Assembly: GCA_003157485.1 (NCBI GenBank)
Contig: PMJQ01000184.1
Coordinates: forward strand, 1,931 to 41,344
Direction: 5' to 3'
From: Ignavibacteriota bacterium
Lineage (GTDB): Bacteria; Bacteroidota; Ignavibacteria; UBA10030; UBA6906
DNA length: 39,414 nt
Shown here: positions 1 to 39,414 of the stretch, piece after piece
How the letters are laid out: each line of letters opens with the position of its first letter
How positions within the stretch are numbered: the stretch's first letter is position 1
Notes under the pieces: generated by a model
What the model was told of the DNA's origin: nothing
The model's input: the letters and a program-made list of their open reading frames with translations, nothing else
Databases searched by the model: none
Translations under genes and position numbers: made by a program

Positions 1-474
1 CCGAAGGGAGACGATCTCGTCGTGTCACCCGCTGACGGCGAAGTGGTGGCGATTACGCCCGTGCGTGAGGACGAGTACCTCAAAGCGGATGTGATCCAGG
101 TCAGTATCTTCATGTCCCCTCTGAACGTGCATGTCAACAGGTTCCCCGTCTCGGGAACCGTGGGGTTCTACCGGCACGTTCCCGGAGAATATCTCATGGC
201 ATTCGAGGAGAAGTCGTCGAGCCGGAATGAGAGGACGCTTATCGGCATCGAAAACGGGCGCTGCCGGGTGCTCTTCAAGCAGATTGCCGGCTTCATTGCG
301 CGTCGGATCGTTGCCCAGGTCAATGTGGGCGATCACGCCGTGGCCGGGCAGCGTTTCGGCATGATCAAATTCGGTTCACGGGTCGACGTCCTCGTTCCCC
401 GCGGTGCAGGGATCCGCGTGAAACTCGGCGAGAAAACTGTGGCAGGGGAGACGGTGCTTGCGGTTCTGCCGTAG
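1..474 (+). CDS. psd: Phosphatidylserine decarboxylase proenzyme, 5'-truncated by window edge
   Basis: Open frame reads through the window start (PKGDDLVVSPADGEVV...). Conserved SPADGEV, FMSPLNVHVNR.P and C-terminal KFGSRVDV (GS processing region) motifs. Followed by pssA. Confidence 0.93.
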   Translation, partial: PKGDDLVVSPADGEVVAITPVREDEYLKADVIQVSIFMSPLNVHVNRFPVSGTVGFYRHVPGEYLMAFEEKSSSRNERTLIGIENGRCRVLFKQIAGFIARRIVAQVNVGDHAVAGQRFGMIKFGSRVDVLVPRGAGIRVKLGEKTVAGETVLAVLP

Positions 475-507
475 GGGCCCCTGCATGTCGCACATCAAGA
501 TCCTCGA

Positions 508-1275
508 ATGAAAATAACCCGAGCCGTCGTCCCCAGCCTGTTCACTGTACTGAACATGTTCTGCGGGTTCCTGTCGGTGATCCACTCGAGCAAGGGGGAT
601 TTCGTATCGGCGTCCTGGTTCATCATCCTGGCGGCCGGTTTCGATGCGTTCGACGGGATCATGGCGCGGATCACGAAGTCCTCCTCCGAGTTCGGCGTAC
701 AGATCGACTCCCTTTCCGACGTGGTCTCGTTCGGTGCTGCTCCCGCGTTCCTCGCCTACCAGCTCAGCCTTTCCTCGCTTGGGAGCATGGGAGTGCTTCT
801 GAGCTCGCTTGTCATGATATTCGGCGGCCTGCGGCTCGCGAGGTTCAACGTCCAGCTCACCGGGTTCGACAAGGACTTCTTCCGGGGGCTCCCGATCCCG
901 GCGAGCGCGATCACCGTGGCGTCGTTCACGCTCAGTTTCACGGATCCCGGAGGGGTCCTGCAGCCGACGGCGGCCGCGCTGCTCCCGTACATGATGGTCG
1001 GTCTCTCGCTCCTGATGGTCAGCAAGGTCAGATACGACACGCTCCCGCGCATATCCCGGCGAGCGATAAAAAAGGAGCCGTGGAAATTTCTATTTGCGGT
1101 CCTCGCGGTGATCGTCGTTGCTATCACCGGTGGGGGCGCCGTTTTCCCCCTTCTGCTCCTCTTCATCGCCCTCGGACTGATCCGCTGGACTGTCTCGGCC
1201 ATCCGGCGGTGGACCTCCGGCGGCGCGAAATTCGAAGAGGAGCACTCGGTGGAGCCCACAAGCATCGACACGTAG
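508..1275 (+). CDS. pssA: CDP-diacylglycerol--serine O-phosphatidyltransferase
   Basis: CDP-alcohol phosphatidyltransferase pattern (FDAFDGIMARITKSSSEFGVQIDSLSDVVSFG) plus multiple TM segments; adjacent to psd. Confidence 0.93.
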   Translation: MKITRAVVPSLFTVLNMFCGFLSVIHSSKGDFVSASWFIILAAGFDAFDGIMARITKSSSEFGVQIDSLSDVVSFGAAPAFLAYQLSLSSLGSMGVLLSSLVMIFGGLRLARFNVQLTGFDKDFFRGLPIPASAITVASFTLSFTDPGGVLQPTAAALLPYMMVGLSLLMVSKVRYDTLPRISRRAIKKEPWKFLFAVLAVIVVAITGGGAVFPLLLLFIALGLIRWTVSAIRRWTSGGAKFEEEHSVEPTSIDT

Positions 1276-1291
1276 AAGGAGGGATCTGAAG

Positions 1292-1543
1292 GTGTATATT
1301 GCCAGAATACGGGTGACGCTGCGGCCTTCGATCCTCGACCCGCAGGGAAAAGCCGTCCAGCATGCAATCGCCTCGCTCGGTGCGGGCGCGGTGAGCGATG
1401 TCCGGATCGGCAAGTACATCGAGGCGAAGATCGACGCAAAAAACGAGGCGGACGCCCGGCGGACCGCGGAAGAAGTCTGCAGGAAGCTTCTGGCGAATCC
1501 TGTGATGGAAGACTATTCATTCGATATCGCGGGGACGGAGTGA
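1292..1543 (+). CDS. purS: Phosphoribosylformylglycinamidine synthase subunit PurS
   Basis: 83 aa; [24 protein letters not shown] and DVRIGKYIE motifs; immediately upstream of purQ. Confidence 0.93.
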
Positions 1544-2298
1544 ACGGACGGAAGATGAAATTCGGCGTTGTTGTATTTCCCGGTTCGAACTGCGACCACG
1601 ATGCGTGGTATGCGTGCTCCAAAATCATGGAACAGGACGCGGTCTTCCTCTGGCACAAAGAGGCCGACCTGAAAGGTGTTGACGCGGTGATACTTCCGGG
1701 AGGGTTCGCCTACGGCGATTATCTCCGGTGCGGCGCGATCGCGAGGTTTTCCCCCGTGATGAAGGAGGTTGCCCGCTTCGCGTCCTCCGGCGGCCCCGTG
1801 CTCGGGATCTGCAACGGGTTCCAGGTCCTTCTCGAAGCAGGGCTCCTCCCCGGAGTCCTCCTCCGGAATTCCTCTCTTCGGTTTGTCTGCAAGTATATAC
1901 GGATTCGGGTTGAAAATGCCGCGACGCGCTTTACGCAGCGCTGCGTTCCCGGAGAAGTCCTCTCGCTCCCCGTCGCGCACGGCGAGGGGAACTACTTTAC
2001 CGACCCCGCAACGCTCGAGCGGCTCGAAGGGGATGGCCGGATCGTGTTCAGATACTGCGATGCGGCAGGAGCGGTGACCCGGGAAGCGAATCCCAACGGT
2101 TCGCTTGCGGGGATCGCCGGGATCATCAACGAGGCGGGAAATGTCCTCGGGATGATGCCGCATCCTGAGCGCGCGGTGGATCCGGTCCTGCGGAACACGG
2201 ATGGACAGAAACTCTTCGCTTCCCTCATCGGAAGCTTCCTCTCGGGTGAACCCGTCCTGGTCCCGGCCCGTCCGGGGCACGACGCGGTCGCGGGCTGA
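1540..2298 (+). CDS. purQ: Phosphoribosylformylglycinamidine synthase subunit PurQ (start could be the ATG at 1555)
   Basis: Class I glutamine amidotransferase: [20 protein letters not shown] (nucleophile Cys), MMPHPERA. Confidence 0.95.
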
Positions 2299-3722
2299 TG
2301 TCCCGCCGGCTGACATTTGACGACACCCGCCGCTCGCTCGAGAGCGGGGAAACCACCGTAGAACGGGTTACCGCCGGCTTTCTCAAGGAGGTGGATGAGG
2401 GGAAGCGTCTGAATGCTTTCTTGAGCGTGTTCCGCGACCGGGCGATGGAACAGGCGCGTGGGGTGGACGCCAAACGCGCCGCCGGGAAGGCGGGTCCGCT
2501 CGCAGGGATGGTTGTCGCTCTCAAGGACGTCCTGTGCCTGAAAGGGGAGAGGACGACCTGCGGTTCGAAGATGCTCGAGAATTTTGTTTCCGTGGAGGAC
2601 GCTACCGTAGTGGCCCGCCTCAGAGCGGCGGATGCCGTCCTGATAGGGAAGACCAATATGGACGAGTTTGCCATGGGGTCTTCCACGGAAAATTCCGCGT
2701 TCGGACCGGTTCGCAATCCCGTCGATGAGTCGAAAGTCCCCGGAGGTTCGAGCGGAGGGTCCTGCGTGGCGGTAGCGGGGGGAATGGCACACGCCGCGCT
2801 CGGGACGGACACCGGCGGCTCCATACGGCAGCCCGCGGCCTTCTGCGGCGTCGTCGGATTGAAACCGACCTACGGGAGAGTCTCCCGGTACGGGCTCGTC
2901 GCGCTTTCCTCTTCGTTCGACCAGATTGGTCCGTTTGCAAACACCGTGCGCGATGCCGCGAGGATACTCCATGTGATCGCGGGACACGACGACAGGGATT
3001 CGACGTCCGTTTCCGTGGACGTCCCTTCGTATGAATCCGCGCTGACCGGGGACATTCGGGGGAAGAAGATCGGCCTTCCCGTTGAAGCGTTCGGGGAGGG
3101 ACTCGCGCCCGAGATCAGTGGTGCGATCGACCGGTGTGTCGGACGGCTCCGCGACGGCGGAGCGCAGGTCAGCGACGTCCATCTTCCTCACTCCCGGTAT
3201 ACAATCTCTGCCTATTATATACTGATGACCGCGGAGGCTTCTTCGAATCTCGCCCGGTTCGACGGGGCGCGTTACGGACACCGGTCGCCGGAGGCGTACG
3301 ACCTGGCGTCGATGTACACGCTGTCGCGCAGCGAAGGGTTCGGCGCCGAAACAAAACGCCGGATTATGCTTGGAACGTACGTTCTCTCCGCCGGGTACTA
3401 CGACGCATACTACAGGAAGGCCCAGCGCGTCCGCCGCCTGATACAGAACGATTTTTTCGAGGCCTTCAGGCACGTCGATTGTCTTCTGATGCCGACGACG
3501 CCGACAACGGCATTCGGATGCGGCGAGAAGATCGGCGATCCGCTTACGATGTACCTGTCGGACGTCTATACCGTTTCGGCAAATCTCGCCGGGATCCCTG
3601 CGATAAGCGTTCCGTGCGGGAAAGACGGCGGCGGACTCCCGATCGGCGTGCAGATCCTCGGGCCGCAGTTCGGCGAACCCGCGATTCTGAACGTGGCGGA
3701 CTTCCTCGAGAAGGCGAACTGA
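2298..3722 (+). CDS. gatA: Amidase family, Asp-tRNA(Asn)/Glu-tRNA(Gln) amidotransferase subunit A-like
   Basis: Amidase signature [27 protein letters not shown]...[45 protein letters not shown]. Confidence 0.94.
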
Positions 3723-3766
3723 CCCCGGTTCATTCCGGTTACGTACAACACTCACAGTCAACATCC

Positions 3767-4747
3767 ATGAGCATATTAGTCGACAAATCGACGCGCCTCA
3801 TCGTCCAGGGCATCACCGGCGGCGAGGGAACATTTCATACGCGGCAGATGCTGGACTACGGCACAAACGTGGTCGCGGGCGTGACCCCCGGGAAGGGCGG
3901 AACCGCGTATGCGGGGAACGAGAAGGACAGATTCAAGCGGGAGGTTCCTGTGTTTAACACGGTGGCGGACGCCGTCGGAAAGACGAAGGCGAATGCTTCC
4001 GTGATATTCGTCCCGGCGCAGTTCGCGGCGGACGCGATACTGGAAGCGGGGAGCGCTGGTGTCGGGCTCATCGTCTGCATCACGGAGGGTGTTCCCACGC
4101 GTGACATGCTCCGCGTGTATGATTTCGTCCTCGCGAAGAACATCCGGCTTATCGGGCCCAATTGTCCCGGCGTCATTTCTCCCGGTCTCTGCAAGGTCGG
4201 CATCATGCCCGGGTTCATTCACATGAAGGGGCGTGTCGGCGTCATCTCGCGGAGCGGCACGCTCACGTACGAGGCGGTGTGGCAGCTCACCGAGCGGGGG
4301 ATCGGGCAGTCAACGTGCATCGGCATCGGCGGGGATCCGGTGATCGGGACGCGGTTCATCGATGCCGTCGAACTCTTCAACGCGGATCCGGAGACCGATG
4401 CAGTCATCATGATCGGCGAGATCGGGGGGACCGCCGAAGAAGAGGCGGCCGCCTATATCAAGAAACACGTAAAGAAACCCGTTGTCGGGTTTATCGCGGG
4501 GCGGACCGCCCCCCCCGGCCGCCGCATGGGGCACGCGGGCGCCATCATCGCGGGAGGCAAGGGAACGGCGCAGGAAAAGATGGCTGCCCTGCGGGCCGCA
4601 GGCATCATCGTGGTCGAGAGCCCTGCGTCGATCGGCGAGACGATGGAGAAGGTGCTCCGTAAACGGGGACTGATTCGCAGCGCTCCGGCGAAGAAGGCCG
4701 GCGGGGCGCAGAAACGGAAACCGCCGCGCCGGAAAAAGAAGCGCTGA
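3767..4747 (+). CDS. sucD: Succinate--CoA ligase subunit alpha-like, with Lys/Arg-rich C-terminal tail
   Basis: [55 protein letters not shown] (active-site His region). Called from the ATG at 3767, not the longer ORF start. Confidence 0.93.
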
Positions 4748-4763
4748 ACCAATTCATCACGCA

Positions 4764-5219
4764 ATGACCGGAACGAAGAGAAACGGAGGAGAAGTGGTCG
4801 AACGAACTCTTGCAATACTGAAGCCTGACTGCATCCGGAGGAATCTCGCCGGCAACGTCCTTTCGAGGATTGAAAAGGCCGGATTCCGCATCCTGGGAAT
4901 GAAGATGGTGAAACTCACGCCGGAGACCGGAGGGGGATTTTACGCGGTGCACAGGGGACGGCCGTTTTTCGACGACCTGGTGACGTTCATGAGCTCGGGG
5001 AAATGCGTTCCGCTGGCGCTGGAGAAGGAAAACGCCGTTGCAGATTTCCGCGCCTTGATCGGCGCGACGGACCCGAAGGACGCCGCCCCCGGGACGATCC
5101 GCAGAGACTTCGCCTCCAGCAAGGGGGAGAATATCGTCCACGGTTCGGATTCTCCGGAGAACGGCAAGCTCGAGATCGCCTTCTTCTTCTCAGAGAAAGA
5201 ACTGATCCAGAACGGCTGA
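4764..5219 (+). CDS. ndk: Nucleoside diphosphate kinase
   Basis: [41 protein letters not shown] (catalytic His) motifs. Confidence 0.96.
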
Positions 5220-5220
5220 C

Positions 5221-5757
5221 ATGTCCCTCAGGGGCTGGAAAAAGCTTTCAGGGACGGTTGTCGCTCACAATGCCTGGTGGACGTACCGGAAAGACGAGTA
5301 CGAGCTCCCTTCCGGAACGCGGGGTGAGTACCACTATGTACATACAAACGGGGCATCCCTTATCGTCCCGGTGACGGAGGAGGGGAAGCTCCTTCTTGTC
5401 AACCAGTTCCGTTACCTGCGCGGGCGGGAGAGCATCGAGTTCCCGTGCGGGGGGGTCAAGGATGGATCATCCCACAACGAGACCGCCTGGCATGAGCTGC
5501 GCGAAGAGACCGGGTACACCTCCGACCGGATTGCGCTTGCGGGCGAGTTCAACCCCTACAACGGCGTGACCGACGAAATCTGCAAAGTGTACATCGCCCG
5601 CAGCCTCGTGTTTGTGGGCGGAAGCCCCGATGAGACCGAAGAATTTGAGCCGGTTCCACTCACCCCCGCGGATCTGGAGTCGCGCATTGCCTCCGGAGAA
5701 ATATGGGACGGGATGACGATCGCTGCCTGGGGCATTGTCAGGAAGGGATTCGCCTGA
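5221..5757 (+). CDS. NUDIX hydrolase, ADP-ribose pyrophosphatase-like
   Basis: Nudix-like box GGVKDGSSHNETAWHELREETGY in a typical NUDIX context (LLLVNQFRYLRGRESIEFPCG). Confidence 0.85.
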   Translation: MSLRGWKKLSGTVVAHNAWWTYRKDEYELPSGTRGEYHYVHTNGASLIVPVTEEGKLLLVNQFRYLRGRESIEFPCGGVKDGSSHNETAWHELREETGYTSDRIALAGEFNPYNGVTDEICKVYIARSLVFVGGSPDETEEFEPVPLTPADLESRIASGEIWDGMTIAAWGIVRKGFA

Positions 5758-5897
5758 GCAGGCTGCCAGTGTGCAGATTCCATTTCTGCACGATGGGAGC
5801 CATCTCTTCGCGCATTCAGGGCCCGGGCTTCGAGGCATCACCTGTACCCCGAGAGATAGCATTTTCATTCCTCCAGCGCGTTTCAATGCCAGATTCC

Positions 5898-5926
5898 TTG
5901 ACTTTCCCCCCCTAATTTGTTAGATT
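5898..5926 (+). promoter_or_regulatory. Candidate sigma70-type promoter for the GAF/GGDEF gene
   Basis: TTGACT (5898-5903), 17-bp spacer, TAGATT (5921-5926); about 40 bp before the start of the next ORF. Confidence 0.4.
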
Positions 5927-5961
5927 TTAACGATTTTTAACTTGCCTTCCCCTATTCTGAG

Positions 5962-7905
5962 GTGGATATGACCGATGACGTCTCCGGCTCGGTAGCGGCA
6001 AGGTTTAAGCAACTCGTGTTCTCGTTCAACGGCCTCGTCGCTTTGATCGGATTCGCAGCGCTCATCGTCGGCATATTCACAGGTTCTCTTGTCGGACGGA
6101 TTATCAGCGGTCTCATCGTCGCGTCCGCCGGGGCATATTTCTTTTCGTGGTGGCGGACCGAAAGGAGCGGCGAAGCACATGAACCTGAAAAAAGGGAACA
6201 ACGCGATGCGCCTGTGGCGGAGGGGGGAGTGAAAAAGCTCCTCTTTGACGATTACCAGTCCCATTCCGGGAAATACGTGGTGCGGGAAGTGAACGATGAT
6301 GAGTCCGCGGTGGTTCCATCATCGAAGACCGTGCACCCGGTGGGACTTTCCGTGAGGCCGGAATCGCTGCGCGAGATGGAGATTCCGGATTTTTTTGACC
6401 TTGACTCCGACACGCCGTACAGCGAGACGGAGCCGAAGAGCGAGTTTCATTCGCTCCTCAACAAAGTCCTTCTCGTGTTGAAGGATGTGCTTTTTGCGCA
6501 CTCGGTGGCATTCTTCTGGGCCAACCGGGAAAAGTCCCAGATGGTGCTGGAGTCGATGGCGACCGACAGCAGGCAGTTCATCGGCTCGAAACGTTTCACG
6601 ATGGGTGACGATATCGTGAGCCAGGTCGCCTCCAGCGGAAAGCCGCAGCTTCTCGGTCGGGTGAATCCTTCCTCCGAGAAGGATCTGCTTCCGTACTACG
6701 AAACGCCGGCTTATGTCAAGTCGGTCCTGACCGTCCCGGTGTTCTATATGGACCGCGCGCGCGGCGTTCTTCCGGTGGGCGCCATCGTCGCCGACAGCAA
6801 GGCGGAAGACGCGTTCGGACAGGAGACCCTCGAGCTGCTCGGCAGGTTTACAAAGCTCGTCTCCGCCCTTATCAAGAGCTACACGGACAAATACGACCTG
6901 CTTCTTGACTCGGAGCTCCTCTCTTCCATTCGGCGCATGCAGGACCGCGTCCGTTCCACCCCGGGGGAAGAGACGATCCTGACGGCTCTCGCGGAGGAGG
7001 CCCGGAGGCTCGCGAACTGGGACTTTCTCGCTGTGACGATGTATGATGACGAACGGCACGGATGGAGTCTGCAGAAGGTCGTCAATAGAATGGGGGAGCC
7101 GTACGCCGTGCCCGATCAGCTCATCGACGAGGAAGGGAGCATCGTCGGAAGCGTGATCGCGACAAACCGGGTGGCGACTGTCGCCGATATCTCCGCGGAA
7201 ACGCGGTTCCGGTTCCACGCGTCCGAAAACATGGAGAAGCGGGGGTCATTCGTCTGCATCCCGATAAGCTCGATGAACAGGTGCTACGGGGCGCTGACGC
7301 TTGAAAGCAAATCTGCGGCGCATTTCTCCGGAAACGAAGTCGAGACGATGTACAGGCTTGTCGAAAACGCCGCCGGTTCGCTCGAGGTCCTGTACATGAA
7401 CAACATGGTGAAGGAATTCATTCTCGTCGATCCCCTCACGGGCTCGCTGACAAGGAAATACTTCCTAAGGAAAGTGGAAGACGAGGTCCACAGGGCGGCG
7501 GATTTTGCAGCGGAGCTCGCGTCGGTCTCCATTGCCATCGACGGTATGGAGGAGCACATGGGCAGGTACGGGAGGGAGGGATGCGACGCAATTCTGAATG
7601 AGGCGGTGAAGATCCTCCGCTCGAACATCCGGCCCTATGACGCCATCGGACGCCTTGAGGGCGACCGGCTCGGCGTGTTGCTTGTGAATACCGCGGCCAG
7701 CGACGCGTACCTGTGGGCGGAGAAAATGCGGAAGGCGATATCCAGTCACGTGATGAACGTCGGGAAGCGGAGCTTTTCGGTGACCGTGAGCGCGGGAGTG
7801 TGCGGATTGAGCGAGGGGATGGGGACGGACGATCTTGTTGCCGGGACGTCGCAGGTGCTCGGCAAGGCAATGGAACACGGGGGGAACCTCGTGAGGGTGT
7901 ATTAA
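5962..7905 (+). CDS. Membrane-anchored GAF-domain protein with a degenerate C-terminal GGDEF domain
   Basis: N-terminal hydrophobic helices; GAF-like regions; DPLTGSLTRKYFLRKVEDEVHR...RYGREGCDAILNEAVKILRSNIRPYDAIGRLEGDRLGVLL matches the GGDEF fold but with EGDRL at the active-site motif. Alternative start ATG at 5968. Confidence 0.85.
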   Translation: MDMTDDVSGSVAARFKQLVFSFNGLVALIGFAALIVGIFTGSLVGRIISGLIVASAGAYFFSWWRTERSGEAHEPEKREQRDAPVAEGGVKKLLFDDYQSHSGKYVVREVNDDESAVVPSSKTVHPVGLSVRPESLREMEIPDFFDLDSDTPYSETEPKSEFHSLLNKVLLVLKDVLFAHSVAFFWANREKSQMVLESMATDSRQFIGSKRFTMGDDIVSQVASSGKPQLLGRVNPSSEKDLLPYYETPAYVKSVLTVPVFYMDRARGVLPVGAIVADSKAEDAFGQETLELLGRFTKLVSALIKSYTDKYDLLLDSELLSSIRRMQDRVRSTPGEETILTALAEEARRLANWDFLAVTMYDDERHGWSLQKVVNRMGEPYAVPDQLIDEEGSIVGSVIATNRVATVADISAETRFRFHASENMEKRGSFVCIPISSMNRCYGALTLESKSAAHFSGNEVETMYRLVENAAGSLEVLYMNNMVKEFILVDPLTGSLTRKYFLRKVEDEVHRAADFAAELASVSIAIDGMEEHMGRYGREGCDAILNEAVKILRSNIRPYDAIGRLEGDRLGVLLVNTAASDAYLWAEKMRKAISSHVMNVGKRSFSVTVSAGVCGLSEGMGTDDLVAGTSQVLGKAMEHGGNLVRVY

Positions 7906-7927
7906 CAGCATAACGAAAGGTTAAGGA

Positions 7928-8125
7928 ATGGCAAAACAGCAATCATTCGCGGACAAGGCCACGAAGGCCGCCCAGATGAAAGGCGCTAAGTGCCCGGTCT
8001 GCGGCGCAATCTTTCAGCCGATCCTGATGGTATCCTCCGAACGCTCCAGAGCCGGTTCGAGCTGGAAGTTCAACGAGCACAGGGTACAGGTGTGCAAGTG
8101 CAACGAAAAGCAGGTCTACGCTTGA
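7928..8125 (+). CDS. Small Cys-motif (zinc-ribbon-like) protein, 65 aa
   Basis: Short ORF tightly placed in the + strand series with CPVC and CKC pairs, Lys-rich. No named family recognised. Confidence 0.6.
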   Translation: MAKQQSFADKATKAAQMKGAKCPVCGAIFQPILMVSSERSRAGSSWKFNEHRVQVCKCNEKQVYA

Positions 8126-8140
8126 GAGGTCCCTCGCGGG

Positions 8141-9394
8141 ATGCAGCTTCCGGGGATCTCTTCCCGCCCTCCGGGGAGAGATCCTCACGTTTTCACGTCG
8201 CGTACCCGGTTCACCACGAAGAAGATCGTTCTCATAATCCTGGACGGTGTGGGCTGCGGAGAGCTTCCTGACGCCGCCGAGTACGGCGATACGGGGAGCA
8301 ACACGCTCGCAAACACCGCGCGCGCGACGGGCGGACTCCGGCTTCCCACGCTGGCCCGTCTCGGGCTGGGGAACATTTTGCCGATTCCGGGAGTCCAACC
8401 TGTAGAAACGCCCGCCGCCAACTTCGGGAGGATGACAGAGCGATCGAAGGGGAAGGACAGCACGACGGGTCACTGGGAAATGGCAGGCCTGATCGTCGAA
8501 CGGCCTTTCCCGACGTTTCCCTCCGGGTTTCCCTCCGGATTAATGGACAGGTTCCTTGATGTTACCGGCTGCAGCGGGTATCTCGGAAACAGGACCGCCT
8601 CCGGGACGGCAATCATGCGTGATCTGGGGGACGAACACAGGAGGACCGGCTACCCGATCGTTTACACGTCGGCCGATTCGGTGTTCCAGATTGCCGCGCA
8701 CGAGGACGTGATACCGATCGACCGGCTCTATGACATATGCGCGAAGACGAGAACGGATGTCTGCACCGGAGAGTCTGCGGTCGGGCGCGTGATTGCCCGC
8801 CCCTTTGCCGGCCCGGCGGGCGCGTATGCGCGCACCGCGAACCGGAGAGATTTCTCCCTCCTCCCATTCGGCGAGACGCTGCTGGACATCCTGCACGCGG
8901 CCGGAGTGTGGACTGTGTCCATCGGAAAAGTGGATGATCTCTTTGCCGGGCGCGGCCTGGATGAAATGCACCACTCGAGGTCGAACGCGGAAGGGATGGC
9001 CGAGATTCTCCGCGCACTCTCGGGGGGGAAGCCGGGATTGTATTTCGCGAACCTGGGGGACTTTGATACGCTGTACGGGCACCGGAACGATCCCGCCGGT
9101 TTTGCGGGGGCCCTGGAACGGTTCGACGCAGGTCTCGAGGAGATGCTCCCGGGAATCGGGGAGGGGGATCTTCTCATGATCACCGCCGATCATGGAAACG
9201 ATCCTGTGAGCACGAGCACCGATCATTCACGCGAATACGTTCCTCTTCTCTGTTATGCGCCGGGGGGGAGATCGGGCATCTCCCTGGGGATCCGGGAGAC
9301 GTTCGCGGACGTCGGGAAGACCGTTGCGGAGTATTTCGGCATCGCCAATGCGCTTGCCGGGACGAGTTTCCTCCGTGCGGTGCGGGCTTCATGA
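8141..9394 (+). CDS. deoB: Phosphopentomutase (true start probably inside the ORF, near 8200)
   Basis: KIVLIILDGVGCGELPDAAEYGDTGSNTL; KGKDSTTGHWEMAG; ITADHGNDPVSTSTDHSREYVPLL motifs. Confidence 0.94.
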   Translation: MQLPGISSRPPGRDPHVFTSRTRFTTKKIVLIILDGVGCGELPDAAEYGDTGSNTLANTARATGGLRLPTLARLGLGNILPIPGVQPVETPAANFGRMTERSKGKDSTTGHWEMAGLIVERPFPTFPSGFPSGLMDRFLDVTGCSGYLGNRTASGTAIMRDLGDEHRRTGYPIVYTSADSVFQIAAHEDVIPIDRLYDICAKTRTDVCTGESAVGRVIARPFAGPAGAYARTANRRDFSLLPFGETLLDILHAAGVWTVSIGKVDDLFAGRGLDEMHHSRSNAEGMAEILRALSGGKPGLYFANLGDFDTLYGHRNDPAGFAGALERFDAGLEEMLPGIGEGDLLMITADHGNDPVSTSTDHSREYVPLLCYAPGGRSGISLGIRETFADVGKTVAEYFGIANALAGTSFLRAVRAS

Positions 9395-9687
9395 AAGGAC
9401 ACGGCGGGGATCTCGATTTTGAGACCGTCATTGACGCTGGCGGGAGAATTGAGGTGCCGGAGGGAATTCTCTCCCGTCCCGGAACGCAGGCGGGATCGCG
9501 CGTGCGCGTCAGGCTGGTCGCCGCGGGAATCGCCGAAGCTCTCGAGCGGCGAAATGTCACGGCCGAGGAAGTGGACAGGATCGCGGCTGTGCAGCTTGAG
9601 GCGCGCGAGCAGGTCATTGCGTTTCTCCTCTCTGAGGGGGCGCTCTCGCCGGGGGCGGCTCGGAGAAGGGGAAAAGGGAAGAAGTGA
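9391..9687 (+). CDS. AbrB/SpoVT-like small protein, putative antitoxin
   Basis: VIDAGGRIEVPEGILSRPGTQAGSRVRVRLV resembles the swapped-hairpin AbrB pattern; ATGA overlap with the deoB stop; directly precedes a PIN-like gene. Confidence 0.55.
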   Translation: MKGHGGDLDFETVIDAGGRIEVPEGILSRPGTQAGSRVRVRLVAAGIAEALERRNVTAEEVDRIAAVQLEAREQVIAFLLSEGALSPGAARRRGKGKK

Positions 9688-10115
9688 GCGCTGCGAAACT
9701 TGTCGTTCACACGGACATCCTTCTCGCGCATCTCCGGGGTTCGGATTATCCCTCGGTCCTGCGGAAGGCGATGGGGATCTTCTTCTGCTACACGACGGTC
9801 TTCCAGGCGATCGAGCTTTTTGCCGTGATGCGCACCGCGGAGGAACGGGCGCATGCCGAAGATGCGATGTCCGCGATGAAGCTGCTCGGGCTGAACCCGA
9901 AGAATGCCGCGCTGTACGGCGGACTTCTCGCGGCGCACCCCCGGCGGCGGCCGATGGATCTCCTCGTGTGCGGCCTGTGCATGGAAAGCAGGCTGCCGCT
10001 CCTGACCGGTCGGCGGAAGGATTTTGCGGGAATGCAGGGGCTGACTCTCGTCGCCCCGGGGATGATCACCGCGGGGAAGAGCGCGGCGGACATACTCCAC
10101 GAACTCGGACGGTAA
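9684..10115 (+). CDS. PIN-domain protein, VapC-like putative ribonuclease
   Basis: KLVVHTDILLAHLRG (first Asp), FQAIELFAV (Glu), MDLLVCGLCMESRLPLLTGRRKDFAGM (C-terminal PIN pattern). GTG start overlaps the upstream stop. Confidence 0.7.
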   Translation: MSAAKLVVHTDILLAHLRGSDYPSVLRKAMGIFFCYTTVFQAIELFAVMRTAEERAHAEDAMSAMKLLGLNPKNAALYGGLLAAHPRRRPMDLLVCGLCMESRLPLLTGRRKDFAGMQGLTLVAPGMITAGKSAADILHELGR

Positions 10116-10119
10116 TCCC

Positions 10120-10389
10120 ATGGTACTCGGCAAGGTCGTCGGCACGGTATGGGCGACGCGCAAAGACGAGGAGCTCGTCGGCATGAAGCTCCAGATCGTG
10201 AAGCACGTCGATCTCCAGTACCGCATCAAGGACACGTTCGTCGTTGCGGTGGACACGGTGCAGGCGGGCGTGGGCGACGTCGTCCTTGTCTGCAGCGGGA
10301 GCTCCGCCCGGCAGACCGCGCAGACGAAGAACAAGCCCGTCGATGCGGTCATCATGGCGGTTGTGGACAAGCTTGATGTGGCGGACTGA
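10120..10389 (+). CDS. EutN/CcmL family bacterial microcompartment vertex protein (BMC-P), copy 1
   Basis: 89 aa; GKVVGTVWATRKDEELVGMKLQIV, VAVDTVQAGVGDVVLVCSGSSAR, VDAVIMAVVD match the EutN/CcmL pattern. Confidence 0.9.
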   Translation: MVLGKVVGTVWATRKDEELVGMKLQIVKHVDLQYRIKDTFVVAVDTVQAGVGDVVLVCSGSSARQTAQTKNKPVDAVIMAVVDKLDVAD

Positions 10390-10391
10390 CG

Positions 10392-10661
10392 ATGTTCCTG
10401 GCGCGCGTGATAGGAACGGTCTGGGGAACGCGGAAGGACGAACACCTGAAGGGATTCACGATGCAGTTCATCCAGCCGATTGACGGCCGGCGGAACGATG
10501 TCGGGGATCCCGTTGTTGCGGTTGATACCGTCGGCGCAGGGCCGGGAGAAACGGTCATGTACATCACCGCCCGCGAGGCGGTGATACCCTTGCCCGTGGA
10601 CGAGGCGCCGGTGGATGCAAGCATTGTGGGAATTGTCGACCGGATTGACATCAGCGAATAG
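10392..10661 (+). CDS. EutN/CcmL family bacterial microcompartment vertex protein (BMC-P), copy 2, divergent
   Basis: 89 aa paralog of the previous ORF: ARVIGTVWGTRKDEHLKGFTMQFIQP, VAVDTVGAGPGETVMYITAREAVI, VDASIVGIVD. Confidence 0.9.
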   Translation: MFLARVIGTVWGTRKDEHLKGFTMQFIQPIDGRRNDVGDPVVAVDTVGAGPGETVMYITAREAVIPLPVDEAPVDASIVGIVDRIDISE

Positions 10662-10675
10662 CGGAAGGTGAGTGA

Positions 10676-11533
10676 ATGGTGAAGATTACCAAGCAGTATA
10701 CGAATCGGGAGAGCCAGTCTCTCGACAAGTATCTGCAGGAAATCGGCAAAGTCGATCTGCTCAAGTCCGAGGAGGAAATTGAACTTGCGCAGAGGATAAA
10801 GAAAGGGGACCAGCGGGCGCTCGAAAAACTCACGAAGGCAAACCTCCGCTTTGTCGTCAGCGTGGCGAAGCAGTATCAGAATCAGGGACTTTCCCTCGGC
10901 GACCTGATCAACGAGGGGAATCTCGGGCTCATCAAGGCCGCCAAGAGGTTCGATGAAACGCGCGGGTTCAAGTTCATCTCGTACGCGGTCTGGTGGATCC
11001 GGCAGTCGATCCTCCAGGCGCTCGCTGAGCAGTCGCGCATCGTCCGCCTCCCGCTCAACCGCGTCGGGGCGCTGAACAAGATCGGGAAGGCCTTCAGCTC
11101 CCTCGAACAGGAATTCGAGCGCGAGCCGAGCGCAAGCGAGCTCGCGGAAGAGCTCGACATGTCCCTGTTTGAGGTGTCGGATACGCTGAAGATTTCCGGC
11201 CGCCACCTTTCGATGGATGCCCCGTTCGCCCAGGGGGAGGACAACCGTCTCCTGGACGTGATACAGGATGAACGGCAGCCCGCCCCCGATAACGAGCTGA
11301 TGAAGGAGTCGCTCAGCAAGGAGGTCGAGCGGGCGCTCTCGACACTGAGCGAGAGGGAAGCCGAGGTGATCCGCCTGTACTTCGGGCTCGGCAGGGAGCA
11401 CTCCCTGACGCTTGAAGAGATTGGGGAGAAGTTCAAGCTGACGCGCGAGCGGGTGAGGCAGATCAAGGAAAAGGCGATCCGCCGGCTCCGCCATGCATCC
11501 CGGAGCAAACAGCTTCGCGCGTACCTGGGGTGA
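10676..11533 (+). CDS. rpoD: RNA polymerase sigma factor RpoD/SigA-like, short form
   Basis: [116 protein letters not shown]. Confidence 0.96.
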
Positions 11534-11572
11534 CGCTCCATGGAGGGGATGCCGCGCGGGAGGGCGGTGCGC

Positions 11573-12169
11573 ATGAAAGTGCTTTGTAACTTCTTCCGCC
11601 GTGCCGCGCTGCCGGCCTGCGCATTGTTGATCGGCGCGGCGGCAATGGAAGGATGTGCATCCACCGCCCCGCGTTTCCGGACGGGCGGACCGGGGAGGCC
11701 CGCCGGGACCGCTCCCGGCGCCATCCGCCCCGGGGAGATCTCTCCTCCGCATGCCGTCATGGACCGTCCCTGGGAGGACGAACCGCTCCCTCCCGCGCTC
11801 AACCGGGACCACGTTCTCCTGGAGATCGTATCGCTGCTGGGTGTCCCGTATGAATACGGCGGTTCCGATGCGCAAGGGATGGACTGTTCCGCCTTTACGT
11901 CTGCCGTGTACCGCGCGGCACTTCACATCCCGCTCTTGCGGTCCACCGTTGACCAGTACAAGGAAGGAACGGACGTTCCGCGCGACCGGCTGAGATTCGG
12001 CGATCTCGTCTTTTTCAACACGACGGGAGAATCCCCTTCACACGTCGGCATCTATATCGAAGACGATCTGTTCGCCCATGCGAGCGTTTCGTACGGTGTG
12101 ACGATTTCTTCGATGGAAAGCGCGTATTACGCCGACCGGTTCGTCGGTGCGCGAAGGATTCTACGGTAG
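11573..12169 (+). CDS. NlpC/P60 family cell-wall peptidase lipoprotein
   Basis: Signal peptide with lipobox-like sequence ending EGC; PYEYGGSDAQGMDCSAFTSAVY (Cys), DLVFFNTTGESPSHVGIYIEDDLFAHAS (His). Confidence 0.88.
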   Translation: MKVLCNFFRRAALPACALLIGAAAMEGCASTAPRFRTGGPGRPAGTAPGAIRPGEISPPHAVMDRPWEDEPLPPALNRDHVLLEIVSLLGVPYEYGGSDAQGMDCSAFTSAVYRAALHIPLLRSTVDQYKEGTDVPRDRLRFGDLVFFNTTGESPSHVGIYIEDDLFAHASVSYGVTISSMESAYYADRFVGARRILR

Positions 12170-12230
12170 CGTCATCCCGGGTGAGCCGTTTCCAGCCCGG
12201 GAAATCGAGAAGCATTTGAGGAGCAGTGTC

Positions 12231-12803
12231 GTGTCTGTCCTCCCGATTTACATCTACGGCCAGTCCGTCCTCAGAAAGAAAGCCCGTCCGGTGAAGACTC
12301 CGTCGGAGGAGTTGTCGGCTCTTGCCGCCGATATGATCGAGACAATGCGGAAGGCGAACGGGATCGGGCTCGCGGCGAACCAGGTGGGGGACCTCCGGCG
12401 CATCATCGTCGTCGACGCCGGAGTGATAACGGAATCGGAAGATGTGCCGCCGATTGCGATGATCAATCCCGAAATTCTGAACCGTGACGGATCGTGGTCG
12501 ATCGAGGAAGGGTGCCTGAGCATCCCGGAAATACGGGAAGAGGTGGAGCGTGCGGAAAAAGTTCTCGTGCGCTATCATGATCCTGCCCTGAACGTTCACG
12601 AGCTTGACGCCGACGGGCTCCTGGGGAGGGTGATCCTCCATGAAATCGACCACCTGAACGGCGTCCTCTTTCTCGACCATCTTGGTGCCGTAAAGAGAAA
12701 ACTCCTCCGGGGGAGGCTCAACAAACTCGAGCGGGGCGAAGTAGACGTCGATTACCCTATCGTCGGCAACTCGATGCCGGCGACGGGCACCGATTTCCGC
12801 TAG
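12231..12803 (+). CDS. def: Peptide deformylase (GTG start proposed at 12231)
   Basis: GIGLAANQVG, EGCLSIPE, HEIDHLNGVLFLDHL motifs. Confidence 0.94.
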   Translation: MSVLPIYIYGQSVLRKKARPVKTPSEELSALAADMIETMRKANGIGLAANQVGDLRRIIVVDAGVITESEDVPPIAMINPEILNRDGSWSIEEGCLSIPEIREEVERAEKVLVRYHDPALNVHELDADGLLGRVILHEIDHLNGVLFLDHLGAVKRKLLRGRLNKLERGEVDVDYPIVGNSMPATGTDFR

Positions 12804-12813
12804 GAAGGCCCCC

Positions 12814-13740
12814 ATGCCGCCGATCCGGGTCGTCTTTATGGGGACTGCGCCCTTCGCGGTCCCTTCGCTCGAGATTCTGGCGGAACACGGTTACCCGATT
12901 CCCGCGGTTGTAACCGGGCCGGACAGGCCGCGGGGGAGGGGGAGAGAAATCAGTCCCACTGCCGTGAAGGTGGCGGCGTTGAGTCTCGGCATTCCGGTGC
13001 TCCAGCCCGAACGCCTCAGGGATCCGGGATTTGCGGGCGCTCTCCGGTCGCTGGATCCCGCGCTCATCGTCGTCGTCGCTTTCAGGATTCTCCCCCCTGA
13101 AGTCTTCAGGATTCCCCGCTGCGGTGCGATAAACCTCCATGCTTCACTCCTTCCCCGTTACCGCGGAGCGGCTCCCATCAACCGCGCAATCATGAACGGT
13201 GAAGGGGAGACCGGCGTGACCACATTTTTCCTTGAAGAGTCTGTCGACACGGGAAACGTCCTTCTCCAGGCGCGCACCCCCATTCAACCCGACGACGACG
13301 CCGGGACGCTCCACGACCGTCTCGCGGAGGTGGGTGCGGAGGTAGTCCTCCATACGGTGAGGCTCATCGAACAGGGGAAGGCGGTCCCCCGTGCGCAGGA
13401 TCCGGCCCTTGCGAGCCCCGCCCCGAAGATATTCAGGGAAGACTGCAGGATCGACTGGAACAGGCCCGCCGAGCGGATCCGCAATCACATCCGCGGACTC
13501 TCTCCGTCTCCCGCTGCATTCACGATGCACGACGGGAAGGTCCTGAAGATCTTCCGCGCGCGCGCCGCCGCGGGCGCACTGGCGCCCGGCACCGTGGAAG
13601 CCGGGAGAGGAACGCTCCTCGTCGGGACCGCCGATCATCCCCTCGCGCTCGAAGATCTGCAGCAGGAGGGGAAGAAGAGGATGACCGTCGTAGAATTCCT
13701 GCGCGGGTACAAAATCTCCACGGGCGACCGGCTTGGGTGA
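12814..13740 (+). CDS. fmt: Methionyl-tRNA formyltransferase
   Basis: VVFMGTAPFAVPSLEIL; NLHASLLPRYRGAAPINRAI; follows def. Confidence 0.95.
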   Translation: MPPIRVVFMGTAPFAVPSLEILAEHGYPIPAVVTGPDRPRGRGREISPTAVKVAALSLGIPVLQPERLRDPGFAGALRSLDPALIVVVAFRILPPEVFRIPRCGAINLHASLLPRYRGAAPINRAIMNGEGETGVTTFFLEESVDTGNVLLQARTPIQPDDDAGTLHDRLAEVGAEVVLHTVRLIEQGKAVPRAQDPALASPAPKIFREDCRIDWNRPAERIRNHIRGLSPSPAAFTMHDGKVLKIFRARAAAGALAPGTVEAGRGTLLVGTADHPLALEDLQQEGKKRMTVVEFLRGYKISTGDRLG

Positions 13741-13772
13741 CGTCTCCTGAGTTCCCCGCTCCCTTTCCTGCG

Positions 13773-13826
13773 TTAACACAAACTTAACCTCCCCTTTACA
13801 CCGGCGTAATCTCCGGAATGTATATT
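13773..13826 (+). promoter_or_regulatory. Candidate PhoB/PhoP-controlled promoter P1: four 11-bp repeats plus TATATT
   Basis: TTAACA (13773), TTAACC (13784), TTTACA (13795), GTAATC (13806), exact 11-bp spacing; TATATT at 13821. Confidence 0.75.
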
Positions 13827-13832
13827 GCGTCA

Positions 13833-13970
13833 CCTTCGGCCGGATGGCGCGGACGCCGGAGGATCCCCCGTTGTCGGACATCACCGGCGGGCTTCGCCCG
13901 CGGGAACAGTACGGGCCCCTTCGGCAGAACCTGACCCCTGCCTACCGGGGGCCCTGCTGTTCTTCTCACC
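13833..13970 (+). ncRNA. Candidate structured non-coding RNA or leader between the two Pho promoters
   Basis: Downstream of P1: hairpin GCGGGC-TTC-GCCCGC (13887-13901) and a nested stem GGGCCCC (13913-13919)/GGGGCCC (13948-13954) enclosing GGCAG (13923-13927)/CTGCC (13938-13942); then pyrimidine-rich TGCTGTTCTTCTC. No convincing ORF. Confidence 0.35.
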
Positions 13971-14021
13971 CACGAAGGCGACTCCTGTGCGTTTTGGTAT
14001 CAGTTTCGCGCGAATGTGACA

Positions 14022-14075
14022 TTAACAATTCCTTAACACGGGGGTAATACTGGGGTAACGGTTGTGACGTATATT
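14022..14075 (+). promoter_or_regulatory. Candidate PhoB/PhoP-controlled promoter P2: four 11-bp repeats plus TATATT
   Basis: TTAACA (14022), TTAACA (14033), GTAATA (14044), GTAACG (14055), exact 11-bp spacing; TATATT at 14070. Confidence 0.8.
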
Positions 14076-14151
14076 ATCGCCCGCAGGGGTCGATCCATCC
14101 GCGCAGTCAATCAAGCCAATTCCCATCCATACACCATTTCAAAGAGGTGGT

Positions 14152-15339
14152 ATGAAACGCATTGTTATTCTCCTTTGTACACTTGCGACCCTTGGGGTCA
14201 ACCTGGCAGGCGCCCAGGGAAAATTCTCCGGATATGTCTTCGGGGACTATTTCTATAATGTCGGGAAGGACACGGCATTCTCCAAGCTCTCCAGGACCGT
14301 CCTCCCCGGAACGAAGGACTTCCAGGCATTCCAGATCCGCCGGGTCTACCTGACCTACGACAACGATATTTCGGAAAAATTCACCGCGCGGTTCCGGCTG
14401 GAAGGGAATACGATCGCGTCGGAGGGCGGAGCGTCGTCGGTTGCATCGCGTCTAAGCGGAAGCTCCCTCTCGCAGCTTTACATCAAAGATGCCTATCTGA
14501 AATGGAAGAACGTGTTTTCAGGAAGCGACCTGATATTCGGCGTTCAGCCCACGACCGCGTATGACATCTCCGAAGGCGTCTGGGCGTATCGGTCTCTCGA
14601 AAAGACGATAATGGACCTCCGCGGGATCATCTCCTCGCGCGACATGGGCTTGGCTCTGAAGGGTAAATTCGACGACGGCGGCATGTTCCAGTACTGGGTC
14701 ATGCTCGGAAACAACAGCGGCCAGGACGACGCGAACAACAAGCATAAGAGGGCGTCACTCAATCTCCAGATCAAGCCCGTCAAGAACGTGATCGTCGATC
14801 TCAACGGCGACTATATCAGCCGCGCCGATATCAACGACCCCGCCAGCACGACGGTACCGAAGGCGACAAAATCCAATGACATACTCACGTACTCGATATT
14901 CGCGGCGTACAACGATCCGACGCTTGTGACGATCGGTGTCGAAGCCTTCATGCAGCAGACGCAGAACGGCGAAGTGGATCCGGGAGACGCCACGGGAAAA
15001 ACGCTCAAGTCGCTCAGCGCGCTCGGCGTGAGCATTTTCGGCTACTACTGGTTCACCCCCGAGATCGGCGCTGTTGCCCGGTACGACATGTTCAATCCCG
15101 TGACCGACAGCAACTATCCTGCAGCGCCGACGGCGACGCTGTCGGGTTCCGCGTCATACCCGTATTCGCTCTCGCGGAATTATATCGTCGCCGGATTGTT
15201 GTTCCGACCCGACAAAAACGTGCAGATCATGCCGAACGTACAGGTAGAGACGTACCAGGCCCCGCGGAATGTCCCGAACGCGCCGTCAATCAGCTCCTCC
15301 GTGACCGCGCGGCTGACGTTCTACTGGGTGTTCCTCTGA
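14152..15339 (+). CDS. Outer-membrane porin, probably phosphate-selective (OprO/OprP-like role inferred from context)
   Basis: Signal peptide MKRIVILLCTLATLGVNLAGAQ; beta-strand-rich sequence; IRRVYLTYDNDISEKFTARFRLEGN; C-terminal aromatic ending TFYWVFL; directly upstream of pstS. Confidence 0.75.
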   Translation: MKRIVILLCTLATLGVNLAGAQGKFSGYVFGDYFYNVGKDTAFSKLSRTVLPGTKDFQAFQIRRVYLTYDNDISEKFTARFRLEGNTIASEGGASSVASRLSGSSLSQLYIKDAYLKWKNVFSGSDLIFGVQPTTAYDISEGVWAYRSLEKTIMDLRGIISSRDMGLALKGKFDDGGMFQYWVMLGNNSGQDDANNKHKRASLNLQIKPVKNVIVDLNGDYISRADINDPASTTVPKATKSNDILTYSIFAAYNDPTLVTIGVEAFMQQTQNGEVDPGDATGKTLKSLSALGVSIFGYYWFTPEIGAVARYDMFNPVTDSNYPAAPTATLSGSASYPYSLSRNYIVAGLLFRPDKNVQIMPNVQVETYQAPRNVPNAPSISSSVTARLTFYWVFL

Positions 15340-15383
15340 TCATCACAGACGCAATCCCACCAACACAGTATTGAAGGATAAAT

Positions 15384-16418
15384 ATGAAAAAGACGAACAT
15401 TATCATCGCGGCGGGGCTCCTGCTGGCCTGTGTCGCCCTCCCCGCTGCGGCGCAGTTGAAATTAAACGGCGCAGGAGCGACATTCCCGTATGTCATCTAC
15501 TCGAAGTGGTTCGATGTGTACCACACGAAGACGGGCATTGAATTCAACTACCAGTCCATCGGAAGCGGCGGGGGAATCAAGCAGATCACCGAAGGGACTG
15601 TCGATTTCGGTGCCTCCGATGCACCGATGTCTGATGCCCAGCTCAAGGACGCCGAGGACAAACAGGGGACTCCCATCATTCACATTCCAACGGTGATGGG
15701 CGCTGTGGTCCTCACCTACAACATCCCGGGCGTGCAAACTGGACTTCACATCACGCAGGAGGCGCTCGCGGAAATCTACCTCGGCACGATCACGAAATGG
15801 AATGATGCCAAGATCACAGAGGCGAATCCCGGAAAGACGCTCCCTGACCTGTCGATCATTGTCGCTCACAGGTCGGACGGGAGCGGCACCACCAATATCT
15901 TCACCGACTACCTGACGAAAGTAAGCCCCGACTGGTCGACGAAAGTCGGCAAAGGCCCTTCGGTGAACTGGCCTGTCGGGCTCGGCGGGAAAGGGAACGA
16001 GGGTGTTGCGGGAATCATCAAACAGTCCGAGGGTTCGATCGGCTACGTGGAGCTGGCGTACGCGGTCAAGAACTCGCTTCCATATGCCCTCATACGAAAC
16101 AAGGCAGGGGAATACCCGGAACCCACGTTCGAGGCAGTTTCGATGGCGGCGGCGGGAGCGGCAAAGAACATGCCCGAAGATCTCCGCGTCATGATCACGA
16201 ACGCGGACGGGAAGGGCTCATACCCCATCTCCGGGTTCACCTGGCTCCTCGTGTACAAGAACATGAAGGACGTGGAGAAGCATGACGCGCTCGTCAAGTT
16301 CCTCCGCTGGGCCATGACGGAAGGTCAGACGTACGCGAAGGACCTGTATTATGCCCCGCTTCCTAAGGAAGTCGTGAAGCTGAACGAGGCGAAGATCTCT
16401 TCTCTCGGCACCAGGTAA
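15384..16418 (+). CDS. pstS: Phosphate ABC transporter substrate-binding protein PstS
   Basis: LNGAGATFPYVIYSKWFDVYH; YQSIGSGGGIKQITEGTVDFGASDAPMSD; HRSDGSGTTNIFTDYL; GSIGYVELAYA. Confidence 0.97.
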   Translation: MKKTNIIIAAGLLLACVALPAAAQLKLNGAGATFPYVIYSKWFDVYHTKTGIEFNYQSIGSGGGIKQITEGTVDFGASDAPMSDAQLKDAEDKQGTPIIHIPTVMGAVVLTYNIPGVQTGLHITQEALAEIYLGTITKWNDAKITEANPGKTLPDLSIIVAHRSDGSGTTNIFTDYLTKVSPDWSTKVGKGPSVNWPVGLGGKGNEGVAGIIKQSEGSIGYVELAYAVKNSLPYALIRNKAGEYPEPTFEAVSMAAAGAAKNMPEDLRVMITNADGKGSYPISGFTWLLVYKNMKDVEKHDALVKFLRWAMTEGQTYAKDLYYAPLPKEVVKLNEAKISSLGTR

Positions 16419-16423
16419 TTGTT

Positions 16424-17443
16424 GTGACACAGGAATCATCGGCAATTCCTCTTACAGGTGGAACGACAGGCGACGGGGGGGGGAATCCTCCCCCCGTCGC
16501 TTCTGTGCCTCACTTGCGCGTCGCGCATATTCGGTGGAACGTCGGCGATTTCGTCTTCAAGCACCTGACGATGCTCTTTGCCATCGGCGTGCTTTCACTC
16601 GTGTTCCTGATGGGGTACGAGATGTACGCCGGGTCAGCACTCACGATATCGAAGTTCGGATGGAATTTCCTTGTCACGAGCGTCTGGGACCCTGTTCAGG
16701 AACAGTACGGCGCGCTCCCGCTCATTTACGGAACACTCCTCTCGTCGTTTCTCGCTCTGTTGATTTCCCTTCCCCTCAGTCTGGGCGTGGCAATCTTCCT
16801 TTCTGAGCTTTCGCCGCGGTGGCTGGAACGGCCGCTGTCGTTTCTGGTCGAGCTCCTGGCGGCGATACCGAGCATCGTGTATGGCCTCTGGGGGGTATTC
16901 GTCCTGGTCCCGTGGCTCAGGGTGACTGTTGAGCCATGGCTCGCTTCCCATTTCGGAAGCCTGCCGTTTTTCAAGGGCCCTGCATACGGCTTTGGAATGC
17001 TGGCTGCCGGGCTCATCCTGGCAGTGATGGTTCTTCCCATTATCGCCTCCATCTCCAGGGATGTGCTGCAGGCGATTCCGAACCTCCAGCGCGAGGCGGC
17101 GCTTGGCCTGGGTGCAACGCGCTGGGAGACGACAAGGGTCATCCTCTCGACTGCGAAATCCGGAATACTCGGCGCCACGCTGCTGGGGCTCGGGCGTGCG
17201 GTGGGGGAGACGATGGCCGTGACGCTTGTCATCGGGAATCGCTCGGAGATATCGGCGTCATTGTTCAATCCGGCGTATAGCATGGCAAGCGTGATTGCGA
17301 ACGAATTCTCGGAAGCGACATCATCGATGTATACAAGCGCTCTGATTGAGATCGCGTTTGTTCTTTTCGTGATGACGATCATCCTGAACGCTCTCGCCCG
17401 CATCATCGTCTGGAGCGTGACCCGAAGGTTTAAGACGGCATGA
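16424..17443 (+). CDS. pstC: Phosphate ABC transporter permease PstC
   Basis: Multi-TM permease; ELLAAIPSIVYGLWGVFVLVPW; EAALGLGATRWETTRVILSTAKSGILGATLLGLGRAVGETMAVTLVIGN. Confidence 0.96.
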   Translation: MTQESSAIPLTGGTTGDGGGNPPPVASVPHLRVAHIRWNVGDFVFKHLTMLFAIGVLSLVFLMGYEMYAGSALTISKFGWNFLVTSVWDPVQEQYGALPLIYGTLLSSFLALLISLPLSLGVAIFLSELSPRWLERPLSFLVELLAAIPSIVYGLWGVFVLVPWLRVTVEPWLASHFGSLPFFKGPAYGFGMLAAGLILAVMVLPIIASISRDVLQAIPNLQREAALGLGATRWETTRVILSTAKSGILGATLLGLGRAVGETMAVTLVIGNRSEISASLFNPAYSMASVIANEFSEATSSMYTSALIEIAFVLFVMTIILNALARIIVWSVTRRFKTA

Positions 17444-18297
17444 GAACGAACGAGAAGCTGTATCTCCTCTGGCGGAAGGCAAAGAACAACGCCATGCTGG
17501 CGTTCTCCCTGGCATGTCTTCTCCTCGCTCTCGTGCCGCTTGTCCTCATTTTTTCTTACACGTTGATCCAGGGGATATCCGCGATCAACCTTGATTTCTT
17601 CATTCAGATGCCGAAGCCTGTCGGCGAAACGGGGGGCGGGATGGCGAATGCCCTCGTGGGGACCGGCATACTCATCGGGCTCGGGGGCCTCTTCGGCCTG
17701 CCGGTCGGCATCCTGGCGGGAATCTACCTTGCTGAGTACGGCGACAATCCCCTCGGAGGGACGGTCCGGTTTCTTGCAGACGTCCTGAGCGGGATACCCT
17801 CCATCATCGTCGGCGTCGTTGCGTATATCATTGTTGTTCTCCCGATGAAGCATTTCTCCGCCCTCGCCGGCGGCGTCGCGCTTGGGATCCTGATGATCCC
17901 CACGGTGACCCGGACGACAGAGGAGATGATACGGCTTGTCCCCCAGTCGTACAGGGAAGCGGGACTGGCGATCGGCATCCCTCGATGGAAAACGACGCTG
18001 AGAATAATACTCCCGACGGCGCTCAAAGGGATAACGACCGGGATCCTCCTGGCAATCGCCCGGGCTGCGGGTGAAACCGCGCCGCTCCTGTTTACGGCAC
18101 TCGGCAACAGGTTCTGGTCAACCGCGATCGATCAGCCGATTGGCTCCCTGACCGTGTTCATTTATGATTATGCGAAATCTCCCTTTGAGGACTGGATCAG
18201 GCAGGCATGGGGAGCTGCGTTTGTGCTGATCGCACTCATTTTTGCACTCAGCGTCATATTCAGAATCGTTACGCGGAGTCGTTATGCGGAGCATTGA
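17440..18297 (+). CDS. pstA: Phosphate ABC transporter permease PstA
   Basis: ATGA overlap with pst[71 protein letters not shown]. Confidence 0.96.
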
Positions 18298-19120
18298 TCT
18301 GGCAACAACTTCCGAGAGGAAAGTCATGGATGTCCCTTCAGACCAGCCGTCGCCTGCCGCGAAGGCGGGGGAGCCGGCGAAAATGGTCGCGAGAAATGTT
18401 GACGCATTCTTCGGCAAGACTCAGGCGCTGAAGAAGGTGAGTCTCGAAGTGGCAACGAACCGCGTCCTTGCGATCATAGGTCCCTCGGGATGCGGGAAAT
18501 CGACGTTCCTTCGCTGCCTCAACAGGATGCATGAAGTCGCCTCGGGGACGATGAAAGGCACAATCACGCTTGACGGGCAGAACATATTGCAGATTGACGA
18601 AGTGAACCTGCGGCGCCGGGTCGGGATGGTATTTCAGAAGCCCAACCCCTTTCCCACGATGTCGATATTCGACAATGTGGCTGCCGGGCTGAGGTTTAAC
18701 GGGCATCACAACCGGAAACACCTCGCAGAAGTCGTCGAACGATGCCTCCGCCAGGCCGCGCTCTGGGACGAGGTGAAGGATTCGCTCAACAAATCCGGGA
18801 TGAGCATCTCCGGCGGTCAGCAGCAGAGGCTGTGCATCGCAAGGACGCTGGCCGTGAGCCCGGAGGTCGTCCTCATGGACGAGCCGGCGAGTGCGCTCGA
18901 CCCCCTCTCGACAGCCAAAATCGAGGAGTTGATTTACGAACTGAAGCAGAATTACACGATCGCGATCGTGACGCACAACATGCAGCAGGCGGCCCGGGTG
19001 AGCGACATGACGGCGTTCTTCTATCTGGGTGAGCTCATCGAAATAGGTGAGACGAAGCGGATATTCACGACGCCGGAGAAGAGACAGACGGAAGATTACA
19101 TCACGGGCAGGTTCGGCTGA
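18284..19120 (+). CDS. pstB: Phosphate ABC transporter ATP-binding protein PstB (start may be further 3')
   Basis: Walker [65 protein letters not shown]. Confidence 0.97.
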
Positions 19121-19121
19121 C

Positions 19122-19793
19122 ATGGAGCGTCATTTCGAGCGGGAGCTTGAGGATCTCAAAGGGACCCTCGTCAACATGGGGAGCCTCGTGGACGGGCAGC
19201 TCGGGTCCGCATGCCGGGCCCTCTTTGAAGGAGACCTGTCGCGCGCGCGCGACGTCATGGACCGGGACAGGGAGGTGGATGCGTACGATACGCTGATCGA
19301 CAGGCAGTGCATGGATATATTTGCGCTGACGCAGCCCGTGGCAGTTGACCTGAGGCTCCTGATGTCCGCGCTTGCAATCAACTCGCAGCTTGAACGGATC
19401 GGGGATATCGCTGTGAATATCGCTGAGCGCGTAGAACCTCTCGTCGCGCACAGGGAGTTTCTCCTTTCCACGCGGCTCTCCGAGATGGCCGATATCGCAC
19501 GCATCATGGTGCGGGACAGCCTTGACTCGTTCATCCGCGGGGACGCCACGCTCGCCTCACGCGTTCTTGTCAGCGACGACGTCGTCGACAAACTTGACGG
19601 CGGGCTCTTCCGTACGCTCGTTGCCGAGATGAAGGGACACCACGAACGGGTTGAGCCAGCGGCGCACATACTCATACTTTCCCGCCATCTGGAACGGCTC
19701 GCCGACCATGCGACGAACATCGCCGAAGACGTCATATTCATCGTGGAGGCGAAACTGGTGAAGCATACCGCCGGGGAAGGGATCCGACCTTGA
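19122..19793 (+). CDS. phoU: Phosphate signalling protein PhoU, copy 1
   Basis: MERHFERELEDLKGTLVNMGSLVDGQLGSA; QPVAVDLRLLMSALAINSQLERIGDIAVNIAERV; LERLADHATNIAEDVIFIVEA. Confidence 0.95.
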   Translation: MERHFERELEDLKGTLVNMGSLVDGQLGSACRALFEGDLSRARDVMDRDREVDAYDTLIDRQCMDIFALTQPVAVDLRLLMSALAINSQLERIGDIAVNIAERVEPLVAHREFLLSTRLSEMADIARIMVRDSLDSFIRGDATLASRVLVSDDVVDKLDGGLFRTLVAEMKGHHERVEPAAHILILSRHLERLADHATNIAEDVIFIVEAKLVKHTAGEGIRP

Positions 19794-19902
19794 AAATTAC
19801 GCCGCTTCCTGGCGTGGCTGAAAGTCACGACGATTTTAGGCGTGATTGAAAATTACGCCGCTTCCTGGCGTGGCTGAAAGTCACGACGATCTTGGGCGTG
19901 AT
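19791..19902 (+). repeat. 56-bp tandem repeat, two copies, starting at the phoU1 stop codon
   Basis: TGAAAATTACGCCGCTTCCTGGCGTGGCTGAAAGTCACGACGATTTTAGGCGTGAT at 19791-19846 and again at 19847-19902 with two substitutions (ATTTTAG to ATCTTGG). A degenerate third unit starts at 19903. Confidence 0.95.
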
Positions 19903-19991
19903 TGAAAATCACGCAGCCTGTTTGCGTGACTGGATGTCACGCATTCAACCAGAATGGTTGAATATTTCGAATTCAACTGATTTGGTTGAAT
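19896..19991. repeat. Array of short inverted repeats (palindromic hairpins) following the 56-bp repeats
   Basis: GCGTGATT-GAA-AATCACGC (19896-19914), GCGTGACT-GGA-TGTCACGC (19924-19942), ATTCAACCA-GAA-TGGTTGAAT (19943-19963), ATTCAAC..GTTGAAT (19971-19991). Confidence 0.92.
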
Positions 19992-20055
19992 TCCGTCTCT
20001 TGCACATTCCGCGTTCATTAAGTATGTTGGAGTCATCATTTTCCGGACAGGTCCC

Positions 20056-20757
20056 ATGCAGCGTCACTTCGTCGAAGAGCTTGAGGCGGTAAAGACTAAC
20101 CTGATCAAGATGGGGAGCTTCGCGGAAGAAGCGATCGCCCAATCGATCAAGGCGCTCCTGGAGCGGAACGCGGACCTGGCACGCGAGGTCATCACCCGGG
20201 ACGAGAGGATCAACGAGATGGAAATCGAGATCGACGACGCCATCGTTGACCTTCTTGCCCTGCAGCAGCCTGTTGCCACGGACCTGAGGTTCATACTCGC
20301 CGCAATGAAGATCAACAACGATCTCGAGAGGATCGGGGACCATGCCGTAAACATCGCCGAGTCCGCTCTCCAGTATGCGGTGGGAAAGCCGGTCAGGCCG
20401 TTTGCCGATCTCCCGCACATGGCGCAGACAACGAAGGAAATGCTCCGCGACTCGATTGACGCGTTCATCCATGCAGACTCGGCGAAGGCGCGGGCGGTGC
20501 TCGTGAGCGATGATACGATCGACGACCTGAACAGGAAGATCGTCGCCGGGCTTGTGGCGGTCATCCGGGCCGAGCCGCCGCTTATCGAACAGGCGCTGGA
20601 CCTGATCCGCGTCAGCCGGAACCTTGAGCGCGTTGCCGACCTCTCCACGAATATCGCCGAGGAGGTGGTATTCATCGCCGAGGCGCACATTGTCAAGCAT
20701 AACGTCGAAAACAAACCCCCCTCCGTTCACCGCGAATCGGCTTCCGGGCAGTCGTAG
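20056..20757 (+). CDS. phoU: Phosphate signalling protein PhoU, copy 2
   Basis: [89 protein letters not shown]. Confidence 0.95.
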
Positions 20758-20770
20758 TCCGTTTCCCCTC

Positions 20771-20788
20771 CCGGGGGATCCTCCCCGG
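20771..20788 (+). terminator. Possible weak stem-loop downstream of phoU copy 2
   Basis: CCGGGG-GATCCT-CCCCGG 14 bp after the phoU2 stop; no T-tract, so intrinsic termination is doubtful. Confidence 0.25.
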
Positions 20789-20857
20789 CGCGAGAACTTC
20801 CCCTCACAAATCAATTGCATGGAACCCGCAAAAGAAGTATCTTTTTGGGTACTTCGA

Positions 20858-20877
20858 TGTTTCACGGCGTTTCACGG
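20858..20877 (+). promoter_or_regulatory. Tandem parS-half-site-like repeats upstream of parA
   Basis: TGTTTCACGG (20858-20867) directly followed by CGTTTCACGG (20868-20877); the canonical parS half-site is TGTTTCACG. Confidence 0.45.
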
Positions 20878-20939
20878 CTCCCTGCCGGGCATCCCGGGCC
20901 GGGAAGCCCCTGCGTTTCCGGAAATCTCTATGGTGTAGT

Positions 20940-21722
20940 GTGGGCAAGATCATTACTATTGCAAACCAGAAGGGGGGGGTGGGGAAGACCACGACCGCCG
21001 TCAACCTCTCGGCGTGCATTGCGGCTGCAGAGAAGAGAACGCTCCTCGTGGACACCGACCCGCAGGCGAATGCGACAAGCGGCATCGGGCTGGAGGCATC
21101 GTCCGAAGGGAGAAGCACGTACGAGGTCATGGTCGGCGGCCTCTCGGCGGCAGACGCGATTCAGAAAAGCCAGATGCCGTTCCTTTCGGTTATGCCCTCG
21201 CACATCAACCTCGTAGGGGCGGAGCTGGAACTGGTCCAGCTCGAGGACAGGGAGCGGCGCCTGAAGAACGCGCTTGATGCGGTCAGGAAAGACTATGATT
21301 TCATATTCATCGATTGCCCTCCCTCGCTCGGCCTCGTGACGCTTAACGCCCTGACGGCTGCGGATTCCGTCCTCATTCCGGTCCAGTGCGAGTACTACGC
21401 GCTCGAGGGACTCGGCCAGCTCCTGAATACGATAAGCATGGTGAAAAAACAGCTCAACGAATCGCTGGACATCGAGGGGGTTCTCCTCACGATGTTCGAC
21501 GGCCGCCTCCGCCTTTCGAACCAGATCGTGGAGGAGGTGAAGAAGTACTTCGGCGAGAAAGTATTCAAGTCTGTCGTCACGCGCAACGTCCGACTGAGCG
21601 AGGCGCCGAGCTTCGGAAAGCCTATCATCCTGTATGACGCCGTCTCCACCGGGACCCGGAACTACATGGACCTTGCCCGGGAGGTCCTTGTGAAGAACGA
21701 TCACCAGATTATCACGACATGA
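20940..21722 (+). CDS. parA: Chromosome partitioning ATPase ParA/Soj (GTG start)
   Basis: [26 protein letters not shown] (deviant Walker A); [36 protein letters not shown]. Confidence 0.96.
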
Positions 21723-21732
21723 GCGCCGCACC

Positions 21733-22650
21733 ATGGCACGCATAAAACCCGTCCTCGGCAGAGGTCTCGCCTCCCTGATCCCGCGCCAGGCAGCGGTGCC
21801 CCCGCTCCCTCTCGGCGGACAGGATGACGGCGTCACCAACGACATCATTGCGTCGATCGCGCTCGACCGCATCCAGCGGAATCCGTACCAGCCCCGTGCC
21901 GAGTTCGAGCCGGTCGCTCTTGACGAGCTCAAGCGCTCGATCCAGGAGAAGGGGATTATTCAGCCGGTCACCGTCCGCAGGCTCGGCGATGAGTACCAGC
22001 TGATCTCGGGGGAGCGCCGTGTGAGAGCCGCGCGGGAGGCGGGGCTCAAACACATCCCCGCGTACATCATCAGGGTCCGCTCGAACGAGGAGATGCTCGA
22101 GCTCGCGCTCATCGAGAACCTCCAGCGCGAGCACCTCAACCCGATTGAGATCGCGATCTCCTACAAGCGGCTCATCGACGAGTGCCGGTATACGCAGGAG
22201 GAGGTATCGCAGAAGATCGGTAAGGACAGGACGACGATAACGAATTTTCTCCGTCTCCTGAAACTTCCCGAACCGATTCAGGCCGCCGTGCGGAAGGGGG
22301 ACATCTCAAGCGGCCACGCGCGTGCGCTCGTGGCGATCGAAGATGCTGACAGGCAGATGGAGATCTTCACGAAGATCGTCGCGAAGGATCTCTCCGTCCG
22401 CGACGTGGAGCGCCTTGCCCGTGAGAAAAAGGGGGGGAAAGGAAGCAGGCGGGGAACCGGCCATGGAGGCGGGGCGGTCTCCAGCTCGCTCTTGAGCATC
22501 GAGGAGCGGCTCCGCAGGTTTCTGGGGACTCGCGTCCAGGTGCGCATGCTGCAGGACGGTAAAGGAGAGATCGTCATCGAATATTATTCCGCCGATGATC
22601 TCGAGCGCATTCTTGAAGTATTCTCCGGGATCGAAGACCGGGCGCGGTGA
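21733..22650 (+). CDS. parB: Chromosome partitioning protein ParB
   Basis: [80 protein letters not shown]. Confidence 0.97.
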
Positions 22651-22691
22651 CCGCCGCGCCGTCGTCGAACGGACATCTTGCGGGGAGCCAC

Positions 22692-23084
22692 ATGGGAAAG
22701 TCGATCATTGCAACTCCGAACGCCCCGGCTGCGATAGGGCCGTACAGCCAGGGGATCGCCGCCCCTCCGGGGCTCGTATTCACCGCCGGCCAGATTCCCC
22801 TCGATCCGGCTACCGGAGAGATCGTCGGGGGCGACATCAGGGCTCAGACCCGGCGTGTGATCGAAAACCTGAAGGCGATACTCGAGGCGGGCGGTTCGGA
22901 CCTCTCGTCGGTCGTCAGAACGACCGTCTATCTGAAGGATATGGGGGATTTCGCAGGGATGAATGAAGTCTATGCCGAGTACTTTCGCGCGGCGCTCCCG
23001 GCCAGATCCACGGTCGAGGTGGCGCGTCTTCCCCGTGATGTCCGCGTCGAGATCGATGCGATAGGCATCACCCTGTCCCGCTGA
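22692..23084 (+). CDS. ridA: RidA/YjgF/Rid family reactive intermediate deaminase
   Basis: [57 protein letters not shown]...[24 protein letters not shown] at 22692. Confidence 0.95.
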
Positions 23085-23095
23085 CAGGATACGAT

Positions 23096-23770
23096 GTGAA
23101 ACCGGTTCCCCGTCACCTGCTGGCGGTCATCATGCTGTTGCTCGGCTTCTCCCTGTGTGCCCGGGCCTGCCCCGGCGTCACGCAGGGCGCGGACTCCGTA
23201 CGGATCAGGCCGGGAACAGACTCCCTTCGCGTCCGGCACGGCGAGGATTCCGTCCGGATCACCCGGGGGGCGGACTCCGCCGGTTGGCGCTCAGACACGC
23301 TGCGGCATGCGGCACTCCCGCGGAAATCTCCCGGAATGGCAATGCTCCTCTCTGCTGTCGTCCCCGGAGCCGGGCAGTTCTATAATCAGTCCTACTGGAA
23401 AGTCCCCATTGTGTTCGGGCTCGGGCTCTATTTTGCGTCGACCTGGCTCGACCAGAACCGGCGGACGGAGATCTATCGGCAGAAGTACGCGGCGGATCTG
23501 GCTGTTCCCCTCCCCACCGATATCTTCGCGAGCCTCGCCGCACAGGGACAGAGGAACACTGATCTGAATGAAAGGGAATTCTACAAGGAACAGCGGGACA
23601 CATTTGCCTGGTATTTCGTCATACTCTACCTTGTGAACGTTGCCGACGCGTACGTTGATGCGAGCCTCTTTGATTTTGACGTCGGAGGGGACCTCTCGCT
23701 CCGGGTCCTCCCTGGAGCGGCCGGACCGCTGAACCCCGTCCCGGGAGTCACCCTCCGCATCGGGTTTTAA
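23096..23770 (+). CDS. DUF5683-like membrane protein with N-terminal 9-aa repeats
   Basis: Signal peptide; repeats GADSVRIRP/GTDSLRVRH/GEDSVRITR/GADSAGW; AMLLSAVVPGAGQFYNQSYWKVPIVFGLGLYF pattern. Confidence 0.65.
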   Translation: MKPVPRHLLAVIMLLLGFSLCARACPGVTQGADSVRIRPGTDSLRVRHGEDSVRITRGADSAGWRSDTLRHAALPRKSPGMAMLLSAVVPGAGQFYNQSYWKVPIVFGLGLYFASTWLDQNRRTEIYRQKYAADLAVPLPTDIFASLAAQGQRNTDLNEREFYKEQRDTFAWYFVILYLVNVADAYVDASLFDFDVGGDLSLRVLPGAAGPLNPVPGVTLRIGF

Positions 23771-23809
23771 GCCTCACCAGAGCCTGTTCAACAACTCGAG
23801 GGGGCCCGT

Positions 23810-24793
23810 ATGCTGAACTACATCTGGATCTCGCTCATCATCCTGGGAATACTCGTCGCCGCCGGGAGCGACGCCGCCGACGAGCTGGGGAACACGTACC
23901 GGAACGGCATCTCCCTCGAGGTCCGATTCGTAGTCGCAAAACGCCCCTCCCCGCTCCGCTCCGCGTGGGAGGGGACGATCGTTCTCAGTGCGGCGGAATT
24001 CAACTCTCTGTACGGTCCGGGATCGGCGGATTCGGCTGTGAACCAGCCTGCGATGGTCTCCGTTGACGCCTCCGGCAGGTCGACGGTGACGATGACGGCA
24101 GGGTCCGGCACGCCGCGCCTGTGGGCGGAAATGGCGAAGCACGCGGCGGACCCCGGGCGCCTTGCGGCGACGGCCGCGCCGCTGAACCCTGAGGCTGAGG
24201 GGAATGCTCTCCCGCTCCGGATGGTTGTGGAGCCGATCAGATTCGTCAGGCTGAAGGCCGTGACCGCCGCCGCGCTTGACTATGCCGCCGCCGCAGTGAA
24301 CATCTCGATCGGTCTCATCGGCGTAATGGCGCTCTGGCTGGGCGTGATGAAGGTTGCCGGTGAAGCGGGGCTCCTCGGAATCATCACGCGCGCGCTTACC
24401 CCCCTTACGCGCCGGCTCTTTCCCGACATCCCTCCCGACCATCCCGCTCTCGCCTCGATGATCATGAACATCGCGGCGAACATGCTCGGATTGAACAACG
24501 CGGCGACCCCCATGGGCCTGAAAGCCATGGAGGAGCTGAACAGGCTGAATCCGCGCCTCGGGACTGCGACGAACGCCATGGTCACGTTCCTGGCCATCAA
24601 CACGGGAGGGCTCGTCCTGATCCCCGCCACGGCGATCGCGGTGCGCGCGGCGGCAGGGTCGGCGAACCCCGGGATCATCATCGGGACGTCAATCATAGGG
24701 TCCGGATGCGCGACGATCGCCGGAGTTGCCGCCTCCCGCCTCCTCCAGAGGCTTCCCCGCTACCGGCGGCAGGTGGAGGCGGACCATGACTGA
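23810..24793 (+). CDS. SpmA-like nucleoside-recognition (Gate) domain membrane protein with an N-terminal insertion
   Basis: LWLGVMKVAGEAGLLGIITRALTPLTRRLFPDIPPDHPALASMIMNIAANMLGLNNAATPMGLKAMEELN is SpmA-like; followed by an SpmB-like gene. Confidence 0.85.
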   Translation: MLNYIWISLIILGILVAAGSDAADELGNTYRNGISLEVRFVVAKRPSPLRSAWEGTIVLSAAEFNSLYGPGSADSAVNQPAMVSVDASGRSTVTMTAGSGTPRLWAEMAKHAADPGRLAATAAPLNPEAEGNALPLRMVVEPIRFVRLKAVTAAALDYAAAAVNISIGLIGVMALWLGVMKVAGEAGLLGIITRALTPLTRRLFPDIPPDHPALASMIMNIAANMLGLNNAATPMGLKAMEELNRLNPRLGTATNAMVTFLAINTGGLVLIPATAIAVRAAAGSANPGIIIGTSIIGSGCATIAGVAASRLLQRLPRYRRQVEADHD

Positions 24794-25331
24794 CGTCTTC
24801 CGCACGATCGTCAATACGGTCGCCGTCTGTGCGATCCCCATGATGTTCGTCCTCTTCCTCGGTTGGGGGGTCGTGAAAAAAGTGAAAGTGTACGAGGTGT
24901 TCGTGGAGGGGGCGAAAGAGGGATTCACAACCGCGGTGAGGATCATCCCGTACCTGGTGGCGATGCTTGTTGCGATAGGCATTTTCCGCGCGAGCGGTGC
25001 GCTGGACCTGCTCACGCGTCTCCTCGGACCGGTTACGACGCTCATCGGCATGCCACCGGAGACGCTTGCGATGGCGTTCATGCGACCCCTCTCCGGGAGC
25101 GGTTCCCTCGGCGTGATGACGGAGCTTATGAAAGTCCACGGGCCCGATTCCCTCATCGGCGTCATGGCGTCGACGATGTATGGGAGTTCCGAGACCACTT
25201 TTTACGTGCTTGCGGTGTATTTCGGCTCCGCCGGGATCAGGAACACGCGTCACGCCGTGCCGGTCGGGCTTATCGCCGATGCCGCGGGAATGCTCGCCGC
25301 GGTCTGGGTCGTGAACCTCCTGTTCCATTGA
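24786..25331 (+). CDS. SpmB-like nucleoside-recognition domain membrane protein
   Basis: MTDVFRTIVNTVAVCAIPMMFVLFLGWGVVKKVKVYEVFVEGAKEGFTTAVRIIPYLVAMLVAIGIFRASGAL; AFMRPLSGSGSLGVMTELM; TMYGSSETTFYVLAVYFGSAGI. Confidence 0.88.
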   Translation: MTDVFRTIVNTVAVCAIPMMFVLFLGWGVVKKVKVYEVFVEGAKEGFTTAVRIIPYLVAMLVAIGIFRASGALDLLTRLLGPVTTLIGMPPETLAMAFMRPLSGSGSLGVMTELMKVHGPDSLIGVMASTMYGSSETTFYVLAVYFGSAGIRNTRHAVPVGLIADAAGMLAAVWVVNLLFH

Positions 25332-25349
25332 GGGCGCGCGGAGGGAACC

Positions 25350-25378
25350 TTGCTTTTCAGAGGGGTGATGGGTATATT
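25350..25378 (+). promoter_or_regulatory. Candidate sigma70-type promoter upstream of proline dehydrogenase
   Basis: TTGCTT (25350-25355), 17-bp spacer, TATATT (25373-25378) in the spmB-PRODH intergenic region. Confidence 0.35.
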
Positions 25379-25539
25379 TTTGCCGCAAACCCAAACCGCT
25401 CGCTGCACGTTCTCTCCTTTTGAAACTGCTGGATGGCCGCTCCGCCCGGAAGTATTTCCTCCTCTGTGCCCCCCGGAACCCTGCGGGGAGGAATTGGAAC
25501 GCGGGTAAGGGCGCGATTCATTCACACACGGGATATTCC

Positions 25540-26442
25540 ATGCATCTCCTGAACCGGCTTGTCGTCGCAGCAATTCCCGCAATACCGAGACCGATGGTCC
25601 GCTACTTCGCCGGTCGTTACATCGCCGGAGAAACCGTTCAGGACGCGGTCAACACGGTCCGCGCCCTCAACGCGGAAGGGGTCTGTGCGACGCTGGACGT
25701 GCTCGGCGAAGACATCACGCGCCGCGACGAGGCGGAGACGTCGCGCGAACAGTCGAACGGGGTCCTCCGGACGATCGCACGCGAAAAACTGGACTCCAAT
25801 CTTTCCATCAAGCTCACCTCTCTCGGCCTGAAACTCGACAGGCAGCTCTGCACGGAAAACGTCCGCGAGATCCTGAAGGTCGCGTCCGACCTCAACATTT
25901 TCGTCCGGTTCGACATGGAGGATTCGACATGCACGTCCGAAACGATCGCCATATTCCGCACACTGCACGGTGAATTTCCGAACACGGGGATCGTACTCCA
26001 GGCGTACATGCGGCGGTCCGCCGATGACGTGCTCGCGCTCCTGGGCGACAGGCCGAACTTCCGGCTCTGCAAGGGGATCTACAAGGAGCGGAAGGAGATC
26101 GCGTTCCAGTCGCGGGAGGAGGTCCAGCAGAATTTTACCCGGCTACTCGACATGATGCTGAAACGCAACGCCTACGTCGGGATCGCCACGCACGACACGG
26201 TCCTCGTGGACGCCGCGGAGGAGTTCATAAGGACGATGGGGCTCCGGAAAGACCAGTATGAATTTCAGATGCTCCTCGGCGTGCGCCCCGAACTGAGGAA
26301 ACGGCTTGTGCGCGAAGGCCACAGGGTACGCCTGTACGTTCCTTTCGGGGAGCACTGGTACGGCTATTCGACCCGCCGGTTCAAGGAGAACCCCGAAGTT
26401 GCCGGGTATGTTGTCAAAGCGCTCTTCATGCGCAACAAGTAG
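25540..26442 (+). CDS. Proline dehydrogenase family protein
   Basis: MHLLNRLVVAAIPAIPRPMVRYFAGRYIAGETVQDAVNTVRALNAEGVCATLDVLGED; FVRFDMEDSTCTSETIAIF; LCKGIYKE; RLYVPFGEHWYGYSTRRFKENPEVAGYVVKALF. Confidence 0.92.
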   Translation: MHLLNRLVVAAIPAIPRPMVRYFAGRYIAGETVQDAVNTVRALNAEGVCATLDVLGEDITRRDEAETSREQSNGVLRTIAREKLDSNLSIKLTSLGLKLDRQLCTENVREILKVASDLNIFVRFDMEDSTCTSETIAIFRTLHGEFPNTGIVLQAYMRRSADDVLALLGDRPNFRLCKGIYKERKEIAFQSREEVQQNFTRLLDMMLKRNAYVGIATHDTVLVDAAEEFIRTMGLRKDQYEFQMLLGVRPELRKRLVREGHRVRLYVPFGEHWYGYSTRRFKENPEVAGYVVKALFMRNK

Positions 26443-26476
26443 TCCGGGTCACGTTCACAACATTGAAGGAGTGACA

Positions 26477-28549
26477 ATGGCTGAGTCAAAACACACACCG
26501 ATGGTTTCGGCGTCGTCGGACATGAGGGAGTTCACTCTCCGTGCGCTCGTCATCGGGCTCTTCATGTGCGTCATTCTCGGAGCCGCGAACGCCTACCTCG
26601 GACTGAAAGCCGGCATGACGATCGCGGCGACGTATCCCGCGGCGGTCATCGGCATGGCGGTCCTCCGGATGATGAAGGGGACGCTGCTGGAGGAGAACTT
26701 CGCCCGAACTGTCGGTTCCATCGGGGAGTCTGTCGCCGCCGGAGCGGTGTTCACGATCCCGGCGTTCGTCATACTCCGCATATGGAATTTCACGCCCGAT
26801 TCCATGCTTCCGGAATACCTGACCGCGGCGGCGCTGATGGTCCTGGGCGGCATCCTCGGGATCCTCTTCGTGACGATACTCAGGCGCGTGATGGTGGAAG
26901 ACGACGGACTTCCTTTCCCGGAATCCGTCGCCGCTTCGGAGATACACAAGGCGGGGCAGAGGGGCGCGGACGCCGCCATACAGCTCTTCAAGGCGATGGG
27001 CGTCGGCGCATTCATCAAGCTGATGGACGGTGTCGGCGTCCTGCAGGCTACAGGGCTCGACTTCCAGGTCGGCATGGGGAAGCTCCGGGAATCGTTCGTC
27101 AGGCTGGGTCTGAAGGCCGACTCCGAGAAAATTGCAGGGGGAGGCATCACAACGATATCCGCCCCCGCAGCCACTCCGGCATACATTGGCGTGGGGTACA
27201 TCATCGGCCCCGAGCTGGGTGCGCTGAACTTCGCGGGGGGGCTCCTTGCATGGGGACTCTTCGTCCCGCTCCTCGTCTTCTTCCTGGGGCCCCAGCTTAT
27301 CGACAAATACACGGCGATGAACAACGGCGATTCGATGGCGGCGTGGGGGGCCGTGACCGGCCACCTGTACCGCTATATCGTCAGGCCGATCGCGGTGGGA
27401 GGGATGCTTGTCGGCGCGTGCTTCACCCTCTGGAAGATGCGGAAGAACCTGATACTGGGCATCAAGCGCGGCGTGGCCGACGTGCGGAAGTCGGCCGGAC
27501 AGGCCGCAGCGACGGAGAGGACGGAGAGAGACCTTCCCTTCAAGCTCGTGATACTCGGCGTGGTCATTGTATTCGCCCTCATGATCGGCCTTTACTTCTA
27601 TTTCACGCATATCCTGATCGGGGCGGTATTCGCCGCAATCGTCATGCTCATCACCGGGTTCTTCTTCGCCGCCGTCTCCGGCAACCTCGTCGGGCTGATC
27701 GGCTCTTCGAACAACCCGATCTCCGGCCTCACGCTTGCGGCGACGGTCATCGCCGCCCTGACGATGGTCATCATCGGCGTCAAAGGGATCGACGGCGTGG
27801 CCGCGGTCCTCGGGGTTGCCGCGGTCGTCTGCGTCTCCTCGGCAGTGGCCGGGGAGATGCTCCAGGACCTGAAGGTCGGGCACATTCTTGGAGGTACGCC
27901 GTCGAAGATGCAGATCGGCGACATCATCGGCGTCATCGTGGCGGGGCTCGTCATGTTCTTCCCCCTCTACGTCCTTCATAACGCCGACCTGGCTGCCCAC
28001 CCGGGGACCGGGGGATTCGGGAGCGCAAATCTCTCGGCGCCGCAGGCGGGACTCATGGCGGCGCTCTCGCAGGGGATCGTGGGGGGAGAGATGGCGTGGC
28101 CCCTCGTCGTTGTCGGCATCGCGCTCGGAATCTCGCTGATTCTCGTGAGGGTGAAGAGCCCGATGCTCTTTTCCGTGGGGATGTACCTGCCGCTGGAAAC
28201 GACGTTCGCGATATTCGTCGGCGGTCTGATACGCGGCTTGGTGAACAAACGCGCGGAAAAGCGGGGGCTCAACGCCGCCCAGAAAGCGCGCGTGGAAAAC
28301 GCGGGCGTGCTCTCCGCCTCCGGGCTCATCGCGGGTGAAGCGCTCATCGGCCTTTTCATCGCCGCGGTGGTGTTCATCCGCGACCGGGTGGGCGGGCCTG
28401 CAAAATTCTGGATCGTTCCGGGGTTCGAGGACATTGCGCCGTGGCTGGCGATCCCCGTGTTCGTTGTTCTCGCCCTGTACCTTGTTTACGTCCCCCTCTC
28501 GAAAGCCGGGAGGCCGGATGAACCGGCGCCGCCGACGGCGGTCATGTGA
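26477..28549 (+). CDS. OPT family oligopeptide transporter
   Basis: About 690 aa, many TM segments; EFTLRALVIGLFMCVILGAANAYLGLKAGMTIAATYPAAVIGMAVLR; GNLVGLIGSSNNPISGLTLA; ATG at 26477. Confidence 0.94.
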   Translation: MAESKHTPMVSASSDMREFTLRALVIGLFMCVILGAANAYLGLKAGMTIAATYPAAVIGMAVLRMMKGTLLEENFARTVGSIGESVAAGAVFTIPAFVILRIWNFTPDSMLPEYLTAAALMVLGGILGILFVTILRRVMVEDDGLPFPESVAASEIHKAGQRGADAAIQLFKAMGVGAFIKLMDGVGVLQATGLDFQVGMGKLRESFVRLGLKADSEKIAGGGITTISAPAATPAYIGVGYIIGPELGALNFAGGLLAWGLFVPLLVFFLGPQLIDKYTAMNNGDSMAAWGAVTGHLYRYIVRPIAVGGMLVGACFTLWKMRKNLILGIKRGVADVRKSAGQAAATERTERDLPFKLVILGVVIVFALMIGLYFYFTHILIGAVFAAIVMLITGFFFAAVSGNLVGLIGSSNNPISGLTLAATVIAALTMVIIGVKGIDGVAAVLGVAAVVCVSSAVAGEMLQDLKVGHILGGTPSKMQIGDIIGVIVAGLVMFFPLYVLHNADLAAHPGTGGFGSANLSAPQAGLMAALSQGIVGGEMAWPLVVVGIALGISLILVRVKSPMLFSVGMYLPLETTFAIFVGGLIRGLVNKRAEKRGLNAAQKARVENAGVLSASGLIAGEALIGLFIAAVVFIRDRVGGPAKFWIVPGFEDIAPWLAIPVFVVLALYLVYVPLSKAGRPDEPAPPTAVM

Positions 28550-28621
28550 GTTCCGCCGGCGCGGCGGCGTACGACAACCGTCCGCCGCCCCCGCCGGCAT
28601 TACCGAAAGGAGCGCTTCACA

Positions 28622-30073
28622 ATGTCGCAAGCGACTGAAGGGCTGCAGCCCGCGGGGGTGTGGAAGTATTTCGACGAGATCGTCAAAATACCCCGCTGCT
28701 CCAAACACGAAGAAGCGATTTCGAAATACGTGATGGATACCGCGAAACGTCTCGGACTGAGCGCGACAACGGACAAATTCGGGAACGTGGTCGTCCGGAA
28801 GCCCGCCAGCCCTGGAAAAGAGCGCGTCATGAGCGTCGCGCTGCAGGGGCACCTTGACATGGTCTGCGAAAAGAACAAGGAAAAGGTCCACAATTTTGCG
28901 AAGGACCCGATCGAGCTCGTGCGGAAGGGAAACGTCATCATGGCGAACGGGACGACGCTCGGCGCGGACAACGGCATCGCCGTCGCGACGAACCTCGCGA
29001 TCATGGAGGACCGCACGCTCGTCCACGGCCCCCTGGAGTTTCTGTTCACCGTCGATGAAGAGACCGGGCTGACGGGCGCGAGCAACCTTGCTCCCGGTAT
29101 GCTGGTGAGCAGGACGCTCATGAACCTCGATTCCGAAGAGGAGGGGCAACTCTACGTCGGGTGCTCGGGGGGGCGCGACACGCTCGGCACCTGGAAGGCG
29201 TCGTTCGAACCGGCGCCGGCGGGGTCGGCGGCGGGGGCTTTGAAGGTCACGGGACTGAAGGGGGGACATTCCGGGCTCGAAATCGACAAGAACCGGGGGA
29301 ACGCCGTAAAGATCATCAACAGGGTGATTCTACAGCTCGCACACCTCGGCGCGCGCCTGGCCTCCGTCGACGGCGGGAACAAACACAACGCCATTCCCCG
29401 GGAGGCGGACGCCCTCCTGTTCATCCCGAAGAAGAAATGGGCTGACGCCGTGGCGGCTGTCGCGCAGTGCAGTGCGGTGATCAGGGCGGAGCTGGGATCG
29501 GTCGAGCCCGATTGCGCGATCACGCTCGAAGCCGTAAAGAAGAAAGCAAAGGTCCTTGCGAAGCCCCTTCAGAAGAAGATTTGCGCGACGCTTGCCGCGC
29601 TCCCGCACGGCGTCACCAAAATGAGTGCAGACATACCGGGGCTCGTCGAAACTTCGACGAACGTCGCCGTCGTCAGGACGGAAAAGAAGTCGGTGACTGT
29701 CGCGACAAGCCAGAGGAGCTCCTTGGCGTCCGAAATCGACGAGATCTGTCAGTCCGTCACCGCCGTGTTCGAGCTGGGAGGTGCCTCGGTGGAAGCGACG
29801 GACGGTTACCCCGGGTGGAAGCCGAACATGAGTTCCGGGATCCTCGCGCTCGCCCGATCGACGTACAAACAGCTGTTCGGGAAGGAGCCCCTTGTGAAGG
29901 CGATTCACGCGGGACTCGAGTGCGGCATCATCGGGGAGAAGTTCCCGGGCATGGACATGGTGTCGTTCGGACCCACGCTCGAGGGGGTGCACTCGCCCGA
30001 CGAGAAGATGTACGTTGATACCGTCGACATGTACTGGAAATTCCTGCTGGGGATACTGAAAAACGTGAAGTGA
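28622..30073 (+). CDS. pepD: Cytosol non-specific dipeptidase / aminoacyl-histidine dipeptidase (M20 family)
   Basis: KYFDEIVKIPRCSKHEEAISKYVMDTAKRLG; VALQGHLDMVCEKN; GTTLGADNGIAVATNLAIMED; LFTVDEETGLTGASNL; GLKGGHSGLEIDKNRGNAVKII. Confidence 0.96.
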   Translation: MSQATEGLQPAGVWKYFDEIVKIPRCSKHEEAISKYVMDTAKRLGLSATTDKFGNVVVRKPASPGKERVMSVALQGHLDMVCEKNKEKVHNFAKDPIELVRKGNVIMANGTTLGADNGIAVATNLAIMEDRTLVHGPLEFLFTVDEETGLTGASNLAPGMLVSRTLMNLDSEEEGQLYVGCSGGRDTLGTWKASFEPAPAGSAAGALKVTGLKGGHSGLEIDKNRGNAVKIINRVILQLAHLGARLASVDGGNKHNAIPREADALLFIPKKKWADAVAAVAQCSAVIRAELGSVEPDCAITLEAVKKKAKVLAKPLQKKICATLAALPHGVTKMSADIPGLVETSTNVAVVRTEKKSVTVATSQRSSLASEIDEICQSVTAVFELGGASVEATDGYPGWKPNMSSGILALARSTYKQLFGKEPLVKAIHAGLECGIIGEKFPGMDMVSFGPTLEGVHSPDEKMYVDTVDMYWKFLLGILKNVK

Positions 30074-30112
30074 GTTCCCGGTCATCCGTCACTTGCCGAA
30101 AGGCGGCTCCAG

Positions 30113-31447
30113 ATGCCTGATCCCAGTTCGGACGGGGTGTTCTCTGTTCTGCGGCTCGATCCGCTCCATCGTTCGTACAGGTTCGTCGTTCTGTTCTTTG
30201 TCGCGCTTCTGACGTTCGGCAGCTACTTCGCGTATGACAGCATCGGTGCGATCGCTCCGACGCTCATCACGGCGCTGGGGGTGGACAGGACTGCCATCGG
30301 TCAGATGTACACCGTGTACAGCGTTGCCGCGATACTCTCGGTGTTCATCGGGGGGCTCCTCATTGACAAAATCGGCACGCGGCGCGCGAGCCTCCTCTTC
30401 TCCGGGCTCGTCACCGCCGGTGCGCTCATCGTCGCCGTCGCCCCGAACCTCTGGACGCTCTACCTGGGGAGGTTTGTCTTTGGATGGGGTTCGGAATCAC
30501 TTGTCGTGGCCCAGAGCGCCATATTCGCCCGGTGGTTCAAAGGGAAGGAGCTGGCGCTCTCGTTCGGCATAGGCCTGACGCTCAGCCGGCTGGGGACCCT
30601 CTTCAGCTTCAACACAGAGGCGCTCATCGCCGGGTACTTCAGGGATTACCGGTATGCGCTCTGGGCGGCGGTCCTCTTCTGCGCCGCATCGCTCCTGTCG
30701 AATCTCGTCTACAATGTCCTTGACAGGCGCGGCGAGAAAGCGCTCGCGTTGAAGGAAGAGGGGGGCGGCGACAAGATCGTTCTGGCGGACATCAGGAAGT
30801 TCAGCTCATCGTACTGGTATGTGACGCTCCTGTGCGTGACGTTTTACTCCGCCATATTCCCGTTCACCGACCTCTCCACGGATTTCTTCAACACGAAATG
30901 GGGCCTCCCGATGACCGCGGGCTCGGAGGGGGGATTTTTCTCCCAGGTGTTCTACAACATCTTCCACATGTTCACGACGGCCGGCGGGACGACAACGATC
31001 ATCATATTCGCCTCGATGATCTTCGCGCCGGTATTCGGCCAGCTCGTCGACAGAGTCGGCCGCAGGGCGTCCATGATGGTCGTCGGTTCGCTCCTCATGG
31101 TCCCGGCGTTCCTCATCATGGGGTTCTCGATGGTCCCCCCCGCATTTCCCATGATCATGCTCGGCGCCTCCTTCGTCCTCGTGCCGGCGGCGATGTGGCC
31201 ATCGATCCCCCTTATCGTGGAGAAGAACAGGGTGGGGACCGCATTCGGGCTGACGACGATGATACAGAACGTCGGACTGGCGGCATTCCCGTACCTGAAC
31301 GGGTACCTGCGGGATGTCACGGAGAATTACACGGCAAGCATGGTGATGTTCTCCTCTCTGGGACTGTTCGGGCTTCTTTTCGCATTCCTGCTCCTGAGGT
31401 CGGACAGGCGGGGGGGAGGCGTGCTCGAAGGGACCGGGAATCGTTGA
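30113..31447 (+). CDS. MFS transporter
   Basis: About 12 TM segments; SIGAIAPTLITALGVDRTAIGQMYTVYSVAAILSVFIGGLLIDKIGTRRASLLFSGLV. Confidence 0.92.
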   Translation: MPDPSSDGVFSVLRLDPLHRSYRFVVLFFVALLTFGSYFAYDSIGAIAPTLITALGVDRTAIGQMYTVYSVAAILSVFIGGLLIDKIGTRRASLLFSGLVTAGALIVAVAPNLWTLYLGRFVFGWGSESLVVAQSAIFARWFKGKELALSFGIGLTLSRLGTLFSFNTEALIAGYFRDYRYALWAAVLFCAASLLSNLVYNVLDRRGEKALALKEEGGGDKIVLADIRKFSSSYWYVTLLCVTFYSAIFPFTDLSTDFFNTKWGLPMTAGSEGGFFSQVFYNIFHMFTTAGGTTTIIIFASMIFAPVFGQLVDRVGRRASMMVVGSLLMVPAFLIMGFSMVPPAFPMIMLGASFVLVPAAMWPSIPLIVEKNRVGTAFGLTTMIQNVGLAAFPYLNGYLRDVTENYTASMVMFSSLGLFGLLFAFLLLRSDRRGGGVLEGTGNR

Positions 31448-31480
31448 GGCAGGCGACTATCCAGACAACAGGGCCATCCC

Positions 31481-34400
31481 ATGGCTGAAGAGAAACGAGT
31501 CCTCATACTCGAGCCCGATTCCACGGATGCGGAAGTGATCGTGATGCAGCTCCGGAAGGCGGGACTTGCGCTGACGTCCCGCCGTGTCGGGACGAAGGAC
31601 ATGCTTGACAGGATCGTGGCCGAATTCAGGCCGGACATCGTCATTGCCGACACCGCGGTTCCCCGGTGCGACGTCCTCGCGCTTGTCCGCCAGCAGCGGA
31701 TCGACAACCCCGACGTGCAGTGGATTATTGTCTCCGCAGCCGGGTCCGAAGAACTGGCTGTCGAATCGCTGAAGGCCGGCGCCCGCGACTACGTCTCGAA
31801 AAAGAACATCGGGCGGCTCGGCGCCGCCGTCAAAGCGATGATCGAAAATCCCCCCGCAGTCCCCCCTCCTCCGCAGGATGCCGAGTTTCTTCCCCCGCAG
31901 GAGCCTCCGGCCTCTCCTTCCGCGCCACCCCCCGCCGTGGACGATCTCTTCCGGCGCACGGTGGAAAGCACGACAGACCTTATCGCAGTGCTGGACTTGG
32001 AGGGGAAGCGCATCTACAACAATCCGGCGTACGCGGACCTCCTCGACGAGCCCGACACGCTGGAGGGGACGAGCTCGTTCGTGGACATACATCCGGACGA
32101 CAGGGAGGAAGTCAGGAACGTGTTCCGGGAGACCGTGGCGACGGGGGTCGGGAAGCGCCTGGAGTACAGGCTCGTGGACAGGAACGGAAGCATCAGGTAC
32201 ATCGAATCGCAGGGGAGCGTCGTCAGGGACGCGAACGGGAACCCCGACAAAGTGGTCATCATCTCGCGCGACATCAGTGACAGGAGGATGGCCGGAGAGT
32301 TCATGCGCCAGGTCCAGGAGGAAATCGCCCGCAACCGCGGCGGAGAATTTTTCCCGGGGCTCGTGCGCGCCCTCGCCGAGGCGCTCTCGGTGAAGTATGC
32401 CCTCGTGTCGGAATGCACGGACAGGAGGCGCGAACGTGTGCGTGCACTGGCCTACTGGGCTTCCGGTGCCCTGGCGCCGGTCTTCGAATACGACGTCGCA
32501 AACACGACGTGCGAGCGGGTCGTCCGGGAGGCCAAGACGATCTACTTCGCCACAGGCGTGCAGGAGCTTTTTCCCGGCGAGGCCGCTCTCGCGGCGATGG
32601 ACGCGTGCTCCTACATGGGGACGCCCCTTCTCGATTCAAGCGGAGGGGTGATCGGCCACCTGTTCATCATCCATGACAGTCCTCTCCCTAACCCGGACGT
32701 GGCACGCTCGGTCCTGACGGTGACGGCGGCGCGCGCCGCCTCGGAGCTTGAACACCGGCTTGCGCTCCGGGTCGTGAGCGACAGCGAATTGCATTTCCAT
32801 GCGCTCCTCGAGGAGATGTCCGCCGGGGTCATCGAAACGGACATGGAGGACGTCATCACGTTCGTTAACCGGCGGATGTCCGAGCTGAGCGGGTACGAAG
32901 GCGGCGAAATGCTGGGCCGGCTCGCTTCGACGCTCCTGATCCCGGAGGGGGACCGGCGTCTTCTGTATGAACGGAACGAACGGCGGCGGCAGGGGGTGAC
33001 GGAAGTCTATGAGGCCGTCCTCAAGCAGAAGGACGGGACGCTCTTCGCCGCCCAGATCAGCGCCTCCCCCCACAGGAACGTCCGCGGCGATATCATCGGC
33101 ACTCTCGCGCTTGTCACGCCCGGGGCCCGCGGCGCCCGGCAAGCCTCCACCCCGGAGGGGGATGCGGCGCTTCTGGAACAGGTGCAGGATGCCGTTTTCG
33201 TCTGCGATCCCGAGGATCGCATACTCTTCTGGAACAACGCGGCCGCCGTTCTCTACGGATGGAACGCGGACGAGGTCCGCGGGAAATTCTCGGCGGAGGT
33301 CCTCCATACCGAGCAGATACACCGCCTCGGTGGGGCCGCGCACACGACGCTCGTGGAGGGATACTGGGCGGGCGAACTCCGGCAGCAGAGGAAAGATGGG
33401 TCCAGCGTCCTCGTGGACAGCAGATGGACGCTGATCCGGGACGGGGAAGGGCGGGCGAAATCCGTTCTCGTCATCTGCACCGATATCACGGGGAAAAGGG
33501 AGCTTGAGGTCTACGAGCTCCGGGCGCGCCACATGGAGGGGATCTCGAGCCTCGCGTCGGCCCTTGCAGCGGACCTCGATGCGATGCTGACGCCCCTCAT
33601 GCTCGCGGTCCCCTCGATCGCAGGGAAGGCGGACGATGACTCTTCCCGCCAGGCCGTTGCGATTGTTGCCACGAACGCCAGGCGGGGGATGGACACCGCG
33701 AGCCAGGTTCTCGCCCTGGCAGAAAACGCGGGAAGCGGCAAAGGGTTTCTCGACCCTGCTGAGATACTCGCCGGGTGCGCGCGCGCCGTCGGGGGAGATC
33801 TTCCCGAATCGATCGTCCTCGAAACGGCGTTTGAGAAAGACCTCTGGGCGATTCCCGGGACGGCGTCCCAGGTGCAGCAGATTCTCGGAAACATCTGCAC
33901 GAATGCGCGCGAAGCGATGCCGGACGGTGGCGTGCTCAGGATCGCCGCGGATAACCTTCTCATCGAAGCGCAGGCGGTGTCGACAATTCCCCATGCGCTT
34001 CCCGGGAGGTACGTCGTCATCACGGTCAGCGACACCGGGCGGGGCATTCCCCCGGCGATCATCGGAAAGGTGTTCGAACCGTTCTTCACGACAAAGCCCT
34101 CCGGTCGCACGACGGGGCTCGGTCTTTCGACCGCCGCAGCGATCGCAAGGAATCTCCGCGGGTTCATCAACATATTCAGCATGCCGGGGGAAGGGACCAA
34201 CGCGAAGGTCTATCTCCCTGCCGGAGAGATCCCCGGAGCGGAATCAGGTCCTGATCTCCATCTCGGAGGCGGGCGCAGGGTCGTTGTCGCGCAGCCGCAG
34301 GCCGCTCTTCGGGATATTGTGAAGAAAATTCTGATCGCGCACGGGTACGACGCCGTCGCCGTCATGGACGGAGGCGAAGCGATCGCGCTCTGCCGGAGGC

Positions 34401-34633
34401 CGGAGGCGGGTATTGCCGCGGCAGTGATCGATATGGAAATGCCGTATATGGACGGACCGACCATTCTAAGGGTCCTCAGGAGCACTAACCCCGCGCTGAA
34501 GATCATTCTGACTGGCGGAACGTCGGAAAAGCCTGTCGAGGGTGCGGCCGCCGTTCTCCCAAGGCCGTTTTCGACTCAAAATCTCCTCTTTGCCCTCCAC
34601 AACGTGTTGGATATCATGCCCCAGAGTGCGTAA
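31481..34633 (+). CDS. Hybrid histidine-kinase-like protein (REC-PAS-GAF-PAS-PAS-HATPase-REC) with degenerate phospho-acceptor region
   Basis: N-terminal REC (PDIVIADTAVP); PAS (VESTTDLIAVLDLEGKRIYNNPAYADLLDEPD and others); HATPase N box LGNICTNAREAM, G boxes VSDTGRGIPPAIIGKVFEPFFTTKPSGRTTGLGLSTAAAIARN; C-terminal REC (AAVIDMEMPYMDG). Confidence 0.9.
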   Translation: MAEEKRVLILEPDSTDAEVIVMQLRKAGLALTSRRVGTKDMLDRIVAEFRPDIVIADTAVPRCDVLALVRQQRIDNPDVQWIIVSAAGSEELAVESLKAGARDYVSKKNIGRLGAAVKAMIENPPAVPPPPQDAEFLPPQEPPASPSAPPPAVDDLFRRTVESTTDLIAVLDLEGKRIYNNPAYADLLDEPDTLEGTSSFVDIHPDDREEVRNVFRETVATGVGKRLEYRLVDRNGSIRYIESQGSVVRDANGNPDKVVIISRDISDRRMAGEFMRQVQEEIARNRGGEFFPGLVRALAEALSVKYALVSECTDRRRERVRALAYWASGALAPVFEYDVANTTCERVVREAKTIYFATGVQELFPGEAALAAMDACSYMGTPLLDSSGGVIGHLFIIHDSPLPNPDVARSVLTVTAARAASELEHRLALRVVSDSELHFHALLEEMSAGVIETDMEDVITFVNRRMSELSGYEGGEMLGRLASTLLIPEGDRRLLYERNERRRQGVTEVYEAVLKQKDGTLFAAQISASPHRNVRGDIIGTLALVTPGARGARQASTPEGDAALLEQVQDAVFVCDPEDRILFWNNAAAVLYGWNADEVRGKFSAEVLHTEQIHRLGGAAHTTLVEGYWAGELRQQRKDGSSVLVDSRWTLIRDGEGRAKSVLVICTDITGKRELEVYELRARHMEGISSLASALAADLDAMLTPLMLAVPSIAGKADDDSSRQAVAIVATNARRGMDTASQVLALAENAGSGKGFLDPAEILAGCARAVGGDLPESIVLETAFEKDLWAIPGTASQVQQILGNICTNAREAMPDGGVLRIAADNLLIEAQAVSTIPHALPGRYVVITVSDTGRGIPPAIIGKVFEPFFTTKPSGRTTGLGLSTAAAIARNLRGFINIFSMPGEGTNAKVYLPAGEIPGAESGPDLHLGGGRRVVVAQPQAALRDIVKKILIAHGYDAVAVMDGGEAIALCRRPEAGIAAAVIDMEMPYMDGPTILRVLRSTNPALKIILTGGTSEKPVEGAAAVLPRPFSTQNLLFALHNVLDIMPQSA

Positions 34634-34670
34634 TCAGGGTCAATATTCGCAGAATTTAGTTAATATGTCC

Positions 34671-34698
34671 TTGACATTCTGAGCAAATATAGCATAAT
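34671..34698 (+). promoter_or_regulatory. Candidate sigma70 promoter for the cytochrome locus
   Basis: TTGACA (34671-34676), 16-bp spacer, CATAAT (34693-34698). Confidence 0.55.
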
Positions 34699-34714
34699 TC
34701 TTCATAATTCGAGC

Positions 34715-34742
34715 CCGATAGATGTGGGCGCATATCTATCGG
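34715..34742 (+). promoter_or_regulatory. 12-bp leader hairpin or operator palindrome upstream of the cytochrome locus
   Basis: CCGATAGATGTG-GGCG-CATATCTATCGG: 12 pairs including one G-U, 4-nt loop; about 58 nt before the ATG at 34800; no T-tract. Confidence 0.8.
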
Positions 34743-34799
34743 ATGGACATACACGCGGCTCTGTTCATTGGATTCTTTGCCTGCCCAGGGGGGGGAGTG

Positions 34800-35678
34800 A
34801 TGGCTAAGGATGTACACAAGGTCTATGTTGTCTTCCTTCTTGCGGCAGGGCTCCTCAGCGCACTCGTTGTCGGCATACACGGCGCGGGATACTATTCCAC
34901 TCCTCTTGAAGACCGTCCCTTCCACCCGCAGTACAACTCTCTGAAACCCACCGGGTTCCTCGGGCAGGGGTACGGAGTCGTCGGTTCGCTGATGATTACC
35001 GTAGGCGTCATCATGTATTCGTCCCGCAAGCGTTGGCGCGCAATGGCCAACATGGGGCGGATCAAGAACTGGCTCGAGTTTCACATCTTCCTCTGCCTCC
35101 TCGGTCCGATTCTCGTGGTCTACCACACGACGTTCAAATTCGGCGGACTTGTCGCCGTAAGCTTCTGGAGCATGGCGGCCGTCGTCCTGAGCGGTGTCAT
35201 CGGGAGGTATTTCTACGTCCAGATCCCGAAGGGGATCCACGGGAACGAGCTCTCCTCCCGGGAACTTGTCGCAGAGAACGAGAAGATCGGTGAGACTCTC
35301 AGGAAGCAGTTCGGCCTAGATGCGGACCTCCTCAAGCTCATCGACAGCGCCGCGCTCCCTTCAAAACCCGTTGCGGAGATGGGACTGATGGAGGTGATGA
35401 GCTTCTTCATCGTCAACGACATCACGCGGCGTTCGCGCCTGCATTCGCTCTTCGAAAAGCTCCAGAAGCGCGGTCTCCATGGCCAGATGCTCCACCGCAT
35501 CAGGACGATGGCGGCGCGGAGGATCATGCTGACCCGGCGCATAGCGTTCCTCCAGCAGTTCAAGAGGATTTTCCATTACTGGCACGTCGTCCATCTGCCG
35601 TTTTCCATCGTCATGTTCGTCATCCTGAGCATTCACGTCGGTGTGGCGATTGCATTCGGATACACGTGGATTTTCTGA
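34800..35678 (+). CDS. b-type cytochrome / ferric-reductase-like transmembrane protein
   Basis: Several TM helices with two H-x13-H patterns (FHIFLCLLGPILVVYHTTF and VHLPFSIVMFVILSIHVG) typical of bis-His b-heme membrane proteins; overlaps the multiheme cytochrome gene. ATG at 34800. Confidence 0.7.
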   Translation: MAKDVHKVYVVFLLAAGLLSALVVGIHGAGYYSTPLEDRPFHPQYNSLKPTGFLGQGYGVVGSLMITVGVIMYSSRKRWRAMANMGRIKNWLEFHIFLCLLGPILVVYHTTFKFGGLVAVSFWSMAAVVLSGVIGRYFYVQIPKGIHGNELSSRELVAENEKIGETLRKQFGLDADLLKLIDSAALPSKPVAEMGLMEVMSFFIVNDITRRSRLHSLFEKLQKRGLHGQMLHRIRTMAARRIMLTRRIAFLQQFKRIFHYWHVVHLPFSIVMFVILSIHVGVAIAFGYTWIF

Positions 35679-37369
35679 GCCGAACCATATCGGCGGCACT
35701 CGTCCTCGTCTCCCTCACGCTGATCTGCAGCGCGGGGGCGCCGGCCCAGATCTCCCCCGGGGATCTGACGACGGCGCACGCCTCCCTCGAAGGGATGGGG
35801 AGCTGCACGAAATGCCACGCCCTGGGGAAAGAGGTCACGAACGCAAAGTGCCTCGACTGCCACGCGGAGCTCCGGACACGCGTGGACGCCGGGAAGGGGT
35901 TCCACGCGAAACTGACGGCGAAGCCGTGCGTCGAGTGTCACAGCGAACATCACGGACGCAATTTCATGCTCGTCCGCTTTGACCGGAAGAAATTCAACCA
36001 TGACGAGACCGGATTCACGCTTGAGGGAAAGCACAGGCCGCTGGAGTGCGTGAAATGCCACACGCAGGCCAACATCAGGGCGAAGGACGTGATGGCGAAC
36101 AAGGCCATCATGGACGCGCACACGTTCATGGGGCTTCCGACCGACTGCAACGGGTGCCACGCCGACAAGCACAGGGGACAGCTTGCGCAGCAGTGCCAGA
36201 ATTGCCATACGGCGGAAGGGTGGAAGCCCGCCTCGCGGTTCGCCCACGACCGGGCGAAGTACCGGCTGACGGGAAAGCACATGCAGGTGGATTGTGGAAA
36301 GTGCCACAGGCCGATGCCGAATGACGTCAAGACCGTGAAATACGCCGGCATCGAATTCGACAAATGCTCGTCATGCCACGCGGACCCGCACAGGGGGAGG
36401 TTCCAGAAACCGTGCGAGAGCTGTCATTCGACGGCCGGGTGGCAGACGGGTGCGACGAGGAACTTCGACCATGCGACGACGAAATTCCCGCTCAAGGGGC
36501 TCCACGCGGGCGTCCGGTGCGAGCAGTGCCACATTCCGGTCAGGGGGCCCGACGGAAAGCTCCAGCAGAATTTTGTCGTGAAGAAGTACCAGACGTGCGA
36601 AGACTGCCATGCGGACGCCCACAGGGGAGAATTCGCGGTGAGGAAGGATAAGGGAACGTGCGAATCGTGCCACAATGAGAACGGGTGGGAGCGGAACACG
36701 TTCGTTCACGCCGCTGCGCGCTATGCGCTCAAAGGGATGCATGAGAAAGTGGAGTGCGTGAAATGCCACGGCGCCGTCAGGGTCGATGCCCGGGGAAAAC
36801 GGATGCCGCCGGATTGCCGCGTGAAGAAGTTTGATGCATGCATGGATTGTCATGAGGACGCCCACGGCTCCCAGTTTAAGCGGCGGAAGGACGGAGGCGC
36901 ATGCGAGTCGTGCCACACCGTCGACGGGTTCCTACCGGCGTCCTATACCCCCGCGGACCACGGCACGTCGAAATTCCCGCTGATCGGGGGGCATATGGCG
37001 GTCCCCTGCGCGAAGTGCCATCCCGCGGACTTCGTCAGGGCGAGAAGCACGCGGCAGTTCATGTGGAAATCCGGACCCGACTGCGAGGCATGCCACAGGG
37101 ATCCCCACGGGAACCAGTTCGCCCGCAATAGGTACCCGGGGTGCGAATCGTGCCATAACCCGAACGCTTGGACCGCCCTCGCGTTCAATCATGAGGAGAC
37201 GAAATTCCCCCTGACGGGGAAACACGCAAAGGTTGCGTGCGTGGATTGTCACACGCCGCTAGCGAAGGCCGGCACGGAGAAGATACGTCAGTACGCGGGA
37301 ACGCCCACCCGGTGCGTCGACTGTCACCCCCAGATCGACAATCCGTCGTCGGGATTGAAGAAGCTCTAG
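35666..37369 (+). CDS. Secreted multiheme c-type cytochrome, 20 CxxCH motifs
   Basis: Signal peptide MDFLSRTISAALVLVSLTLICSAGAPAQ; 20 CxxCH counted by eye; repeated F.H...KFPL.G.H..V.C..CH module. GTG start overlaps the upstream gene. Confidence 0.93.
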   Translation: MDFLSRTISAALVLVSLTLICSAGAPAQISPGDLTTAHASLEGMGSCTKCHALGKEVTNAKCLDCHAELRTRVDAGKGFHAKLTAKPCVECHSEHHGRNFMLVRFDRKKFNHDETGFTLEGKHRPLECVKCHTQANIRAKDVMANKAIMDAHTFMGLPTDCNGCHADKHRGQLAQQCQNCHTAEGWKPASRFAHDRAKYRLTGKHMQVDCGKCHRPMPNDVKTVKYAGIEFDKCSSCHADPHRGRFQKPCESCHSTAGWQTGATRNFDHATTKFPLKGLHAGVRCEQCHIPVRGPDGKLQQNFVVKKYQTCEDCHADAHRGEFAVRKDKGTCESCHNENGWERNTFVHAAARYALKGMHEKVECVKCHGAVRVDARGKRMPPDCRVKKFDACMDCHEDAHGSQFKRRKDGGACESCHTVDGFLPASYTPADHGTSKFPLIGGHMAVPCAKCHPADFVRARSTRQFMWKSGPDCEACHRDPHGNQFARNRYPGCESCHNPNAWTALAFNHEETKFPLTGKHAKVACVDCHTPLAKAGTEKIRQYAGTPTRCVDCHPQIDNPSSGLKKL

Positions 37370-37543
37370 CCAGGATGCGGCGGCCGGGAGCGGGTAACAG
37401 TATTGTTTTCTGACAAACGGAGTTGATCGTGCTCTTTCGAAGATACGTGGCGTCCACTTCTACGCCCTGGACGGGGGAAAACGGGCGCTCGTTCACTCTG
37501 AGCGGGCAATGTGTGACAGGGATTATGACAGCAGGAGGGTGAT

Positions 37544-39414
37544 ATGGCGATTCCGGGGTTCCGGCTGGGATGTGCGGCGCTGCTGTGTGCGGTGCTCCTT
37601 GTTGCTGCACGTGGAAACGTGTCGGCGCAGGATTCGCCGCACGGGAAGCTCTCCTTCGCGTGCGAGGACTGCCATATCGCTGATTCATGGAAGCAAATGC
37701 CCGTGCCGGCGAAATTCGACCACAAGAAGACCGGATTCATGCTGAAAGGACAGCACGACCAGGTGCAGTGCATGGACTGCCACACGAGCCTGACGTTCAA
37801 GTTCACAAAATCGTCGTCGCGCTGCGCGGACTGTCATGAGGACGTGCACCACGGCGAGCTCGGCCCGACGTGCGACCGGTGCCACTCGCCCAAGTCGTGG
37901 CTCGTGCCGGACATGATCCAGCGGCACTCCTCGACCCGGTTCTCGCTCGTGGGAATTCATTCGACGGTGCCGTGCCAGGAATGCCACACGAACGAGCAGA
38001 AAAACGAATTCACGGGTCTCCGGACGGACTGCTTCGGGTGCCACCAGGCTGACTATAACGCGACGCAGGCACCGAACCACCGCCAGGCGGGGCTGGGGAC
38101 CGACTGCCAGAGCTGCCACGCGGTGAACGCAGTGAACTGGGGTGTAAGCGGCGTGAGCTTCGGCGGCTCGTTCGACCACGCGAAGACGGGGTTCCCCCTC
38201 CTCGGGGCGCACGCCGCAACCGCCTGCGTGCAGTGCCATGCGGGGAACAGGTTCCTCCCGATCTCGACGACGTGCACTTCGTGCCACGCGACGGATTTTG
38301 CAAATGCGGCGGCTCCACCCCACACGGGATTCTCGACAGACTGCGCAACCTGCCACACGATGACGGCGTGGCAGCCTGCGACGTTCAACCACACCAACAC
38401 GCCGTTCCCGCTGACCGGGGGACACGTGAGCGTCACGTGCCAGCAGTGCCACGTGAACAACGTGTTCGCGGGGCTCACGACAACGTGCTATAACTGCCAT
38501 CAGCAGCAGTTCACCTCGGCCACGACCCCGGTGGCACACACCGGATTCCCGACTGACTGCACGGGGTGCCATACGACGAATCCCGGTTGGGGTCCCTCCA
38601 CGTTCAACCACCAGACGTCGTCGTTTCCGCTCGTGGGCGCGCACGTATCGGTGACGTGCGCGCAGTGCCACGTGAACAACAAGTATGTCGGCCTCGCAAC
38701 GACGTGCTACGGGTGCCACCAGCAGGATTTCGCGACCGCCGCCGCGCCGCCGCACACCGGGTTTGCGACAGATTGCACGACGTGCCATACGAACACCGCG
38801 TGGCAGCCTGCGACGTTCAACCACAACAATACATTGTTCCCGCTGACGGGTGCGCATACGACCGTCTCGACGTGCGTCACGTGCCACGCGAACAACGTGT
38901 ATGCCGGACTCTCGACCGCGTGCTACAGCTGTCACCAGCAGCAGTTTGCTTCGGCGACATCGCCGGTGCCGCATACGGGATTTCCGACTGACTGCTCCGG
39001 GTGCCACTCGACGAACCCCGGGTGGAATCCCTCGACGTTCAACCACCAGACGTCGTCGTTCCCGCTTGTGGGCGCCCACGTCGCGCTTACGTGCGCGCAG
39101 TGCCACGTGAACAACCAGTATGTCGGACTGGCGACGACATGCTACGGGTGCCACCAGCAGGATTTCGCGACCGCCGCCGCCCCGCCGCACACCGGGTTTG
39201 CGACAGACTGTACGACATGCCATTCAAACACGGCGTGGCAGCCGGCGACGTTCAACCACAACACGACGCCGTTCCCGCTCACGGGCGCTCACACGACGGT
39301 TGCATGCGCTCAGTGCCACGTGAACAACGTCTTCGCGGGGCTCACGACGGACTGCTACACGTGCCATACGTCGACGTTTCTGTCCGCAACCACGCCGGTC
39401 CCGCACCTGGGATT
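37544..39414 (+). CDS. Large secreted multiheme c-type cytochrome, at least 24 CxxCH motifs, 3'-truncated by window edge
   Basis: Manual translation from the ATG at 37544 (MAIPGFRLGCAALLCAVLLVAARGNVSAQDSPHGKLSFACEDCH...) stays open to 39414 (623 complete codons); 24 CxxCH counted. Absent from the supplied + strand ORF track because no stop lies in the window. Confidence 0.93.
   Translation, partial: MAIPGFRLGCAALLCAVLLVAARGNVSAQDSPHGKLSFACEDCHIADSWKQMPVPAKFDHKKTGFMLKGQHDQVQCMDCHTSLTFKFTKSSSRCADCHEDVHHGELGPTCDRCHSPKSWLVPDMIQRHSSTRFSLVGIHSTVPCQECHTNEQKNEFTGLRTDCFGCHQADYNATQAPNHRQAGLGTDCQSCHAVNAVNWGVSGVSFGGSFDHAKTGFPLLGAHAATACVQCHAGNRFLPISTTCTSCHATDFANAAAPPHTGFSTDCATCHTMTAWQPATFNHTNTPFPLTGGHVSVTCQQCHVNNVFAGLTTTCYNCHQQQFTSATTPVAHTGFPTDCTGCHTTNPGWGPSTFNHQTSSFPLVGAHVSVTCAQCHVNNKYVGLATTCYGCHQQDFATAAAPPHTGFATDCTTCHTNTAWQPATFNHNNTLFPLTGAHTTVSTCVTCHANNVYAGLSTACYSCHQQQFASATSPVPHTGFPTDCSGCHSTNPGWNPSTFNHQTSSFPLVGAHVALTCAQCHVNNQYVGLATTCYGCHQQDFATAAAPPHTGFATDCTTCHSNTAWQPATFNHNTTPFPLTGAHTTVACAQCHVNNVFAGLTTDCYTCHTSTFLSATTPVPHLG
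38551..39414 (+). repeat. Higher-order tandem repeat inside the large cytochrome, 435-bp (145-aa, 6-heme) period
   Basis: GACTGACTGC at 38551 and 38986 (435 bp); TGCTACGGGTGCCACCAGCAGGATTTCGCGACCGCCGCCG at 38705 and 39140 (435 bp). Confidence 0.9.

Follow-up and report, generated by a model that had tools for sequence, protein, structure and literature searches.

Why would a porin-pst operon be preceded by two predicted Pho-type promoters of the same layout and orientation, with nothing except a hairpin between them? We approached this question in the window, the whole stretch of 39,414 nucleotides of DNA that was analysed, and in the genomes of relatives, designated here by number, with G000 for the genome that holds the window. 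A sequence-only reading of the DNA had placed eight hexamers in two arrays, each followed by a TATATT, and had set the arrays 249 bp apart. We located all eight hexamers and both -10 elements at the positions it gave, and the distance is indeed 249 bp:

13773-13811, + strand: array 1, made up of four Pho-type boxes with an 11-bp period (TTAACA at 13773, TTAACC at 13784, TTTACA at 13795, GTAATC at 13806), read from the sequence and conserved in G001 and G002.
13821-13826, + strand: TATATT, the -10 element of promoter 1; the last box begins 15 bp before it, and transcription would start near 13833.
14022-14060, + strand: array 2, made up of four Pho-type boxes with an 11-bp period (TTAACA at 14022, TTAACA at 14033, GTAATA at 14044, GTAACG at 14055), read from the sequence and conserved in G001, G002 and G003.
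14070-14075, + strand: TATATT, the -10 element of promoter 2 (porin-pst); the last box begins 15 bp before it, and transcription would start near 14082.

When scored as matches to four TTAACA boxes at 11-bp steps (maximum 24), array 1 reaches 19 and array 2 reaches 20. The 411-bp intergenic region was shuffled 4000 times with its dinucleotides preserved; neither score was attained, and the maximum of 17 was reached once. The identical four-repeat layout with its 15-bp spacing that had been claimed for both arrays holds good. Elsewhere in the 39-kb window, scores of at least 16 belong just to shifted self-copies and to one weak minus-strand site, and throughout the genome the pattern TTAACA-N5-TTAAC matches these two arrays only.

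The gene upstream of the arrays is fmt. Array 2 is the promoter of the porin-pst-phoU operon; it lies directly ahead of the porin-like gene and is conserved in three congeners, as expected from the earlier proposal that one of the two starts drives this operon, which comprises the following genes:

14152-15339, + strand: gene for a porin-like outer-membrane protein, first in the operon; weak Porin_O_P match, homologues in 31 of 60 relatives.
15384-16418, + strand: pstS (TIGR00975, above cut-off).
16424-17443, + strand: pstC (TIGR02138, above cut-off).
17440-18297, + strand: pstA (TIGR00974, above cut-off).
18242-19120, + strand: pstB (TIGR00972, above cut-off; exact start codon uncertain).
19131-19793, + strand: phoU, first copy (TIGR02135, above cut-off; start uncertain).
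20056-20757, + strand: phoU, second copy (TIGR02135, above cut-off).

We call the first gene porin-like only; its match to Phosphate-selective porin O/P (PF07396) stands at 13.1 bits, below the gathering score of 20.9, with an E-value of 0.057. Two complete phoU genes stand in tandem after pstB (window 19131-20757).

Alignment with related genomes had been suggested as a check on the 11-bp phasing, and the phasing is kept: array 1 is identical at 37-38 of 39 bases in the congeners G001 and G002, and array 2 at 35-36 of 39 in G001, G002 and G003, with phase and 15-bp spacing preserved in these two and three congeners, respectively. The distance from array to array varies (249 bp in G000, 255 bp in G001, 246 bp in G002), a spread that led us to set aside DNA looping between them. 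G003 lacks array 1 together with the entire segment behind it, hairpin included, and its fmt gene is immediately followed by array 2; as array 2 alone is kept there, the operon seems to need no more than promoter 2. The loss would be explained by a deletion running from one direct-repeat array to the other.

With regard to the regulator, B. subtilis Pho boxes take the form TT(A/T)ACA. Published Pho boxes are 11-nt direct repeat units and the E. coli core is CTGTCAT (PMC4415409). The arrays described here resemble the boxes of PhoB (E. coli) and PhoP (B. subtilis) in being tandem 11-bp repeats upstream of a -10 element at the pst operon, whereas they differ in their consensus (TTAACA/GTAACG), in always having four boxes and in the exact 15-bp distance that separates the last box from TAnnTT. 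A search with this full pattern (four boxes plus TAnnTT at +15, at most two mismatches) gave 12 matches in G000 versus 2 for the reversed pattern used as control, and 83 versus 15 summed over 13 family genomes, an approximately 5.5-fold enrichment that was calculated for this family alone, since in AT-rich families array matches are mostly no better than control. In G000 the arrays precede genes for an endonuclease/exonuclease/phosphatase-family protein, a TonB receptor, a family-4 glycosyltransferase and a 64-aa putative membrane protein, and a further array precedes a 77-aa ORF that is followed by a PAP2 phosphatase.

Furthermore, in G032 and G039, which belong to other families of the order, an array and the porin are immediately preceded by a phoB-like and a phoR-like gene. 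A G000 protein encoded at C211, with a histidine kinase gene next to its own, is 64% identical to the G032 PhoB whose gene adjoins an array; the models it matches best are those of PhoB, although the PhoB and PhoR candidates both score below the curated cut-offs. We strongly infer that PhoB binds the arrays, because the array recurs at phosphate-type genes, because phoB-phoR adjoins the array in relatives and because the 11-bp repeats match published Pho boxes. Alternatively, the arrays might be bound by another OmpR-family regulator, given that the genome encodes several OmpR-type regulators and that its best PhoB candidate falls under the model cut-offs. We consider this quite unlikely: the genes behind the arrays are of phosphate type, the arrays are located at the porin-pst operon, and in the relatives it is phoB-phoR that adjoins both array and porin. 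The comparative evidence, namely conserved phase and spacing, the PhoB-like/PhoR-like pair and the arrays at phosphate-type genes, supports arrays 1 and 2 as Pho-type promoters presumably controlled by PhoB, and with them the proposal of two Pho-regulated starts. The rule itself (four boxes at 11 bp, 15 bp to TAnnTT) is usable for predicting the phosphate regulon in uncultured relatives.

Several array-linked loci may be mentioned here in their own right. Three arrays with the 15-bp spacing lie inside about 3.2 kb of G000:C104:1-12000 (L094), at the 77-aa ORF with the PAP2 phosphatase, the endonuclease/exonuclease/phosphatase-family gene and the gene for a TonB-dependent receptor, and this region is likely a phosphate-scavenging cluster. 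At G000:C196:27460-27513 (L137) an array stands ahead of the family-4 glycosyltransferase gene, and in G005 (L147) a similar glycosyltransferase gene lies directly upstream of the porin promoter; the array-linked enzyme may have a role in lipid replacement under phosphate limitation.

What, then, would be transcribed from promoter 1? The segment behind array 1 contains the following features:

13833-13965, + strand: predicted small RNA (sRNA) of about 130 nt, proposed from the identity profile and a stand-alone copy in G005; both ends are predicted.
13902-13964, + strand: conserved terminator-like hairpin of the sRNA, from folding and covariance-model matches in G000, G001, G002, G005 and G008.
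13930-13941, + strand: invariant core CCUGACCCCUGC, 12 nt, in the apical loop and the 3' arm of the inner stem, identical in five genomes.

The hairpin folds at -37.8 kcal/mol (z = -5.65). Its stretch from 13906 to 13963 is 93-95% identical to G000 in G001 and G002, compared with 29-37% for the adjoining next 58 nt, and in the congener identity profile the 5' part of the predicted sRNA (to 13885) is variable and the 3' part conserved. A covariance model built from four copies, with the promoter array excluded, found a fifth copy in G005, a member of another genus, at E = 8.7e-4 for one genome. This copy lies about 4.8 kb upstream of the porin and has an array of its own (ATAACG/TTAACA/TTCACA/GTAACG, TATATT at +15), which serves as an independent test because the array was not part of the model; it is followed by GCCTTTTTT, a terminator with a U-tract, and then by a gene on the opposite strand. 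This arrangement marks the G005 unit as a putative Pho-array-driven RNA gene. The rebuilt model gave five good copies in 21 family genomes (G000, G001, G002, G005, G008), three of the five known copies coming from close congeners; weak matches in other genomes (E > 0.1) were not accepted. The hairpin is present in all five copies, an upstream array in four, and the U-tract in G005. Across these five genomes, which represent three genera, CCUGACCCCUGC is invariant, and the stems differ in sequence yet still pair. Matches to the pattern CNTGACCCCTGCC were many in relatives, and those inspected looked like chance sites, mostly within genes; the pattern misses the G005 copy, which reads CTGCT and which the covariance model recovers.

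The two promoters are co-oriented with only the hairpin between them, so promoter 1 might instead be a second, upstream promoter of porin-pst; its segment would then be leader RNA, in which the hairpin acts as an attenuator or insulates against read-through. The G008 copy (L151, C38) would fit this, as its hairpin and invariant core adjoin the porin array on the upstream side and have no Pho array to themselves, although this hairpin may also be a relic or be read from an upstream PAP2-like gene. We regard the leader as an unlikely explanation, however, given that the G005 hairpin with its own array forms a separate unit some distance from the porin, closed by a terminator and an opposite-strand gene, and given that plain attenuators do not need a 12-nt loop core that is invariant across genera.

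Alternatively, the segment might encode a short Pho-regulated protein. For instance, L007, L009, L012 and L013, from other families of the order, have a small ORF behind the array that precedes the porin, and a single frame through the core stays open in each of the five copies, giving LTPA every time. However, no start codon is common to the five copies, for which reason a conserved small protein was judged unlikely; nor do they share a ribosome site, and in G001 the open frame has no start. In addition, the candidate of this small-protein type in G000 sits elsewhere (C76), and it is the loop core that is invariant, the stems changing in sequence but not in pairing. A short protein is therefore very unlikely.

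We return to the non-coding RNA, which array 1 probably drives; the broader reading of two Pho promoters with an sRNA made from promoter 1, leaving pairing out of the claim, we likewise hold to be probable. The sequence-only reading had assigned a separate product to the segment between the arrays, and this view gains from the conserved structured RNA and its stand-alone Pho-array gene in another genus, transcription being predicted in both cases. No Rfam family reached its gathering score in the window, with a loose threshold giving chance-level matches only, and the product of promoter 1 is most likely a previously undescribed sRNA.

A possible target lies close by. The porin-pst mRNA contains, close to its predicted 5' end, GCAGGGGUC, the complement of the CCUGACCCCUGC core:

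14083-14091, + strand: GCAGGGGTC, which complements the core of the sRNA; it lies close to where the porin-pst transcript is predicted to begin, at a fixed place in five genomes.

Searching 21 family genomes for TATATT-N(2-22)-CAGGGGTC gave seven matches, five of which are the porin promoters of G000-G003 and G005, and in all five GCAGGGGTC lies 13 bp from the start of TATATT; the complement occurs at this fixed -10 distance in these genomes only. The complementarity between core and leader is 9-11 nt long, with 11 nt in G005 when its own core is used.

Does the sRNA pair with the porin-pst leader? We put this at somewhat below an even chance, and give equal weight to the alternative that the likeness of loop and mRNA site is due to chance or to another reason, such as protein binding or a promoter-proximal constraint, with the sRNA acting on other targets. 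The latter would account for G008, whose leader has GGGUCA only and lacks the full site despite the invariant core, as well as for G003, which keeps the mRNA site and has no sRNA; moreover, core and site are both GC-rich and do not covary, and a 9-nt complement occurs in 0.5% of random windows. Against it, sRNA and site occur together in 4 of the 21 family genomes, with one genome having each alone (one-sided Fisher 0.004, uncorrected for descent), and G005, from another genus, has a longer complement at the same distance from the -10. If the two RNAs do pair, the outcome, as both would be co-induced, could be a more stable mRNA 5' end or a weaker response.

Trans-acting sRNAs whose seed lies in a stem-loop have their own promoter, an invariant core complementary to an mRNA leader, and a terminator-like 3' hairpin; the RNA proposed here would share these features and differs in that the seed would be part of the terminator hairpin, at its apical end, and we know of no chaperone dependence for it. 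We propose that under phosphate limitation phosphorylated PhoB would bind the four 11-bp repeats, which replace a -35 element, and would activate both promoters. Promoter 2 would give the porin-pstSCAB-phoU transcript, and promoter 1 an sRNA of about 130 nt ending in the terminator-like hairpin that displays CCUGACCCCUGC. The core would probably pair with GCAGGGGUC, close to the start of the porin-pst mRNA that is induced along with the sRNA, and so tune the stability or use of this mRNA. As a whole, the notion of a lineage-specific sRNA family that is transcribed from a copy of the pst-type promoter, and that forms a feed-forward loop by pairing with the initial nucleotides of the pst mRNA, is a tentative one that we rate as less probable than the pairing. 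If true, the phosphate regulon would control its main operon at transcription and afterwards via the mRNA 5' end.

Phosphate-responsive sRNAs are already known in Proteobacteria. In Sinorhizobium meliloti there are sRNA genes with predicted PhoB sites or sRNAs that rise in phosphate limitation (PMC2573895, PMC8829014), and a PhoB-induced sRNA of E. coli acts on rpoS, as cited in PMC8829014. In the literature searched we found no description of a Pho-controlled sRNA in Ignavibacteria, to which the present sRNA would extend them. It is like the Proteobacterial sRNAs in its predicted link to a PhoB site or to phosphate limitation, whereas it shares no sequence family with them (no Rfam match), its gene has the same array architecture as the adjoining pst promoter, and its predicted target is the pst mRNA. 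The locus offers a concrete test case, with one RNA, one promoter, one predicted site of 9-11 nt, G003 as a natural loss and G005 with an unlinked copy.

Finally, in L007, L009, L012 and L013 the slot that is held here by the sRNA is taken by a putative one-helix membrane protein of 48-59 aa, behind an array-like stretch that precedes the porin. At G000:C76:118475 (L113) a 64-aa ORF of that membrane-protein kind lies behind an exact array.
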